From Microcaldota archaeon (GTDB lineage Archaea; Micrarchaeota; Micrarchaeia; Micrarchaeales; Micrarchaeaceae): a stretch of 64,000 nt of DNA. Positions within the stretch are counted from its first letter, which is position 1. Each line of letters begins with the position of its first letter. The position numbers and the translations under genes are program-made. Positions 1-64,000 of this stretch are shown here, piece by piece. The notes under the pieces were generated by a model. The model was not told where the DNA came from. It saw only the letters and a program-made list of their open reading frames with translations, and searched no databases. The DNA lies in contig JAGWHO010000005.1 of the NCBI GenBank assembly GCA_028866715.1, forward strand, positions 1 to 64,000, read 5' to 3'.

Positions 1-1
1 G

Positions 2-595
2 ATGAAGCTTATCCAAGCAAAAAAAGAGGCACAGAAACTTCAAAAAGTCCTCTTAAGCTTGGAAAACCCCGAGTCGGAGTACTATAAAACAACGCATTTA
101 GTTGAACTAAAGGACAGTAGAAAGCTTGATCTGGCTAATGAAAGTGTAGATTCCATAATTACAGATATTCCATACGCAAGTATGATCAAATATTCAGACC
201 TCTCAAATGATTTAAGTACATTAGAGAATTATGAAGAGTTTCTCACCGAGCTTTCAAAATCCTTCAAAGAGATGTGGCGTGTACTAAAGAAAGACAAATA
301 CTGTGTTGTATTTGTTGCAGATTATAGGGTTGGTGCGTCACGTAAGATCCTGCCAATCCATGCTGATGTGATAAATATAATGAGAAACTTGGGATTCAGC
401 CTATTCGATCTTTACATCTGGCGTTATTATAGAAGTGGTGGGTTCAGGCCATTCGGCAAAAAACCATTCCAAGCTATGAATATTCATTCATATATTTTGG
501 TATTCCATAAACCAGAAGGTAAAGAGTTAGAGAAAGCAAATCGTGCTCCGAGGTATAGAAAAAGGCTCGTTGAGAAGTTAGAGAACAACAATTAA
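2..595 (+). CDS. DNA (N4-cytosine/N6-adenine) methyltransferase, probably 5'-truncated
   Basis: Modification methylase of the amino-methyltransferase class. A DIPY tetrapeptide (residues 55-58) follows a strand-forming SIIT and corresponds to catalytic motif IV (D/N-P-P-Y). The later segments, a WRVLK-like helix, a GF-x-L-x-x-x-I-W segment and HSYILVFHKP, are typical of this family's Rossmann core. The SAM-binding FxGxG motif I is not seen, so it probably lies upstream of the window in a permuted or longer protein; the ATG at base 2 is only the first in-frame start available. The gene converges on, and overlaps by 4 bases, a nuclease gene, which suggests a restriction-modification pair. Base composition is AT-richer than the following genes, consistent with transfer. 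Confidence 0.75.
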   Translation: MKLIQAKKEAQKLQKVLLSLENPESEYYKTTHLVELKDSRKLDLANESVDSIITDIPYASMIKYSDLSNDLSTLENYEEFLTELSKSFKEMWRVLKKDKYCVVFVADYRVGASRKILPIHADVINIMRNLGFSLFDLYIWRYYRSGGFRPFGKKPFQAMNIHSYILVFHKPEGKELEKANRAPRYRKRLVEKLENNN

Positions 596-1866
596 AGTGT
601 ATAGCTCTCTCTTCTCAGTTCTACAGTGCTGCCTACCACCTTATAAGATAAGAGAATAGGCTTTAAGACCTTTATTTTTACGGAAGTTCTATTGCGGTAC
701 TTATAGTCTATAATCATCTCATTTGTAAAAGTACTAAAATTATTTTGTATGTTTTGTATTTGTTCAATTGCACTTTGGTCTACTTTAAAACCCACCATTA
801 TAGGTTGTATTTGCAACTTTTCAATTGGCGGATTACAATTTGCAGTAACTAATTGTCCAATCCACTTCGCATAATTTTGTTTCTCTGGGTTCAGAACTTG
901 GTTTATAGTGTCTTTGTTAACTTCGTCCTTTTTAAGCTCAAAAACTGTGGCTTTGAATCTCTTACCATTTCTTTTATGCAATGTAAGTATGTCTGCATTC
1001 TCCCCACCAACACCATCCTGTACATTATTACCCCAAAACTCAAGTTCATCTAAGTCCCCTATAATTTCAGCCAAGACAGGGATATTCTTGTCTATGTTTT
1101 CTAACATCCACGCCTCTAATCCTGACTCGTCTGCTAAGCTGCCATTCCTCTTTACTGTGTAGAGTGGCACACCTGAAGTGTCTCTAACTATATTTAGCGT
1201 CTCAGGGACAAGTTTGTTCGCAATCATTTGGGGAGTGGTGTAGTTTAATGTTTTCAACGAATCATTCTGGTAATTAGCATTTATTTTCTTCATTAATCGT
1301 ACAAGTTTTTCTGCTTCTTCAGGGAGTATTCGTTGGGCACTCCTTGATCGTCCAGCACCTGTAATCTTGCGCCACCTAAGTGTAGGTAATTCCCCATTAT
1401 CTTCGACATCAATATAAGCAGTGTTATCATCTACTGGGTCATCGAAACGCATTACTGGTTCAATCAGTACTCTATACGGCAGTATATGCTGCCCAGTAGG
1501 TATTGTGTGCGGATTGACATTTGGATTAGTGCAGTGATATATACCATCATTATCGGGCTTCTCGGAGTAAGAATATCCACATATTGGACACTTGCCAAGT
1601 ACTGTGTTTGTGTCACTTGTTACCGATGTATCATCATAAAATGGGTCACTAACTATCCTAAAAACATCTCTAAACCCCCTACTCAAAGGAGATGACTCGT
1701 CAACCCTCATCTGGTAGAAGATGACATAATCTCCTTTTCTATATGTCTTGATATCATACAATAGACCTTTACGGCCGCCCCCTTTTGGATTCTTAACGCC
1801 GCAGAACCCCTTTGTTGTATGGACAGGATATGAATATGTATCTACTACGAAAACATGCCAATTCAT
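592..1866 (-). CDS. EVE-like domain plus PD-(D/E)XK nuclease (candidate restriction enzyme)
   Basis: A 424-residue two-domain protein. The N-terminal half looks like a PUA/EVE-type fold: an opening W-x-V-F strand, GDYVIFYQ, an FRIVSDPFYDD segment and a late LRWRKITGAGR. It carries an inserted zinc-ribbon-like stretch (CPIC near residue 95, then a further Cys). The C-terminal half matches a NucS-like PD-(D/E)XK nuclease: LEAW near 250, D292 in NADIL, and E310-L-K312 in FELKKD. EVE domains are known to read modified bases, so the protein may sense methylation or act with the adjoining methylase. An AT-rich stretch upstream provides TATA-like boxes. The nuclease fold is inferred from motifs only. 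Confidence 0.65.
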   Translation of the reverse strand: MNWHVFVVDTYSYPVHTTKGFCGVKNPKGGGRKGLLYDIKTYRKGDYVIFYQMRVDESSPLSRGFRDVFRIVSDPFYDDTSVTSDTNTVLGKCPICGYSYSEKPDNDGIYHCTNPNVNPHTIPTGQHILPYRVLIEPVMRFDDPVDDNTAYIDVEDNGELPTLRWRKITGAGRSRSAQRILPEEAEKLVRLMKKINANYQNDSLKTLNYTTPQMIANKLVPETLNIVRDTSGVPLYTVKRNGSLADESGLEAWMLENIDKNIPVLAEIIGDLDELEFWGNNVQDGVGGENADILTLHKRNGKRFKATVFELKKDEVNKDTINQVLNPEKQNYAKWIGQLVTANCNPPIEKLQIQPIMVGFKVDQSAIEQIQNIQNNFSTFTNEMIIDYKYRNRTSVKIKVLKPILLSYKVVGSTVELRRESYTL

Positions 1867-2053
1867 GTATTATTTAGCTCACTTAAAGCTTATAAACCCT
1901 TTTTAAACAAAAACCTGACTTTTTAAACAGTTTTAGACTTTATAAACAAGGCTGGGCTTTGAGCGGTAATTAAATACTCGTGTCTTATTTTACGTCAGTT
2001 TTCACGGCGTCAAACCACACTTCCGCTATTGGCCGGAAACCGCCTGGCTAAGG

Positions 2054-2061
2054 TATAAATA
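2054..2061 (+). promoter_or_regulatory. TATA box for the VirB4-centred cluster
   Basis: TATAAATA preceded by AAGG (a BRE-like context). A second AT-rich box, ATAAATAC, lies about 20 bases downstream. The 1867-2163 interval otherwise holds only leader sequence, including a 10-codon ORF starting at 2120 whose stop lies just before the first zinc-protein start; no gene is seen there. Confidence 0.45.
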
Positions 2062-2163
2062 CTTCCTGACCCATAAATACATCAGGCAAAGCGGCGTGGT
2101 TGGGTAACGCGCCAGCCTGGATGGCTCGCATTCGCGGGCAAGATGGGGGATAGGTGGGAAGCC

Positions 2164-2532
2164 ATGGACTGGCAAGATAGGAGGTACTGCGGACGCTGCA
2201 GCTCTGAGCTGCAAGCCTTTTCTGGAAAGAGGTCCCTAGCCGACGGGCTGTACTACTGCGACAGGTGCGCACAGAGGATTGAGCAGGAAAGGCTTGCCAA
2301 GACGACGTGCGCGGTGTGCAAGACGCAGCTCCCGAGGCAGCAGCCGAAGATAGTGATGCCGTCTGCAATGTGCAGCACTGGGCCGGCTCTGATGAGCGAG
2401 CGACTGCTCTGCATGCAGTGCTACAGGCGCGTCACTTACAGGAAGAGGACAAGCGCGCGAATCGGCACGGGCCAGAGGATGAGGCTAAGGGCACCGGGCA
2501 GGCTGATGAGCAGGGCGTACGCAGTGCAGTGA
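2164..2532 (+). CDS. multi-zinc-ribbon protein
   Basis: About 122 residues dominated by CxxC pairs: CGRC, CDRC, CAVC and CMQC, enough for two zinc sites. The tail is strongly basic (YRKRTSARIGTGQRMRLR), suggesting nucleic-acid contact. The ATG at 2164 is preferred because GGTGG lies just upstream; an ATG at 2143 would add seven residues. The second half (CxxC, 30-odd residues, LCMxCY) resembles the 79-residue zinc protein encoded at 8563. It is first in a run of tightly spaced genes leading to a VirB4-like ATPase. No known function is recognised. Confidence 0.6.
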   Translation: MDWQDRRYCGRCSSELQAFSGKRSLADGLYYCDRCAQRIEQERLAKTTCAVCKTQLPRQQPKIVMPSAMCSTGPALMSERLLCMQCYRRVTYRKRTSARIGTGQRMRLRAPGRLMSRAYAVQ

Positions 2533-2576
2533 AATGTCAGGATTCCGATAGGCGGAGCCATCTTTCAGGTGCATCC

Positions 2577-3215
2577 ATGCGAGCGCTGCGCACACTTCCA
2601 TTTCATAACGGACGCAGGCAATCGATAAGATCCTGCCTGAACGTAAGATCAGAGCTGCTTCTGCCTCTGGCGCAGCTGAAGGCCCATCTAAGTGGCCTGG
2701 CGTGTCTCAAACCTGCCTCTTCTGGCACGATTCTGAGGTACCTGCTGATGGACTCCGAAAGCAAAGACGTCGCTACAATAGAGTTCAGCCGCGATGGTGT
2801 AATCTATTCATCGCACATCGACAGTTTCAGCAACCAGAGACTCATCTCTGACATGGTAAAGTTCCTCTGCCTGCTTGCCTATGTCTCAAGGTTTTACAAC
2901 GTCATGTTAAAGGAATTGTACCCAAGCCTGATTGAGGCCCTGCGCCTGGCTGTCGTGCAGGAGCGCGGCGGCGCAGACCTCGGCAGCCTAGATGAGAGGC
3001 TCGCGTCATTGAATGAGATGAATCTCTCGCTCTCCAGAAAGCTGCTTTCGCTGCATCTGGAAAATGCCTCTTTATCCGATAAGCTTGATTCATACAAGGC
3101 AGCGGTCGCGTCATCGCTCGATGAGGCAGGCCATAGGTTCGGGCCAGAAGTGGCAAAGGCGCTGAGCCTGATGTACGGCCAGCATAGCGTAGATGCCGAG
3201 GTGCAGATCAGATGA
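2577..3215 (+). CDS. hypothetical protein with coiled coil
   Basis: About 212 residues from the ATG at 2577; the open frame extends upstream but there it overlaps the zinc-protein gene and looks non-coding. The central part has a hydrophobic stretch (MVKFLCLLAYVSRFYNVML), followed by a heptad-like coiled coil, LDERLASLNEMNLSLSRKL onwards, at roughly residues 135-180. The stop overlaps the start of the next gene in an ATGA arrangement, so translation is probably coupled. No family is recognised. Its place in the operon suggests a scaffold or adaptor for the membrane ATPase complex, which is inference. Confidence 0.6.
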   Translation: MRALRTLPFHNGRRQSIRSCLNVRSELLLPLAQLKAHLSGLACLKPASSGTILRYLLMDSESKDVATIEFSRDGVIYSSHIDSFSNQRLISDMVKFLCLLAYVSRFYNVMLKELYPSLIEALRLAVVQERGGADLGSLDERLASLNEMNLSLSRKLLSLHLENASLSDKLDSYKAAVASSLDEAGHRFGPEVAKALSLMYGQHSVDAEVQIR

Positions 3216-3643
3216 GTGCGATATATGGCGGGTACATAAATCTTGCGCTTATCGCAATAGGGGGCATAGCGTTCCTCTTGCTCGTGAAGATATCGGACAC
3301 ATCGGTCATCCACCGCTCAATAACCGTAGATGAATTTTCCGGACTTCAGGCGCGAGCGCCGGAAAAAGACGAGAATGCATCTATAAAAGTGCTTTATGAA
3401 AACGCAGTTATGAACGGCGGCTTTATGATTCCTAAGTCATGCAACATAGCCGATTTCGCAAAGCTCAACCGGTTTGCCAGCATTTACAACGTGCAAGACT
3501 CAATCCCGGCAAAAAGCAATCTGCTAATCCCAAATTCAGTCTGCGGCAGAAGGCTCGCTGCAGATCTCAATGCGTTCAATTGCAGCAGTCATCTCTTCCT
3601 GCTTATGAAAGAGCTTTCGCACATTAAGGTAATCAGATGCTGA
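3212..3643 (+). CDS. hypothetical single-pass membrane protein
   Basis: 143 residues. A hydrophobic helix at about residues 8-25 (NLALIAIGGIAFLLLVKI) forms a signal anchor. The remainder is soluble and contains four scattered cysteines (CNIA, VCGRR, FNCSS and the C-terminal RC), which could form disulfides or bind metal if exported. The start overlaps the preceding stop (ATGA), and the end overlaps the following gene. No family is recognised; it may be an accessory bitopic subunit of the transfer-like complex. Confidence 0.6.
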   Translation: MSAIYGGYINLALIAIGGIAFLLLVKISDTSVIHRSITVDEFSGLQARAPEKDENASIKVLYENAVMNGGFMIPKSCNIADFAKLNRFASIYNVQDSIPAKSNLLIPNSVCGRRLAADLNAFNCSSHLFLLMKELSHIKVIRC

Positions 3644-3819
3644 TGATCGCTGAATACATATCATATGTCGGCATCAGGCTCGGGTTCGTGAGCCTATGCA
3701 TAGGCCTTGCGCTCTGGCTCTGCCTGAGCACCGACGGGCAGCGCAGGTCATACGGGTTCTTCTACTCCGGGATTATCCTACTGACGGCTTCAGCGCTGTT
3801 GCAGACCGTGGTTCCATGA
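3637..3819 (+). CDS. small two-TM membrane protein
   Basis: 60 residues, nearly all in two predicted transmembrane helices (about 12-30 and 40-57) joined by a short polar basic loop, TDGQRRS. It overlaps both neighbours by a few bases; an ATG at 3643 is an alternative start with a TGATG overlap. Small two-helix proteins directly upstream of a VirB4/HerA-type ATPase are typical of VirB2/VirB3-like or CedA1/CedA2-like subunits. That role is inferred from size and position, since such proteins retain little sequence similarity. Confidence 0.6.
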   Translation: MLMIAEYISYVGIRLGFVSLCIGLALWLCLSTDGQRRSYGFFYSGIILLTASALLQTVVP

Positions 3820-4112
3820 TAGAGCAGCTAAAACCATTCTATTCCGAGCTTAAGATACAAGATGCTGCCATCGCATCATTGCTGATCGGCTTCTCGCTCT
3901 TTGTGTGCGCTTATGCCGCCAGCACGCTTTTAGGCAGTTCTATAATGGCAAAATTAACGCAAGGCCTTGTTCCGCATGCGATGCTTGTTGCGTCTATTGC
4001 AATCGGGGCATTGATATCGGCGAGGCAGAGGCCGAGATTGGACAGGAAGGGCAGCGCGATGGCGATTGCAGCAGCCTTTATCCTGTTGTGCATATTCAGC
4101 GTGATCATGTGA
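3816..4112 (+). CDS. small three-TM membrane protein
   Basis: 98 residues starting at the ATG that overlaps the previous stop (ATGA). Three hydrophobic helices can be seen, at about 18-40, 50-67 and 78-97, with a basic loop RQRPRLDRKG between the last two. The end overlaps the GTG start of the VirB4-like ATPase gene in the arrangement ATGTGA, so the two are probably translationally coupled. With the preceding gene it forms the likely membrane part of the machine. No family is recognised from sequence alone. Confidence 0.6.
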   Translation: MIEQLKPFYSELKIQDAAIASLLIGFSLFVCAYAASTLLGSSIMAKLTQGLVPHAMLVASIAIGALISARQRPRLDRKGSAMAIAAAFILLCIFSVIM

Positions 4113-6043
4113 GCCTTGATCTTGTATTCAACAGGGTGCTCTCTGTGCCTGACCGTAAAATCAACGGCCCTGAGCTGCTTAGGGCCATAGGGAGGAATAC
4201 GCTTGCGATAAGCTACGACCTTGGCCATGGGTCCATGTCAATAGGCGTAGACAGGGAGGCCACGTATAAGCTGGATCGGATAGTCGGCTACGCGCCAGGC
4301 CTAAGCTTTGAACGCTGCGCAGGGCCCCGCTGCGACGGCGCGGTTGCCCTGGCATGCTACTCAGGCTTTGACAGGGAACTGGAATACGACCCGTTCAAAG
4401 ACATATCCGACTCGATAGGCTCCGGAACGTTCACTGTTATTTTTGCGCCTGCAAGATCAGAGGAGCTTGATAACGCAAAGGAGTTCCTAGAGAGAAGGCT
4501 TAGCAGCATGGACATAAGGGAGACCAAATCAAGCCCAAGGCAGGCCTACTCAGGCACAAGCCTCTCTCTCCATAAAGACCTCTTCACCGCCTCTTACGAA
4601 AGGTCGCTATTCAGGGGCATTTTGGAGTCGATAAATCTCGCGCTGATGAACGGCGGCTTGGCTTACAAGATATTCTTTTTAGCTTCTGAAAACGACAGCG
4701 CAATATACCGTTACATCGAAGACAGGTTCCTGATCCTAAACCGGTTCAAAGGCAATTGCAAGGGCATCAATGAGACTGCAAGCTGGCTGTGCCGCCAAAA
4801 AACCTTTGCGTTCGACCCAGGCTATGCAGGCGCGTTTGTATCGTTCCACGGCAACCATAGGGTGCTCATATCGATACCTTCGAAGCGGAAGTGGTCCGGC
4901 AGCGGCATAGTAGTCGGGACTTTCATGAAGGACGGAGTCGCGGACACCTGCGAAAATGTGGCAATAGACAAGACGAGCATCAACCTGGGCTTCCTGCTAT
5001 CCGGTCTGCCAGGGTCAGGCAAGACAAGCGAGGCCATGGCGATAATAAGCGGGATAATGAGGCTGGATGCATCTGCGCGCGAAGAGGTACGGACAAGACA
5101 CGTGATAATAACCCCGACGTCAGAGTGGCGCGGCTTTGCGTCTGGGCAGAAGATGAAACTGATAAGGCTCTACGAGGACTGCCGCCCAATAAACTTCTTC
5201 AGGTGCCCTCCAGGCATAGACAGGCATAAATTCTACGAAAACCTTGCCATGGTGCTCGCGTCGGCATCAAACGCAGGCCCTTACCAGAACCCGATGGAGA
5301 AATGCATGCTCAACGCATTCAGGCGCGTATACGAATCGACAAGCGAACCCGAGCCTATGAGCGCCTACAACGAGATCGAGGAATCGATAATCAACCTGCA
5401 CGGGAAACGGACCCATACAGGCGTGAAGTACACCAAGCACGGCGAGAACATAAAATCGGCGCTTGAAAACCTGCGCAGCATAATCAGCAGGCCGGAGTAC
5501 TCTGCCAAAGACGGCATGAACATCGAGGACCTGATAAGCAATGGCGTGGTCTTCGACATATCGAACGCGAGCAATGCGACCAAGCCTTACCTGTATGCCT
5601 TAGTGCTGAATATGGTCTATGCCATCTCATCGACGTTCGATGTCCATGGCGACGAATCCCTGAGACTGTTGATATGCCTGGAAGAGTCCCAGATGGTATT
5701 CTGGGACAGACGTTCCGCAGCCGTAAAGGACCTCAAGCAACGCATGCAGGACTTCAGAAAGCAAGGCATAGGGCTCATGCTCATAACGCACAATGTCGAT
5801 GACGTAGAGCTTGGCATAAGGAGGCTCTGCCAATTGAAGCTCTACCTTAAACAGGCCTCAGATGTGTGCGAGGTGGCTGCCCGCGATCTGGTAATTGCCG
5901 GCGTATCCGAGGACGACATCGCGGGTAAGTTGAAGGCACTAGACTCGAGGACAGGTGCATTTTCGTATGTAGGCAAAGCGGCAGGTAGTAAAACGTTCTG
6001 CGAATCTATCTTCATTAAGACCGCAGACTATCCTGCCAAATAG
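4109..6043 (+). CDS. VirB4/HerA-type conjugation ATPase
   Basis: About 644 residues from a GTG start coupled to the previous stop; the open frame further upstream runs over the membrane-protein gene and is rejected. Walker A is GLPGSGKT at about residue 299. Walker B is LLICLEES at about 520, followed by a late LITHN segment resembling the sensor region of VirB4/TraC/HerA motors. The N-terminal half contains YDPFKDIS and a TFTVIFAP strand, as in the VirB4 N-domain. Family members energise DNA or protein transfer through type IV secretion or the archaeal Ced system. Two or three tiny membrane proteins lie just upstream, as in those systems. The direction of transport cannot be told. Confidence 0.75.
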   Translation: MSLDLVFNRVLSVPDRKINGPELLRAIGRNTLAISYDLGHGSMSIGVDREATYKLDRIVGYAPGLSFERCAGPRCDGAVALACYSGFDRELEYDPFKDISDSIGSGTFTVIFAPARSEELDNAKEFLERRLSSMDIRETKSSPRQAYSGTSLSLHKDLFTASYERSLFRGILESINLALMNGGLAYKIFFLASENDSAIYRYIEDRFLILNRFKGNCKGINETASWLCRQKTFAFDPGYAGAFVSFHGNHRVLISIPSKRKWSGSGIVVGTFMKDGVADTCENVAIDKTSINLGFLLSGLPGSGKTSEAMAIISGIMRLDASAREEVRTRHVIITPTSEWRGFASGQKMKLIRLYEDCRPINFFRCPPGIDRHKFYENLAMVLASASNAGPYQNPMEKCMLNAFRRVYESTSEPEPMSAYNEIEESIINLHGKRTHTGVKYTKHGENIKSALENLRSIISRPEYSAKDGMNIEDLISNGVVFDISNASNATKPYLYALVLNMVYAISSTFDVHGDESLRLLICLEESQMVFWDRRSAAVKDLKQRMQDFRKQGIGLMLITHNVDDVELGIRRLCQLKLYLKQASDVCEVAARDLVIAGVSEDDIAGKLKALDSRTGAFSYVGKAAGSKTFCESIFIKTADYPAK

Positions 6044-6106
6044 GACAGTAGACGAACCCATAGATACATATAAATATAAAGTATGCTGCAATTTCCTTGT
6101 GGGATC

Positions 6107-7114
6107 ATGGCATTAGGCTTTAAGTTCGGAGGGTTGAACAAGTCAAAGGAGCAGATAGCGGAGACAGCGAAGGATCCGACGCTCATATTGCAACTCACAA
6201 AGGACATTAAGGTATACATCGACGAGAGCGCAGAAGATTGGTTCAAGAGACTCTCGCACAACTTGAGCGTGTCAGCAAACAACATGAATGCGATACGCAT
6301 CACAGGCCCGGGAAGGCTTATGGCGAATACGAGCATGGCTTACGGCATGGGCGGCGTTTCAGGCGTGGCATTGCAGCATCTGACAAGCCCTGGCTTTAAT
6401 AGCGGGTCGAAGCTCGGGCCGTCAGGCGGCCAAAAGAAGGGAAGGCCAGAGATGATGGCAAACTCCTTTGAGCTCACCACCAACGAGGTGAGGGCGATGC
6501 TGGGCCTCAAGAAGCAGGTAGAAGGCATATACGATCACAACTATTCTGAAAACATACTGAGAGGCGCAGAAAAACGTGATCAGGAGATGCTCAGAACCGG
6601 CGCAGTGCTTGCTCCTGACCGGCCCGACAACTTGTACAGCAACGTGCTCATGACAAGGATATTACACAACCCGTTCCCGGAGCTCGAAGCCAAGAACTTT
6701 GTCAGCGACGTCGGAATACTTATAGGGCTCGCCCTAGAGGGAAAGAAATTCAAGCTTAGGATTGCGACGATAGAGTCCCCAATAGACATGTATGATTTCA
6801 AGCAGGTGAAAGGACCAAGCGCAAAGTCCATGGCGAAGGTAATATTTGGCGGGAGCAGCAAAGACCTCGACTCCGGGTACGCTCTCAAGCTGCGCACCGG
6901 ATTCAAGGAGACGGCAAACGTATCCGAGTTTACAGTCCCATTCGGCGACAAGGACGACAAGAAGAACGGTGTAGACATAGAGAGGATAACTGGCAATTTC
7001 GTAGCGCATGCGCAGCCGATGATCAACGAGTCGTATGCAAGATACTTCAAGCCAACCGAAGACAAGAACAAGCTTGCGTTGACCGACGATGTGCTGAAGA
7101 TTATCAGGGCCTGA
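6107..7114 (+). CDS. hypothetical soluble protein downstream of the VirB4-like gene
   Basis: 335 residues with no membrane segment and no recognised motif. The N-terminus MALGFKFGGLNK is followed by mixed helices, a low-complexity Gly/Ser/Met stretch (about 85-125), and a beta-rich C-terminal half. The ATG at 6107 is preferred over 6083 because a TATA box (TATAAATATA, 6070s) sits about 30 bases upstream. It therefore has its own promoter, whose flank CCCATAGATACAT resembles the leader in front of the zinc-ribbon gene at about 2070. That resemblance hints at co-regulation with the transfer-like cluster. Confidence 0.55.
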   Translation: MALGFKFGGLNKSKEQIAETAKDPTLILQLTKDIKVYIDESAEDWFKRLSHNLSVSANNMNAIRITGPGRLMANTSMAYGMGGVSGVALQHLTSPGFNSGSKLGPSGGQKKGRPEMMANSFELTTNEVRAMLGLKKQVEGIYDHNYSENILRGAEKRDQEMLRTGAVLAPDRPDNLYSNVLMTRILHNPFPELEAKNFVSDVGILIGLALEGKKFKLRIATIESPIDMYDFKQVKGPSAKSMAKVIFGGSSKDLDSGYALKLRTGFKETANVSEFTVPFGDKDDKKNGVDIERITGNFVAHAQPMINESYARYFKPTEDKNKLALTDDVLKIIRA

Positions 7115-7211
7115 GCCACAGCAACATCTATATACCTTCTATCCAAAGGTATATCAGCATAAATAAGACTTCAGAACACAGTCTGATTTTTCTTATTTTA
7201 CGGTGAATTAA

Positions 7212-8549
7212 TTGACACAGTTTAGCGAAATGAATCTTAGACACGAGTTGGTGGAAGCCTTGGCAAAGATAGGCTTCACTGCAGCAACAGAGGTTCAGGA
7301 GAGGGCAATACCGATAGTATTGCAGGGAAAGGACATAGTCACAAGGGCGAAGACGGGAACCGGCAAGACCGCCGCGTTCACCGTGCCAATAATACAGCGC
7401 GGGGGCTTCGACCACAGGGTAAAGGCGCTCATAATAGTCCCGACAAGGGAGCTTGCGCTGCAGGTATCCGTGTTTGCGGAGAAGCTCGGCCACATGCTCA
7501 ACTTCAGGGTGACTACCGTATATGGCGGGGCATCGATAAACGTCCAGATCGACCATCTCAGGCGCGGCGTTGACATAGTCGTCGGCACGCCAGGAAGAAT
7601 AATCGACCTGATGGAACGAGATGAACTGAGACTTGAGAACCTCAAGTACCTAGTTCTCGACGAGGCTGACATAATGCTCGACATGGGATTCATAGAGGAC
7701 ATAGAGTTCATACTCTCAAAGACCCCGGTCAACAAGCAGACGATGCTCTTCTCGGCGACGATGCCGCGCGAAATCCTCAGCATAGCGAGGAGGAACATGC
7801 GCGAGGACCACGCCACTGTTACGGTAGGCGCGGAAGAGGACGTAACCGTAAACACGATAACTCACAACTACTTCACGGCAAACGGAAGGCAGAAGTTCGC
7901 AGCGCTGCTAGCATATGTCAACCAGTACAACCCGAAGAAGTGCATAATATTCACCAGCACGAAACATGCATCTGATCTTGTGCACGCGCTTCTGGTCAAC
8001 CAGGGGCTTAACGCGATACTGCTCCACGGCGGCCTGACACAGGCGAAGAGGGAGAGGTCGCTCGCTGCATTCAAGAAGGGCGCGCAGTTCATGATAGCCA
8101 CGAACATAGCGTCGAGAGGCCTCGACATAGCGGATGTTACGGACGTCATAAACTTTGACGCGCCTGACGAGCCCAATGTCTACATACACAGGGTGGGCAG
8201 ATCAGCAAGGATGGGCAAGAACGGCAGGGCATTCACGCTATTCAGCTCAGACCAGAGAGGAGTCATGAACTCGATAAAGTACAGGGCCAACATAGAGATG
8301 CACGAGATCTCGCTTAACCTCGAACCTTACAAGGACATAGAGATACCTAAGCCGCACAGGCGCTTCGAAGACAGGATAGAACACAGGCACGGCGGCGGCA
8401 GGCCGCGTTTCGGCGGCCATCGCGGAGGGAACTTCAGCAACAGCAGAGACCGCCACGGCGGAGGAAGGTTCGGCGGAGGCCATCGCGGCGGAAGGGGCTT
8501 CAGGGGCAGCTCGCAAAGGCGGGGCGGCTACGCGCCAGGCCAAAGTTAA
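7212..8549 (+). CDS. DEAD-box RNA helicase with RGG-rich tail
   Basis: ATP-dependent RNA helicase of 445 residues. All core motifs are visible: a Q-motif (GFTAATEVQ), AKTGTGKT, PTRELALQ, TPGR, DEAD, SAT, ATNIASRGLDI and HRVGRSARMG. The last 60 residues are rich in Gly, Arg and His (RGGRGFRG-type), a tail known in this family to bind RNA. The start is a TTG at 7212 behind GGTGA; the first ATG (7230) would cut six residues ahead of the Q-motif. It probably remodels structured RNA in ribosome assembly or decay. A short zinc-binding gene follows 14 bases later. Confidence 0.93.
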   Translation: MTQFSEMNLRHELVEALAKIGFTAATEVQERAIPIVLQGKDIVTRAKTGTGKTAAFTVPIIQRGGFDHRVKALIIVPTRELALQVSVFAEKLGHMLNFRVTTVYGGASINVQIDHLRRGVDIVVGTPGRIIDLMERDELRLENLKYLVLDEADIMLDMGFIEDIEFILSKTPVNKQTMLFSATMPREILSIARRNMREDHATVTVGAEEDVTVNTITHNYFTANGRQKFAALLAYVNQYNPKKCIIFTSTKHASDLVHALLVNQGLNAILLHGGLTQAKRERSLAAFKKGAQFMIATNIASRGLDIADVTDVINFDAPDEPNVYIHRVGRSARMGKNGRAFTLFSSDQRGVMNSIKYRANIEMHEISLNLEPYKDIEIPKPHRRFEDRIEHRHGGGRPRFGGHRGGNFSNSRDRHGGGRFGGGHRGGRGFRGSSQRRGGYAPGQS

Positions 8550-8562
8550 ACACGGTATTTGA

Positions 8563-8802
8563 ATGAGCATAGACAGCATGGCGTGCGACGTCTGCGGAGA
8601 CGAGCTTTCGGTCGAGAACTACTACTACATAAGCGCAGGCAGGCTCCAGCAGGGGCCTATGAGCGACCCTAAGGCGATAACCGAGTATACGCTCTGCATG
8701 ACCTGCTACAACCAGATAAAGGCCGAGCTTCTTGTCTCTATCGCACGGCAGAAGAACAGGAAGCTAGATGAAAAGAAAGAAAAAGATAACAAGAGCGATT
8801 AG
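8563..8802 (+). CDS. small zinc-binding protein
   Basis: 79 residues with two cysteine pairs, CDVC near residue 9 and CMTC near 45, suited to one zinc site. The C-terminal third is highly charged (KKEKDNKSD). It follows the DEAD-box helicase gene by 14 bases and is probably co-transcribed. The pattern CxxC, spacer, LCMxCY matches the second half of the zinc protein at 2164, so the two seem to be paralogues. Function unknown; the 3' end overlaps the convergent SIMPL gene by 4 bases. Confidence 0.65.
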   Translation: MSIDSMACDVCGDELSVENYYYISAGRLQQGPMSDPKAITEYTLCMTCYNQIKAELLVSIARQKNRKLDEKKEKDNKSD

Positions 8803-9512
8803 CCGCTCTTGTAGTTGAAGTTGACTGTTATTGCTTCGACCACCTTGCTCCTTCCGGTATAGAACGCCGGGTTGCTTGCAGCTGATTGCGCGCTGTTGGC
8901 CAGATACCCGGAATACGGGAAGACGTTGTAGCTGTTTATCGATATGTTTGCAACGCTTATTGGCGAGTTGCCTGCAAGCGCCCTTGCCTGCGATGTCGCA
9001 TTCTGGAGCGCATATTGCAGCGCGCTTGTCCTCAGCATCGTGATCTGCCAGTCAGGCATCGATGTCTGTATGTTCGTCACGAAGACGTTTTGTATCGACG
9101 AGAGCGCCCCTATCGCAGCGCCTGAGTCGCTTATGTTCGGCAGCGTCAGCGCAATGCTTTCGGTTGCCCTGTAGCCGCTCATGTTGTATATCTTGTAGAT
9201 GTTGTACGACTGAGTTGACACGAGCGTCCAGTTGTTGTTTATGAATCTTGCCACTGTGGTGTTGAAGGACGAGAGCTCAGACGCAAGGTTTTGGGTTGCT
9301 GCCTGCGTGGTGTTGCCTGTCGCGTTAACAGTTATGTACAGAACCGACTGCGTAGGAACGCTGTAGGCTGCGCCTGTGGCGTAGACCGCTATGTTGCCGC
9401 TGTGCACAGATGAGACTGCCGGAAGCACCCAGACCAGGCCTATCACAAGCAGCGCAGCTATTATTATGACACCGAGAACCGCAAACTCCGCAAGCTTCAT
9501 CTCAGCCTTCAT
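8799..9512 (-). CDS. SIMPL (DUF541) domain protein, membrane-anchored
   Basis: About 237 residues. A hydrophobic signal anchor near the N-terminus (LAEFAVLGVIIIAALLVIGLV) precedes an extracytoplasmic SIMPL domain: VTVNATG-like strand, an LS-SFNTTVARF helix, alternating strands and a closing AITVNFNYKSG. Several N-x-S/T sequons fit surface glycosylation. The start MKAEMKLAEF is chosen because a TATA element (TTTTATA on this strand, about 9546) lies about 30 bases upstream with AGGT just before it; starts at 9533 or 9542 are too close to that box. SIMPL proteins have no firmly defined archaeal role. Confidence 0.75.
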   Translation of the reverse strand: MKAEMKLAEFAVLGVIIIAALLVIGLVWVLPAVSSVHSGNIAVYATGAAYSVPTQSVLYITVNATGNTTQAATQNLASELSSFNTTVARFINNNWTLVSTQSYNIYKIYNMSGYRATESIALTLPNISDSGAAIGALSSIQNVFVTNIQTSMPDWQITMLRTSALQYALQNATSQARALAGNSPISVANISINSYNVFPYSGYLANSAQSAASNPAFYTGRSKVVEAITVNFNYKSG

Positions 9513-9615
9513 CCGATTACCTATAGAGGGCATCTCTTGCAAGGTATAAAAGGCTTATCCAAGAGTCCGCGAATTGCCCAGCAACATTTAATTATCTGGA
9601 CGCAGAATAGGGATT

Positions 9616-10053
9616 ATGCGCACACGTATATACTTCGGCTTCGCGATAAGGGCCACTGCAGGCATAGACGGCAACGGCCAGAAGGACACCTGCGTCGCTC
9701 TCGGCGGGCATCTAAAGCAGTATGGCGACGTGCTCTCCGAAGGGCTGATGGGGAAGAGCTCTTCCGGAGACCTGAACAGCGAGCATGCGTACAACAGGGA
9801 TCTCGACTGGCTTAGGAATTCAGACTTCGCAGTGTTTGAGACGTCAGTTCCTTCAATCGGCGTTGGTTACGAGGTGAGGGACGCGGAGGTGTGGAACATC
9901 CCTGTGCTCTGCCTCCACAGGAACCAGGACGGCAAGAGACTGTCTGCCATGATAGAGGGGAACCCGAATCCTACAATCGTCAAATACGATACGCTTGACC
10001 AGGCAAGAGCGGCGATAGACCTATTTTTCGGGAGGGCCCTCAGGAAAACCTGA
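9616..10053 (+). CDS. nucleoside 2-deoxyribosyltransferase / DNPH1-like hydrolase
   Basis: 145 residues of the deoxyribosyltransferase fold. It opens with IYFGFAIRA, continues with a GDVLSEGLMG segment, and holds the active-site region DLDWLRNSDFAVFE followed by S-x-G-V-G-Y-E. The E of GYEV is the usual nucleophile in this family. Members cleave the N-glycosidic bond of 2'-deoxynucleosides or their 5'-monophosphates and sanitise nucleotide pools; the two activities cannot be told apart here. The ATG at 9616 lies about 30 bases behind an AT-rich box (TTAATT), so the mRNA may be leaderless. The 3' end overlaps the convergent SDR gene by 14 bases. Confidence 0.8.
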   Translation: MRTRIYFGFAIRATAGIDGNGQKDTCVALGGHLKQYGDVLSEGLMGKSSSGDLNSEHAYNRDLDWLRNSDFAVFETSVPSIGVGYEVRDAEVWNIPVLCLHRNQDGKRLSAMIEGNPNPTIVKYDTLDQARAAIDLFFGRALRKT

Positions 10054-10750
10054 GGCCGCCGTCCATCGGTATCGTTGCCCCGTTGACGAATTCCGCCTCG
10101 TCTGTCATGAGCCAGACGATGACTCTGGCGAAATCCTCAGGCGGGGCGCTCATGTCGCCTAGCTTCCTGAGCCTCTTCCAATTCCGTTCAGGCTCGAAAT
10201 CACCTTTAATCGAGTGCGGGGCTATCGCATTGATGCGTATGCCCCTCCCGAGCAGTTCGGAAGAGAGGATCTCTACCAGTTTCGCTGTGCCTGCCTTGCC
10301 AATCCCGTAGGAGAGCTGGTTCGGCGAGGCCTTGCTTATCCCCTTTATCGACGACACAAGCGTTATGGACGAGCCACGATTGAGCCTTCCGACAGCGGCA
10401 TTCGCGACGAGAACGGGCGCCTTTATGTGGTTGGCCAGCATCGCCTCCAAAGACTTCGGGGCCTCTATTGTGTCCTCTTCGTATCCACCTACCATGACCG
10501 AGACGTGGTCGAGGCCGCCAAGCCTCTTCGCGGCTTCATTGACGATCTTTTTTGAGTCCGTAAGGGCGTCACCTGCAATCCCGAATACCTTCCCGTATCC
10601 CGACAAGGATCTCACAAGCGCATCGAGCTTCTTCTTGTCTCTCGCGTTGATCGCCACCGCAGCGCCGTCTTTCATGGCGAAATAGGCCGTAGCGAAGCCA
10701 AGCCCCCTGCTCGCCCCGACAATCAGCACCCTCTGGTTCTTCAGCCTCAT
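10040..10750 (-). CDS. short-chain dehydrogenase/reductase
   Basis: A 236-residue classical SDR. The nucleotide-binding motif GASRGLG lies at about 10-16, a catalytic Ser in LVSSIKG, the YGIGK form of YxxxK, and a closing D-G-G-L. Such enzymes are NAD(P)-dependent oxidoreductases resembling FabG; the substrate is unknown. The ATG at 10750 is chosen, as the open frame upstream runs back over the PH/zinc-ribbon gene. It lies 4 bases after that gene's stop and is probably its operon partner. The end of the gene overlaps the convergent hydrolase. Confidence 0.88.
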   Translation of the reverse strand: MRLKNQRVLIVGASRGLGFATAYFAMKDGAAVAINARDKKKLDALVRSLSGYGKVFGIAGDALTDSKKIVNEAAKRLGGLDHVSVMVGGYEEDTIEAPKSLEAMLANHIKAPVLVANAAVGRLNRGSSITLVSSIKGISKASPNQLSYGIGKAGTAKLVEILSSELLGRGIRINAIAPHSIKGDFEPERNWKRLRKLGDMSAPPEDFARVIVWLMTDEAEFVNGATIPMDGGLRFS

Positions 10751-10754
10751 GCAA

Positions 10755-11318
10755 TCACTTTTGGCGCATGTGCCCGAGCACTGCTCCGCAGTACCTGCAG
10801 TACAGGTCGCTGGCGTTGTTCTTCCTGCCGCATTCGCCGCAGTATGTATAGAGGCCTGGCCTGGCAACCCTATGCTTCTCAAGCAAAACGCGCTCTTTCT
10901 CCTCCTCCTTCCTCTCTTTTTCAAGTACCTTTCTGTTGAGCAGGTCTGCAAGCAGGACCGCATCCCTATACCTAAGGCCGTGTATCTCACCCTCCTCGCG
11001 GTTGCGCCTGTACTTGCCTCGCTCCGTGCTCATGCCTGCTACCCTGACGTATATCGCGCTTGAGAATATCCCGTGGTCAAGCCTCACTCCTGTTACCTTG
11101 TCGAACGGTATCAGCTCGAAGTTCTTTCTTACCCCCCACCTGTCCCTCTCTATGAATATGATGCGCTTGTTGGTGACGACCCACGTTGTCGGCGTTATCC
11201 ATGCGCCTCCGGGCCTAAGCCTTCTCTGCTTTACTGTGAGTTCGACGGTCTCGCCAGGCCAGAGCATTCCCCTTACTATGTTGACCTCGCTCTCTGCTAT
11301 GGGCATGTTCCCCGGCAT
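10755..11318 (-). CDS. PH-like domain plus C-terminal zinc ribbon, paralogue 2
   Basis: 187 residues from the ATG at 11318, which has AGGTGATT just upstream. Residues 15-110 form a bacterial-PH-like beta domain (LWPGETVELTVKQ, then TNKRIIFIERD). A charged helix rich in E/K/R follows, then a four-Cys ribbon, CGEC and CRYC. It is a clear tandem duplicate of the next gene: both share the E-G-E-I-x-G-L-R-x-R-D-A signature and the same domain order. The longer charged helix is the main difference. PH-like domains of this kind usually bind membranes or proteins; the role here is not known. Confidence 0.7.
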   Translation of the reverse strand: MPGNMPIAESEVNIVRGMLWPGETVELTVKQRRLRPGGAWITPTTWVVTNKRIIFIERDRWGVRKNFELIPFDKVTGVRLDHGIFSSAIYVRVAGMSTERGKYRRNREEGEIHGLRYRDAVLLADLLNRKVLEKERKEEEKERVLLEKHRVARPGLYTYCGECGRKNNASDLYCRYCGAVLGHMRQK

Positions 11319-11322
11319 GCAA

Positions 11323-11856
11323 TCACCTGTGTATTGCGGCGCCGCAGCTGCTGCAGAATTTTGCGTCAACATTGCACCTTGCGCCGCAGCTGCTGCAGTA
11401 GATGTAGGCCCCCGGCTCCGCCTTGCTGTTTTGCTGCGCAGCCCCTGCCCCTACTACCGGCTGGTTCATGTTTACCCTCCTGTTCAGCGCATCTGCGAGC
11501 GCAGACGCATCCCTGTTCCTAAGGCCGTCTATCTCGCCCTCCTCTTTGCCGCTCTTCAAGAGCCCTTTGTCGCGGTCGTATCCCTGCACTCTTATGAACA
11601 CGGAAGAAGAGATGACCCCGTGCTCAAGCCTCACGCTGGTTATCTGCTTGTACGGTATGACCTCGTAGTCCTGCCTTATGCCGAGCGTTGCCTTGTTGAT
11701 TATCATGAGGCGCTTATCCGTGGCCACGACCGTGGTGGGTGTCGTGACCGAGCCGCCAGGGCCGATCCTTCGCTGCTCGACCGCTAGCTCGACGCTCTCG
11801 CCAGGCCAGAGAATCCCCTTGAGCGCCTCTGCGGTCTCAGCGTTGTCCAGAGCCAT
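11323..11856 (-). CDS. PH-like domain plus C-terminal zinc ribbon, paralogue 1
   Basis: 177 residues. The N-terminal PH-like domain carries LWPGESVELAVEQ and TDKRLMIINKA, a short linker rich in Gly/Ala/Gln follows, and the C-terminal ribbon reads CSSC and CSSC. It is the first gene of a three-gene minus-strand run (this gene, its paralogue, an SDR) with gaps of 4 bases. The divergent Sua5 gene lies 56 bases away, so the promoter region is shared. Both paralogues lack predicted membrane segments, so any membrane link would be peripheral. Function unknown. Confidence 0.7.
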   Translation of the reverse strand: MALDNAETAEALKGILWPGESVELAVEQRRIGPGGSVTTPTTVVATDKRLMIINKATLGIRQDYEVIPYKQITSVRLEHGVISSSVFIRVQGYDRDKGLLKSGKEEGEIDGLRNRDASALADALNRRVNMNQPVVGAGAAQQNSKAEPGAYIYCSSCGARCNVDAKFCSSCGAAIHR

Positions 11857-11912
11857 GCAAACGCAATAACATAGATGACAAGCTATATAATCGTTTCAGG
11901 CATTAAACATAC

Positions 11913-12965
11913 GTGACCGAAATCCTGGAGGTTAATCCAGTCAATCCGCAGATGGAGCGCATACAGAGGGCCGCAAAGATAATAACGTCTGGCGGCACTG
12001 TCGCATTCCCTACAGAGACTGTCTACGGCATAGGCGCAAACGCATTCGACAACGACGCATGCGCAAAGATATTCAAGGCCAAGGGCAGGCCTGCCGATAA
12101 TCCGCTCATAGTGCACGTCGCATCGCTGGCGCAGCTGGGCGATGTCGCTTCTGATGTGCCAGACGCGATAATGAAGGCGCTGAAGGTTGTATGGCCAGGC
12201 CCGATAACGCTCATACTGAAGAAGGCCGATAGGATGCCGGACACAGTCACGGCTTCGCTCGAAACCGTTGCGGTGAGGATGCCTGCGCATCCTGTTGCCT
12301 TAAGGCTGATAGAGGCGAGCGGTGTGCCGATAGCGGCGCCCAGCGCCAACGCATCGACAAGGCCAAGCCCGTCAAAAGCCTCGCATGTCATCCAGGATCT
12401 TGACGGAAAGGTCGACATGATACTCGACGGCGGCGAGACCGCATTCGGCCTGGAATCAACAATAATAGACGCCACATCGGAGAAGTGCAGGCTCCTGAGG
12501 CCGGGAGCGTTCACCCTCGAGGAGCTTGAAAGGTACTTCGGCAAGATAGACGTGCCGAAGAGCATAAACGTTACGCTCAAGGAATCTGACATCGCAATTG
12601 CGCCCGGGATGAAATACAGGCATTACGCCCCTAAAAAGATGCTTGTCGCAGCGGAAAGGGATGCGATAACGCAAGCGGCAGAGGGCCTGAAGGGCGCAAC
12701 AGTCATGTGCAGCGACCAGGTCGCAGACGCGATAGGCAAGCATGCCGATACGATACGGCTCGGCGATGAGGCAAACCTATACGAGATTGCGAAAAATCTT
12801 TTCGACGCGCTCAGGAACCTCGACAAGACAAAGTCGTTCGCTGGGGTGATACAGACGTTCCCTGAGCGCGGCATAGGCTTTGCCATAATGAACAGGGTCT
12901 TGAAGGCAAGCGGATCCAAGCCTGCAACGAGCGCAGAGGAGCTGCTCGACCGCCTAAGCAGATAG
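11913..12965 (+). CDS. threonylcarbamoyl-AMP synthase (Sua5/YrdC family)
   Basis: 350 residues, the usual length for the two-domain Sua5 form. The YrdC domain starts near residue 20 with GGTVAFPTETVYGIGA, then KAKGRPADNPLIVHV, which form the binding cleft for threonine, bicarbonate and ATP. The Sua5 C-domain is marked by APGMKYRHYAPKK near 230. The enzyme makes L-threonylcarbamoyl-AMP, the first step towards t6A37 on ANN-decoding tRNAs. The start is a GTG about 25 bases behind the TATA box TATATAAT, so the transcript is probably leaderless. tRNA-Glu follows. Confidence 0.93.
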   Translation: MTEILEVNPVNPQMERIQRAAKIITSGGTVAFPTETVYGIGANAFDNDACAKIFKAKGRPADNPLIVHVASLAQLGDVASDVPDAIMKALKVVWPGPITLILKKADRMPDTVTASLETVAVRMPAHPVALRLIEASGVPIAAPSANASTRPSPSKASHVIQDLDGKVDMILDGGETAFGLESTIIDATSEKCRLLRPGAFTLEELERYFGKIDVPKSINVTLKESDIAIAPGMKYRHYAPKKMLVAAERDAITQAAEGLKGATVMCSDQVADAIGKHADTIRLGDEANLYEIAKNLFDALRNLDKTKSFAGVIQTFPERGIGFAIMNRVLKASGSKPATSAEELLDRLSR

Positions 12966-13001
12966 TAATATTAAGCATGGCGCGAATAAATTATTGCTTC
13001 T

Positions 13002-13076
13002 GCTCCCATCGTCTAGTCCGGCCAAGGACGCGGGGCTTTCAACCCTGAAACTCGGGTTCAAATCCCGATGGGAGCG
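13002..13076 (+). tRNA. tRNA-Glu (UUC)
   Basis: The acceptor stem GCTCCCA pairs with TGGGAGC, the T-arm is CGGGTTCAAATCCCG, and a D-arm is present. The anticodon loop is C-T-TTC-A-A on a 5-base-pair stem with one G-T pair, giving UUC for glutamate. No intron is seen and CCA is not encoded. Confidence 0.95.
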
Positions 13077-13126
13077 TGGCCCGCGTCCGGCACCCTAATG
13101 CTTAAATGCATTTGCGATAGAACCCT

Positions 13127-13247
13127 AATATATAGATATAGCGGATGTCAGTGGGGCTGCTAATCTAACGGCGCTGCGTCTGTGCGGCCGTCTTGGCAAC
13201 ATGCAAGCGCAGATTCCGCAACGCAATCATGATAAGACCGTGGTGAC
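13127..13247 (+). promoter_or_regulatory. promoter and long, possibly structured leader of the Ig-like protein gene
   Basis: A TATA-like box (AATATATAGATATA, 13127-13140) would start transcription near 13158, leaving a leader of about 90 bases, unusual in this window where many genes are leaderless. The leader can fold: GCGGA (13141) can pair with TCCGC (about 13215) and CTGCG with CGCAG inside it. GGTGA lies directly before the ATG, closer than a normal ribosome-binding site. No known riboswitch or sRNA box is recognised. Confidence 0.35.
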
Positions 13248-16200
13248 ATGAAACTTTACTGGAACCTAGGGCTAGTGCTGCTCTCGCTTGCGCTCCTTAC
13301 CTGCGTCACGCACGCATCGTTCACGGCATCGCTGCTCCCCAAGTCAGGGGCCTACGATTCGGGCCAGGCGATAAATTTCACGGCTGCAGCCGGAGGGACC
13401 ACAAGCGCGCCACCATACAATTATACGCTGTACGGCTACATCTCAGGCGCGTACCATCAGGTGTCTGTGCTTTCCAGCAGCTCAGCGACCGCGCATTTCT
13501 ACGTGATAGCACAGCCAAGCATCTCGAAGTACAGGGTCGCCATAAAAGATTCAGGGCCAGGCAAGAAAACCACGGCGAATTCCCCGCCGTCAACCTTCAG
13601 GGTAAACGACCAGCTTGTCGCATCGCAGATCGCCCCTGCGTCGCCGTCAATAGACAATGGCCAGGCAGTAAGGCTTTATTCCAGCATAACCGGAGGGTCT
13701 CCCAAGTACACGTATCAGTGGTTCTCTGCGCAGGGCACCTCCTCCCCCGGATGCACAGAAGCCAATGCCATAGCCGGAGCGACGTCGAAGACGTACGATG
13801 CGGCTCCAAATTCTACGACAAGCTATGCATACCAGGCAACAGACTCGGCAAACCCGCAGGTGTCTGCCTGCTCTTTAGGAGACACGGTCGCTGTATACGC
13901 AGATCCTTACATATCAGTAGAGCCTGCAGGCGCAGCGCTTGACTTAGGCCAGTCAATTGTGCTGAACTCCACGGTCTCAGGCGGGACAGGCAACTACACA
14001 TGGCAGTGGTACGACGGCGGCAAAATCAAGAACGCAGAGGGCACCGGCGCGACCGCCACGTACAGCGCATCTAAGGCGGGGAACTACCATGTAGAATTCA
14101 CTGACGCCGGCACCGGCACAGCGAGGCCTGCAAAGGCGGCCGATGCGAAGTCCGTGCCTGTGAAGGTCACCACATCGCTGCAGAAGCCTGCGCTTTATGC
14201 GTCAAACGCCACGATAGACAAAGGGCAGATCGAGACCCTTGTTGCGTCTGCCGTAGGCGGCACTCCAAATTACACGTACAGGTTCAATGACGTAGGAACA
14301 GGAAGGCCAATCCCAGGATGCGACCAGATACCGGCAAACACATGCACATTCGCCCCGAACGGGACCGACTCGTACACCGTGCGCGTCAAGGACTCCGGCA
14401 CGAGGCCCGAAGCCAAGGTCTCGCAAGCTGTGCAGGTAACGGTCAACCCGGCGCTCTCTGTTCCGGGGATATCCGCATCAAACTCCACGATAGCCGAGGG
14501 GCAGCCTGAGACGCTGACCGCAACTGCATCCGGCGGCACTCCAGTGTATTCATACTCGTTCACCGACATCGGCACAAATGCCGTGATACCGGGATGCGTG
14601 TCAGTGCAATCGCGCAACTGCACGTTCATCCCGCTGTACACCGACTCATACGCGGTCCGCGTAGCGGACAATGCGAGCACCCCGTCTGTAACGGAATCGC
14701 CAAGCGTGAAGGTCAATGTAAAGATACCTCTCGCCACCCCCGCCTTGGCGCCATCAGGCGCATCGGTCGATCTCGGGCAGAACCTGACGCTCTCCGCTTC
14801 CGTAAGCGGCGGGACCACAGCGTTCACATACACGTTCACGGACATTAACGCCAACGCCCCGATACCCGGCTGCGGTGGCATATCCGTAAACACGTGCACG
14901 TTCAAACCATCGGCAAACGACAGCTACACCGTCAGCCTGGTGAGCAACGTCTCAAGCGCCTACACGACAACTTCCATCCCTGTATCTGTCGCAGTGTTCC
15001 CCATCCCAGAGGTCACGGCATCCGGGAACGCGACCGCCTACGTCGGACAGCAGATAACGATAACCTCTAACTTGACGAGCGCGGGTTCAGGTTCGGTGAG
15101 ATATCAGTGGTACAACGGGACCTCGCCGATCCAGAATGCATCATCTTCATATTATAGCGCGATCGCAGGGGCAACAGGCACGTTCAACTACAGCGTAAGG
15201 GCTACCGACTCCGACAATGTGACTGCAGCATCGAACCCGGTGCCCGTTACCGTCAATCCGTTGAAGCTGGCCGTGGCGCAGCAGCCCCAGTCAACGCTGA
15301 TGGATAGCGGCCAGACCATAACGCTATCATCAACGCTCAATGCCACCGCCGGCAACTACACATGGCAGTGGTACGACGGCAACGCTACAGTCGCAACTGC
15401 AGCTGGCAACGGCACAGTCGCAACGTACAACGCCACATCGTCAGGGAGCTACCGTGCAGTGTTCACAAGGATGGGCACCCCTGGGATAACAGGCTCATCC
15501 GCTCCTGCCAATATCACAATAGCATCGCAGATCTACCAGCCGAGGCTTGACTCCTTCTCCGGCGCCACTGGCGCAGAATCAATAGGTAGCGTATCCACCG
15601 GCAGCATGACCACCGCAGGCTCGAACGATATGCTGGTCGCTGTCGTACTCGCCGACGGCGGCGTCGGCGCGCCGGGTGTGTCCGACACGGCAGGCTCGAC
15701 GTGGGCCCTCGCGTACGGGAGCACCAACGGGCTGCCTGGCGAGTGCGGGAACACATGGATATTCTATTCCAAGCCAGGCAAGAAGCTCTCCGGGGACGTA
15801 GTATCGGACTCAAGGGTCGCTCCTGCCTTCCTCGGGCTGTTCGTCATGGCAGTGCAAAACGCAACCGCGTTCGACGCAAACGCCACACTGCCGTCAGTCT
15901 CAGCCGCGGCTGCGAACCACACATCGGCAACGTACTCCACAACGAACGCCAACGATCTGGCCTTCGGCGCGGCGAGCACATGCCATACATCCGGGAGCTT
16001 CTACTGGGGCGGATTGACCGCGCTGTCGAATACCGGCTACCAGTTCGCTGTCGCAGACAGATCCGCGGACACGCCGCTGGCCAACGCGTCAGCATCAATA
16101 ACAGAGGGTGCGGACCTGGGGACCACCGCCGACGTAAGCGTCGCTGTAGCAGCAGTCTCGGATCTCAATGTGCTTCACCTGGACCCTGCGATATCTGTCC

Positions 16201-17633
16201 AGCCGAAGGGAGCAACCACATATGTCGGCCAGGCCGCGACGCTCACATCAAGCGTCTCAGGGGGCACAGGATCCTTCTCATGGCAGTGGTACAATGCAAC
16301 GTCCGCGATAGCCGGTGCCGCAGGGACCGGATCCACAGCAACATTCACCGCGTCTGCTCCGGGATCCTACCACGCAGAATTCACCGACATAGGGACAGGG
16401 GCGGCCAAGCCAATAGAGACCGCAACATCGGTATCCGTGCCTGTCGTATTCGTCCCCGCGCCTTCGATATCCGTCCAACCCTCTGGAGGGGCCCTTGACA
16501 CGGGCCAGAACGTGACCATATCGTCGCAGGTCACAGGAGGCACGGGATCCTTCTCATGGCAGTGGTACAACGGAGCCAACACGATAGCGGGCGCGACAGG
16601 CACAGGGGCATACGCAAGCTACGTGACCCCTAACGCAGGCAACTACAGCGTGAGGTTCAGGGACACTGGAGCCAACCTCACCGCGGCAGGGGCGAACCTG
16701 ACCTCGGCAGCGGCGCGCATGGCGCTGTACTCCGCCCCGTCCATACTGATACAGCCGGCAAGCGGAACCGTGAAGGGAAGCGTCCCTGCGCATATCGACG
16801 CCACGGTCTCAGGAGGCACAGGATCATTCTCATGGCAGTGGTACAACGCAGACGGCACCACTCTGGCTGGCGCAAGCGGCACAGGCCTGGTTGCGAACTA
16901 CTCAACGGCCGTGCCGGGGACGTACCGTGCCGTATTCACAGACACAGGCACAGCCGCATCCGCAAGGCCGGCAGCGAACGCGACAACACTGCTCGCAAGT
17001 GTCACACCTGTGCATCTTGGCGTGCCTGCAATCGACGCGCATGCGGTTGGGGGAGGAGACACGCCGCCGCCGATAACAACATCGGCGTTCACCACGACGA
17101 GCGCCAACGACACGATAGTGGCTATAGCCTCAGCGGACGGGGGCACAGGCACCCCGAGGATAACCGATACCGCAGGGCTCAATTGGACCCTTGCGTACGG
17201 CGGAACGTCAGGCCTGCAGGGAGAGTGCGGCAGCAGCTGGATATTCTACGCCAAGCCTGGCAAAACCGTCGCAACAGATAAGCTGACCGCCACGCGCAGC
17301 GGTGCTGTGTTCGTGAGCGCGCTTGTGGTAGCTGCCAAGAACGCCAGCGTGTTCGACAGCAACAGCACGCTGCCATCGATAGCGACAACAGGCTACAGCA
17401 CCGCCATATCGACGAAGTACTCCACCTCGAGCGCAAACGACCTGATACTAGGCATATCGTCAACGTGCTACCCAGCGAACCCGAGCTGGTACGGGCTGAC
17501 TCCCCTCGACTCTGCAAACGGCGAGTTCTCTGACGCGTACAAGATAGTCAACACAACGCAGGTCAATGCCACTGCAACCGTACTGGAGGGGGATTACATG
17601 GGGATAGTGGTGACCGCGCTCTCGTCGCCGTAG
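13248..17633 (+). CDS. giant secreted Ig-like repeat surface protein
   Basis: 1461 residues. A signal peptide covers about 1-24 (LGLVLLSLALLTCVTHA). The rest is a chain of beta-sandwich, Ig/PKD-like repeats of about 85-100 residues. Each tends to open with a short x-x-G-Q-x-x-T/V-L strand and carries a W-Q-W-Y core. GGTGSFSWQWYN recurs three times with near-identical DNA (about 16260, 16540 and 16817). Two copies of a different module of about 190 residues, marked by the phrase GECG-x-x-WIFY-x-KPGK, lie at about 765-960 and 1260-1461; the second ends the protein. Asn-glycosylation sequons abound. No C-terminal membrane anchor or sorting signal is seen. It is probably a cell-surface adhesin or envelope protein. 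Confidence 0.8.
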   Translation: MKLYWNLGLVLLSLALLTCVTHASFTASLLPKSGAYDSGQAINFTAAAGGTTSAPPYNYTLYGYISGAYHQVSVLSSSSATAHFYVIAQPSISKYRVAIKDSGPGKKTTANSPPSTFRVNDQLVASQIAPASPSIDNGQAVRLYSSITGGSPKYTYQWFSAQGTSSPGCTEANAIAGATSKTYDAAPNSTTSYAYQATDSANPQVSACSLGDTVAVYADPYISVEPAGAALDLGQSIVLNSTVSGGTGNYTWQWYDGGKIKNAEGTGATATYSASKAGNYHVEFTDAGTGTARPAKAADAKSVPVKVTTSLQKPALYASNATIDKGQIETLVASAVGGTPNYTYRFNDVGTGRPIPGCDQIPANTCTFAPNGTDSYTVRVKDSGTRPEAKVSQAVQVTVNPALSVPGISASNSTIAEGQPETLTATASGGTPVYSYSFTDIGTNAVIPGCVSVQSRNCTFIPLYTDSYAVRVADNASTPSVTESPSVKVNVKIPLATPALAPSGASVDLGQNLTLSASVSGGTTAFTYTFTDINANAPIPGCGGISVNTCTFKPSANDSYTVSLVSNVSSAYTTTSIPVSVAVFPIPEVTASGNATAYVGQQITITSNLTSAGSGSVRYQWYNGTSPIQNASSSYYSAIAGATGTFNYSVRATDSDNVTAASNPVPVTVNPLKLAVAQQPQSTLMDSGQTITLSSTLNATAGNYTWQWYDGNATVATAAGNGTVATYNATSSGSYRAVFTRMGTPGITGSSAPANITIASQIYQPRLDSFSGATGAESIGSVSTGSMTTAGSNDMLVAVVLADGGVGAPGVSDTAGSTWALAYGSTNGLPGECGNTWIFYSKPGKKLSGDVVSDSRVAPAFLGLFVMAVQNATAFDANATLPSVSAAAANHTSATYSTTNANDLAFGAASTCHTSGSFYWGGLTALSNTGYQFAVADRSADTPLANASASITEGADLGTTADVSVAVAAVSDLNVLHLDPAISVQPKGATTYVGQAATLTSSVSGGTGSFSWQWYNATSAIAGAAGTGSTATFTASAPGSYHAEFTDIGTGAAKPIETATSVSVPVVFVPAPSISVQPSGGALDTGQNVTISSQVTGGTGSFSWQWYNGANTIAGATGTGAYASYVTPNAGNYSVRFRDTGANLTAAGANLTSAAARMALYSAPSILIQPASGTVKGSVPAHIDATVSGGTGSFSWQWYNADGTTLAGASGTGLVANYSTAVPGTYRAVFTDTGTAASARPAANATTLLASVTPVHLGVPAIDAHAVGGGDTPPPITTSAFTTTSANDTIVAIASADGGTGTPRITDTAGLNWTLAYGGTSGLQGECGSSWIFYAKPGKTVATDKLTATRSGAVFVSALVVAAKNASVFDSNSTLPSIATTGYSTAISTKYSTSSANDLILGISSTCYPANPSWYGLTPLDSANGEFSDAYKIVNTTQVNATATVLEGDYMGIVVTALSSP

Positions 17634-17669
17634 CATGACACAGGCATCTCCGAATAAATGATGAGTTAG

Positions 17670-18395
17670 ATGGACCCGATAATAATACTGCTTGCGCTTG
17701 CAACGTTCGCGTCTACACTCATAGGCGGGACAGTGGCGATACGGTTCAGGAAGGCCCTTCCATACTTTTTCGCATTCGCTGCCGGCACGCTGATAACCGT
17801 TGCGTTCCTCGACCTGATGCCGGAGAGCATAAACCTGGCGCAGAGCATAGGCCTGCCGATAAGGGACGTGCTGATAGCCGTTGTCCTGTCGTTCCTGTTC
17901 TACAGTTTTGTCGAGAGGTACTTCCTCACGCACCACCACCACGACGAGAAAGAGGAAGGCCACGGCCATCCGATGGGCCCAATAGGCGCAGGCAGCCTGG
18001 TAATCCACAGCCTGCTTGACGGAGTCGCAATAGGCGCCGCATTCAGCGTCAACCCGGCAATCGGAATAATAGTCGCGCTCGCAGTGATATTCCACGATTT
18101 CACAGATGGCATAAACACCGTTGTAGTTATGTTGAGGAACAAACACAATGCAGGAAGGGCATTGGCGTTTCTTTTCGCAGATGCAATTGCCCCTGTCGCA
18201 GGGGTGCTTCTTACATATCTGTTCATCGTCAACAGCGCATACCTTTCCGTGATACTCGCGATCTTTGTCGGCGAATTCCTGTACATCGGTGCAACCAGCA
18301 TACTGCCGGAGACGTACAAGCACAGCTTCTCGAGGATGATGCTGATCATGACATTCGGTGTTATTCTTATCCTTGTCCTGACGTCGGTAGTCTAG
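17670..18395 (+). CDS. ZIP-family metal transporter
   Basis: 241 residues with about eight membrane helices. The two metal-site helices are evident: HSLLDGVAIG in the fourth and HDFTDGINTV in the fifth. A histidine-rich cytoplasmic loop (THHHHD and HGHP) precedes them, as usual in ZIP proteins. The family imports Zn2+ or other divalent cations into the cytoplasm. The gene stands alone 36 bases after the surface protein, so read-through from it is possible. The exact metal cannot be told from the sequence. Confidence 0.92.
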   Translation: MDPIIILLALATFASTLIGGTVAIRFRKALPYFFAFAAGTLITVAFLDLMPESINLAQSIGLPIRDVLIAVVLSFLFYSFVERYFLTHHHHDEKEEGHGHPMGPIGAGSLVIHSLLDGVAIGAAFSVNPAIGIIVALAVIFHDFTDGINTVVVMLRNKHNAGRALAFLFADAIAPVAGVLLTYLFIVNSAYLSVILAIFVGEFLYIGATSILPETYKHSFSRMMLIMTFGVILILVLTSVV

Positions 18396-18526
18396 CAGTC
18401 TTAACGGCTTTAAACGGACATACGATTGACTAAAGACGTAAAACCCTCTGTAAACATGTTCGTTAATCAACAAAGTGGACTTTGTATATAAATCCCCCCA
18501 AGTCCCACAACTTGTTGGCGATTAAG

Positions 18527-20464
18527 ATGTCTGACTCCGAATTGCACAACATTAGAAAAGATACTCAAAGAGAGTTGATGACTAAGCTAGTCGACGATAG
18601 TTTGGTTACTATGACCGGTATGGTGACGTCTGTATCCAGACTAAAAATATCCGCTCTTGAAAGAGCAAAGACTATAGAGAGAACGGAAGATGGGATAAAA
18701 AAGAGGGAGGCCGCAATCAGGAAAGGGCTCGGTATAGATTATAGCAGCGTAGCCGGGATAGGCGAAACTTCAGTTACTGAGGCTGCACTCGCAGTAGCCA
18801 AACTTCTGCTGTTATACGGTATAAAACCTAGCGAGATAAAGACTTTCAAGGTTGCAACAGAGACGCCTACCGGAACTTCTGAGAATATCTCTGTCCAAGT
18901 AAGGAAGGCAACAAACAAGATATTGTCAACCCTGACTAAGAACGGCATAAACGGTCTTGACGAATTCAAGCCTGTAATAAAGGACCACATGCAGTCTGCA
19001 TGCGCATCTGCCGGCTCCGCAATCGCGGGGTTTGCAATGAACGGCCTTGAAGGGGGAAAGGCAATAGTCGTAGCAACTGACAAGGCAGAGTACAAATTCG
19101 GTTCGAATGCGGACTCGACAGGCGGCGCAGGTGCTGTCGCATACCTATTCGAAAAGAGCACTGATAAGACGAAAGGCGTCAGATACGCAAGAATCATAGG
19201 GTCGGCTGATGATGACATCCCTGACTTTCTGAAACCCATATTCGATGACATATACAAAGAATCTGGCATCTCCCGCGTCACAAGGCACGCTATAGTGTTT
19301 GGCGACTACTCAAACGGGGCGTATACCGATCTAAGATACCTATCTCTAAGGAATTTCTCCGAAAAATCCGGAGTGAACTTCGACAATCTGGAGATAACTG
19401 AATTAGTCAAAATACTGCCGCATCTCCCTTATCCTAATATGGATGCGAAGGAGCTTGCGTATTATACACGTCATCTTGCAAGGGAGAATGAAGAGCTAAG
19501 AACGCAGCTTATGCATGAGATAAACAACATGCCTCATCCGGCTCTTGGCGGTTATGAGGACATAGGAACCGCACTTAGGTTTATGACGCGCATGGGAGCG
19601 CTTTACTACGGTATTGTCGGCGTCCCAAATGAGATAAAGAAAAGGCTTGAAGAGGCAGAAGGCAAATCGAAAAACAGCGAGCTTATAGAGCAGAAGCTGA
19701 ATGCAAACAAGGAGTATATCATTGATGGCGCTCTTGAAGAGCTGCAGGACATAGTAAAAGACCTCCTTCCTACTCGAAACTTGTCAGATGCATTAGTATT
19801 AGTTGGGGAGAATCTTGTTTCTTTAAAGAACCAGAGTGCGGCACTTACCCTGTCTAGCATGGAAGAGGCTTTCAAGCCACTATATGACGACACGAAGGGC
19901 CAAGACGGCAATAAACTAGGGGTAATAACCAGATTCGAAGACGACGACAAGGCATACAATTCAGCGATAAGGAATACCACGCTCTACAAGACGGTCTTGG
20001 AGAACCTATCGACAGATACGGTCATAAAACTCTCCAAAATCTTTGGTAACATGTATACTGCTTCGCAGGGTGTAGGCAAGGAGGGGTTCCTTGTGTTCTC
20101 AGATAACCCGGAGGAGAGCTTCCAGGCCGATTCATTCTACGGCAGCGGGGCGGAGTCGCTTACCATGCTTAGCCAGGCAAGAAATTCGGAACAGCTCATC
20201 CAAAAGATGCTGTTTAATGTGATCACCGAACAGGACCAGCAAAGGGAAACGTACGCTCCAGAATACACTTCCATACGCCAGAATAAGCTCCTTATACGTA
20301 ATGACGAGGCGCCTCTGACCCACGATACCTTATTCAGGCAGATAAAAATAAATGAGGCCCAATTGATGAAACATCTCGCCCCCTATGTTCAAGAGTACAT
20401 AAAACTGAAGCAACATGGCATTGCAGAAGCAGAGCCAATAAAGGCCAAGAGTGTTAGTAAGTGA
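18527..20464 (+). CDS. HMG-CoA synthase, extended form
   Basis: 645 residues from the ATG at 18527; a TATA box (GTATATAAA, about 18484) lies upstream, so the start 15 codons earlier is unlikely. The thiolase-fold catalytic triad of hydroxymethylglutaryl-CoA synthase can be placed: E112 in VATETP, C159 in MQSACAS and H299 in LPHLPYPNM. VVATDKAEYKFGS and TGGAGAVAYL match the family's VIATDxARYxxxS and TQGAGAVAM. The enzyme condenses acetyl-CoA and acetoacetyl-CoA, feeding the mevalonate route to archaeal lipids. Roughly 250 C-terminal residues, with helices and a coiled-coil character, exceed the usual family length; their role is unknown. Confidence 0.82.
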   Translation: MSDSELHNIRKDTQRELMTKLVDDSLVTMTGMVTSVSRLKISALERAKTIERTEDGIKKREAAIRKGLGIDYSSVAGIGETSVTEAALAVAKLLLLYGIKPSEIKTFKVATETPTGTSENISVQVRKATNKILSTLTKNGINGLDEFKPVIKDHMQSACASAGSAIAGFAMNGLEGGKAIVVATDKAEYKFGSNADSTGGAGAVAYLFEKSTDKTKGVRYARIIGSADDDIPDFLKPIFDDIYKESGISRVTRHAIVFGDYSNGAYTDLRYLSLRNFSEKSGVNFDNLEITELVKILPHLPYPNMDAKELAYYTRHLARENEELRTQLMHEINNMPHPALGGYEDIGTALRFMTRMGALYYGIVGVPNEIKKRLEEAEGKSKNSELIEQKLNANKEYIIDGALEELQDIVKDLLPTRNLSDALVLVGENLVSLKNQSAALTLSSMEEAFKPLYDDTKGQDGNKLGVITRFEDDDKAYNSAIRNTTLYKTVLENLSTDTVIKLSKIFGNMYTASQGVGKEGFLVFSDNPEESFQADSFYGSGAESLTMLSQARNSEQLIQKMLFNVITEQDQQRETYAPEYTSIRQNKLLIRNDEAPLTHDTLFRQIKINEAQLMKHLAPYVQEYIKLKQHGIAEAEPIKAKSVSK

Positions 20465-20470
20465 GCTAGG

Positions 20471-20920
20471 TCACGCCTTCGGCGCCCTGCCGCGCGGCTT
20501 CGGCGGCTTGAGCTCCTTCCAGATCTTTGACATCGCAGTCTGCGATATTGATGTCTCGTAGCCTACGTTCGATATTATCTTAGACATCAGATAAGCTGAG
20601 GCAAAGCCTGTGAGCTCCTTGTTCTGGCACGATTCGTCGACTGCCCTCTTCGCCTCTGCGCTTCCCGCCTTCGAGAGCGCAGCCGCAAGCGAGTCGAAGC
20701 TTTTCTTTTGACCCTTTGTTATGCTGTCGGCGCACGCGTCGAGCGTCGCCGTGTTTATCCCGAGAATAGAATAAGACCTTGTGTCGGCAGTTGCCCTTAT
20801 CCCCGCAAGCGCGAATGCGATCTCCTGAGGTTTCGTGTCAGGCCTTATGCCCAATCTCTTTATTGAGATCCAGTCCTTGTACTTGACCATGAAGTCTACG
20901 TACTCCGATGGCTCGTCCAT
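20471..20920 (-). CDS. hypothetical protein in the L40e operon
   Basis: 149 residues, predicted all-helical, ending in the basic proline-rich tail KPPKPRGRAPKA. There is no membrane segment and no recognised motif. It is last in a minus-strand run with L40e and a winged-helix protein, and starts 6 bases after the latter's stop, so a link with translation or nucleic acid is plausible but unproven. It converges on the HMG-CoA synthase gene, 6 bases apart. Confidence 0.6.
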   Translation of the reverse strand: MDEPSEYVDFMVKYKDWISIKRLGIRPDTKPQEIAFALAGIRATADTRSYSILGINTATLDACADSITKGQKKSFDSLAAALSKAGSAEAKRAVDESCQNKELTGFASAYLMSKIISNVGYETSISQTAMSKIWKELKPPKPRGRAPKA

Positions 20921-20926
20921 GCAATA

Positions 20927-21151
20927 TCACGCAGGCTTGTTGATTATGTAGTAACCGGATGCCTTTTCTCTAGCAACTCTCTTCACGACGCCCTTCTGCG
21001 TCAGAGCGACGAGCGCGTTGTTCACCAGGCCTTTTGGCCTGTTGGACTTCTTCGTTATGTCATCTGCCGTCTTTATCACTGTGTCCTTGTTCGCTCCGAG
21101 CTCTTCCATTGCCTTTACGACAACCTGCTCTATAGGAGTAAGTTCTACCAT
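20927..21151 (-). CDS. winged-helix DNA-binding-like protein
   Basis: 74 residues beginning MVELTPIEQVVVKAM, with a helix-turn-helix (TADDITKKSNRPKGLVNNAL) and a wing ending KASGYYIINKP. The ATG at 21151 has AAGTGATC upstream; the longer open frame upstream overlaps the L40e gene in another frame and is rejected. Such short wHTH proteins may bind DNA or act on ribosomes. It sits between L40e and a hypothetical protein and is probably co-transcribed with both. Confidence 0.65.
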   Translation of the reverse strand: MVELTPIEQVVVKAMEELGANKDTVIKTADDITKKSNRPKGLVNNALVALTQKGVVKRVAREKASGYYIINKPA

Positions 21152-21168
21152 TTGATCACTTGTTAACG

Positions 21169-21321
21169 TCACTTCTTGACCTTGATGTCCTTGTGCTTCG
21201 GCCTGAGATATTGCGATCCGCAGCGTCTGCACTTCTTTGCGCCGGCGTAGTTCCTCCCCTTGCACTTCTTGCATATCCATATCTTTGCGAGCTCAGCGTC
21301 TGCAATCGGAAACTTTCCCAT
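21169..21321 (-). CDS. rpl40e: ribosomal protein L40e
   Basis: A 50-residue protein of the large ribosomal subunit. It begins MGKFPIADAEL and has the zinc-binding pairs C17-x-x-C20 and C31-x-x-C34 (ICKKC and CRRC), with basic surroundings and a lysine-rich tail DIKVKK. Length and cysteine spacing are those of archaeal L40e. GTGAT just before the ATG can serve as the ribosome-binding site. It heads a three-gene minus-strand operon. Confidence 0.93.
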   Translation of the reverse strand: MGKFPIADAELAKIWICKKCKGRNYAGAKKCRRCGSQYLRPKHKDIKVKK

Positions 21322-21440
21322 GAGTATCACGTTTAAATCCAATGTCGAAAATCGGCATTAACCTTTCGAGTTCCAATCTGTGAAGAAGAAACCAAATACA
21401 ATTGGCAAAGCAAAATTATTAAAGGTTCTTATAACGGGAA

Positions 21441-21487
21441 ATGAACGAAAAAAGGAAAAGAAAGGATAACTGCCAAAGGCAATTATC
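21441..21487 (-). terminator. hairpin plus U-tract terminator of the PRC-barrel gene
   Basis: On the minus strand a 10-base-pair stem (GATAATTGCC with GGCAGTTATC, one G-U pair, 3-base loop) is followed by a pyrimidine/T-rich tract of about 20 bases with a run of six T. The gene's stop codon lies inside the stem. Confidence 0.6.
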
Positions 21488-21776
21488 TCTTCATCAGCTC
21501 GGCTGCCTCTGCGCTTGCCGCGCCCTCCGAGGCCTTCTGGTTGTGGCCTGATGCCGAAACCATGACAACGTCGCCGATGTCCTTTATGTTCTTGAACAGA
21601 ATGCTCTTCTGCTGCAGTGCCTTCTTTGCTTCCTCTCGCTCGGAGTTTCTCCACTCCTCCATCAAAAGCCTGCTTACCTCTCCGCGCTCAAGGTCAATGA
21701 TCGCGTCGCGTACCTCCCCAAGGTACTGCCCTGTATCACTGTAGATATCCATGTTGTAGATTTCCGAAATCCTCAT
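21483..21776 (-). CDS. PRC-barrel domain protein
   Basis: 97 residues. The N-terminal part MRISEIYNMDIYSDTGQYLGEVRDAIIDLERGEVSRL is the PRC-barrel pattern, with the conserved G-x-x-L-G-x-V-x-D. The rest, KSILFKNIKDIGDVVMVS, closes the barrel, and a flexible Ala/Glu-rich tail follows. Archaeal homologues are small cytoplasmic proteins; some are linked to cell division (CdpB-type) and others to RNA metabolism. The function here is open. The gene stands alone with its own terminator. Confidence 0.8.
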   Translation of the reverse strand: MRISEIYNMDIYSDTGQYLGEVRDAIIDLERGEVSRLLMEEWRNSEREEAKKALQQKSILFKNIKDIGDVVMVSASGHNQKASEGAASAEAAELMKR

Positions 21777-21907
21777 GTAGTCGCCTCGCTACTATACACC
21801 TAGCAATCTTTAAATAGCTTGTGTCCCTCGTGAGATTAGAGGAATATCGCTGGACGGCATTTCAACGACAGAATAAAGGGCAACAAAAAAGCTTAAATAT
21901 TATATCT

Positions 21908-21923
21908 ACACATAATTATGTGT
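21908..21923. promoter_or_regulatory. perfect 16-base palindrome, probable operator
   Basis: ACACATAATTATGTGT is a perfect inverted repeat. It begins four bases after an AT-rich TATA-like box (AAATATTATAT, about 21895) and ends 16 bases before the ATG of the next gene, overlapping the probable transcription start. That is where a repressor would act, and the downstream product has a ribbon-helix-helix-like N-terminus, so self-repression is likely. Confidence 0.6.
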
Positions 21924-21939
21924 ATTATGTGGTGAAACT

Positions 21940-22305
21940 ATGAGCAAGAACATAACCCTCTCTGTGAACGACGACATCTATAGGATAATGAAGGACCATC
22001 CGGAGATAAACTGGAGCACCATAACAAGGAAGGCGCTGGAGGCATTTACAAAGGTTCTCTCCAGGGCAGAAGGAGAAGAGAACAGAATCGCCAAGCAATA
22101 CGGGGCCGACGTGATAAACAGGATAAATTTCGGCATCTCCGAGAATTTCAACGAGAACAAGTTTCCGGGCGACGCGGGGATGGTGGGTGCAGGTTTCAAT
22201 GCGGGGCTAAACTTCAATTTCAATATCGCCCCGACCCTCAATAGAAACCAGCCAGGCAAGAACACAACAATAAAGGAGACGCTGAAGAACACCATCAAGG
22301 AGTAG
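21940..22305 (+). CDS. ribbon-helix-helix-like small DNA-binding protein
   Basis: 121 residues. The first 45 (NITLSVNDDIYRIMKDHPE, then a W-S-x-I-T-R-K-A-L-E helix) fit a ribbon-helix-helix DNA-binding domain, as in antitoxins and CopG-type repressors. The rest is low-complexity and Asn/Phe/Gly-rich (NFNENKF, FNAGLNFNFNIAP) and probably disordered. A perfect palindrome lies at its promoter. No toxin gene adjoins; the next gene converges. It could be a solitary repressor or an orphan antitoxin. Confidence 0.6.
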   Translation: MSKNITLSVNDDIYRIMKDHPEINWSTITRKALEAFTKVLSRAEGEENRIAKQYGADVINRINFGISENFNENKFPGDAGMVGAGFNAGLNFNFNIAPTLNRNQPGKNTTIKETLKNTIKE

Positions 22306-22317
22306 CTACGCTACTCC
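22299..22317. terminator. bidirectional hairpin between convergent genes
   Basis: GGAGTAGC-TAC-GCTACTCC is a perfect 8-base-pair stem with a 3-base loop. The stop codons of both convergent genes lie in its arms. No clear U-tract follows on either side, so it may protect or define both 3' ends rather than act as a classic terminator. Confidence 0.45.
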
Positions 22318-23342
22318 CCAGGGTTCCAGCTTATTGCCTTGTAGTCGTTCTTGTTGTCGAGGCTTCTCACCGGCAGGCTGCCCAGCAACACCTCCTTGAG
22401 CTCTCCGTGGGCCATCCTCACGTTGTATCTCTTGAACAGCTTCTTGTGATAGCTTATGCCGTGCTTCTGCGCGCTCTCCATGCTGTCGAACGCGCCGATG
22501 CCGAAGAAGTCGTAGCTGCCGATCAGTGGAGCTGTTATGAGATACCTGCTCACCATAGGGTTGTCGTCGTCGCTCGTGAATGCCCTTCTCGCTTCGGCTG
22601 ACGCCTTCTCGTAGCCCTCGCTTGGCGTGTACTTGCTGAAAAATGCAACGAACGACATGCCCTGCGGCATGCCTATAGTTGCGGTGAACCTGTCTATGTA
22701 GCTCATCTTCTTCAGGTTGTTGAAGTTGTATGCCGCAGTGTTGAAGTTCATGTTGAGCTCTTTGGATATGTCCTGGAACGACATCCTGGAATCCCTGTTC
22801 AAGAGCTTGAGCATCGGCTTGTACTTCTCTGGCATCGTGCTCTTCTCTATGATCTCGCTTCTCAGTGGGAAGAATCCTAGCTGCCTGTGCGCCACCTCGC
22901 TCGGCTGCCATGATGGTTTGTATTTCGCGAGCATCATGCGCATGCTTCTGTCCCAATGCGCGTACTCTTTTCCTGTTTTGGCATTCGCATATATTATCAT
23001 CTGCTCGGACCCTTTCATAGTCACCGCAAGCTGCGGTATATACGAAGAGTGGAGCATCTCCTTTATCTTCGCGTAATCCGGCTTGCCGTCGAACTTCACG
23101 AGTATCAGGTGCGGATTGTTGAGCCCGAGGTTCGCCTCGTTGAGCTCAAGCGTGTACTTGAGGCCCGATTCAGTCTCAAGTTTCTTGAGCCTCTCGGATA
23201 TCGTCCTTCTCGATATTCCGAGCGCGTTAGACATCTCCGATATGGATGCGCGGGAGTTCTCCGAGAGCAGCCTGAAGATTTTTCTTGTTATCGGGCTGTA
23301 CCTCTCGTGGAACCTGCTCTGCACCTCGAAGCCGTACTCCAT
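22311..23342 (-). CDS. Lrp/AsnC-like regulator with two HTH units
   Basis: 343 residues. An N-terminal winged helix, IFRLLSENSRASISEMSNALGISRRTISERL, is followed by a ligand-domain-like region. A second HTH lies near residue 180, LLNRDSRMSFQDISKELNMN, with its own effector-like half. This duplicated layout is seen in archaeal Lrp-like proteins. It probably senses a small molecule and regulates neighbouring genes; the divergent EamA permease across a 54-base gap is the obvious target. The start lies about 26 bases behind a TATA-like box, so the mRNA is probably leaderless. Confidence 0.75.
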   Translation of the reverse strand: MEYGFEVQSRFHERYSPITRKIFRLLSENSRASISEMSNALGISRRTISERLKKLETESGLKYTLELNEANLGLNNPHLILVKFDGKPDYAKIKEMLHSSYIPQLAVTMKGSEQMIIYANAKTGKEYAHWDRSMRMMLAKYKPSWQPSEVAHRQLGFFPLRSEIIEKSTMPEKYKPMLKLLNRDSRMSFQDISKELNMNFNTAAYNFNNLKKMSYIDRFTATIGMPQGMSFVAFFSKYTPSEGYEKASAEARRAFTSDDDNPMVSRYLITAPLIGSYDFFGIGAFDSMESAQKHGISYHKKLFKRYNVRMAHGELKEVLLGSLPVRSLDNKNDYKAISWNPGE

Positions 23343-23362
23343 GCTTATACATCAATGAAAAG

Positions 23363-23372
23363 ACTTAAATAC
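23363..23372. promoter_or_regulatory. AT-rich box shared by two divergent promoters
   Basis: ACTTAAATAC can be read as a TATA box in both directions. Leftward it is about 26 bases from the regulator's ATG at 23342. Rightward it points to a start near 23395, close to the permease gene's TTG at 23397. Confidence 0.4.
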
Positions 23373-23396
23373 ACAATAACAAAGTTTAATTGCAAT

Positions 23397-24275
23397 TTGC
23401 AGAATTGTGGTCTTGTGCTCGCGCTTGCCGAAATCGTATCCATCGCCATACTGATAATCTGGTCGCTCTCCACCACGCTGGAGCGCAGGCTTTCAGTGCT
23501 CTCGGGAAGATCCAGGGCAAGCATAATAATCGCTGCCGCGGGGCTCATCCCGATAGTCGCTATATTCGCGTTCAACTCCTCGTTTATCGGCTCTTACGCG
23601 ATACTTGCTTCGGTAATCTCGGGAGGGTTCTTCACTCTCGGCACTCTGCTGTACTACAAATCTTTAGAGACAGAGCAGGTATCCAACACCGCGCCGACAG
23701 GGCTGCTCCAGGCCCTGCCTCTAATTGCGTTCGGAGTGCTCGCCCTCGGCGAGCAGATCAGCGCGTTCCAGATATGCGGCGCAGCGCTCATGACATTCGG
23801 AGTGCTCCTTGCGTCGACGACGCGCGGCTCTGCCCTGAACAGGAAGCTGCTCCCTGCGGCGCTCGCGAACGTGTCATGGGCAGTCTACTGGATATTCGCG
23901 TCGTTCGCGATAAATCTGTCGGGCCAGTTCGCCGCGCCTATCCTGCTCTCAAGAATTGTGAGCGTGACCCTTGCGCTGGTTGTGTTCGGCATATTCTTCA
24001 GGCATCATGTGCTGAAGCTGAAGAGGGCCGGCAACACCATAGCGCTGATCGCGATGTTTGGCATCACTGCGGGAGTGCTGGACGGCCTGGGCAACGCGCT
24101 CTTCGCGTTCGCGACCCACATAAACGCGCTGCACATCGCAAGCATCTTCGAGACGCCGATGTTGCTGCTGATCGCGCTTTTCGGCTATCTTTTCTATAAG
24201 GAAAGGCTGACGCACCTGCAGAAGATAGGCATGGCAGTGGCGTTCGCGGGCGCGCTTGTGATAGCTATTTTCTGA
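23397..24275 (+). CDS. EamA/DMT-family permease
   Basis: About 292 residues with roughly ten membrane helices in two homologous halves, the drug/metabolite transporter layout. The second half of each unit ends in the usual pattern of F-x-E-x-P/T-L-x-x-L-I-x-L (here SIFETPMLLLIALFGYLFYKERLT). The start is uncertain: a TTG at 23397 fits the promoter; an ATG at 23355 lies upstream of the expected transcript start; a GTG at 23415 is also possible. The substrate is unknown. It is divergent from an Lrp-like regulator that may control it. The 3' end overlaps the convergent mutarotase by 11 bases. Confidence 0.8.
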   Translation: MQNCGLVLALAEIVSIAILIIWSLSTTLERRLSVLSGRSRASIIIAAAGLIPIVAIFAFNSSFIGSYAILASVISGGFFTLGTLLYYKSLETEQVSNTAPTGLLQALPLIAFGVLALGEQISAFQICGAALMTFGVLLASTTRGSALNRKLLPAALANVSWAVYWIFASFAINLSGQFAAPILLSRIVSVTLALVVFGIFFRHHVLKLKRAGNTIALIAMFGITAGVLDGLGNALFAFATHINALHIASIFETPMLLLIALFGYLFYKERLTHLQKIGMAVAFAGALVIAIF

Positions 24276-25113
24276 TATCTAAAGGCTCTACCTTTATTGT
24301 TCCGAAGAACGACATATGCCCGTGCCCTCGCAGCGTGATGTACCTTGGCATGGCCCCCAGCTCGGCATCAGGCTGTCTGGTTGCGCTTAACGATGGCGCA
24401 GTGATAGGCTCAATGGCAACATAACCCTCACCTTTGTCCCAGACTTGGGTCATTCCAAAGTTGTGCGTCATCGTTACCTTGAAAGAGTCTGTCAAATATT
24501 CAATCGCTCTTGAATCTTCAAACCTCATTGCACAACCTTCTGCCTTCCTTACCTCACTAAGACGCAAGGTCGTGCTGTCATTTGAGCTTCTGTTGGCTAC
24601 GGCACCTGCGCCATTCGGTACAAGGAATGCAGGATGGAAGCCGAGAGCGAAATGCAGATTATTATCGGACTCGCTGCTCACGTCAATTTTGAAGCAGAGG
24701 TCGCCGCTCTCACTTAGAAAATATGTCTTGGCCAGCCTGTACGGCTCCGGGAATACAGATATCTGTTTGTTCTTTCCGCGGATCTCCTCTTGCCCATAGT
24801 GGTACTGCACCATGTTGACGGAGAACGTGCCAGGATCTATTATCCTCCATGGTATGTATCTCGCTATCCCGTGCTGCCCCATAGGGTATTCTTTATCGCC
24901 AATCCTTATCTTGTCGTTAGGCGCAGCGCCTATTATTGGAAACATTACTATCTCGCTGTTGGGCCAACCCGTCTTCGGCCTTCTCGATTCAGGGGCGCCG
25001 CCTGGCCACATCACCTCAACGCCGTTCCTCTTCAGGCTGAACAGCTGCTGGTTCGCAAGGTTTATCTCTATTTCTGTGCCTGCGTTGCTCATCTTGAGCG
25101 TTGCTTCTGACAT
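24265..25113 (-). CDS. aldose 1-epimerase family protein
   Basis: 282 residues of the galactose-mutarotase fold. Typical segments are VMWPGG, W-x-x-x-x-x-x-MFPIIG, MGQHGIAR (with the conserved His), LGFHPAFLVP (second His), and IEPITAP near the C-terminus. The family interconverts sugar anomers; some members act on hexose 6-phosphates. The substrate cannot be read from the sequence. The gene has its own promoter, and the divergent hypothetical gene at 25202 lies 88 bases away. Confidence 0.82.
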   Translation of the reverse strand: MSEATLKMSNAGTEIEINLANQQLFSLKRNGVEVMWPGGAPESRRPKTGWPNSEIVMFPIIGAAPNDKIRIGDKEYPMGQHGIARYIPWRIIDPGTFSVNMVQYHYGQEEIRGKNKQISVFPEPYRLAKTYFLSESGDLCFKIDVSSESDNNLHFALGFHPAFLVPNGAGAVANRSSNDSTTLRLSEVRKAEGCAMRFEDSRAIEYLTDSFKVTMTHNFGMTQVWDKGEGYVAIEPITAPSLSATRQPDAELGAMPRYITLRGHGHMSFFGTIKVEPLDIRK

Positions 25114-25201
25114 GATAACATTTTTCTTTGTTCAAATATTTAAAGGCGGGTGGTGCGGAAATCTATATATATTTGGAAAGGCATAATGTTGCTGTGGTAT
25201 A

Positions 25202-25780
25202 ATGGTAATCGGAGAGAAGGTAATCAGAAAGACAGCAGGTGTCATTGAACTGAGCAGCGACGAGCGTGCCGTCAAAGAGCTTAATTATGCAATCGATTCC
25301 TTAGCGTACACTATCCAGACTGGCATGAAGAACATGACCTGCTCGTGGGAGGGGTGTCTAAGGCTGGATATCGGCTCGGTTGAGCGCTATAACAAAAAGA
25401 TATCGGAACTTTCGAAACGCATAGACCAGGAACTGAATGTGGACGAGATAAAGCTGACCGAATGGGAGCATAAGGTCTTCAAGTGCATAGGCGAGGCGAT
25501 CCTCAATAACGGCTCATGGCCGATCACTCTTGACAGGATTGAAAGGGCCGCTGGCGAGAAGGACGAGCTTATGGGATGGGGGGCGTCGGTATGTGTCCCC
25601 CTGTTGAAGGAAAGAGGCATCATCAAGAGCCTCAACGATGCGGAATACATTGCCTACCTCAGGCATGCAAACCCGGAGCGCGAGATAGGCAGGCAGATGC
25701 GCCTGAGGGGGGAGGAACGACCCGAGGTCGTGGCTTTCACAGAGAAGGGAAAGGTTTACTACTCGAGATACTGTATATGA
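25202..25780 (+). CDS. hypothetical protein with winged-helix-like C-terminal half
   Basis: 192 residues. Residues 25-75 are helical with paired cysteines (MTCSWEGCL). From about residue 85 a winged-helix-like pattern can be read: EHKVFKCIGEAILNNG, a helix DRIERAAG, VPLLKERGIIKSL and a final strand FTEKGKVYYSRY. It may be a DNA-binding or regulatory protein. The TATA box TATATATATT lies upstream near 25165. No family is recognised. Confidence 0.55.
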   Translation: MVIGEKVIRKTAGVIELSSDERAVKELNYAIDSLAYTIQTGMKNMTCSWEGCLRLDIGSVERYNKKISELSKRIDQELNVDEIKLTEWEHKVFKCIGEAILNNGSWPITLDRIERAAGEKDELMGWGASVCVPLLKERGIIKSLNDAEYIAYLRHANPEREIGRQMRLRGEERPEVVAFTEKGKVYYSRYCI

Positions 25781-25792
25781 CGTCTGTGCGGT

Positions 25793-26533
25793 TCACAGGC
25801 CTGTGGGGACGTCGATGAAACTCGTTTCAATACCGAGCTTCTTCTCAAGCATCTTGCCTAGGGCCTTTACCCCGCTTGTCTCTGTCTTGTAGTGCCCTGC
25901 GAGCACAACATTGATTTTGCCCTCCTTTGCATCGTAGTAGTTCCAGGAGTTGGCCTCGCCTGTCACAAAAAGCTCAACGCCCTGCCTCACGGCCTCTTCT
26001 ATGTCGGCCCCACCGGCTCCGGATACGGCCGCAATCTTTCTCACCTTGCCATTTCCAAATCCCCATACCACAGACTTCGTGCCAAGCCCCTTGTCCAGAA
26101 GCTTTCTTATCGATGCGACGCTCATTTTCTTATCCAAGAATCCGGAGTAGCCGATGCCGTTGAATATCTTTGAGGGCTTGGCCCCGACGAGCCTGAGCAG
26201 GTACGCGTTGTGTCCATATCTCATGCTCTTGTCAAGAGGCAGGTGCGCAGCGTAAAGCGATATGTGATTCTTTTTCAGGAAGGCGGCCCTCCGCTTCGCA
26301 ATCCCGGCGATGTCTCTCTTGCCCTTCAGGAATATGCCGTGATGGACTACGAGCAGGTCGCACCCAAGACGTTTGGCTTTCAAGAACGAGTCCATGCATG
26401 CGTCGGTAGTGAGCCCTACCCTTTTCACATTTCGCGAGGCCCTGACCTGAAGGCCGTTTATGGCGACGTCAGGCACGCCTCTTACCCCTACCTCTTTGTT
26501 AAGCAGCTTTACAACCCTATCGAGCTCTGCCAT
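25793..26533 (-). CDS. NIF3/GTP cyclohydrolase I type 2-like protein
   Basis: 246 residues of the NIF3 family, which binds two metal ions. The ligand motifs are all present: VVHHG near 65, YAAHLPLD near 95, and the late FVTGEA and GHYKTET. The biochemical role is not settled; members have been proposed to act as GTP cyclohydrolases or metal-binding regulators. The ATG at 26533 is used; a GTG one codon upstream is an alternative. It is converged on by the hypothetical gene at 25202, and tRNA-Gly lies just upstream on the same strand. Confidence 0.88.
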   Translation of the reverse strand: MAELDRVVKLLNKEVGVRGVPDVAINGLQVRASRNVKRVGLTTDACMDSFLKAKRLGCDLLVVHHGIFLKGKRDIAGIAKRRAAFLKKNHISLYAAHLPLDKSMRYGHNAYLLRLVGAKPSKIFNGIGYSGFLDKKMSVASIRKLLDKGLGTKSVVWGFGNGKVRKIAAVSGAGGADIEEAVRQGVELFVTGEANSWNYYDAKEGKINVVLAGHYKTETSGVKALGKMLEKKLGIETSFIDVPTGL

Positions 26534-26555
26534 CACAACACGCTTGAAACGTAAG

Positions 26556-26630
26556 GTGCGACCGCCGGGATTTGAACCCGGGTTGCAGCCTTGGCAAGGC
26601 CGCGTCCTACCAGGCTAGACTACGATCGCA
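26556..26630 (-). tRNA. tRNA-Gly (GCC)
   Basis: The acceptor TGCGATC pairs with GGTCGCA (one G-U pair), and the T-arm is CCGGGTTCAAATCCCGG. The anticodon loop T-T-GCC-A-A sits on a good stem, giving GCC for glycine. CCA is not encoded and no intron is seen. Confidence 0.93.
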
Positions 26631-26677
26631 TGTTAGGATAAGATAGATTATGCAGGCATATATTCTTATCTGTAACC

Positions 26678-28060
26678 TCAGGTAACGCACATGGCTTTGC
26701 TCGGCAGCAGTATGGAGAAGCTGTTGCTGCTATAAGCTGTCTTTGATGCATCAAGGTTGATTATGCTCGAGAGCGGCACCCCATAGCCGTTGCCAAATGC
26801 AACTATCGGATAGCTGCCCACGCTCGAGTTGAAGGAGTATGGCGCATATGCGCCAACACCCTCATAGATCATGTACGGCCAGGCGTTGGAGACTACCCTG
26901 CAGTTCGCATACCCTAAAGACGCAAGCTCCGCCTTTGCCTGCGATAGAACAGAGCCGGGATTGTTCGCGTTGTATGCCAATGAATTAGTTCCTGGGGCTG
27001 TGACAAGCAGATAGTATAAGCACGAAGCGGCTGCAACCGCGATTGCAGCCATCGCTATGCGCGCAACGAACCCCCTGTCAGAAGACCATTTGTCAAGGAT
27101 TGCTGCGGCAATCACGCACACGGCCATAGCGATGAGGTAGCCGTACCTTAGCTGATCAAATTGGCCTTTCCTGAGTGATACGGCTGTGGATGCCACTACC
27201 GACAGTACGAGAAAGACGAGCAGCAGGCGCGCTATGTCGCGCCTCATGAATGCTGAAAGCGCAGCCCTTGCCCTTTTCGCCCCTAGGATGGAAAGCCCAA
27301 ACGCAAGAATCGCAATGGGATACGCAATGGCGCCAAGGAACGGTATCAGCGGCACGCTCAAAGGCGCATTCCCGAGCACATTGACATCTATGGCAGCCAC
27401 GTAACTGGCTATGGGTGATCCGAAGAAATACGCATTGAAGGCGAGCCATGGGGCGGTCACAGCGACGAATAATGCAAGGCCTGCCATGACCTTTCTACTC
27501 CCGCCAAGGAACACCACCATAGGCAGGAATATGAGCGCAGTCTCCTTGCCAAGGCCTGCGAGGCCGATGAAAAGCCCGGCAACCGGGTGCTTCTTGTACA
27601 GCAAACCAAGTGCGATCAGCATGAATATGACAGAAAGCAACTCCTCGCTGTTGATGAACAGCGAGAGCATTATGAAATACGGGCTGATGAAGAGCGCAAG
27701 CGAGACAAGGTAATCCATCCTCATCTGTCTTGCCATGACAAGGATAGAGGCGGCGAACATGGCGTATACAAGAATCAGGTAGGGCAGTATAGGGTTCGAG
27801 AATATCGGTATCAGCAGCATGAATATGGAGGGCGAGAGCGCGTCCCTGAATATCTCTATGTATGTCGTCCCGTTCTGTATGGTGAGGCTGCCCTGTATCG
27901 CATATGCCTTCGACAGGAAGAACTGGCTCATGAAGCCCTTCGCGTTAAGGTAATGGGTCACGAGATCCCATGCGGGCCCTTGAATGAAGTATAGGAGCAG
28001 CAGCAGCGCAAGCCCTGCAGCCACAATACCGCCGGCAAGGGCTAGCCTCTGTCTTTCCAT
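26678..28060 (-). CDS. GT-C-like polytopic membrane glycosyltransferase
   Basis: 460 residues with about eleven predicted membrane helices. After the first helix comes GPAWDLVTHYLNAKGF, an acidic first loop typical of GT-C enzymes of the PMT/ArnT type, where Asp residues act in catalysis on lipid-linked sugars. The C-terminal part (about 360-460) is an extracytoplasmic domain with N-glycosylation sequons. It probably takes part in glycosylation of surface proteins or lipids. The family assignment rests on layout rather than a firm signature. Confidence 0.55.
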   Translation of the reverse strand: MERQRLALAGGIVAAGLALLLLLYFIQGPAWDLVTHYLNAKGFMSQFFLSKAYAIQGSLTIQNGTTYIEIFRDALSPSIFMLLIPIFSNPILPYLILVYAMFAASILVMARQMRMDYLVSLALFISPYFIMLSLFINSEELLSVIFMLIALGLLYKKHPVAGLFIGLAGLGKETALIFLPMVVFLGGSRKVMAGLALFVAVTAPWLAFNAYFFGSPIASYVAAIDVNVLGNAPLSVPLIPFLGAIAYPIAILAFGLSILGAKRARAALSAFMRRDIARLLLVFLVLSVVASTAVSLRKGQFDQLRYGYLIAMAVCVIAAAILDKWSSDRGFVARIAMAAIAVAAASCLYYLLVTAPGTNSLAYNANNPGSVLSQAKAELASLGYANCRVVSNAWPYMIYEGVGAYAPYSFNSSVGSYPIVAFGNGYGVPLSSIINLDASKTAYSSNSFSILLPSKAMCVT

Positions 28061-28121
28061 GCACTAACTATGCGTTCGCAACAATTAAATATTTCGGAAA
28101 ACATCAAGTATCACTGTTTCT

Positions 28122-29525
28122 ATGGTCGAAAAGAAGGACAATTGCGCTTCTCGAGGCGGAGGCGGCACTGGCGCCGTTGTAGGGGACTTAGGCACAAAGG
28201 AAGAGACCTGGGATCACCATAGCTCCTACCAATGGACCTATTTCACAGAGGAGATAAAGCAGTTCATCGATTTTCATCTCGCAAAGAGGCTCACAGGCAG
28301 GAACCTAGACATAGGCGGAGGCTGGTACCTCCCATATCAGAACTCTGATGTCGTAGACATATCCTCGAAGGCGCTCAAGTACAACCCTGCACCAAAATAC
28401 AGGAAGCACCACCTTGACCTGGATGCGATATCCAAAGGCAAGAAGCTCCCGTTCGGTGATAACACATTCGACTCTGCGACAATGATAAGCGTTATCCAGT
28501 ACCTCAAAGCCCCATGGGACGTTATCTATGAGATCAAGAGAGTGCTCAAGCCAGGCGCTGAGCTCTACATCATAGGCGCGCAAGATGCGGGGCTGTACGA
28601 GCTAAGGGCAGAAAGGGGTTTCGACAATATGGGCCAGGTGGCGAAGCGCATCATGTCAAAAAATTACGATGTGCTTATCGAGCCGATACCTACTCCTCAA
28701 GCCAACACGACGGAGTTCTCATCCATATGCGTCGCAATGCCTGACGAGAACGGCGTGTCAGCAATCAGGGACAAGTCCAGAAGAATGCAGGAGGCAAGGT
28801 CCTTCGATTCTAAAAAATTCCTAAGGGCGTGGGCTGTTCAAGAGGAGAGAATTGAAGTTTCTAAGCTCAACCAGATACGCGAGTATCCTATCACCAAGTA
28901 TGCCAAGGAGCTTCTTGAAAGGATCGAAAGGTTCGCAAAAGAGTACAGCAAAACGACCGGGAATATCCCAATATTCTTCAACGAGAGCCTGCCTCAGGAA
29001 TTCCACATGTGGCTGCCTTATGACCATCCGTTCATATACGTTGCAACAATATCGTGCAGGGAATCAGAAAGATTCCCCAGGGTACCGGACGAGATGCTCA
29101 AGCACCATGGCATAAGGGCATCAAACTATTCCGGCTTCCTTCCTGGGACTGCCGCAGACCTGGACGCTCTGTTGAACAAGCCTGATAAGGAAGACATGCT
29201 CCATTTTGCAAGATTCCTTAGCATTACGAAGCTAAATTCTGCTGCCATAGACCTTGAGAAGAGGATATGGGCGAGCGTCATGCAGAGCGGCACGTTCGAT
29301 TATCTTGTAGAGGTCTACAGGGCCAACGCGGCGATGCTGCATTCTACAGCGTCTCAGAACAAGCAGAAAAGGAGGGTCGATGCACTTATCGAGAAGAAGA
29401 TGCATATCGAGTCAAGGCCCGACATCATCTCAGGCCACGGCAGTTTTGAGTTTGAGACTTACAGAGGATCGCTCATGCGAACGATCGACCCGCTAACGAG
29501 CGTTTCAGTTCCATACTACGATTAA
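28122..29525 (+). CDS. SAM-dependent methyltransferase with long C-terminal region
   Basis: 467 residues. A glycine-rich start (SRGGGGTGAVVG) precedes a class I methyltransferase domain: motif I NLDIGGGW near 62, DVVDIS, LPFGDNTFDSATMISVIQYL and IKRVLKPGAELYII. This is the methyltransferase-11 type. The 280 residues after about 190 carry no motif I recognise and may bind the substrate. It lies between a glycosyltransferase-like gene and tRNA-Phe; its target is unknown. An AT-rich box, AATTAAATATTT, lies about 30 bases upstream. Confidence 0.78.
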   Translation: MVEKKDNCASRGGGGTGAVVGDLGTKEETWDHHSSYQWTYFTEEIKQFIDFHLAKRLTGRNLDIGGGWYLPYQNSDVVDISSKALKYNPAPKYRKHHLDLDAISKGKKLPFGDNTFDSATMISVIQYLKAPWDVIYEIKRVLKPGAELYIIGAQDAGLYELRAERGFDNMGQVAKRIMSKNYDVLIEPIPTPQANTTEFSSICVAMPDENGVSAIRDKSRRMQEARSFDSKKFLRAWAVQEERIEVSKLNQIREYPITKYAKELLERIERFAKEYSKTTGNIPIFFNESLPQEFHMWLPYDHPFIYVATISCRESERFPRVPDEMLKHHGIRASNYSGFLPGTAADLDALLNKPDKEDMLHFARFLSITKLNSAAIDLEKRIWASVMQSGTFDYLVEVYRANAAMLHSTASQNKQKRRVDALIEKKMHIESRPDIISGHGSFEFETYRGSLMRTIDPLTSVSVPYYD

Positions 29526-29532
29526 ATAAGGA

Positions 29533-29607
29533 TGCCGCAGGCAGGATTTGAACCTGCGACCTATCCGTCTTCAGCGGATCGCTGCTCCCGGGCTGAGCTA
29601 CTGCGGC
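29533..29607 (-). tRNA. tRNA-Phe (GAA)
   Basis: The acceptor GCCGCAG pairs with CTGCGGC, and the T-arm is GCAGGTTCAAATCCTGC. The anticodon loop C-T-GAA-G-A on stem ATCCG/CGGAT gives GAA for phenylalanine. Position 37 is G, the base that Taw1 (encoded at 40094) converts to a wyosine derivative. Its 5' end overlaps the end of a LAGLIDADG gene. Confidence 0.95.
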
Positions 29608-30260
29608 ACAATAGGCTGAATAAGATTATGACTTACGAGTTTATTAATATGCCTATTGTTCGAAAAGCCAATTTCATCCATCCATTTCTTCAACATCCCA
29701 TATCCGTATAAGGCAGTCTTATACTCTGGATTGTATCGCCCTCGTTGGAAGACCCTAGCCCTTGCCCTAAACCCGTGTTCAAGGAGCAATCCGTTAATCT
29801 GTGCCGAAAGCCCTTTACTTATGGTACCTATCTCTAAAGTAGGATAAATTGCAGCCTTGTAGGTCTTTTTGCTGAAGAAGACAGTGCCGTCAGTGTCCAT
29901 GATGCCCCTTAATGTGTATTTGGAATACCTCCAACCCGCCTTTAGTATCCTCTTTGGGATTGCAACGTGTTTTGCCTTTCCATATCCCGCGTGTATGCCC
30001 AAGCCCACAAACGTATCAAAGGCAACCTTATGCTGAAGACGCATGTGAAGCCACCTGCCTTTCTTATGCTCCCTTACATGAATGGCGTATGGCATCTTTC
30101 CGAAGAGTGTGTAAAACCGACTGCTTAGGTGCTTGAAATAATCCATATCAAGATCCGGATGGCCTGTCATATCAACCCTGTACCTTTTCCCATCGGTCCA
30201 TAGGTTTCCGTCTCCGATTACGGTGCCTACGACCTCGCAAAGCTCTTCTGTTATCTCCAT
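29598..30260 (-). CDS. LAGLIDADG homing endonuclease overlapping tRNA-Phe
   Basis: 220 residues with the two diagnostic helices: EVVGTVIGDG at about 9-18 and LRGIMDTDGT at about 117-126. Both end in an acidic residue, as needed for metal binding, so it may be an active monomer. The reading frame ends in a TAG that lies inside the tRNA-Phe acceptor region (CCG-CAG-TAG), so the gene and tRNA overlap by 10 bases on the same strand. No intron is seen in the tRNA, so this is a free-standing homing gene lodged at a tRNA locus, or the remnant of an intron-borne one. Confidence 0.85.
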   Translation of the reverse strand: MEITEELCEVVGTVIGDGNLWTDGKRYRVDMTGHPDLDMDYFKHLSSRFYTLFGKMPYAIHVREHKKGRWLHMRLQHKVAFDTFVGLGIHAGYGKAKHVAIPKRILKAGWRYSKYTLRGIMDTDGTVFFSKKTYKAAIYPTLEIGTISKGLSAQINGLLLEHGFRARARVFQRGRYNPEYKTALYGYGMLKKWMDEIGFSNNRHINKLVSHNLIQPIVPQ

Positions 30261-30319
30261 CAGGCCACCGGTGATTTTACGTAATATAAGAATTTATATC
30301 TGCATTCCGAATCCTAATC

Positions 30320-31882
30320 ATGGCCTTGTCCTGGGATGAGCTCTCACCGTCAAACAGGCTTGTCAACACCCAATCGGTGGAGCCAAGGGCATACCAGATA
30401 AACATAACCAAGAGCGTCTTCACAGGCAAGAACACTCTTGTCATACTGCCGACAGGGCTCGGCAAGACGCTTATCGCTGTATTCGCAATAGCGAACGCGC
30501 TCAGCAACGGCAAGAAGGCCATCCTTCTCGCGCCGACGAAGCCGCTAAGCGAGCAGCACTACAACTCCCTGCAGAAATTGTTGAACATAGAATCCGAGAG
30601 GATACTCCTGCTCACAGGAAGCATGGCGGGAAGCAAGAGGGCTGAGCTGGAATCAGAGGCAAAGGTCATATCAGCTACGCCGCAGACCATTGCGAACGAC
30701 TTGAAGAACGCAAGGCTCTCCCTTGACGAGGTCGGTGTCGTTGTCTTTGACGAGTGCCACAGGGCATCGGGAAGATATGCTTACACATACATCGCAGACG
30801 AGTGCAAGCTGAAGGGCGTGCAGCTTGTCGGCCTGACCGCGTCGCCAGGAGGCGACAAGAAGAAGATAGATGCGCTCATATCTACGCTTGCAATTAACAA
30901 CATCGAGATAAGGATATCGTCGGACCTTGACGTCGAGCCGTATGTCATGGACAAGAGCCTGCACGTGCTCTATGTCGAGAAAGGGAAACTTATTGACTCA
31001 ACGCTGGCAATATTGAAGCCAGTGATAGACGAACATCTCTCCAACCTCTACAAGTACGGTCTAAGCCCGTTCAAGAACTTCGAGAATATGCCGAAAGGGC
31101 GATTCCTGCAAATAGGCGACAACATCTCAAAGCTGCAGGCGCAGAACTACAAGTACATGGCCATGTTCAACTACGTATATGTGCTGAATCTTGTGCACGC
31201 CTACGACCTTCTCAGCACAGAGGGCCTGCATCCGTTCGCGACTTACATGCACACCCTTGAGACAAGGGAGAAGAAGAGCAGGGCGGTGAACAGCATACTG
31301 TCGAACAAGTCTGTAGTCTCTGCGATAAAAACAGTGCGCGACGCGATAGAACGAGGCGAAGAGCACCCGAAGATGATAACGATAATCAACCTGCTCAAGA
31401 AGGAGCTTAACGGAAAATCCGTGATAATATTCGCGCAGTACAGGTCAACGATAAAGCGGTTGGAGGAGCTGCTCAACCTCAATGGCATAGAGGCAAGGGC
31501 GTTCGTGGGAAAGAAGGACGGAGTAACGCAGTACCAGCAGCAGGAGACCATTCAGCAGTTCAGGGACAACAAGTTCAGGGTGCTGGTGGCCACATCTATA
31601 GGCGAAGAGGGGCTTGACATACCGAGCGTCGATGCCGTAATATTTTACGAGTCAATACCAAACGAGATAAGGAACATACAGAGAAGAGGAAGGGCCGGCA
31701 GGATGAAGTACGGAGAGGTCTTCATCCTTGTAGCCCTAAGGACGAAAGACGAGACCTATCTCATGATATCAAGGCTCAGGGAGAAGAGAATGCGCGACCT
31801 GATAATGAAGATTAAGTCTGACATGTCCAGGCATGCGATACAGAGCCATGCGCCATATGAGAGGGGCCAGAAGACGCTGTAA
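30320..31882 (+). CDS. Hef-like SF2 helicase lacking the nuclease domain
   Basis: 520 residues, matching the N-terminal helicase part of archaeal Hef and of FANCM. The motifs are LPTGLGKT, APTKPLSEQH, DECH, GLTASPGG, ATSIGEEGLDIPSV and QRRGRAGR. Between the two RecA lobes lies the alpha-helical thumb insertion typical of Hef. The XPF/ERCC4 nuclease and HhH domains are missing; the protein ends after motif VI with a short tail. It should remodel forked or branched DNA. An Hjc resolvase is encoded 670 bases downstream, offering a nuclease partner. Confidence 0.88.
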   Translation: MALSWDELSPSNRLVNTQSVEPRAYQINITKSVFTGKNTLVILPTGLGKTLIAVFAIANALSNGKKAILLAPTKPLSEQHYNSLQKLLNIESERILLLTGSMAGSKRAELESEAKVISATPQTIANDLKNARLSLDEVGVVVFDECHRASGRYAYTYIADECKLKGVQLVGLTASPGGDKKKIDALISTLAINNIEIRISSDLDVEPYVMDKSLHVLYVEKGKLIDSTLAILKPVIDEHLSNLYKYGLSPFKNFENMPKGRFLQIGDNISKLQAQNYKYMAMFNYVYVLNLVHAYDLLSTEGLHPFATYMHTLETREKKSRAVNSILSNKSVVSAIKTVRDAIERGEEHPKMITIINLLKKELNGKSVIIFAQYRSTIKRLEELLNLNGIEARAFVGKKDGVTQYQQQETIQQFRDNKFRVLVATSIGEEGLDIPSVDAVIFYESIPNEIRNIQRRGRAGRMKYGEVFILVALRTKDETYLMISRLREKRMRDLIMKIKSDMSRHAIQSHAPYERGQKTL

Positions 31883-31924
31883 TAAATATTTCCTGATTGC
31901 ATACTCTAATGTGGTCTATTGAAG

Positions 31925-32512
31925 ATGCAGATGAAAGAAACAGAGCTTGAGCGATTGACGGTTCTTGAGCTCATACAGAATGTGCCAGGGGTGATAGAAT
32001 ACCACAAGAACGGCACCAAGCTAAACTCCGGAATCGTAAGCACGATACGTTTCAATCTTGAATTGGTGCTCTCACTGTCTATGGGCTTAGATGCCGTGTC
32101 CGAGGTGTTCATGGCTGAGGCTAAGCCTTATTATTCGATGAACTCTGTAAACCAGATAGGCGGCGAGGCAACAGGAGCAATCCCGATAATAAGCGGCATG
32201 CTGTCAAAGGCGTTAAAGTACGAGATGGAAATCAGCGGCTTCTGGGTATCAAAAGACGGCAAGGTAAATGGCTCAATATTCGAGTATCAGGATTACATCA
32301 ACGTAGATGATGTTTCAACTACTGGAGGTTCGTTCAACAGAGTAAGCGCAGTCGCAGCAAGGTATAACTCTCTGCCGCATGCTGCATTCGCGATAATAGA
32401 CAGGGGCGCCGAGCCTGCTTACGAGAAAGCAGGGGTGCGGTACAAGTACATGTTCACAGAGCAAGAGGCTCTTCAGGGCACAGAGTATGAACATCTGCTA
32501 AGACGCATCTAG
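31925..32512 (+). CDS. phosphoribosyltransferase, orotate-PRTase-like
   Basis: 195 residues of the type I PRTase fold. The PRPP-binding loop is INVDDVSTTGGSF near 120-132, equivalent to the V-x-V-x-D-V-x-T-T-G-G-S of OPRT. Sequence before it, MGLDAVSEVFMAEAKPYYS, fits the PPi-binding region but lacks the usual flexible-loop lysine pattern. It may make OMP in pyrimidine synthesis or be a related PRTase. An ATG at 31925 is used; a TTG two codons earlier is also possible. It lies in a plus-strand run with the helicase, Hjc and a GT2 enzyme. Confidence 0.65.
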   Translation: MQMKETELERLTVLELIQNVPGVIEYHKNGTKLNSGIVSTIRFNLELVLSLSMGLDAVSEVFMAEAKPYYSMNSVNQIGGEATGAIPIISGMLSKALKYEMEISGFWVSKDGKVNGSIFEYQDYINVDDVSTTGGSFNRVSAVAARYNSLPHAAFAIIDRGAEPAYEKAGVRYKYMFTEQEALQGTEYEHLLRRI

Positions 32513-32551
32513 CTTTTTAATATTAAGTTGCCATATAACAGCGGCGATTCG

Positions 32552-32935
32552 GTGCTCAGGTATGCTAAAGGCGCGGCTGGCGAGAGGGAACTTCTCAACT
32601 TCCTTTATGACAGGAAATACTCCGTAATAAGGTCGGCTGGCAGCGGCGTCAACTCTATAAGCCCGGACATAGTCGCGATAAAGGAGGGCAAAGGGCTTGC
32701 GTTCGAGTGCAAGGCGTGGAATAGGGGCAGCCTCTCGATCGAGCCCGAGAAGCATGCTGCGCTCTCAGAATGGGAGCGCAACACCGGCATGGGCACGTAC
32801 ATGGCATGGAGGATGAACGGCGGCGCATGGTTCTTCATAAAATTGGGCGAGATGAAGAGAACAGAGAAGAACTTCACAGTTACGAAGAAGATAGCGGTCC
32901 AGATTAACAGGACTATAGAATCAATAATGGTCTGA
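32552..32935 (+). CDS. hjc: archaeal Holliday junction resolvase Hjc
   Basis: 127 residues from GTG 32552. It has the Hjc signature: KGAAGERELL with the metal-binding Glu, VIRSAGSG, PDIVAIKEGKG with the catalytic Asp, and FECKAW with E-x-K, all of the PD-(D/E)XK nuclease fold. The start is chosen because the AT-rich box TTTTTAATATTAA at 32514-32526 places the transcript start near 32548, and because Hjc proteins begin a few residues ahead of the KG-x-x-x-ERE motif; a TTG at 32528 would add eight residues. It cleaves four-way junctions during recombination. Confidence 0.9.
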   Translation: MLRYAKGAAGERELLNFLYDRKYSVIRSAGSGVNSISPDIVAIKEGKGLAFECKAWNRGSLSIEPEKHAALSEWERNTGMGTYMAWRMNGGAWFFIKLGEMKRTEKNFTVTKKIAVQINRTIESIMV

Positions 32936-32942
32936 CGGTGCT

Positions 32943-34031
32943 TTGTTGCAGCTTTGGCTTATCGCTTATGTCTCATTTGTCGCATTGCTCTCTCTCGGGC
33001 TTCTTGCGCTGAATCTGAGGCCTAGGAAGGTTGAAAGCCACAAGGCAAAGAGCAGTTTCAAACCCAAGACGCTTGTCATAGTGCCGTGCAAGGGCATGGA
33101 CCTGACCCTCAAAGAGAACCTCTCATCGATGAAGTCGCAGAGCTACTCGAACTACGATCTTATGGCCGTAGCCGATTCGAATGACGATCCTGCGCTAAAC
33201 GTGATCAAACGACTCAAGATACCCTACATCTTGGCGACCGGGCCCCTGAACGGCGCAAGCGGCAAGGTCAGGGCAATATGCGCTGCGATATCCAAGATGA
33301 GAGGGTATTCAATATACGTGATAGCCGATTCAGATGTGCTGCCTGAGAGGGAGTGGCTCTCCAAGATGGTAGCCCCGTTTACCGACAGGCGCGTAGGGAT
33401 GTCAACCGCATTCCCCATCTTCAAGCCAACGAATGGTTTCTGGCCAAGAGTCAAATACGCGTGGGGCTTCGTAGGCCAGGGCCTAATGGAGTCGGAACTC
33501 ACCAGGTTCGGCTGGGGCGGGTCTATGGCATTCAGAAGTGACCTCATCGACAGCAAGAACCTGAGGACCTTAAGGAAAGCGGTATCCGATGACATAGCGC
33601 TGACAAAGATGGTCCTGGCAAAGGGCTTTAAGATAGCTTATGCGGTAGATGCGCATGTAGTTGTCAACACAAACGACGATCTCAAACAACTGCTTGAGTG
33701 GTCTACCAGGCAGACTGCCCTGTCAATAGCTGGTTACGGGAGGAACTACAGGATCGCGCTGGTTTTCTATCCAGCAAACATACTTGTGCTGCTCTCAGGC
33801 ATAGCGCTAGCGATTCTGGTAAACCCTCTGCTGGCGCTGCTCCTGGCGCCGTTCGCCGTGGGTGCGGTAAGAACCTATAGAAGAGACAGGGACAGGCACC
33901 CAAGCGTGCTTGCCATATACCCGATAATGTGCTTCTTCTATCTGGGGAACATACTTGCGGCAAGTCGCATGAATCGGATAACCTGGCGCGGAGCGACCTA
34001 CAGCATATCAGGGCTACGCAAGCCAGGGTGA
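32943..34031 (+). CDS. family 2 glycosyltransferase, membrane-bound (GT21/HpnI-like)
   Basis: 362 residues. A membrane helix (about 4-24), then a GT-A catalytic domain: LVIVPCKGMD, VADSND, IADSDVLPE with the metal-binding DxD-like motif, SDDIALT and the late RQT-x-x-x-x, equivalent to (Q/R)xxRW. Three membrane helices lie at the C-terminus. This layout matches ceramide glucosyltransferase-like enzymes, which add sugars to lipids. The start is one of two adjoining TTG codons, 8 bases after Hjc. It may make a glycolipid or a lipid-linked sugar. Confidence 0.82.
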   Translation: MLQLWLIAYVSFVALLSLGLLALNLRPRKVESHKAKSSFKPKTLVIVPCKGMDLTLKENLSSMKSQSYSNYDLMAVADSNDDPALNVIKRLKIPYILATGPLNGASGKVRAICAAISKMRGYSIYVIADSDVLPEREWLSKMVAPFTDRRVGMSTAFPIFKPTNGFWPRVKYAWGFVGQGLMESELTRFGWGGSMAFRSDLIDSKNLRTLRKAVSDDIALTKMVLAKGFKIAYAVDAHVVVNTNDDLKQLLEWSTRQTALSIAGYGRNYRIALVFYPANILVLLSGIALAILVNPLLALLLAPFAVGAVRTYRRDRDRHPSVLAIYPIMCFFYLGNILAASRMNRITWRGATYSISGLRKPG

Positions 34032-34138
34032 GAGCGGGTTTTCCGTCGAAAAAGATGCCACAATTTTATACGTCGCTATACAGGGTATTCAGTTAGCTTT
34101 TTAAACCCACCGCTAGCATCATTATATCAGTGATACAA

Positions 34139-34519
34139 ATGGCGGCAAAAGGAACGAAAGCATGGGGCAGCGTATTGCGCTTCATCGCTAGCCTGATCTT
34201 CCTGTACGTGATATTCGCAGGAGTGAGTCAGATTAACGGTGCTGGCAATCCGGCTGCGCTATGGGTGCCACTACTGTTCGCAGGAGCAGTAATCAGCTCG
34301 ATAGCTCTGTTCTTCATGAGCATAGCGGGCATAGCGATGCCAAGCAAGGAGGGTGCGATGTTCGGAAGCAAGATCTCGACGTTCGCATCCCTGACGCTGC
34401 TGGCCCTTACTGTGTTTGCCTCGTCAACATGGACGGTCAACACATGGGGTTGGTACGTGATAGTCGGTTTCATAATCGGCTGGATCGGAAGCGCAATAGA
34501 CTGGCACGGTAAGGCGTAA
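34139..34519 (+). CDS. hypothetical four-TM membrane protein
   Basis: 126 residues with four hydrophobic helices (about 12-32, 42-62, 74-92 and 99-118). There is no recognised motif and few charged residues. A BRE/TATA-like box, CTTTTTAAACC near 34098, lies about 40 bases upstream. A GTG at 34130 would add three residues. A strong terminator-like hairpin follows at once. Confidence 0.6.
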   Translation: MAAKGTKAWGSVLRFIASLIFLYVIFAGVSQINGAGNPAALWVPLLFAGAVISSIALFFMSIAGIAMPSKEGAMFGSKISTFASLTLLALTVFASSTWTVNTWGWYVIVGFIIGWIGSAIDWHGKA

Positions 34520-34551
34520 TCCTTTTTACGCCTTTTTTCTTTTTCTTTTTG
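34511..34551 (+). terminator. intrinsic-like terminator
   Basis: A perfect 9-base-pair stem, AAGGCGTAA with TTACGCCTT and a 6-base loop, is followed by an almost pure T/C tract of about 18 bases. The TAA stop of the membrane protein is the end of the 5' arm. Confidence 0.75.
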
Positions 34552-34662
34552 TTTCCACTTTTTCCGGGGAGCCATATCCCCGCATTGTCAAAATAACAAA
34601 GAAACGCGCGGATTTTGCCGTTCGCGAAGCTTTTATATATTTGAACGATGCCAGTGGTATCC

Positions 34663-35178
34663 ATGTCAAGGAGCGGCACCAGCAGCGCGTATCCGAAGCC
34701 GACAGCTGAGCAGGCGCAGGTGTGGGACAAGGAAGCCGCATGGATAATATCCAATTCAAAAAAGCCGGAAGACCTCAGGTACGGCATGTACTGCCTGATG
34801 AGGCAGCTGAACAACAGGGCCAGGAAGAGCGAGGCATACGCAAACTACATGGTAAGGGAGCACCCAGAGGTTGTCACCACGGCATACGATAACCAGCCTC
34901 CGGTAGTCTCAAGCGCGGTCGCGTTCAAGAGCGTAAGGGCGTACGTGCTCAAGAACAAGAGCGAGTGGCTCTCTGCGGTGAGCAACGGCAGCGGCGTCTC
35001 GCTCGATGCGATTATAACCGACATTATAAACGGCGAGCTTCTCCAGAAGGAGCAGGCAAAGCCGGTCAGCCCGAGGCAGTCTGCTGCCATGGGCGAGGAT
35101 GTCATAGGCCTGAGGAAGCAGCTGGAGACAATAAACGCGCTAAGGTCGGGGCAGAATGACTCTAAACAGGCGCAATGA
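34663..35178 (+). CDS. hypothetical protein
   Basis: 171 residues, helical, with no membrane segment. The ATG at 34663 follows a strong TATA box (TTTTATATATTT, about 34630) by about 27 bases, so the mRNA is leaderless. The sequence is rich in Ser, Ala, Lys and Gln, with two helical blocks (about 10-55 and 75-120) and a charged C-terminal helix RKQLETINALRSGQ. No family is recognised. The following gene starts just after its stop, so the two are probably one operon. Confidence 0.6.
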   Translation: MSRSGTSSAYPKPTAEQAQVWDKEAAWIISNSKKPEDLRYGMYCLMRQLNNRARKSEAYANYMVREHPEVVTTAYDNQPPVVSSAVAFKSVRAYVLKNKSEWLSAVSNGSGVSLDAIITDIINGELLQKEQAKPVSPRQSAAMGEDVIGLRKQLETINALRSGQNDSKQAQ

Positions 35179-35179
35179 C

Positions 35180-35626
35180 ATGGCAACAATACGCGCAGCA
35201 GGCCAGAACAAGGAAGACGATTCGAATGTGTACGCTAAAGGGTCGATGTTCTACGGCAAGACGCTGCAGGACGCAATCAAGGTCTTCAAGGACGCGATAA
35301 ACGAAGAGCACAACAAACCATCTGCCAGAGTAAAGATAAGGGCGAGGATAATGAAGGACCCGCAGTCGAGGCCCAGGACCGTAGCAGCTACGATAACCGA
35401 GATAAACGAGGGCAGGAACCTCATATTCTACACAGCGCACGATATCTCGATAACGCGCAATGAGGAGACGGGCATATACGCGTGCGTGCAGGACAGCATC
35501 AGGGCCAATGTGATAACCCCTGCGACCACGCCGAAAGAGCTCAACACCGTAGGCATCTACGGCGGCCTGGCTACCCGGCTGCTTGCTATGGCGGCAGTGA
35601 AGCTTGGCAAGACGTCCACCCTGTAA
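35180..35626 (+). CDS. hypothetical protein
   Basis: 148 residues starting MATIRAAGQNKED; an ATG 24 bases upstream overlaps the preceding gene and is less likely. The sequence has mixed helix and strand: a helix around YGKTLQDAIKVFKDAINEEH, then strands VKIRARIM and TVAATITEI. It shares the transcript with the previous hypothetical gene. No motif points to a function. The end lies 3 bases from the convergent cydB. Confidence 0.58.
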   Translation: MATIRAAGQNKEDDSNVYAKGSMFYGKTLQDAIKVFKDAINEEHNKPSARVKIRARIMKDPQSRPRTVAATITEINEGRNLIFYTAHDISITRNEETGIYACVQDSIRANVITPATTPKELNTVGIYGGLATRLLAMAAVKLGKTSTL

Positions 35627-35629
35627 TTG

Positions 35630-36574
35630 CTAGTACGTCTTCGCGCCGTTGCCGGCTTTCCTCTGGTTGACGTATATAAGATAAGCGAGCGCAGCAACTA
35701 GGAATATCCCTCCGATTGCCGTGGCTATAATCAGGTAGGCGGCGCCGGCGCCTGATGCCGCATACGCATTCGTGTCAAGCACGCCGCCGAACATGTAAGG
35801 GTACTGAAGCGCTCCGTATGCAAGTATGCCGCTGAACAGCCATGCGAACACAACATACCTGGCGAACGAGCTGCCCTTCAGATGAAGCACAATCGCGGCA
35901 GCAAACAGCGCGATGCTGACCGCTACCGGCATGACGTTATCCTGCAGGTTTGCCGCAAGGTGCGGCGCGCCGGAGAACATGCTTACAAACACAAGCGCAA
36001 TCCCTGCAATCCCGGCATAAACGCCAGGCTTTCTGTATCGTGCGCTTCCGGTCACTGCGACAGCGGCAAACCATCCTATCAGAATCACGGCAACAAACAT
36101 CGTTATGTTGAAGAGGTTGAACGACAATGCGAGCGGATTCACGCTCATCTGCTGGACATCGACCCCGATGCCGCTCACGCCTGACGTGAGGATGGACAAT
36201 ACGAGGAAGAGCACAACGAGCGTCGATATGCCATATATCTTCGCGTACCTGTTCTCGGGCCTTCCCTTGCCTATGTACTCGCTGTACGATATGAACGCGT
36301 TCCTGAGTATGAAGAAAAGAGCCGCAAGCAGTATCGGCAGTATGTATGCAGTACCCACAAGGGTGAGAAGGCTCGGATACGTCGCCTCAAACTCGACAAA
36401 ATAGAACACGGCGAACGTGCCTATTATCTCCCAGAGCGGCATTATATACGATCTTATCTTATCTCTCGCGCCCTCGTATGACGTGACCGCAAGCACGGCC
36501 ATGCCCGCCTCTACCGTCATCAGCGTAAAGAACACGGCGAACACGGCATAATTCATGAAGTAAAGCGAACTCAT
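35630..36574 (-). CDS. cydB: cytochrome bd oxidase subunit II
   Basis: 314 residues, about eight to nine membrane helices. The N-terminal segment MNYAVFAVFFTLMTVEAGMAVLAV, the PLWEIIGTFAVFYFVEFEATYPSLL region and the LRNAFISYSEY helix match CydB-type subunits, though the sequence is divergent from bacterial forms. With CydA it makes a quinol oxidase that reduces O2 to water without pumping protons. It starts 5 bases after cydA ends. The operon order here is a 7-TM protein, cydA, cydB. Confidence 0.8.
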   Translation of the reverse strand: MSSLYFMNYAVFAVFFTLMTVEAGMAVLAVTSYEGARDKIRSYIMPLWEIIGTFAVFYFVEFEATYPSLLTLVGTAYILPILLAALFFILRNAFISYSEYIGKGRPENRYAKIYGISTLVVLFLVLSILTSGVSGIGVDVQQMSVNPLALSFNLFNITMFVAVILIGWFAAVAVTGSARYRKPGVYAGIAGIALVFVSMFSGAPHLAANLQDNVMPVAVSIALFAAAIVLHLKGSSFARYVVFAWLFSGILAYGALQYPYMFGGVLDTNAYAASGAGAAYLIIATAIGGIFLVAALAYLIYVNQRKAGNGAKTY

Positions 36575-36578
36575 GCAC

Positions 36579-37910
36579 TCACTTTAACTCGTCCTCAAGC
36601 GCTACGTTCTTCCCTATCTTTTTTATGACGAGGAGCGTCAGCGGTATTATCACTATGTAGAATACGACTATCCCGATCGAGAGCGGCACAATGGAAGAAG
36701 AGGGATTCCCGGCCTGCACGACGGTCATGACGTTGTATATTATCCATGGCTGCCTGGCGAGCTCTGACATTATCCATCCGTCCTCAAGCAGGAATACCGA
36801 CAGAATGCCTGAGACGATCATGAGCAGCAGCATCAGCCTGCTCTTAAGGACGTCTTTCCTGAGAACGACGCGCACAAGAAGCAGCAGCGCAAGGAATATC
36901 CCTATCAGGAATCCGACGCCGACCATGGCGTCGAACATCAGGTGCACGTATGTAGTCGGCCATGTGCTTTGCGGGAACTGGCTCAATCCGGGCACGGATC
37001 CGCTCGGGCTTCCAGTGTCGAGTATGCTCTGTAGGTTCGGTATCGGGATTGCGCCCACAACGGTGTTGTTCGTTATTATGCCTCCTATGTACTCTGGCGC
37101 GTGAGACTGTGGCACGAGGTCGAGCTCTATTGCAGCGTATTTCTCAGGCTGCAGGGTCGAGAGCGTAGCAATGGAGAGTATGCCCGTATAGAGGGATGCG
37201 ATAGTGGCAACGAACGCGATCGCAAGCGATATCTTCAGTCCCTTCCTGAAATACCTCTTAAGGACATCCTTGTCGGTTTTCAACAATCTGTATGCGAAAT
37301 ACGCGACAAAGATAAAAGCTCCGGCAAAGTACGACGTCGCTACCACGTGCGCCACCTCTATCCATGTAGAGGGCGTGTTGAACACCGCCAGCGGGTTGAT
37401 CCCGGACAGCACGCCTGTGCTCAGGTACTGCGGTATGTCGAACCCTGCAGGAGTGTTCATGAACGCATTGAGCATGGTTATGAGCATTGCTGACAGTATT
37501 CCAAAAAAGCCGGCAACAGCCATCACCGCAGCAGGAGCGTATTTATTGGAAAAGCCGCCGCGGCCATAGAAGTACATCGCAAGGAATATCGCCTCGCCGA
37601 AGAACGCGAAAACCTCTATGTAAACCGGCAGGATTGCAACGCTGCCGGCAAGCGACATAAAAGCCGGCCAGAGGAAGAGAAGATTAACAGCAACGAGCAC
37701 TCCTGACGCGGTTCCTGCAGCGAAGAGTATCACTAGCATGACAGACAGTCGTCTTGCCATGACCTTGTAGTCGTTGTCGTCCCTTCTCGCTGCAAGGTAC
37801 TCGCAAACCGCTATTATCACGGGAAGGGTTATGCCTATGACCGCAAGGACTATGTGCACAGATAGGGCAAATCCCATCGTTGCCCTGTCAAATATGATTG
37901 GAGCAAGCAT
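36579..37910 (-). CDS. cydA: cytochrome bd oxidase subunit I
   Basis: 443 residues from ATG 37910; the open frame extends nine codons upstream over the end of the preceding gene. Heme-ligand candidates can be placed: His in GFALSVHIVLA (b595), His in WIEVAHVVATSYF (b558). Also typical are FAFFGEAIFLAMYFYG with a conserved Glu and the late LARQPWIIYNVMT. The Q-loop between helices VI and VII is short. The enzyme oxidises quinol and reduces O2, pointing to aerobic or microaerobic life. It is the middle gene of its operon. Confidence 0.92.
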   Translation of the reverse strand: MLAPIIFDRATMGFALSVHIVLAVIGITLPVIIAVCEYLAARRDDNDYKVMARRLSVMLVILFAAGTASGVLVAVNLLFLWPAFMSLAGSVAILPVYIEVFAFFGEAIFLAMYFYGRGGFSNKYAPAAVMAVAGFFGILSAMLITMLNAFMNTPAGFDIPQYLSTGVLSGINPLAVFNTPSTWIEVAHVVATSYFAGAFIFVAYFAYRLLKTDKDVLKRYFRKGLKISLAIAFVATIASLYTGILSIATLSTLQPEKYAAIELDLVPQSHAPEYIGGIITNNTVVGAIPIPNLQSILDTGSPSGSVPGLSQFPQSTWPTTYVHLMFDAMVGVGFLIGIFLALLLLVRVVLRKDVLKSRLMLLLMIVSGILSVFLLEDGWIMSELARQPWIIYNVMTVVQAGNPSSSIVPLSIGIVVFYIVIIPLTLLVIKKIGKNVALEDELK

Positions 37911-37918
37911 CGCAACAC

Positions 37919-38557
37919 TCAGCCGAAGCCGAACCACAATAGGAGTATGCCTATGAATTCAGCTATGTAGAGCATCGAAGGGAACTGCGCTATGTAAAGG
38001 GAGCCTGCAGCCGCGACAAGCGCTATGCCTGCTATGACGCACAGCATGCGCTTCCTCTTCGTTCTTGCGAAGTTTATCGCGGCTATCGCGATAAGGACCG
38101 CTGTCGCAGGTACCGTTATCGCAGCAGAAGCTATCGTCACAGGCAGAGGAGGTATCCCTGACATTATGTAGTTTGAGACCAGGCTTCCTACGCTTGAAAC
38201 CGCTGTGCCGTAGAACAGATAACCGGTAGAGAGCACAAAGAACCCATAATACGAGAACCTCAAGGCCCTTGACCTGACAAGCTGCATTGAGCCGAGCGCC
38301 AGCACCTCTACAAGCACGGCAACAAGAGCAAGATAAACCTTCTCAATAAGCCCGGAATACAGCCCTGCAGAGAATACGACCTCTATAAGGACCGTTATCG
38401 CGAATACCCATAAGCCTATGGCCCAGAACACGTGGCTCGCAAGGTGCGACCTCCTCGATTTGAGGGTCATGGCAACAGCAAGCACAAGCGACAGTATGAA
38501 CGTGACCGACGTTATGCTTATCGTGCCAAGCTGCGTTGACAGGAATCCAAGGTCCAT
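37919..38557 (-). CDS. hypothetical seven-TM protein in the cytochrome bd operon
   Basis: 212 residues with seven hydrophobic helices spread evenly, short loops and a basic loop FARTKRKRM near 170. No heme or metal motif is obvious. It is first in the cyd operon and ends 8 bases before cydA, so it is probably made with the oxidase. It may help assembly or act as an extra subunit, which is inference from position. The divergent hypothetical gene at 38641 shares the promoter region. Confidence 0.6.
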   Translation of the reverse strand: MDLGFLSTQLGTISITSVTFILSLVLAVAMTLKSRRSHLASHVFWAIGLWVFAITVLIEVVFSAGLYSGLIEKVYLALVAVLVEVLALGSMQLVRSRALRFSYYGFFVLSTGYLFYGTAVSSVGSLVSNYIMSGIPPLPVTIASAAITVPATAVLIAIAAINFARTKRKRMLCVIAGIALVAAAGSLYIAQFPSMLYIAEFIGILLLWFGFG

Positions 38558-38640
38558 GATACCCTATGAAACGTAAAACTTAATATAGTATCCCAAAATA
38601 CGTCGGAATCTTATTAAATGTTGATTGCCTACAATTATAC

Positions 38641-39087
38641 ATGGGAGGTGGCGCGTCAACCACGGCAACCAGAGCGGCGAGGCTCGAGGCAGAGTTCTGT
38701 TCGCTTGGCTCATGGACCAATCCAAGGGAGGTATACGACCCAAGCTACACAGGCATTATAGTAGCATCGCCGAAAACAGTCTTCAACAGGATAGTTGCAG
38801 ATTCCGATATAATATACCCAAACGGCGGCATTCCTGAACTGGTGATAGACACGCTCAAGAGGCTCCAGAACCTAGGGCTGAATCCAAAGGCCTTGGCAGA
38901 GTACGTGGTCCTGTTCGACCGGGAGTTAGACCCATCGAATGACTGGGCATCGCCCTGGTTCATAAAAGAAATAGGCAGGATAGCCTCCGAGGCAAGGGAC
39001 AAAGACGAGTTCATCAAGAAGTTCGACAGCCTTACACTTACGATGACAACGTTCAACGAGTACGTCAGAAACAAAGAACAGGATTAA
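38641..39087 (+). CDS. hypothetical protein upstream of HtpX
   Basis: 148 residues, soluble. The start is MGGGASTTATRAARLEAEF. The middle contains strands (YTGIIVASPKTVFNRIV) and helices, and the end is charged. No family is recognised. Its stop overlaps the start of htpX in a TAATG arrangement, so translation is coupled and a role linked with membrane-protein quality control is possible. A TATA-like TTATTAAATG lies about 30 bases upstream. Confidence 0.6.
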   Translation: MGGGASTTATRAARLEAEFCSLGSWTNPREVYDPSYTGIIVASPKTVFNRIVADSDIIYPNGGIPELVIDTLKRLQNLGLNPKALAEYVVLFDRELDPSNDWASPWFIKEIGRIASEARDKDEFIKKFDSLTLTMTTFNEYVRNKEQD

Positions 39088-40097
39088 TGGCGCAAACAAG
39101 GGGCAGCAATATGGCGGCAATTGTAAAACTTAGACTGACGATGTACCTCACGCTTGCGGTAATATTCGCGATAGCGTTCGCGATAATCGCTGCCATAATG
39201 TTCTACATAGGCGCAGGCCTAATAGCCATAATCGGCATAACTGCCCTGTTCTTCCTGTTCCAGTGGATAGCCTCGCCGGCGCTCATGCGCGTCATGGGCA
39301 GGCTGAAGTACATAGGCGAGAATGAGTATCCAAAGCTGCATGATATGGTCAACAGGCTGGCAAAGCAGGCTGGGGTGCCTATACCTAAGATAGCCATAGC
39401 GCCGAGGCAGGACCCGAATGCGTATGTCTTCGGGAGAACGAGGAACAGCGCAACTCTCGTAGTGCACCAAGGCCTTCTTCCGATGCTCAACGACGACGAG
39501 ATGGAGTCCGTGCTGGCCCATGAGATCGGCCACCTCAGGCACAACGACACTACAGTAATGATGATGATATCGTTCCTGCCGATGCTCATGTACATGATAG
39601 CGCAGAACATGCTCCTGAGCGGGATGTTCGGCGGCAACAGCAGGAACAACAATGCATCGGTGCTCATGCTTGTAGGGGCAGCCGCATTCATATTCTACTT
39701 CTTCTTGCAGCTTATGATACTAGGGCTCTCGAGAATGCGAGAGTCATACGCAGACGAGTACTCCGCGACCACTACCGGAAAACCGGAGAGCCTCGCCTCG
39801 TCTCTCTTGAAGATAAGCGCGTCCAACGCAATTGCGCCAGTGAAGTCGGACAACACTGCTGCAAAGTCCTTCTACATAGCAGGCCTGACAACGTCTCAGG
39901 AAGAGATCAATCAGATAAGGGAGCACTCGTCCGAGCTCAAGAAGCTCCTTCCCAACCTGAACCTCAAGCAGTTCATGGACGAGGCAAAGAAGGGCGGCAC
40001 AGGCGCAGGCATGATGATGAACCTCTTCTCTAATCATCCACCGATATACAAGCGCGTCCTCGCCCTTGCGGAGCTCAAGAAAGAGATGAAGAAATGA
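39087..40097 (+). CDS. htpX: HtpX-like membrane zinc metalloprotease (M48)
   Basis: 336 residues. Two N-terminal membrane helices (about 20-65) precede the peptidase domain. The zinc motif is HEIGH in VLAHEIGHLRHND, and the third ligand is the Glu in RESYADEYSA. Two more hydrophobic segments lie between these. Members degrade misfolded membrane proteins. The start overlaps the preceding stop; an ATG at 39111 is an alternative. The end overlaps taw1 by 4 bases. Confidence 0.92.
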   Translation: MAQTRGSNMAAIVKLRLTMYLTLAVIFAIAFAIIAAIMFYIGAGLIAIIGITALFFLFQWIASPALMRVMGRLKYIGENEYPKLHDMVNRLAKQAGVPIPKIAIAPRQDPNAYVFGRTRNSATLVVHQGLLPMLNDDEMESVLAHEIGHLRHNDTTVMMMISFLPMLMYMIAQNMLLSGMFGGNSRNNNASVLMLVGAAAFIFYFFLQLMILGLSRMRESYADEYSATTTGKPESLASSLLKISASNAIAPVKSDNTAAKSFYIAGLTTSQEEINQIREHSSELKKLLPNLNLKQFMDEAKKGGTGAGMMMNLFSNHPPIYKRVLALAELKKEMKK

Positions 40098-41119
40098 AGC
40101 AGATGCCACTTGAGCTGAAACAGAAGATGCAGAAGCAGGGCTACCACTTCGTGGGCGACCATTCAGCAGTGAAGATATGCGAGTACACAGCAAACGGCAT
40201 GCGCGGAAAGACCCTGTGTTATAAATACACGTTCTACGGCATAAGGTCGTGGCAGTGCATACAGGGCACGCCTGCAATAGGCTGCGACCTCGGCTGCACG
40301 TTCTGCTGGAGACTGATACCGGAAGAGCACGGCTACAAGTGGAACGAGCTCAATGCAGTGGAAAAGTGGGACGATCCCGTAATGATAGTCGAGGGAATGA
40401 TAAACGAGCAGAGAAGGATAGTCAGCGGCTACAAGCACGGAGCAGATACCGACCAGAAGATGAAGCGATGGGAGGAGGCCAGGATGCCGAAGCATGTTGC
40501 ATTGAGCCTGACTGGAGAGCCCATGTTCTATCCGAAGATGAGCGCGCTGCTAAATGAATTCCACAAGAGAGGGATAAGCACCTTCCTGGTCCACAACGGA
40601 ACCCTTCCGGAGGCGATATCCGCCCTCAATCCGCTGCCGACGCAGCTGTACATATCGCTCCAAGGGCCAGACGAAGAGACATACCTTAAGACGACAAGGC
40701 CCAAGGTGCAGAACGCATGGGAGAGATACAGGGCCGCGCTCAAGGCCCTGAGCGCATTAAAGACAAGAACTGTGCTGAGGATGACGCTGGTCAAGGGCCT
40801 CAACATGGTAAACCCTGAAGGTTATGCTGAACTTATCAAGCTTGCAAATCCAAGTTACGTCGAAGTCAAGGGATTCTCGTTCATAGGAGAGGCAAGGAAC
40901 AATGAGAAAAGAGGTCTTGTGATGGAGAGCGTGCCGAGCCATGAAGAGATAAGGAACTTCTCGAAGAGGCTTGCCGAGCTTACAGGTTACATCCTCACAA
41001 CTGAGCACATGCCAAGCAGGGTTGTGCTCCTATCGAGGGACGAAGACGCAAAGTCAAAGAGGATAATAGACTTCAGCAAGATAGGCAAGGAGCTTATTGC
41101 CGGAACGTCAACGAACTAA
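40094..41119 (+). CDS. taw1: tRNA-Phe 4-demethylwyosine synthase (TYW1/Taw1)
   Basis: 341 residues of the radical-SAM TYW1 family. The cluster motif is CDLGCTFCW (CxxxCxxC), preceded by WQCIQGTPAIG. Further family segments are LSLTGEPMFYP, FLVHNGTLPE and YISLQGPDEETY. The enzyme uses pyruvate carbons and two iron-sulfur clusters to turn N1-methylguanosine-37 of tRNA-Phe into 4-demethylwyosine. The tRNA-Phe at 29533 has G37, as required. The gene overlaps htpX by 4 bases (ATGA). Confidence 0.95.
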   Translation: MKQMPLELKQKMQKQGYHFVGDHSAVKICEYTANGMRGKTLCYKYTFYGIRSWQCIQGTPAIGCDLGCTFCWRLIPEEHGYKWNELNAVEKWDDPVMIVEGMINEQRRIVSGYKHGADTDQKMKRWEEARMPKHVALSLTGEPMFYPKMSALLNEFHKRGISTFLVHNGTLPEAISALNPLPTQLYISLQGPDEETYLKTTRPKVQNAWERYRAALKALSALKTRTVLRMTLVKGLNMVNPEGYAELIKLANPSYVEVKGFSFIGEARNNEKRGLVMESVPSHEEIRNFSKRLAELTGYILTTEHMPSRVVLLSRDEDAKSKRIIDFSKIGKELIAGTSTN

Positions 41120-41121
41120 CG

Positions 41122-41289
41122 TCACTTCTTCTTCAGGACATACTCGTATTCTTCCAGCTCGTCATATGCCAGCTCAAGCTTCCTCATGTCTATGCTCGCA
41201 GGCAGGTGCTTAGGATCGTGCTTCTCGAGCCTCTCGAGCATAAGCTTGTACATCCTTTTCAGGTTCTCGATCCTTTCCTCGTGCTTCAT
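41122..41289 (-). CDS. small charged hypothetical protein
   Basis: 55 residues, MKHEERIENLKRMYKL onwards, mostly one or two amphipathic helices and ending EYVLKKK. About 45 percent of residues are charged. The ATG at 41289 lies about 30 bases behind the AT-rich box at 41319-41330, read leftward, which supports it as a real gene. It converges on taw1, 2 bases apart. Function unknown. Confidence 0.55.
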   Translation of the reverse strand: MKHEERIENLKRMYKLMLERLEKHDPKHLPASIDMRKLELAYDELEEYEYVLKKK

Positions 41290-41318
41290 CCAACCACGTT
41301 GAGGCTGTCTCTGGCAAA

Positions 41319-41330
41319 ATATAAATATTA
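41319..41330. promoter_or_regulatory. bidirectional TATA region
   Basis: ATATAAATATTA is nearly symmetric. It lies about 30 bases from each of two divergent starts (41289 leftward and 41352 rightward), so one box may serve both genes. Confidence 0.5.
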
Positions 41331-41351
41331 TACCAATGTTAAAGGTCAGCT

Positions 41352-41972
41352 ATGCAGAAGAGCAGCGCGGCATCCCAAAGGGAAGAGGCGATCAACGGCA
41401 ACAGGGAGAGGCTTGCAGCTATAGCGATCAAAAGGTTCGATGTGTATGTCGGCGACGCGGCGGAACTGGAGCAGGCATACCGGTTCATGGAGGTGTTCGG
41501 GACCCATCTCCCGGGCCTGGCGTTCTTCCTCAGGAGGCGCGAGTCAGGGGAAGATACCGAGCATCTTGAGATCGATGCGGTGCGCGAGGCCGTCGCAGCA
41601 ATGCTGAAGAGCCTCGACACAGACGAGCTGGCAGACCTCCATGTAGACATAGAGAACAAGATAGTCGAGATGGAGATAAAGCCGAACGAGAAGGATTACG
41701 TCGAGTATGTGAACAACAGGTACATATGGCTGAAAAAGCTGCTTGAAGAGAGCGTCGACACGTTCGAGGCGATAGTCATGAAGATAAACGATTCGTATCT
41801 GGATGCGCTCCTGGAGCTGCTGAAGGAGACGGAGGCCAGGCTCGCATCCGCATTCCAGAGCTTCTCAGCGTCCGACAAGACAATGGCGTCGTACGAGGAG
41901 TTCAGGCTTAGCATGGCAGGGATAGACAGGGACACGACGAAGCTCACCCTGCGATTGATGGAGGGCGTCTAG
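41352..41972 (+). CDS. hypothetical helical protein
   Basis: 206 residues, almost entirely helical, acidic, with coiled-coil-like stretches (about 60-90, 100-130 and 140-175). There is no membrane segment and no known motif. The ATG at 41352 lies about 25 bases behind the bidirectional TATA region, so the transcript is probably leaderless. The end overlaps the convergent rhodanese gene by 4 bases. Confidence 0.6.
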   Translation: MQKSSAASQREEAINGNRERLAAIAIKRFDVYVGDAAELEQAYRFMEVFGTHLPGLAFFLRRRESGEDTEHLEIDAVREAVAAMLKSLDTDELADLHVDIENKIVEMEIKPNEKDYVEYVNNRYIWLKKLLEESVDTFEAIVMKINDSYLDALLELLKETEARLASAFQSFSASDKTMASYEEFRLSMAGIDRDTTKLTLRLMEGV

Positions 41973-42277
41973 CCCCTCATGCCATCTATGCCGCCTGCAA
42001 GGGAATAAGCGTTCACGCCCTTCTTCCTAAGGTCCTTGCACAGGAACCCGGAAGTTATCCCGTGCTCGCACACGAGTATCGGCTCATCCCCGACAATTGA
42101 TTTCGGATTCTTCTCCTCAAGCAGTTGTTCGGGATAGAGCGCGACAACCTCCTCGTTTATCTCGAGGTTCATCTTGATTATGTCCGTATTAGTAGGGCCA
42201 AGCACCCAGAAGACGCTGTGCCTGCCTGAAGCTGCCATATCCTGAAGCTTCTTAAGGTCAATCTCGTAATCCTCCAT
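41969..42277 (-). CDS. rhodanese-like protein
   Basis: 102 residues. The C-terminal half is a rhodanese fold: the active-site loop VCEHGITSGFLCKDLRKKG with a Cys at the usual place, then AYSLAGGIDGMRG, the closing signature. The N-terminal half is shortened. Rhodaneses carry sulfur as a persulfide; the loop C-E-H-G-I-T-S fits that. It is last in a four-gene minus-strand operon with three small membrane proteins, with a 1-base gap to the previous gene. Confidence 0.75.
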   Translation of the reverse strand: MEDYEIDLKKLQDMAASGRHSVFWVLGPTNTDIIKMNLEINEEVVALYPEQLLEEKNPKSIVGDEPILVCEHGITSGFLCKDLRKKGVNAYSLAGGIDGMRG

Positions 42278-42278
42278 C

Positions 42279-42515
42279 TTACCACGATTCGTCTTTCTTC
42301 TCGAGACTCTTGAACAACTCTAAAAACATCAGCGCAGCTACAGCGCCAAGTATGACTGCAATAAAGCTTATACCAAAGCTTGTTAGCAGGAAAGTGAGCG
42401 AATACTGCCATGCGATCTGCCCGACACTTGGTATTGTACTTAGGTACACCATTATCACAGTAGTGAACATAAATCCTATGACAAGCGCCGCATTTTTATC
42501 AAGAGCCATCTTCAT
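42279..42515 (-). CDS. small two-TM membrane protein
   Basis: 78 residues with two membrane helices (about 10-30 and 40-64) and a charged C-terminus KSLEKKDESW. The ATG at 42515 overlaps the preceding stop (ATGA), so the two are coupled; an ATG at 42509 would be two codons shorter. Function unknown; it sits between another small membrane protein and the rhodanese gene. Confidence 0.6.
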   Translation of the reverse strand: MKMALDKNAALVIGFMFTTVIMVYLSTIPSVGQIAWQYSLTFLLTSFGISFIAVILGAVAALMFLELFKSLEKKDESW

Positions 42516-42811
42516 ATATACACCACGCTGAACATCCACACTAACAGCACCGCAATCGCAACCTGGGCGGCCAAGACCTTAACGAACGCTGTATAACGCC
42601 TTTCTAAAATAAACTTGATCCAAAAGAACGCAAAGACTATGTTCACAAGATACATCAGTGTTATGGGCAGGACAAATGCGCCAACACTAAGTTTAAGATA
42701 TCCTGCCTGCTGCAACAGAAGATTCGTCTGTACCGATAGTCCGGCTGTAGCTATCAGCACAACAAGAATGACTGCTATCTTACTGCTTTTATCAATCGTC
42801 AATTTAAACAC
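42512..42811 (-). CDS. small three-TM membrane protein
   Basis: 99 residues with three hydrophobic helices (about 11-29, 43-66 and 78-97). A basic first segment, KLTIDKSSK, lies ahead of the first. It overlaps the genes on both sides by a few bases, so it is translated from a common transcript with the exported protein ahead of it and the two-TM protein after it. No family is recognised. Confidence 0.6.
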   Translation of the reverse strand: MFKLTIDKSSKIAVILVVLIATAGLSVQTNLLLQQAGYLKLSVGAFVLPITLMYLVNIVFAFFWIKFILERRYTAFVKVLAAQVAIAVLLVWMFSVVYI

Positions 42812-43253
42812 CAGGTGGTCTTATATAGAGTGACTGGTCCATGCTGAACAGATATACCTTCTTCGGAGATAATATGTCAAGCACCAATGAGTATCTGCCT
42901 GTTGTAAGATTATACTCCCCTGTGCGCTGGTTCTTCAAATTATAAGTAACTATGCTAGAGTTGGTGCACGATGCGGACAGGACATTGTTCGATGTCGAGT
43001 TGTCCGCGTGCAGCAGGTAGCATATGTTGTATCCTTTTTGGTTCGATATCCCTATCACGTAATCTGCCCCGTACACCGTGGATGTCCCATTTGACTGGTT
43101 TGAATAAGAAGCTGTAAACAACTTTATATTGCCTTCCATGGCCGGAATCTGAGAAAGGTTCAGCGTATAGGTCGAGCCGAATGCCATCAAGATCGCAACA
43201 AGGGCGCCAGAGACCAGGGCGACTCCAACACATGCATAAAGGCCGTCCGTCAT
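42804..43253 (-). CDS. exported membrane-anchored protein
   Basis: 149 residues. A hydrophobic anchor (ACVGVALVSGALVAILMAF) is followed by an extracytoplasmic domain with many N-x-S/T sequons and two cysteines (NICYLL and ASCTNS) that may form a disulfide. Beta strands dominate. It is the first gene of the four-gene minus-strand operon ending in a rhodanese. Function unknown. Confidence 0.6.
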   Translation of the reverse strand: MTDGLYACVGVALVSGALVAILMAFGSTYTLNLSQIPAMEGNIKLFTASYSNQSNGTSTVYGADYVIGISNQKGYNICYLLHADNSTSNNVLSASCTNSSIVTYNLKNQRTGEYNLTTGRYSLVLDILSPKKVYLFSMDQSLYIRPPGV

Positions 43254-43334
43254 ACCAATTCCCTGTTAGAATAGATTAGGCCGAATTCGGTATTTAATCC
43301 TTTATGTGAGGACCCGAAATCCTATGAATAGAAA

Positions 43335-43406
43335 TGGACTTCGCGGGATTTGAACCCGCAACCTCCTGCATGCCATGCAGGCGCGCTACCGTTGCGCCAG
43401 AAGCCC
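43335..43406 (-). tRNA. tRNA-Ala (GGC)
   Basis: The acceptor GGGCTTC pairs with GAAGTCC, placing a G3-U70 wobble pair, the alanine identity element. The T-arm is GCGGGTTCAAATCCCGC. The anticodon loop A-T-GGC-A-T on stem CCTGC/GCAGG gives GGC. No intron; CCA is not encoded. Confidence 0.93.
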
Positions 43407-43410
43407 CCAA

Positions 43411-44079
43411 TCAGTGTTTTAACTTTTGCATGTACGGCATTACTGTCTCATCATTTATCTGTTCAGGTCTGATCCTTATGTGCCTGAAGAGCTGCTGCTC
43501 AAACTCCGGCACTGTGCCAGCTATCTTACTATATGTTTCTAGCTTCTCTTTATTATCCTTATACCTATTTATCAGGTCGTCAAGTCTCTGCTTCGCGCTT
43601 ATTACTCCGTACGGGCCGACCCTTTCGTCCGGGTAGCAGCACAGCTTCAATTCGAGATCGTCTGTGCGTAGCACCTCATCGACACTGTGGTATAGCTTTG
43701 CCGTACCGTCCAATAACTGCAAGAACCTCTTGCTGACCCCCAGCCCAATTACCATGTTCCTTGTTGCTGCATGGTCGTTTGCCCCGTATCTTTTCTTTGT
43801 GTCTTCCTGCACTTTCGTCCAGTCGGTCCCTTCCCCGCCAAAATCCTTTATCATGCGTTCGCTTTCTGGTGTGTCTAACCTGAATTTTACAATGTTGCCC
43901 AAGTCGTGGACAAGCAAGACAGAGATTATCAAATTGCTGTTTATTTCAGGCCCTGTCCAGTTGTCGCATATCAACGAGCCTACCGCCGCAACTCTGAACA
44001 TGTGCTCCTGCAGGTTAGGCATCACGCTAAACCTGTCATATATGCTTTTGATACTGGTTATAATCTCCTCCGCGTCCAT
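43411..44079 (-). CDS. HD-domain phosphohydrolase-like protein
   Basis: 222 residues with the HD signature: His in LQEHMFRVA near 26, HD in LLVHDLGNI near 58, and a later Asp (SVDEVLR). These are metal ligands in HD hydrolases, which act on nucleotides or phosphate esters. Between them lies an acidic insertion (ESERMIKDFGGEGTDW). It lies just downstream of LSm on the same strand, with an 10-base gap, and upstream of tRNA-Ala. The substrate is unknown. Confidence 0.72.
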   Translation of the reverse strand: MDAEEIITSIKSIYDRFSVMPNLQEHMFRVAAVGSLICDNWTGPEINSNLIISVLLVHDLGNIVKFRLDTPESERMIKDFGGEGTDWTKVQEDTKKRYGANDHAATRNMVIGLGVSKRFLQLLDGTAKLYHSVDEVLRTDDLELKLCCYPDERVGPYGVISAKQRLDDLINRYKDNKEKLETYSKIAGTVPEFEQQLFRHIRIRPEQINDETVMPYMQKLKH

Positions 44080-44089
44080 CTGAACTCCT

Positions 44090-44314
44090 TTACGCAGGCG
44101 AGACGAAGATTATGTTGCCTCCTCTTAGAAGAATGGTGCCAATCTTTGCCTTGAGCTCGCCGTCGTTCAATTCCTCGGCATTTTCAAGAACGAGGTTCAT
44201 GTGCATGTCAAACGAGACAAGCCTTCCCCTAATGCTCTCCTTGTTCTTCAACCTTACCATGACTTGCTGCCCAAGCACCTTGTTGAGCAGGTCGAACGGC
44301 CTTTCATTCTGCAT
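44090..44314 (-). CDS. Sm-like archaeal protein (LSm)
   Basis: 74 residues, complete for a single Sm fold. Sm1 is VMVRLKNKESIRGRLVSFDMHMNLVLENAEE and Sm2 is LLRGGNIIFVSP, with the RG-x-N RNA-binding residues. Archaeal LSm proteins form heptameric rings on U-rich RNA. The ATG at 44314 lies 6 bases after GGTGA; a TTG just before it is an alternative. It precedes an HD-domain gene on the same strand. Confidence 0.94.
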   Translation of the reverse strand: MQNERPFDLLNKVLGQQVMVRLKNKESIRGRLVSFDMHMNLVLENAEELNDGELKAKIGTILLRGGNIIFVSPA

Positions 44315-44423
44315 CAAAATTCACCGAAATATGTTAATCTAATGTCGGGACGCATTTATATTGGTATCGTTGAGCTGCTCTTTGCCGCTCCGTTGCCTTT
44401 CATAAAAGTAGATGCGCTGCGAT

Positions 44424-45533
44424 TCACTTGTTCAGAAATGCCCTGAACTCCCCAAGGCGCCTCTCGAAGCCCTCTGGGCCAATGTGCGTGTTGTAGTACA
44501 ATGCCCTTCTGTCCAGTTTTATCAATTTGTCGTCGAGCACCGTGGCCAGCGCCTTTGCCGCTGTCTCTCTCGGGCTTTCAGCAAAGCCATAACCTAGCTC
44601 CTTTGCCCTGTCCAAAATCAGGTTGGCGCCATCGATCAAAGCTTGGTCGCTAGATGACGAGTGCTTCTTGTATATCCAGTCCCTCGAGACGATGCCCATC
44701 ACGTCAACGACGAACTTCTTTACCAGGTGAAGCTTGCGGTCGATCTCGATTGCCGCGTCTCTGCGCATCTGTTCCTCTATCCTGTCTTGGCCTATGGTGC
44801 GCCTGAACAGCGCGAGATGGGAGTCGAACTCTTCAGCTGCAAGATGAGAACGTTCTGCCAGAATTGCGTGGCCGATATTTACGCTGCTGTAGTCAAGCAC
44901 TATCGCCACCGCCTTTGCGGCAGTCTCCCCGAACGGTTCTGCGGCGAAGTTAAATCCCTTCTCTTTCGCAAGCTCGAGGATCCCGCATGCATTCGGCACA
45001 ATCCCTGGCACTTTGCCATCGATCTCGGCACGGAGCGCGCCATCCTTCCTTATCCTTCTCACCAGATTCCTCACATTCCTCTTCGCCAGGTATATGTCTT
45101 CGAGCAGCACCTTCTCGCGCAGCGACGGCATCGCGGACACGATGTCGTTGAATGCGGTCTTGACCTTGCCGTACTCGGCACCGAACGTTGAGGCTATCTC
45201 CCCCAGCGTCCTTACCAGTCTCTGATCATTTTTGTTGCGCACGCATTCGCCGTTGGATGCGATGATGGTGCATGCCGCAAGGATCTCGTCATCGCTCCCC
45301 CTTATCTGAACATTGCTTTTCCTTCTGATCCTTACCTCGCTTATCATGAACGTGGCTATGTAAACGTGCTCGTTGTTTAGCCCGAGGTCCCTCACTGCAT
45401 CGTCAAGCCTCAAGGACTGGCTTGTCGTAGCGCCAAAAGGATCCATCCTCAAAACAGGGGCCCAGAACTCCTCAACGCTGCTTACCTTTCCGGCTTGCGC
45501 CTGTTCAATCGAAACAGAGCTGTCTATAGTCAT
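44424..45533 (-). CDS. TFB-like cyclin-fold protein without zinc ribbon
   Basis: 369 residues. Residues about 65-140 resemble a TFIIB/TFB core repeat: DEILAACTIIASNGE, then RTLGEIASTFGAEYGKV. Two later segments repeat each other, LELAKEKGFNFAAEP-x-x-ETAAKAVAIVL and LDRAKELGYGFAESP-x-ETAAKALATVL, like the second cyclin repeat. No N-terminal CxxC ribbon or B-finger is present. It lies next to the RNA polymerase operon on the same strand, which supports a transcription role, but the relation to TFB is inference from weak patterns. A divergent, duplicated factor or an unrelated helical protein remain possible. Confidence 0.4.
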   Translation of the reverse strand: MTIDSSVSIEQAQAGKVSSVEEFWAPVLRMDPFGATTSQSLRLDDAVRDLGLNNEHVYIATFMISEVRIRRKSNVQIRGSDDEILAACTIIASNGECVRNKNDQRLVRTLGEIASTFGAEYGKVKTAFNDIVSAMPSLREKVLLEDIYLAKRNVRNLVRRIRKDGALRAEIDGKVPGIVPNACGILELAKEKGFNFAAEPFGETAAKAVAIVLDYSSVNIGHAILAERSHLAAEEFDSHLALFRRTIGQDRIEEQMRRDAAIEIDRKLHLVKKFVVDVMGIVSRDWIYKKHSSSSDQALIDGANLILDRAKELGYGFAESPRETAAKALATVLDDKLIKLDRRALYYNTHIGPEGFERRLGEFRAFLNK

Positions 45534-45606
45534 TTAATCAACTTTCTTGCAGTGCAAAGCAGATGCTCTTCTCAGCATAAGGCTGGAGTTATCCAAATAT
45601 ATAAAA

Positions 45607-49211
<3,605 letters not shown>

Positions 49212-49219
<8 letters not shown>

Positions 49220-51044
49220 TCTTCAGCTTTATCTTCGGCAGTATGTGCATGGACTTTATCTCGTCGAGCAGCAGCTTGAACGCGTAGCTGATCTCCACCA
49301 TCTCGAGGTTGTTATTGCCGCACGTCTGGCACATGGCGCTGTTCTTGATGTAATCGTAATAGCCGACGTCGCCGCAATTTGGACATATCCATATCTCTGC
49401 CTTGTCAGACTGGTCAAGCATCCTCTCTTTAAGAAGCAGGCTTGCGCCGTGCCCGACCAGCGCGTCACGTTCCATCTCTCCGAACTTGAGACCTCCCTTT
49501 CTCGGCTTTCCTTCTGTCGGCTGGTGCGTCAGTATCTGCACAGGCCCTCTGCTTCTCACCTGCAGCTTGAGGCTGACCATGTGCCACAGCCTGTTGTAAT
49601 AGACTATTCCGTTGAATATCTTCGAATCGAACTTCTTTCCTGTCCTGCCGTCGTAAAGCGTCTCGTCTCCGAACCTGTCGAAGCCGTAGTTCTCGAGTAT
49701 GCCGCCATACTGGTCTACGAGATCCTTTCCATGTGTCGAGAACGGAGTTCCGTCGAGTTGCTCAGCCTTGAGCGCTCCTGCCTTGCCTCCAAGCATCTCA
49801 AGAAGATGTCCGAACGTCATTCTGCTCGGCAGTGAGTGGGGGTTGAGCAGCAGGTCTGGGACTACGCCGTCCTTTGTGAACGGCATGTCGCTCGGATCCA
49901 CTATAAGCGCTACCACTCCCTTCTGTCCGTGCCTTGACGCGAACTTGTCTCCGACCTCAGGCACCTTTATGCTCCTGATTCTTACCTTGACTATCTTCGT
50001 TGCGCCTGTCGTCTCGCTGAGCATTACGCTGTCTACCACTCCCTCTTCTCCTGATCTTAATGTCACTGAGTTGTCTCTGCTCTTCTCTTCCCCAACGCCG
50101 AAGCTTGTCTGCTCCTCGAGGAACCTTGGCGGCGAGACCTTTCCTATGAGGACGTCCCCCTCCTTCACGTTGACCTCCTCTTCAATTATGCCGTCTTCGC
50201 TTAGTTTCGAGTATGCATGCTCTCCCAAATAGCCGTCTGTTGTCGGCGGAGGTATCTCGAAATGGTCCTGCTGCGATCCCGGATACCTTCTCTCTTCGTC
50301 CGTGTATGATCTGTAGAACAGGCTTCTTGCCAATCCTCTGTCGACTGCCGCCCTGTTGAGTATTACTGCGTCCTTCATGTTGTATCCATAGTACGTGGAC
50401 ATTGCGACAATGAAGTTCTGGCCTGTCGGGTGGCTCTGAAGCTTAAGCGTCCTGTATGCCAATGAATTTACAATAGGCACCTGCGGGTAATAGAGCAGGA
50501 ACGCTCTCGGGTCGTATCTCTTGCTGAAGTTTGTCGCGTAAAGGCCCTGGCTCTGCTTTATAAAGTTCGATGTGATGGGGTGCTTTCCTACGGAGTTGTA
50601 CTCCGGGAATACGCTCAGGTTCATAGTAAGTCCGAGCAATGAAGCCGAATCTATCTCAAGATGAGTCGTATTTGGAGCAAGGTCCTTTTCAGTGAACGCG
50701 ACTCTGGCATTCTCCTCCTCTTCTGCGTCAAGGTACTCTATTACTCCTCTTCTTACTAGGTAGTTGAAGTCTATCTCCTTTGCCTTGAGTCTTTCCTTCA
50801 ACTCGCTTGTGTACTTGCTCGCTCCGGCCTCGACAACGATATAGGCCTTTCTCGCCCTGCCCTTGTCCGCATTAATATGAACTTCGTTGAGCTTCTTTAT
50901 CAGCGCTACGTTTATCTCGCCGGAAACGACTCCGAGCCTCCTGTTCTTCCTTACCTCTTTTACGAAGGCTGCGCCGTCGTTGACCGCTCCTATAAGCCTG
51001 CCGTCAAGATAAACATTGCACTTTATTTTCTCTGCCATAATCAT
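49212..51044 (-). CDS. rpoB1: DNA-directed RNA polymerase subunit B'
   Basis: 610 residues, the C-terminal half of the second-largest subunit. Key segments: YYGYNMKDAVILNRAAVDRG, GDKFASRHGQKGVVAL, NPHSLPSRMTFGHLLE, and a C-terminal zinc site, CPNCGD with CQTCGN. The start overlaps the rpoB2 stop (ATGA), so the split halves are translated together; an ATG two codons further in is an alternative start. A split B subunit is found in many Euryarchaeota and DPANN lineages. Confidence 0.97.
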
Positions 51045-52513
51045 CTCTTCTCGTCTATCAGCTTCAGCTCCTTGAGCTTCTCCTCAAGCGCCTTGCTGTC
51101 TGCTCCTACAGTAACCTTTGCCATGAGCGCAAGATACTTCGTAAGGCCTACGTCCGTTCCTTCTGGTGCCTCGCTCGGGCAGAGCTTTCCTATGTGCGTT
51201 CCGTGCACGTCTCTTGCCATGAAGTGAGGATGCTTCTTCGACAGCGGGCTCTTTACTCTTCTCAACACTGCAAGAGAGCTTATCATGTTCATTCTCTCGA
51301 GCACCTGCGAGACTCCGGTCTGGCCTGCCGGCCATGAGCCGGTTCCCATAGAGTAAAGGATCTTCTCTGTCAGCGTGTCTGGGTTGATGTTTGTCCTTAC
51401 AGTGAGACGCCTGCCTCTTGCAGTTGTCCTCTCAATGTGGTACTTTATGTCCTTAACGAAGAACTTTATCGCGTTGTTGAACAGTTCCTCCATCAGGTCT
51501 CCTGCGAGCTTGACCCTCTTGTTCGCGTAGTGGTCCTTGTCGTCCGCCCTTACGCTCTTGAACGCGACAAGCGATGATCTCTCTGCCATGTGCAACAGGT
51601 ATATCCCCTTTTCCTTCCTGACCTCAGGCGTTGAGCCCAGATGAGGAAGTATGTAAGTGTCAAGCTGTATCTCTGCCCTCTTCTTCTGATACTCTTTTGT
51701 CTGGTTAGGCGCAGCAAGCCTGCCCATCTCCATGAGCGCATCAGTCGGGCCCATCTCCTTTGCTGCGCTCAAATCTATGTTGAGAAGGAGGTCGTTCCTT
51801 ACCTCCTTGTTTTCGATTGCGTCAGTTATGTCCTTTATCTGCATGCCCAGTGCCCTGAGTATGAGCACCAGGTCCATTCCGCGCGCGACTGTCGGGAACA
51901 GCACGCTGTATATGCCGTACTCGTCTCTTGTCACGCTGCATCTTGCCCTGAAGTTGACAGTTGTAGAGAATACCTTGCTCACAATTCCCTTGCCCTTCTC
52001 CTTTGTGGTTATGATCCTGTTTGGAGCGAGGTCCTCTATGCCTACGAGGACTCTCTCCGTTCCCTTTATTATGAAATAGCCGCCAGGGTCGTCAGCATCT
52101 TCGCCCTCCTCCATGAGCTTCTCGCGGGTCATGTTGTGCGTGTAACACAGATCGCTTTTCACCATGACCGGCATCTCGCCCACGAAGGCCTCGCCTGCGG
52201 CATCGGATTTCTCGATTCCTGAAACGACAGGAACGTATGTAATGTAAATAGGAGCAGCGTAAGTAAGGTTTCTGGCTAACGCCTCGTTAGGCATTATCCT
52301 CTTGGTAGAGCTGTCCGATTCGATTATGACCGGCGATTCGAGCCTTATGTTCGTGAACTTTATCGCAAAATCTGATACCTCTGGCTCTACCAGCGAGTTG
52401 CTCTCGAGTATCTTGTGCATGCCGATTCTTATGAAGCGGTTGTAGCTCTCTATCTGCTGGTGCACCATTGACGTTGAATTGAGATAAGATTCTAGGATTT
52501 CATGGTTGTCCAT
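51041..52513 (-). CDS. rpoB2: DNA-directed RNA polymerase subunit B''
   Basis: 490 residues, the N-terminal half of the second-largest subunit. The signatures GGYFIIKGTERVLVGIEDLAPN, NKRVKLAGDLMEELF and HGTHIGKLCPSEAPEGTDVGL are plain. The GLTKYLALMAKVTV segment lies close to the end, where the subunit is split. It is second in the operon, 14 bases after rpoH. Confidence 0.97.
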   Translation of the reverse strand: MDNHEILESYLNSTSMVHQQIESYNRFIRIGMHKILESNSLVEPEVSDFAIKFTNIRLESPVIIESDSSTKRIMPNEALARNLTYAAPIYITYVPVVSGIEKSDAAGEAFVGEMPVMVKSDLCYTHNMTREKLMEEGEDADDPGGYFIIKGTERVLVGIEDLAPNRIITTKEKGKGIVSKVFSTTVNFRARCSVTRDEYGIYSVLFPTVARGMDLVLILRALGMQIKDITDAIENKEVRNDLLLNIDLSAAKEMGPTDALMEMGRLAAPNQTKEYQKKRAEIQLDTYILPHLGSTPEVRKEKGIYLLHMAERSSLVAFKSVRADDKDHYANKRVKLAGDLMEELFNNAIKFFVKDIKYHIERTTARGRRLTVRTNINPDTLTEKILYSMGTGSWPAGQTGVSQVLERMNMISSLAVLRRVKSPLSKKHPHFMARDVHGTHIGKLCPSEAPEGTDVGLTKYLALMAKVTVGADSKALEEKLKELKLIDEKR

Positions 52514-52527
52514 GGTTATGCACCTGA

Positions 52528-52752
52528 TTAGAGCTCGACTACGAGCCTGTAGTAAGTGTACTTTCCTGTCGGGTCGGTTCTGTGTATTGCCACCAAATTG
52601 CCTTTCTTTGCGTTGAGCTTCTTCGCCTGCGGGTCGTTCACCGATATCTTAGGGAACTTCTCAAGAGGGACGCTGAACCTCTTCGCCACCTTCTTGGCCT
52701 CGCTGTCGCTAAGTAATTCATGTTCGGGGATCAGGTTCGGGGCATCGACCAA
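52528..52752 (-). CDS. rpoH: DNA-directed RNA polymerase subunit H
   Basis: 74 residues, homologous to the C-terminal domain of eukaryotic Rpb5. The signature is LIPEHELLSDSEAKKVAKRF, then LPKI-like FPKISVNDP and the closing HRTDPTGKYTYYRLVV. The start is a TTG behind GGTGA. It opens the RNAP operon. The leader holds a small CCTGC-GGTA-GCAGG hairpin (52784-52797) and TATA-like CTTTTAAAG near 52810; the rest of the 52753-53047 gap holds only promoter-like AT-rich boxes for both directions. Confidence 0.95.
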   Translation of the reverse strand: MVDAPNLIPEHELLSDSEAKKVAKRFSVPLEKFPKISVNDPQAKKLNAKKGNLVAIHRTDPTGKYTYYRLVVEL

Positions 52753-53047
52753 GAGGGTTCACCGGCAACAAAAGAGCATCATGCCTGCTACCGCAGGTGT
52801 TATGAGTTTCTTTTAAAGGAGAAGTAATAAATACCTTCCCAAGATTGCAGGTGCATTAAAGTAAAACAGGGAAAAGCATACCCTCTACGCCTGCCCTCCA
52901 TGCGCACTGGGTAAATTAAGCATTATTATCTCAGCTTTAAATAGCTGATTGCGCGTATGGCAATTGCCGCGGTTGCACAGCCCGTTTAAATACTATACCG
53001 TAAGCATTAATTTTTCAAGGGCATTAGCGCCTGGTTGGGTAAGAGGT

Positions 53048-53770
53048 TTGGCGACCATTCAAGTACCGAGGCAAATCATCACAGTCGCTCCAGAAGTCAG
53101 CAGTAGGGAGCTCGATGCGCTGAAAAGGACCGCAAAGGACTTAGCGGAGGAGGGCGCCACGGTGCTGTTCCTCCACGGCTGGAATGGCAGCGGAAGGTAC
53201 CCGCAGGAATGGGTCCTTGATCTGGAGCGCAATCTTGGCGACGTCGGGATACAGATGGTCAGGCCGGACCTGCCAAACAGCATATACCCGCATGCTATCG
53301 ACCAGCTGCGCGTCTCGCTCGGCATAATAAAGGACCTGAAGGGCCCTGTCCAGATCATGTGCCACAGCCTTGGGGGAGTCGTCGGTGTGCTCACCGCGCA
53401 TTATGCGCCAAATAACCTTATGTTCGATGGCATAACCCTGGTCGCGAGCCCAGCAGCCGACCTGTGGAACATGTTCCCGAGCTTCTTCTACAACCATAGC
53501 CTGTCTGCCGCTTCTATAATGGGCCACACTAAGAACTTTACCGTAGTGCAGCCGCTCAAAGACTACAGGCTGACCAGGCACGGCTGGTCCGCAACAGACC
53601 ACGCGAACAGGTGGCTTGACATAGCCGGCGGGTTGGGTAAGGCGATCTTCCTCCCGGAGTGGTACAAGCATCTGGGCCATCCCGACAAGATAGAGCGCTG
53701 CAACTATGTGCTGGCCGCACTGCTAAGGAACCATATAGTGGAGAGCCTGATAAGGAGAAATCCAGCCTAA
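53048..53770 (+). CDS. alpha/beta-hydrolase, RBBP9/YdeN-like
   Basis: 240 residues from a TTG at 53048. The oxyanion-region HGWNGSG lies near 45 and the nucleophile elbow CHSLGG near 105, with Ser between His and Leu. A late His (KHLGHPDKI) may complete the triad. This is a serine hydrolase of unknown substrate. The open frame runs 33 codons further upstream through two AT-rich boxes (TTTAAATAG near 52936 and TTTAAATAC near 52985), so the shorter form is preferred, but the start remains uncertain. Confidence 0.7.
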   Translation: MATIQVPRQIITVAPEVSSRELDALKRTAKDLAEEGATVLFLHGWNGSGRYPQEWVLDLERNLGDVGIQMVRPDLPNSIYPHAIDQLRVSLGIIKDLKGPVQIMCHSLGGVVGVLTAHYAPNNLMFDGITLVASPAADLWNMFPSFFYNHSLSAASIMGHTKNFTVVQPLKDYRLTRHGWSATDHANRWLDIAGGLGKAIFLPEWYKHLGHPDKIERCNYVLAALLRNHIVESLIRRNPA

Positions 53771-53815
53771 CTCCATGTTATAAATATTTCGAAAAACGCA
53801 ATTTTAGTGATACTG

Positions 53816-54943
53816 ATGGGAGAGAGCAGGACGGTAAGCAGGCTTGGCAGGCTTGACGAGACGAAGGGCCTCGAGGCTGCCCTCAATCTTGAGCAGGCAT
53901 TGATAGAGCTGAAAGAGGCCGGCACAAGGCTGACCTCAGAGCTCGATAGCGCGTCAGGAGACACTGCGGCTACCAAGAGGGCGCTCGACGAGGCAGAGGC
54001 TGAGATAGCTGGCATCGCTGTGCATTCGTTCAACCAGATGCTATCAAAAGTAATACCTAAGCCTGAAGAGGTCGGGGCCATAAGCCTCGTAGTGCTTGCC
54101 GCAGAGCCGCAGCAGCTCAAGGAGCGCGACGACACGACTGTATGGTCATGCGTCCAGGGCTCGGCAAACGGCGGGACCATGAGCCTGGATTCCGGGAAGC
54201 TGTACCAGCGGATACTCGATGTTGAAATGACTGCTCCAGTCGCGTGTTTCGTCAAGGTGCAGTTCTGCCTTGCTCTCCACGAGCTCGCGCACCTAGGAAG
54301 GCTGAGGATGGGCTCGGAATCAAAAGGCGCAAAGTCCTTCTATGCGAACGAGGCACTCCCTACGTTCATGTACTCTGTGGCGCTGGCATACCTTTACTCT
54401 GACGTCTCTGACGAACCCGAGTGCAAGAAGGCGTTCGGCCTCCTGGACAATTCAACGCTCATGAACGAGGAGTTCAACAGGCGAATGCTTAATCTGTACA
54501 AGACCGGAAACGTCGAAGACCTTGTTGACGAGAGCATTGGCATCCAGGCAAGCCTTGAAAAGAGATTCGAGACGGACACGGGCCTTGGGGACGCGACAGT
54601 GAAGAAATCGGTCCGCGGCAAACCCCTCAACGAGATAATGGAATCCATAGAGGATGGGCCGGATATCAACGAAGAGTTGGCGAAGATGGTCGCCGAGGTG
54701 GGCCAGGCGGCCGCAAAGGCGCTCTACGAAGACATGCTAGAGGTCCAAAAGATAAGGGAGGGCATGCTTGGCTTCATCGCAGACGCGTACACGCTGCCGC
54801 AGAAGCTGCTTTATCTATCGTACCTGCAGCACAACGGCGACGCAGCGTTCGTGGTAATGAAGGGGTTCTCCATCGTGAACAACAGGGATCTCACTGATTT
54901 TGCGGGCGAGATCGCAGAAAGATACATGAAACGTTCCGATTAG
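53816..54943 (+). CDS. uncharacterised protein with HExxH motif
   Basis: 375 residues. An N-terminal coiled coil (about 15-68), a beta/alpha region, then H155-E-L-A-H159 in CLALHELAHLGRL, a zinc-protease-type motif on a helix. A Glu at 179 (YANEALP) could be the third ligand. The C-terminal 200 residues are helical. There is no signal peptide, so it would act in the cytoplasm. No peptidase family is recognised. A TATA box (TTATAAATATTT) lies about 30 bases upstream. Confidence 0.55.
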   Translation: MGESRTVSRLGRLDETKGLEAALNLEQALIELKEAGTRLTSELDSASGDTAATKRALDEAEAEIAGIAVHSFNQMLSKVIPKPEEVGAISLVVLAAEPQQLKERDDTTVWSCVQGSANGGTMSLDSGKLYQRILDVEMTAPVACFVKVQFCLALHELAHLGRLRMGSESKGAKSFYANEALPTFMYSVALAYLYSDVSDEPECKKAFGLLDNSTLMNEEFNRRMLNLYKTGNVEDLVDESIGIQASLEKRFETDTGLGDATVKKSVRGKPLNEIMESIEDGPDINEELAKMVAEVGQAAAKALYEDMLEVQKIREGMLGFIADAYTLPQKLLYLSYLQHNGDAAFVVMKGFSIVNNRDLTDFAGEIAERYMKRSD

Positions 54944-54989
54944 TGGGGCAAGCCATACATATCTTGCCATGGTTACCTACTATGATTGC

Positions 54990-55301
54990 ATGGCAAAGAT
55001 ACACGTTGCTAAGAAGTCAGATTTCCCTGCAGGGACCATGAGGATGGTGAAGCCGGAAGGGCATGACGAGATACTCGTAGCCAATGTTGGCGGAAATTTC
55101 TACGCCATGCGCGGGCTGTGCCATCATGAAGGAGGACCGCTCTGGGAAGGGCAGCTGGACAACAACACCGTAATCTGCCCGTGGCATGGCGCCCAGTGGG
55201 ACGTGACTACAGGCAAGCTGATAGAGTTCCCGCTTGACCTTGACCCGGAGCCAACGTACAAGGTCGTGATAGAGGGCGACGACGTTTACGTCGAAGCCTA
55301 G
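54990..55301 (+). CDS. Rieske-type ferredoxin
   Basis: 103 residues of a soluble Rieske [2Fe-2S] protein. The ligands are C44-x-H46 in GLCHHEGG and C63-x-x-H66 in CPWHGAQW. It resembles the small ferredoxins of the NirD/dioxygenase type, with no membrane anchor. It would carry electrons to an unidentified partner. An ATG at 54969 is rejected as it lies too close to the TATA-like ACATATCTT; MAKIHVAKK starts at 54990. Confidence 0.92.
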   Translation: MAKIHVAKKSDFPAGTMRMVKPEGHDEILVANVGGNFYAMRGLCHHEGGPLWEGQLDNNTVICPWHGAQWDVTTGKLIEFPLDLDPEPTYKVVIEGDDVYVEA

Positions 55302-55345
55302 GCCCAAAGTAACAGGCTTTGTCGCCGAAAATGCCCTTTTCAGAA

Positions 55346-55356
55346 GGTATATATAT
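55346..55356 (+). promoter_or_regulatory. TATA box of the metallothionein-like gene
   Basis: GGTATATATAT lies about 27 bases ahead of the expected transcript start, near 55380. GTGAT at 55381 then serves as ribosome-binding site four bases before the TTG start. Confidence 0.5.
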
Positions 55357-55388
55357 CTCGGGAGGCGTAAGTATAGCAACGTGATTAT

Positions 55389-55535
55389 TTGGCAAACCAG
55401 GGAGCAGGCGCAGGCTGCGAGTGCGGCGGCGGCTGCATATGCGGATGCACAGGAGGCTGCACCTGCAAGGAAAATTGCGACTGCGGCTGCACGTGCGCCG
55501 AGAGAAGGAAGAACAGTGATGAGGCAGAAGAATAA
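55389..55535 (+). CDS. metallothionein-like cysteine-rich protein
   Basis: A 48-residue protein starting at a TTG. Eleven cysteines lie at 10, 12, 16, 18, 20, 24, 26, 30, 32, 34 and 36, mostly as CxC pairs spaced by Gly and Thr, with no aromatic residue and no His. The tail is charged (AERRKNSDEAEE). That pattern is typical of metallothioneins, which bind several Cu+, Zn2+ or Cd2+ ions in thiolate clusters. It has its own TATA box and GTGAT. A 96-residue gene follows 11 bases later. The alternative of chance coding is weakened by the codon-perfect CxC spacing and the promoter. Confidence 0.72.
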   Translation: MANQGAGAGCECGGGCICGCTGGCTCKENCDCGCTCAERRKNSDEAEE

Positions 55536-55546
55536 TCTGTGAGAAT

Positions 55547-55837
55547 ATGGCATACAAGTCGATAGAGTTCAAACCGTCGGCAGAGACAGACAGGGAGATC
55601 AAGCGCCTGTGCGCGGACTACCGCATCGCAACGCCGATGATCATGATGTTGGCGGCAACGTTCAAGAGCGACCAGGAGGCGCAGACAATCATAAAGCTGA
55701 TACGGGAGGCGCGCCCAGACAACGTAGACCTAATCAATCTCCACTTAAGCGTGTTCAACCGCGACATAGACGGGCTCAAGGAGTGCATACTATCCGGCAA
55801 GCTTGCCGATACCATCAGGGCGTCCAAGCGGGAATGA
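55547..55837 (+). CDS. hypothetical helical protein, partner of the metallothionein-like gene
   Basis: 96 residues, helical: SAETDREIKRLCADYRIA, then DQEAQTIIKLIREA and DGLKECILSGKLADTI. Two cysteines occur (RLCA and KECI). No motif is recognised. It starts 11 bases after the metallothionein-like gene, with GTGAG ahead, so they probably share one transcript. A role in metal handling is possible from position only. The end converges on TFS. Confidence 0.6.
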   Translation: MAYKSIEFKPSAETDREIKRLCADYRIATPMIMMLAATFKSDQEAQTIIKLIREARPDNVDLINLHLSVFNRDIDGLKECILSGKLADTIRASKRE

Positions 55838-55849
55838 CAGGTTCGGCAT

Positions 55850-56107
55850 TCAGGACATGAACCCTTCGCGGCTGTTGTGGCCGCACCTTATGCACTTGAA
55901 CAGTCCTGTGGCATCTTCATCTCCTTTTGTCATCGCGTGGAATAATACAATAGCCTTGTCGCAGCCGCACTTGCTGCACGTGTGCTCGACCCAGCCTTTA
56001 TACTCGCCCTTGAAACCGCAGATCTTGCACTCTATTATTACGGTGTCATTCTCTTCCTTGGGATGAAGTATTATCCTGCAGTTAGGGCAGATTGGCGTGC
56101 GCTCCAT
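55850..56107 (-). CDS. tfs: transcription elongation factor TFS
   Basis: 85 residues from ATG 56107. Two zinc ribbons: N-terminal CPNC with CKIC, as in RpoM/Rpb9, and C-terminal CSKC with CIRC. Between the last two pairs lies the T-K-G-D-E-D-A segment, the acidic loop that stimulates RNA cleavage in TFIIS and TFS. It rescues backtracked RNA polymerase. The start lies about 25 bases behind AACCTTTTATC, so the message is leaderless; the start at 56134 is rejected. Confidence 0.88.
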   Translation of the reverse strand: MERTPICPNCRIILHPKEENDTVIIECKICGFKGEYKGWVEHTCSKCGCDKAIVLFHAMTKGDEDATGLFKCIRCGHNSREGFMS

Positions 56108-56217
56108 GCTCCCACGATAGGGGTTCTCAGGCAACCGATAAAAGGTTTACCATCATATACAAAGGTATATATACTTTTACTGAAGTAAACAATAGCATTA
56201 CGGCATAGGCGGTCGTA

Positions 56218-57735
56218 ATGCGGCTTTTCGGCGTACCAAAATCAAGGCAGAGAATTGAGGACAACATGCCAGCGGCAGGCCTCACCTTCAGCGTGGCAAA
56301 CGATTACCCTGACACTGTTGTATACGCAGACAATGCCGCTTTCAGGGCCATAGGAGGCAAAGGCCGTAATACTCTTTATTCGATAATCGCGCCGAGCCTG
56401 TCTTCCAGTGACGTCAGGCTTCTCTGCCAGATGAAGCAGGAGCTCGCAACCGCCGCTTTCACATTCCACGATAAGACGCCAAAGGAGCAGATAGCCGCGG
56501 CAAGGACTCTTGCGCTGGGACTTTTGTCAGGGAGAAAGACCGACGAGCGGAAGGATCTCCTTGCGTACATGCTCGCGCACGAGGTCTGCGGGCAGGGCGC
56601 GATAAGCATACTGCTTGACGACTCCAAGAACATAGAAGAGATAGTCGTCAATTCACCGGCTGCGCGCATAGGCATCTACCACACGGAGCACGGCTACTGC
56701 GCCACAAACCTGAGATTCACATCTGAGCGCGCGTTCAGGTACACGATAAACAGGCTGATATCAGCTACAGAGCGCGAGCTCAATTCCAATGTGCCAATAA
56801 TAGACGCGCAGCTTGACAACGGCTCAAGGCTGCACGCCCAGCTGAAACCTTATGCGGCAACCGGTGCCGCTGCCACGATAAGGCTCACGCCAAGCAAACG
56901 CCTCGACATACGCAGGCTGATGGAGAGCGGAGCTGCCACTCCGGAGCTGCTTGCCTACCTATGGCTTGCCATGGAATCGAGGATGAACATCGTGATATCC
57001 GGGCCGCCTGCCTCTGGCAAGACCTCCATGCTTATTGCGCTCAGCGCGCTGATGCCAAGGTACGATCGCATAATAACCATAGAAGAGGACGTCAACGAGC
57101 TTGGCAGGTACAACAATTTCTACAACATGGTGCCGTTGCAGGGATCCTCAATCCTTGGCAGGGCGTCAACAAGAGACCAGGTCATAAACGCGCTGCACAT
57201 GAGGCCGGAGCGAATCATAGTCGGCGAGATAAGGGGAAGAGAGGCGGCAGAGCTCATGGTTGCGGCGAATCTTGGCATACCGTTCATGACAACCATGCAC
57301 AGCAGCGCTGACGGCCAAGCAATCCTGGACAGGCTCGGTTCCAAGCCCATGGACGTGCCTCAAGAGACGCTGTCAAACCTAGACGTATCGATATTCCTGT
57401 CGCATCACGGCCCTAAGAGGGCAGTGGCAAGCGTATCCGAATACATCTGGCTGCAGCGCGCAGAGGCAAGTCCTGACGAAGTGAGCGGCGACAGGCTCGT
57501 CAGGATAAGCAAGATGGCCGCAGACGGCCGCATGGATAGCAATGCCCTAGACGGCTCAAAGGCTCTCAAGGCCTATTCAGGGCTGTTCATGGCGTCCCAT
57601 GCGTCTACAGTTAAGGAATTCAAGGCGCGCACTGCGTTCCTCAAGCGCATGCTAGCCGAGGATAACAGCGCAACCGATTCGGCAGACTACATCAGCCAAT
57701 ACGTGAGTTTCGATGGGAAAAACAGGACTGCTTAA
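56218..57735 (+). CDS. type IV pilus/archaellum-type assembly ATPase
   Basis: 505 residues, VirB11/GspE/FlaI-type ATPase. An N-terminal domain of about 230 residues is followed by the ATPase core: Walker A GPPASGKTS near 263, IEEDVNE (Asp box), Walker B RIIVGEIRGREA near 335, and the His box TTMHSSADG. It powers assembly of pili from preflagellin-like pilins. It overlaps the next gene by 23 bases. The operon continues with two membrane proteins and two pilins. The TATA box GGTATATATAC lies about 50 bases upstream. Confidence 0.92.
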   Translation: MRLFGVPKSRQRIEDNMPAAGLTFSVANDYPDTVVYADNAAFRAIGGKGRNTLYSIIAPSLSSSDVRLLCQMKQELATAAFTFHDKTPKEQIAAARTLALGLLSGRKTDERKDLLAYMLAHEVCGQGAISILLDDSKNIEEIVVNSPAARIGIYHTEHGYCATNLRFTSERAFRYTINRLISATERELNSNVPIIDAQLDNGSRLHAQLKPYAATGAAATIRLTPSKRLDIRRLMESGAATPELLAYLWLAMESRMNIVISGPPASGKTSMLIALSALMPRYDRIITIEEDVNELGRYNNFYNMVPLQGSSILGRASTRDQVINALHMRPERIIVGEIRGREAAELMVAANLGIPFMTTMHSSADGQAILDRLGSKPMDVPQETLSNLDVSIFLSHHGPKRAVASVSEYIWLQRAEASPDEVSGDRLVRISKMAADGRMDSNALDGSKALKAYSGLFMASHASTVKEFKARTAFLKRMLAEDNSATDSADYISQYVSFDGKNRTA

Positions 57736-58417
57736 CGCTCTCGCGCCCGCCATGCTCATGGTAATGGCAGGCATCGCATTCTCTTACATGGCAACTGGCC
57801 TGTACGGCGCGGTCGTCTCGTCTGCTGCTGCGCTGCCGACCTGCCTGGTGCTCTATATATCGGAAAGGCTGAGGCTCTCGAAGGCAAAGGAAGGGATTGA
57901 GGCAGAGCAGCTGGTCATGGCGCTGACGTCGATATACTCTGACGTGTCTGCCAGAAACCTTGCGATGGGTTCTGCGATAGGCAATGCCATCAAAAAGGCA
58001 GAGCCTGGCTCTGCCACGCGCAAGGCATTGGGCGCAATCGCCGACTCAATAGGGTCAGGCTCGATGATGCACGAGGCGCTGCAGCATGCATCTGCCAGCA
58101 GATCAAGAAATGTCTCTACGGCAATGTCGTCTCTTGCATCGGAATACTCGAAAAGCGAAGATTCGCTCCAGGCCATCAAGACACTGGCGCAGCGCCTCTC
58201 CTGCAATATTTCAGAAGCAGACGAAAAGGCGGCAGGCGCGCAGCAAAGGAACATCACCATGTCGATGGCAGTGAGCACTGTGCTGCCTTCGTTTGCCCTC
58301 TTCGCGTTTGTCGGCTACTCGATCGTCAACTACTCTGCGGCAAAACTCTCGCTGTTCTCGGCTCTGATGCTTGTGGTGATACCTGGGATTTATTCGATGA
58401 TAAGAAGCGCGATGTAG
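57713..58417 (+). CDS. type II/IV secretion system F-domain membrane protein (TadC-like), first
   Basis: 234 residues. Two N-terminal membrane helices (about 8-55), a cytoplasmic T2SF domain (ALTSIYSDVSARNLAMGSAIGNAI and onward, about 68-180), then two C-terminal helices. It forms the membrane platform on which the ATPase acts. It overlaps the ATPase gene by 23 bases. Its stop codon, TAG, lies in the first bases of a tRNA-like element. Confidence 0.75.
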   Translation: MGKTGLLNALAPAMLMVMAGIAFSYMATGLYGAVVSSAAALPTCLVLYISERLRLSKAKEGIEAEQLVMALTSIYSDVSARNLAMGSAIGNAIKKAEPGSATRKALGAIADSIGSGSMMHEALQHASASRSRNVSTAMSSLASEYSKSEDSLQAIKTLAQRLSCNISEADEKAAGAQQRNITMSMAVSTVLPSFALFAFVGYSIVNYSAAKLSLFSALMLVVIPGIYSMIRSAM

Positions 58418-58503
58418 GGGTAAACCGTACCGGTGTAGGAATCGTCTGAAAAACAATGGCGCGGTGCAGCCACGCCCTGCGGGTTCAACTCCCGCCCCCT
58501 ACG
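58414..58503 (+). tRNA. tRNA-like element, possibly a degenerate class II tRNA
   Basis: A perfect acceptor stem, GTAGGGG with CCCCTAC, and a perfect T-arm, GCGGG-TTCAACT-CCCGC, frame 58 middle bases. A loop CTGAAAA on a stem ATCGT/ACAAT (one mismatch) would give anticodon GAA. A long GGCG...CGCC arm would be a class II variable arm. The D-arm is poor, with only two good pairs. Phe tRNAs do not have long variable arms, and a good tRNA-Phe exists at 29533. It may be a pseudogene, an intron-disrupted tRNA or a tRNA-derived RNA. Confidence 0.45.
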
Positions 58504-58506
58504 CCC

Positions 58507-58526
58507 CTTTGGGGCTCGCCCCAAAG
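58507..58526 (+). other. perfect hairpin after the tRNA-like element
   Basis: CTTTGGGG-CTCG-CCCCAAAG is a perfect 8-base-pair stem with a 4-base loop and no T-tract. It lies 3 bases after the tRNA-like element and 10 bases before the next pilus gene, and could act as a processing or stability element between operon genes. Confidence 0.55.
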
Positions 58527-58535
58527 TGATACTAT

Positions 58536-59336
58536 ATGGAAATCAAGATATTTAATAATGATGCGGCACGGATGCGGGCACTGGCAGCATCCGCCTTACT
58601 CCTTGGCTCAGCCGCATGCATAACCTCTCTGCTCTTTGGAGCTCTGCCTGCGGTTCCGTTCTGCATGCTGTCTCTGGCGATCCTTGCATTTATCATAAAA
58701 CACATGCGCCAATCGCAGCCGTTGGATCAGGCAGCGCTCGTGTTTGCATCCAACCTGCTTGAGAATTGGTCTATGAATGTTGATGCGCTGAGAACCATAG
58801 AAAACTCGCTTGACAACGGCTTCAGTTTCAGCAGCAATCTGGAAGCCGCACTTCAGTTGTACCGAAAGACCGGCGATATAGAACATGCGTTCGGCACTGT
58901 TGCAAAAGAGAAGGGCAAAGAGCTGTCCCGCATACTTGATGCGCTGGCCATCAGGATAGAATACGGCATTGACGTGAAACCGCAGCTAGAGATCATAAAG
59001 GCAGACCTCCAGGCGGCACACGGCAGGACGATAAAGGGCATAGGCATGTCGTCAAACGCGGCCGCGATAACAAATGCCGGGTCCGTGGTATTCTTTCCGG
59101 CGTTCGCAGGGATAAGCCTTGGCATAATCAAGGCAACAACAATTTCAGGTCAGCAGGCCAGCTTCATAACAGGCATGACGACGGTCTTCGCAGGCTACAT
59201 ACTGATAACCGCAGCGATAGGGGCCAGGTACTCAAACGGTGCGATTCTCGTAAAGGCAGCAAGGATATCGTCGCTTAGCGGGCTCGCACTGCTCATACTC
59301 AAACTGGCGTCAACGCTACAGATAGGTGCCATTTAG
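58536..59336 (+). CDS. type II/IV secretion system F-domain membrane protein (TadC-like), second
   Basis: 266 residues. Two membrane helices (about 15-55), a T2SF-like cytoplasmic region (ASNLLENWSMNVDALRTIENSL, then TGDIEHAFGTVAKEKGKEL), and three C-terminal helices. It is a partner of the first platform protein. The pair replaces the single nine-helix FlaJ of archaella. The pilin gene starts 8 bases after its stop. Confidence 0.7.
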   Translation: MEIKIFNNDAARMRALAASALLLGSAACITSLLFGALPAVPFCMLSLAILAFIIKHMRQSQPLDQAALVFASNLLENWSMNVDALRTIENSLDNGFSFSSNLEAALQLYRKTGDIEHAFGTVAKEKGKELSRILDALAIRIEYGIDVKPQLEIIKADLQAAHGRTIKGIGMSSNAAAITNAGSVVFFPAFAGISLGIIKATTISGQQASFITGMTTVFAGYILITAAIGARYSNGAILVKAARISSLSGLALLILKLASTLQIGAI

Positions 59337-59344
59337 GTGAATCA

Positions 59345-59590
59345 ATGAGATACATACCGTACAGCAACGAGATATACGCCATGCTAGCTCTAGCACGGTC
59401 CAGGAAGGCGCAGGGTTCATTGGAGTACATAATGATGCTCTCTGCAGTCAGCATAGTCATCGTGGTGGCCCTCGCTATGGTGATGCAGCTCAAGGGCACG
59501 GCAGTGCACGCGTTCGCGAACGGAACGAACCAGAGCGTTGCAACGGAGCTTGGCAGGGAGCTTGCTAACCTCTCGAACGGGGTGACCTGA
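59345..59590 (+). CDS. type IV pilin-like protein, class III signal peptide, first
   Basis: 81 residues. The class III signal is SRKAQGSLEYIMML: basic residues, then QGS-L-E-Y and a hydrophobic helix (about 23-48). The cut would fall before Gln or after Gly, with Glu at +3 to +5 as in archaeal pilins. The short tail has an N-x-T sequon. GGTGA stands 5 bases ahead. It overlaps the next pilin (TGATG). Confidence 0.82.
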   Translation: MRYIPYSNEIYAMLALARSRKAQGSLEYIMMLSAVSIVIVVALAMVMQLKGTAVHAFANGTNQSVATELGRELANLSNGVT

Positions 59591-59961
59591 TGGCCCCGAA
59601 GGGGCAGCTCTCCTTCGAGTTCCTGATATACATAGCGGTGTCGGCCGCAGCGTTAGTGGCAGTGTTCTCGATATACGAGGCATCCGGAGCATCGCAAAGG
59701 GCGGCATCAACAGGAATATACATGCAGGAGCTGACTGCCTCAATAAACGGCAACATGGCCTACCAGAGCAGCAGCTTCTACGCGTATGTGCCGCCTGGAA
59801 TTTGCAATGTTACTGAGGGGCCAATGCCCGTAAGTGCGATCAATGGCTTTGCCCTGCTTGGTGAAATTTACATTGCAAACGGCATATGCACCAACTCACC
59901 TGGCATAGAACGGCTGTCATTAAGCGTAAATTATCGTGGGGGGTATAACCTGTACGGATAG
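59590..59961 (+). CDS. type IV pilin-like protein, class III signal peptide, second
   Basis: 123 residues. The N-terminus MAPKGQLSFEFLIYIAVSAA has the KGQ-x-SFEF cleavage pattern, next to a hydrophobic helix. The globular part has two cysteines (GICNV and GICTN), possibly a disulfide, and sequons. It ends the pilus operon (ATPase, two platform proteins, two pilins). No prepilin peptidase gene is present in the window. Confidence 0.82.
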   Translation: MAPKGQLSFEFLIYIAVSAAALVAVFSIYEASGASQRAASTGIYMQELTASINGNMAYQSSSFYAYVPPGICNVTEGPMPVSAINGFALLGEIYIANGICTNSPGIERLSLSVNYRGGYNLYG

Positions 59962-60023
59962 TGCCATAATCCAACTAAATATAAATGCATATATTTAAGT
60001 ATTTAACTATCTAAATATTTAAC

Positions 60024-60266
60024 ATGGGAGACGTGACCACATTGACTTTGGAGAGGGGCGCTGCAAAGGCACTGAGGAGGATGGCTATGAAAAAGTACGG
60101 AAGACGAAAGGGCGCGTTGGGCAGGATAGCTAGCGAGGCTATACTTGCGCTTGAGGCACGCGATGAGGATGAGGCAGTCAATCGCAGGGCGTTGGAGAGA
60201 CTAAAGAAGGGATACAACCTTGGCGGTATAAGAATAAAGGATAGAGGCGCGTGGCATGAGAGATGA
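60024..60266 (+). CDS. antitoxin of a VapBC-type pair
   Basis: 80 residues: an N-terminal basic part LRRMAMKKYGRRKG likely to bind DNA, a helix, and a C-terminal tail GYNLGGIRIKDRGAWHER of the kind that wraps the toxin in archaeal VapB proteins. It overlaps the PIN-domain gene by 11 bases. The upstream 59981-60023 stretch has repeated (T)ATTTAA units near the start, which could be operator sites. Confidence 0.75.
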   Translation: MGDVTTLTLERGAAKALRRMAMKKYGRRKGALGRIASEAILALEARDEDEAVNRRALERLKKGYNLGGIRIKDRGAWHER

Positions 60267-60771
60267 TCATGGGGTGGTGTTCGATACTACGACCATAGTG
60301 TACGCATACGATCAGACAGAGCCCAAGAAGAGGTCTGTGTGCGAAAGGCTGCTAAGCAGGGTGTACGAGGGTAAACTTCTAGGCGTAGTTACCAATCAGA
60401 TACTAGCGGAAACGTTTAACGTTCTGACGACAAAGATGGGCAAAAACATGCCTAAAGAAAAGGCAGAGGAGACGGTTAATGAGCTTATATCTTCTTCTAA
60501 CTGGAAGAAATTGAATTATACCTCAACGACTGTCAAAAACGCAATATCAACGTCAAACAGGCACGGATCACCATTCTGGGACACCCTAATAGCTGAAACT
60601 ATGCTTGAGAATGGGCTTTCATCAATAGTCACTGAAAACGAAGAAGACTTCAAGAAAGTCCCTGGCATAAGCGTTATAAACCCGTTCAAGCAAAAGAGCT
60701 GGTTTGGCGCATTCAAGGGCATAGGCCCAATGACAAGGGAGGAGGAGCTTGATGAACAAAGCCCTGATTAG
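60256..60771 (+). CDS. PIN-domain toxin (VapC-like)
   Basis: 171 residues. The acidic PIN active site can be placed: Asp in VVFDTTT near 9, Glu in ILAETF near 49, Asp in FWDTLIAE near 104, and Asp in TENEEDF near 121. PIN toxins cut RNA, often tRNA or rRNA, and stop translation. About 40 residues beyond the PIN fold, ending TREEELDEQ, are an extra acidic tail. It starts inside the antitoxin gene. Confidence 0.85.
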   Translation: MRDDHGVVFDTTTIVYAYDQTEPKKRSVCERLLSRVYEGKLLGVVTNQILAETFNVLTTKMGKNMPKEKAEETVNELISSSNWKKLNYTSTTVKNAISTSNRHGSPFWDTLIAETMLENGLSSIVTENEEDFKKVPGISVINPFKQKSWFGAFKGIGPMTREEELDEQSPD

Positions 60772-60869
60772 CCCTAGCGCAAAATAACAATCCTGTATCC
60801 TAAAACTGGACACAGCCACATCAGCATAACATATAAATATTTCCCAAGGCGCAATCAATACAGATAACA

Positions 60870-61499
60870 ATGCCTACTTTTGAAAGGGGAACGAACACTG
60901 ATAGGGAGCAGACAGAAAATCAAACGGTCTCTAGGATCACCGAGCGCATCGAGGCCAAGGCGCCTATAGAGATAAGAAAAGACGAGAAGAAGCACTACAA
61001 CGCGGTTGTAATATTTGGTGACACGGACATAAACGGCTGGACTAAGGAGAGGGCTATAGCTGCATCAGGCTATGATGCCGACCTCTACATTCTTGTTGGC
61101 ACTAAGAGGGAGCAGGACACAATGGCCAAAACGCTTGCAGCCAACCGGATAAACAAGGACAAGATAGAAAGGACGGAGCCTTCACGCAACACGACCCAGA
61201 ACATAGACAGGCTTCACAAACATGGCTACCCGAATGCATTCCTTTCTGCCATTGTGGTCTCGCATGCTTCACATATAGACAAACGTCTAAAAAACCCAAA
61301 GCTTCTTGGCGATGCTGTTGACTACCACAGCATCCCTGAGACGAATGACCTGTCGGGAACGATTAGGAGGCTACAACACACCGCATTAGGAAAGTTTTAT
61401 GATGGCCATTCAAGGAATGGACCGCTAAGCCTTTTGGGAAGAGGTCTAGGGGTTGTCAGAGAGGCGTTCAAAAGCGGCGTGGAAAAAGATAATGATTGA
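60870..61499 (+). CDS. DUF218/YdcF-like protein with N-terminal extension
   Basis: 209 residues. After about 40 polar residues with the peptide APIEIRKDEKK, a Rossmann-like core starts: NAVVIFGDTDINGW, DLYILVGTKREQD, then IERTEPSRNTTQNIDRL and AIVVSHASHIDKRL. The S-x-N-T-x-x-N pattern and the strand plus SH-x-x-H-x-x-R resemble DUF218 proteins of unknown role. No signal or membrane segment. A TATA box (CATATAAATATTTCC) lies about 35 bases ahead. The peptide PIEIRK recurs in nearby genes. Confidence 0.5.
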   Translation: MPTFERGTNTDREQTENQTVSRITERIEAKAPIEIRKDEKKHYNAVVIFGDTDINGWTKERAIAASGYDADLYILVGTKREQDTMAKTLAANRINKDKIERTEPSRNTTQNIDRLHKHGYPNAFLSAIVVSHASHIDKRLKNPKLLGDAVDYHSIPETNDLSGTIRRLQHTALGKFYDGHSRNGPLSLLGRGLGVVREAFKSGVEKDND

Positions 61500-61535
61500 C
61501 GCCTGTCTAACGTCGTGAAAACGCGTAAGTATTTC
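61493..61535 (+). repeat. promoter-proximal direct repeat, copy 1
   Basis: A 43-base stretch, starting TGATTGACGCCTGTCTAACG and including the preceding gene's stop codon, that recurs at 62085-62127 with only 3 differences. It ends in GTAAGTATTTC, upstream of the gene at 61561. Confidence 0.85.
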
Positions 61536-61560
61536 AAATGGTGCAATAATAAGTGATAAA

Positions 61561-62091
61561 ATGAGCGGAACAAAGGATAAAACAAGGACACAGGTAGACG
61601 ATTTTGACAGCATAGCGCATTTCGGCACTCCTGTGAAGTTATACACTTTCAATTCGTATTTGAACCTGGACGCTGTTCCGTACCCTCGCGCGTACCTTCA
61701 GGATGCGCTGAAGAACGCGAGGATGCCAGACGGCGGCATTGTAAGTGAATTTCTTACCGAACATTCGCTCTGCATCGGGTTCATGTACGGCTATAAGGAT
61801 GCGGATGGCAAGCCTGTCGTTGGCATAGATCTTGAGCTATACAGGAAGGACAGTTTTGCATCAGACATATCGATGCTAGATTCGCTTACAATAGAAAACT
61901 TCAAGCTGTTGCCTAGGGAGAAGGGCATAATGTGCGACCTTGAGGCGATAATCTTGGGGGAGGAGGCTAAGCTCAGAAGGCTGGCCATCTCATCAGATAG
62001 GAATTACGAGCGCTACCTCGGTGTCAACGTTGAAGACAAGGAAGCGGTGCAAGGAATTCTGCGCACCATAAGTTCGACAAGATATGATTGA
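61561..62091 (+). CDS. hypothetical protein
   Basis: 176 residues, soluble, with mixed helix and strand. No motif is recognised; a segment FGTPVKLYTFNSYLNLDAV opens the fold and LCIGFMYGYKDADGKPVVGIDLELY looks like a beta hairpin. It lies between the two copies of the 43-base repeat. GTGAT stands just ahead of its ATG. It appears to be an orphan, lineage-specific gene. Confidence 0.55.
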   Translation: MSGTKDKTRTQVDDFDSIAHFGTPVKLYTFNSYLNLDAVPYPRAYLQDALKNARMPDGGIVSEFLTEHSLCIGFMYGYKDADGKPVVGIDLELYRKDSFASDISMLDSLTIENFKLLPREKGIMCDLEAIILGEEAKLRRLAISSDRNYERYLGVNVEDKEAVQGILRTISSTRYD

Positions 62092-62127
62092 CACCTGTCT
62101 AACGCCGTGAAAATGCGTAAGTATTTC
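62085..62127 (+). repeat. promoter-proximal direct repeat, copy 2
   Basis: Second copy of the 43-base repeat, 592 bases after the first, beginning TGATTGACACCTGTCTAACG. It also begins in the stop region of the preceding gene and ends GTAAGTATTTC, upstream of the gene at 62171. Confidence 0.85.
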
Positions 62128-62170
62128 TGACGGTACAAGATTTGTGTGGACTTTAAACAAAAGTGATGTT

Positions 62171-62809
62171 ATGTCATGGCAATCGATGAAAATCCCCAAA
62201 GAAGATGTGAACGGCAGGCCAAAGGAATTGATTGACACAATGAAGCAGATAGAGTGGTTCGTCATGTCCTTGAAGAACCCTGAGCTCATGGATGGTGGGC
62301 CCTCTGCAAGAGACGGCTCAAGATTCTACATCAGGCTACTTAACGATACCCCCTATGAACAGCAGAAACAGATAGGGTTCTATCTCGAGAAACTGGCAGA
62401 AGAAGTAATAAAAGCAGCAATCCGCGATGTCCAAGGTAATGCATTAAGTCCAGCAGAGGCAATAGAGATTCTTTGTGGCATACCCGAAAACTTCGTGATC
62501 AGGAATCCGAACAACATAGACGAGCTCGCGTTCTACTTAGCACTCTCAGAGCACTTGCTTAAAGACGGAATTGATCCGCACGAGGATCCTAAAGGCATTA
62601 TCAAGGCCAGAAATACTATGCCGAATGGCATATCAAACAAGTTGTCTGCAGATGAACTTGCAGATGTAAAGGGAATTATAAGGTCAGTCCATGCTGACGA
62701 TACTGGAGCAGTCTGGCATGCCGCAACCCAGAATATACTAGAGATACGCAGGAGACATGTAGAAGACACTAAAGTACTTGATAGGCTGCGCAAGTCAGAT
62801 TCAAAGTAG
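62171..62809 (+). CDS. hypothetical protein
   Basis: 212 residues, mainly helical and acidic. The ATG at 62171 follows AGTGATGTT; a GTG at 62144 is rejected for lack of such a site. Segments include QKQIGFYLEKLAEEVIKAAI, EAIEILCGIPENFVI and LADVKGIIRSVHADDTG. No family is recognised. It lies downstream of the second repeat copy and may be controlled like the gene at 61561. Confidence 0.55.
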   Translation: MSWQSMKIPKEDVNGRPKELIDTMKQIEWFVMSLKNPELMDGGPSARDGSRFYIRLLNDTPYEQQKQIGFYLEKLAEEVIKAAIRDVQGNALSPAEAIEILCGIPENFVIRNPNNIDELAFYLALSEHLLKDGIDPHEDPKGIIKARNTMPNGISNKLSADELADVKGIIRSVHADDTGAVWHAATQNILEIRRRHVEDTKVLDRLRKSDSK

Positions 62810-62891
62810 GTCCGTACTCCGAGTGGCCCTACAAGCGTGTCGGCTTAATGTGCCGGAAATCTATAAATATTTGGAGACGAGATTGTTTATC

Positions 62892-63230
62892 ATGCCGCAA
62901 AGATCTGTTTTAGAGCAGACAGTAGCTGCCGAAGCAAAGTCAATTCCGATAGAGCTGCGAAAGGAGGACAGCTCATTCAGCTTCCAATCCCTTCTTAGAA
63001 GGACAACGCAGATAGCAGCGATGGCGCTGCCGTTCATCGGATACAAGACGGCAGAGGCGCAGGTGGGCGGACAGATGCAGGCACATCAGACGTCATGGGA
63101 GCAGTTCGTAAACTTTATGAACTCGAATCCTCATCCATTAAATTCCACTGAAATTACGGTATTAATGTTAACCACAGTGGCCATAAGCGTCGGCATGATC
63201 AAATTAGACGAGCATTTGAAAAGAGATTAA
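62892..63230 (+). CDS. small membrane protein with PIELRK peptide
   Basis: 112 residues from ATG 62892; a TATA box (CTATAAATATTT) lies about 30 bases upstream, so the longer frame is rejected. The peptide SIPIELRKED at about 16-25 resembles APIEIRKDEK in the protein encoded at 60870. Two hydrophobic stretches follow: TQIAAMALPFIGY and ITVLMLTTVAISVGMI. Function unknown. Confidence 0.55.
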   Translation: MPQRSVLEQTVAAEAKSIPIELRKEDSSFSFQSLLRRTTQIAAMALPFIGYKTAEAQVGGQMQAHQTSWEQFVNFMNSNPHPLNSTEITVLMLTTVAISVGMIKLDEHLKRD

Positions 63231-63253
63231 AATTCCAAAAGGAGTAGATGAGA

Positions 63254-63844
63254 ATGACCAACAAAACAAGAAACGCGGCCCTTGCTGCCGGGGCTTCACT
63301 GATAGTTGGAGGGGCTGCAGATGCCATAGGCCTTAACGCAACGCCCGCCCCGACTACCGAGTGCTTCAACGCAATAGCGTTCCAGGGCGCCGGCGTATAC
63401 GTGGACAGCTCTTACAGCATGATCGAGACAATTGGCAACGTGTCCATGCAATACGTCACCAAGGACCAGGCAACTCTCAACGGCGTCATCGTCAAGGTCA
63501 ACGGGATATTTGCAAACAACACTGCGCAGTTTATGATAGAACAGGGCAATTCCGGGCTCACGAAGCTGATGAGCCTGGGCAGCCACATAAACGCATTCGG
63601 ACATGACATATGGTTTCAAAGCATAAGCACATCGTGTGCGAACAGCCTGCTGAATGGCCTGCACCTGCCTGAGGACATAGGCACGCTGACCAACCTAGGG
63701 TACATAGCAGTTGCAGGAGGATTTGCATTGGTAACAAGCGCGTTCAGCAAGCAGATAGTAAAAGGCATCAAGAAGTTTCTTAGAGGAGAGGATGCCGTAG
63801 AGAGGGCAGACCGCCACGGCTCCCCTACCGGCGTGTGGGCATAA
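63254..63844 (+). CDS. hypothetical membrane protein
   Basis: 196 residues. A first hydrophobic stretch (NAALAAGASLIVGGAADAIGL) may be a signal or anchor. A middle extracytoplasmic-looking part has two cysteines (TECFN and TSCAN) and several sequons, and a second membrane helix LGYIAVAGGFALVTSAF lies near 150. The tail is charged. It starts 23 bases after the previous gene, so the two probably form an operon. No family is recognised. Confidence 0.55.
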   Translation: MTNKTRNAALAAGASLIVGGAADAIGLNATPAPTTECFNAIAFQGAGVYVDSSYSMIETIGNVSMQYVTKDQATLNGVIVKVNGIFANNTAQFMIEQGNSGLTKLMSLGSHINAFGHDIWFQSISTSCANSLLNGLHLPEDIGTLTNLGYIAVAGGFALVTSAFSKQIVKGIKKFLRGEDAVERADRHGSPTGVWA

Positions 63845-63848
63845 AATT

Positions 63849-63881
63849 ATGTTAGAATTTCCAATAGAGTTGAGAAGATGA
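63849..63881 (+). CDS. possible 10-residue leader peptide
   Basis: A mini-ORF reading MLEFPIELRR, whose TGA overlaps the ATG of the next gene (ATGA). Its PIELRR echoes the PIELRK and PIEIRK of nearby proteins. It may couple translation, or be the remnant of a longer coding start. Confidence 0.3.
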   Translation: MLEFPIELRR

Positions 63882-64000
63882 CCACAAACAAAGAGATGGA
63901 GACCAGGAATAAGATTCTTAGCGAGATGAGCTCGCTTGCAAATTGCTATCCTCTGTTCAGGAGCGACACAAAGATAAAACCTGTCCCTGAGTCATTGAAC
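63878..64000 (+). CDS. hypothetical protein, truncated by the window end
   Basis: The first 41 residues, MTTNKEMETRNKILSEMSS onward, are visible. They are polar, helical and carry one Cys. The start overlaps the stop of the mini-ORF at 63849. Too little is seen to assign a family; it probably continues the same operon. Confidence 0.5.
   Translation, partial: MTTNKEMETRNKILSEMSSLANCYPLFRSDTKIKPVPESLN

Follow-up and report, generated by a model that had tools for sequence, protein, structure and literature searches.

The window analysed here, a 64,000-nucleotide stretch of the 0.88-Mb, 94% complete genome of a Candidatus Micrarchaeota archaeon, encodes at positions 55389 to 55535 of the forward strand a 48-residue Cys-rich protein that belongs to a so far unnamed, strictly conserved metallothionein-like family in Micrarchaeota and to none of the named metallothionein families tested. 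Conservation is decisive for the reality of the gene. Judged by its sequence, the protein probably works as a metallothionein, that is, as a stand-alone, cytosolic protein that would hold one 11-ligand metal-thiolate cluster.

Translation of the frame, which opens with TTG, gives (L/M)ANQGAGAGCECGGGCICGCTGGCTCKENCDCGCTCAERRKNSDEAEE, with 11 Cys within 27 residues (10 to 36, encoded at 55416 to 55496) in the order CxCx3CxCxCx3CxCx3CxCxCxC and with neither His nor aromatic residues. The earlier note had singled out this composition, which the translation bears out and which lies beyond the chance level: the best 27-residue stretch held 6 to 8 Cys when 20 order-1 Markov sequences as long as the window were examined. 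We regard Cys density as suggestive and not decisive, because a second stretch in the six-frame translation of the real window, unrelated to this gene, reaches 10 Cys in 27 residues. In every one of the 38 copies that were compared the Cys frame is open, and each of the other five frames is interrupted by stops in 6 to 20 of them. Since only the Cys frame is always open, we consider the overlapping ORF that starts with GTG (55381 to 55542) to be spurious.

The family alignment comprises 37 distinct members of 41 to 60 residues, with 10 or 11 Cys (11 in 36 of the 37), a Cys content of 22.6% overall and CxC motifs throughout; the Cys block holds 0 to 2 aromatic residues and lacks His in 33 members. 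Ten of the Cys residues (C10, C12, C16, C18, C24, C26, C30, C32, C34 and C36) are invariant in 37/37 members, C20 is Cys in 36/37, and the exact spacing found in the window is kept in 35/37. The divergent copy L091 (positions 6311 to 6436, genome G141; MANKSGKGCKCGASCECGHGSGRCMCTYANCDCGCNCGEKI) has a His aligned to C20, a call that depends on the alignment as there is a one-residue loop insertion nearby. His is the other usual soft-metal ligand besides Cys, so that 11 potential ligands are kept in this member as aligned. Conservation extends to residues other than Cys, with N3, G7, E11, G13, G14 and R39 present in 36 and Q4 in 35 of the 37 members; the N-terminus reads MANQGxGxG, and conserved basic residues (R39, R/K40) directly follow the cluster. 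Relatives differ from the window copy by a dN of 0.09 to 0.30 and a dS of 0.66 to saturation (dN/dS about 0.03 to 0.43 where measurable), and both Cys codons as well as Gly synonyms are used at conserved positions. The gene is thus under purifying selection.

A first search returned clear homologues (63–81% identity) from the same family and order as the host. A profile search with a threshold of E <= 0.01 then matched 41 of the order's 164 genomes, 38 of them strongly (E < 1e-15) and the others being G141, G138 and G030. The earlier note had proposed looking for the Cys pattern in related genomes, and strict conservation was found there, with the strong matches in 38/164 genomes of the order. 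These carriers span two families and 18 genera, roughly one in four of the order's sequenced species, and two genomes (G055 and G080) carry two copies each. G141 holds a divergent true member and G138 decayed copies, whereas the weak matches in G030 and G227 were judged to be chance, as no family-like Cys-rich frame was found in either. Across the whole phylum (301 genomes), the only further match was marginal and judged chance, and the profile search detected no convincing homologue in the 137 other genomes of the phylum. A scan of contigs from about 85,000 species, which needs short exact peptide seeds, gave no matches outside Micrarchaeota, and the close public relatives were all Candidatus Micrarchaeota. 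No match pointing to a plasmid, phage or viral origin was found.

The start codon is TTG in the window, ATG in most relatives and GTG in L070. We consider the TTG assignment right because the relatives start there by homology and the conserved ANQG follows directly. An intact copy in G092 (L073, 6302 to 6451) has as its first aligned codon apparently ATA, not ATG, GTG or TTG. The earlier note had also credited the gene with its own TATA box and ribosome-binding site. A TATA-box-like element is present at 55348 to 55356 (forward strand), some 26 nt before the point, at about 55378, where transcription is expected to begin, and may serve as the promoter. The ribosome-binding site, for which no coordinates had been offered, needs more care. 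The most obvious motif, GGGAGG at 55360 to 55365, lies about 23 nt upstream of the start codon, after the TATA box but before the expected start of transcription; the usual archaeal distance from TATA box to transcript start would place it upstream of the transcript, and we rejected it as too far from the start codon. A better candidate is the Shine-Dalgarno-like GTGAT at 55381 to 55385 (forward strand), the 3' part of GGAGGTGAT, located at −8 relative to the start codon; the same motif also occurs at −8 or −9 in L079, L081 and L091. In several relatives (L075, L083–L085 and L089), a TATA-like element lies 26 to 31 nt before the ATG, a distance that would fit leaderless transcripts. The copies in L052, L061 and L072, which follow close behind another gene, have GGAG-type sites instead.

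The genomic surroundings of the gene vary from lineage to lineage. Just upstream in the window (54969 to 55301, forward strand) lies a gene for a soluble Rieske-type [2Fe-2S] ferredoxin (Pfam Rieske, E 1e-17), and the reverse strand at 55850 to 56134 encodes a 94-residue double zinc-ribbon protein that resembles transcription factor S (TFIIS ribbon) and scores far below the NCBIfam TFS cut-off. The earlier note had proposed that a conserved-looking helical gene follows in the same transcript. This did not hold: the ORF concerned (96 residues, 55547 to 55837, forward strand, 11 nt downstream) is an orphan without a match, at the sensitivity of the search, in the 163 other genomes of the order, and no neighbour is common to the family. 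Its Pfam match to RanBP1 (E 0.033) fails the cut-off and was discarded. Comparison of the loci of 40 relatives revealed at least 15 different contexts, which recur in one genus or in related genera and not family-wide, and no constant partner gene; we therefore rejected a conserved operon. According to Pfam, the flanking genes include those for an EamA transporter, a SIMPL domain protein, an amidohydrolase, a HerA-like ATPase, isocitrate dehydrogenase, UbiA, eRF1, pyruvate dehydrogenase E2/E3, an HtrA-like protease, ScpA and tRNA synthetases. In one genus, an EamA-type transporter gene lies 13 to 15 nt upstream of the Cys-rich gene (L052, L072 and L081), and a gene of the same cluster is found beside or near it in L078 and L069.

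The gene is gained and lost as a single cassette, as exemplified by the junction between pyruvate dehydrogenase E2 and E3. In G064 and G065, which belong to one genus, and in G022, from another family, the Cys-rich gene sits between the E2 and E3 genes (L060, L065 and L068, compared with L096 and L097), and the distances at the junctions range from an overlap of 4 nt (−4) to a gap of 50 nt. The congener G066 has a collinear pyruvate dehydrogenase operon in which E2 and E3 are adjacent and the Cys-rich gene is absent, and G067 carries about 1.7 kb of other DNA at the same junction. E2 is found in 135/164 genomes of the order, so that gain and loss of the Cys-rich gene do not depend on the enzyme. 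Other copies are located near E2 (L069) or E3 (L063 and L088). Two decayed copies that contain stops and Cys-to-Tyr replacements lie next to each other in G138 (L093, contig C61, about 22430 to 22740), of the same genus as G141, and the copy in G083 (L080, 2363 to 2515) has an in-frame TAA in the Cys block, being either a pseudogene or an assembly error. If they are not assembly errors, the decayed copies of G138 and the in-frame stop of G083 show loss in progress.

The earlier note had read the protein as metallothionein-like. This reading stands as the best explanation by anatomy, since the Cys pattern is strictly conserved and the protein combines dense CxC motifs, small spacers and a lack of core residues; membership of the SmtA/BmtA family (PF02069) does not stand. 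Metal binding, the identity of the metal and the physiological role are proposed from the sequence. The metal-free chain would be unstructured and would fold around a single metal-thiolate cluster of 11 Cys ligands. The AlphaFold prediction for the protein, with a pLDDT of 64 and a pTM of 0.39, is too weak to inform on its structure. As eleven ligands equal those of the vertebrate metallothionein alpha domain, about four Zn or Cd ions per protein, or roughly six to eight Cu(I), would be expected. The Gly-rich spacers, which resemble those of Cu-thioneins, weakly hint at Cu as the metal. Location in the cytosol is suggested by the lack of a visible signal peptide. We rejected a secreted disulfide-rich peptide, the N-terminus (MANQGAGAG) being not hydrophobic by eye and 36/37 members having 11 Cys: the odd Cys number, the CxC packing and the lack of a hydrophobic leader all argue against a secreted disulfide protein.

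In the cell, such a metallothionein could buffer and detoxify soft metals that enter in metal-rich, often acidic habitats, and its gene would be gained or lost as a cassette according to need. The varied contexts without a constant neighbour are as expected of a self-sufficient protein. It counts against this reading that the gene lacks a metal-responsive regulator or transporter as a constant neighbour. Two carrier metagenome-assembled genomes bear the names MAS1.bin30 and FK3.bin49. The codes in these names match those of acid drainage sediment samples taken at two mines, Maanshan (iron) and Fankou (Pb/Zn) (PMC7779479), and the two carriers, by this match of codes, appear to come from these sites. 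Such an origin would support a role in metal stress, with the proviso that non-carriers may share those places. Co-occurrence with the heavy-metal P-type ATPase TIGR01525 was not significant (25 of 39 carriers versus 69 of 125 non-carriers, Fisher p = 0.36).

The near-invariant N3, Q4, G7, E11, G13, G14 and R39 are not obviously needed by a passive metal sponge, and together with the lack of correlation with the ATPase they leave room for a partner-specific metallochaperone. Such a metal-handling adaptor would carry a Cu or Zn cluster, dock through MANQGxGxG and the C-terminal ERR on a specific partner and deliver the metal there. Consistent with this proposal are the near-invariant residues other than Cys found at each end of the cluster and the co-directional, tightly spaced arrangements with pyruvate dehydrogenase E2/E3 (L060, L065 and L068) and isocitrate dehydrogenase (L071 and L074). 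We nevertheless consider it rather improbable, given that no partner gene is constant across lineages, that the gene is patchily present (38/164 genomes) although E2 occurs in 135/164, and that 11 Cys are far above the number in known chaperones such as CopZ, which use far fewer. A combined form, in which a metallothionein-type 11-ligand cluster is joined to MANQGxGxG as an invariant recognition N-terminus, would be no passive sponge but a metal carrier docking on a partner, which might be a lipoyl or iron-sulfur enzyme of central metabolism; this form, too, is rather improbable.

A structural role of the metals has a lower probability still. The cluster might hold the fold of a nucleic-acid- or protein-binding module, as in eukaryotic CXC or pre-SET Zn3Cys9 domains, with the conserved Gly, Glu and Arg residues doing the work. 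R39 and R/K40 right after the cluster and the conserved N-terminus would suit such a module, and there is a precedent in that Zn3Cys9 clusters are known from metallothioneins as well as from the CXC domain, which binds DNA (PMC3447885). The Micrarchaeota proteins resemble these domains in their compact Cys-rich cluster and conserved basic residues. They depart from the CXC superfamily consensus, CX[C/H]X2-13CX4-7CXCX5-60CX2-4CX1-2CX2-15CXN (PMC3447885), which none of the 37 members fits, even when the terminal Asn is dropped. No Pfam CXC or pre-SET match was obtained at E <= 10, and a hydrophobic or aromatic core is absent.

It is very unlikely that the Cys residues serve as electron or sulfane-sulfur reservoirs in a thiol-redox or persulfide buffer, for example near lipoamide dehydrogenase, and not as metal ligands. 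A Cys-rich chain and the position of the gene in G022, G064 and G065, where E2 and lipoamide dehydrogenase (E3) flank it, would agree with such a buffer, but coordination geometry is indicated by the exact spacing of the 11 Cys and by the His replacement, most copies do not lie near redox genes, and the congener G066 has the same operon without the gene. More remote still is a ribosomally made, modified peptide precursor with MANQGxGxG as leader and the Cys block as core: the peptide is indeed short, with a conserved N-terminus and a Cys-rich body, but the supposed core is invariant while the tail varies, the reverse of the usual pattern; no radical SAM protein, YcaO or peptidase/transporter recurs among the neighbours scanned, and no NCBIfam Cys-rich peptide family matched. 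A spurious ORF in GC-rich sequence, as the other 10-Cys stretch and the overlapping GTG frame might suggest, is refuted by strict conservation in 37 members, synonymous variation at Cys and Gly, and the one frame that is always open.

There are good descriptions of metallothioneins from eukaryotes and from some bacteria, and hardly any from archaea. The phrase "archaeal metallothionein" was not found in the literature searched, in which a single, unrelated paper names metallothionein together with Micrarchaeota and which yielded nothing relevant on the proteome of a cultured Micrarchaeon. With its clean and strict conservation, the family in these archaea with reduced genomes offers a directly testable archaeal metallothionein and, as a single small gene able to come and go in tiny genomes, a likely metal-tolerance cassette. 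Annotation may miss this gene because it encodes fewer than 50 residues and matches no family model.

Among known systems, neither the Pfam, NCBIfam and PHROG families nor PDB chains gave a significant match to the protein, and we attribute PDB profile matches to a conotoxin and to osteomodulin (E 0.48 and 1.8) to noise from Cys composition. The only metallothionein model touched was Metallothionein family 5 (PF02067), by one member at chance level (E = 3.3). The bacterial SmtA/BmtA/PmtA proteins (PF02069, Metallothio_Pro) are similarly small, cytosolic, Cys-rich and single-domain, with about 50 residues, and SmtA has about 11 metal ligands in total, Cys plus His counted; ligand counts for SmtA-type proteins differ slightly in PMC12193353, which also lists the CxC motif. 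CxC repeats with Gly or small spacers typify metallothioneins. The archaeal ligands, in contrast, are all Cys and stand in another order, and no smtB-type neighbour was seen. We excluded membership of PF02069, as 17 members gave no match at E <= 10 and there is no conserved His and no zinc-finger-like part; the model also found nothing in the host genome G000 or 20 relatives, and matched the positive control Synechococcus elongatus.

The fungal Cu-thioneins of the Neurospora crassa and Agaricus type (26 residues, 7 Cys) share with the family CxC repeats separated by Gly or other small residues. The fungal spacers are small Gly/Ala ones, and the published fungal arrangement is X2-[CXC]-X5-[CXC]-X3-[CXC]-X2-C-X3 (PMC4755600). 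The archaeal protein differs in having 11 rather than 7 Cys, a conserved N-terminus and a basic tail, and none of the 37 members shows the fungal spacing CXC-X5-CXC-X3-CXC-X2-C. The vertebrate alpha domain binds four metals through eleven Cys ligands (M4Cys11). It differs from the archaeal protein in its Cys order, in the CC pairs that the latter lacks and in the absence of a Pfam match, but the presence of eleven Cys ligands in one domain suggests an equal four-metal capacity, a likeness that is likely convergent.
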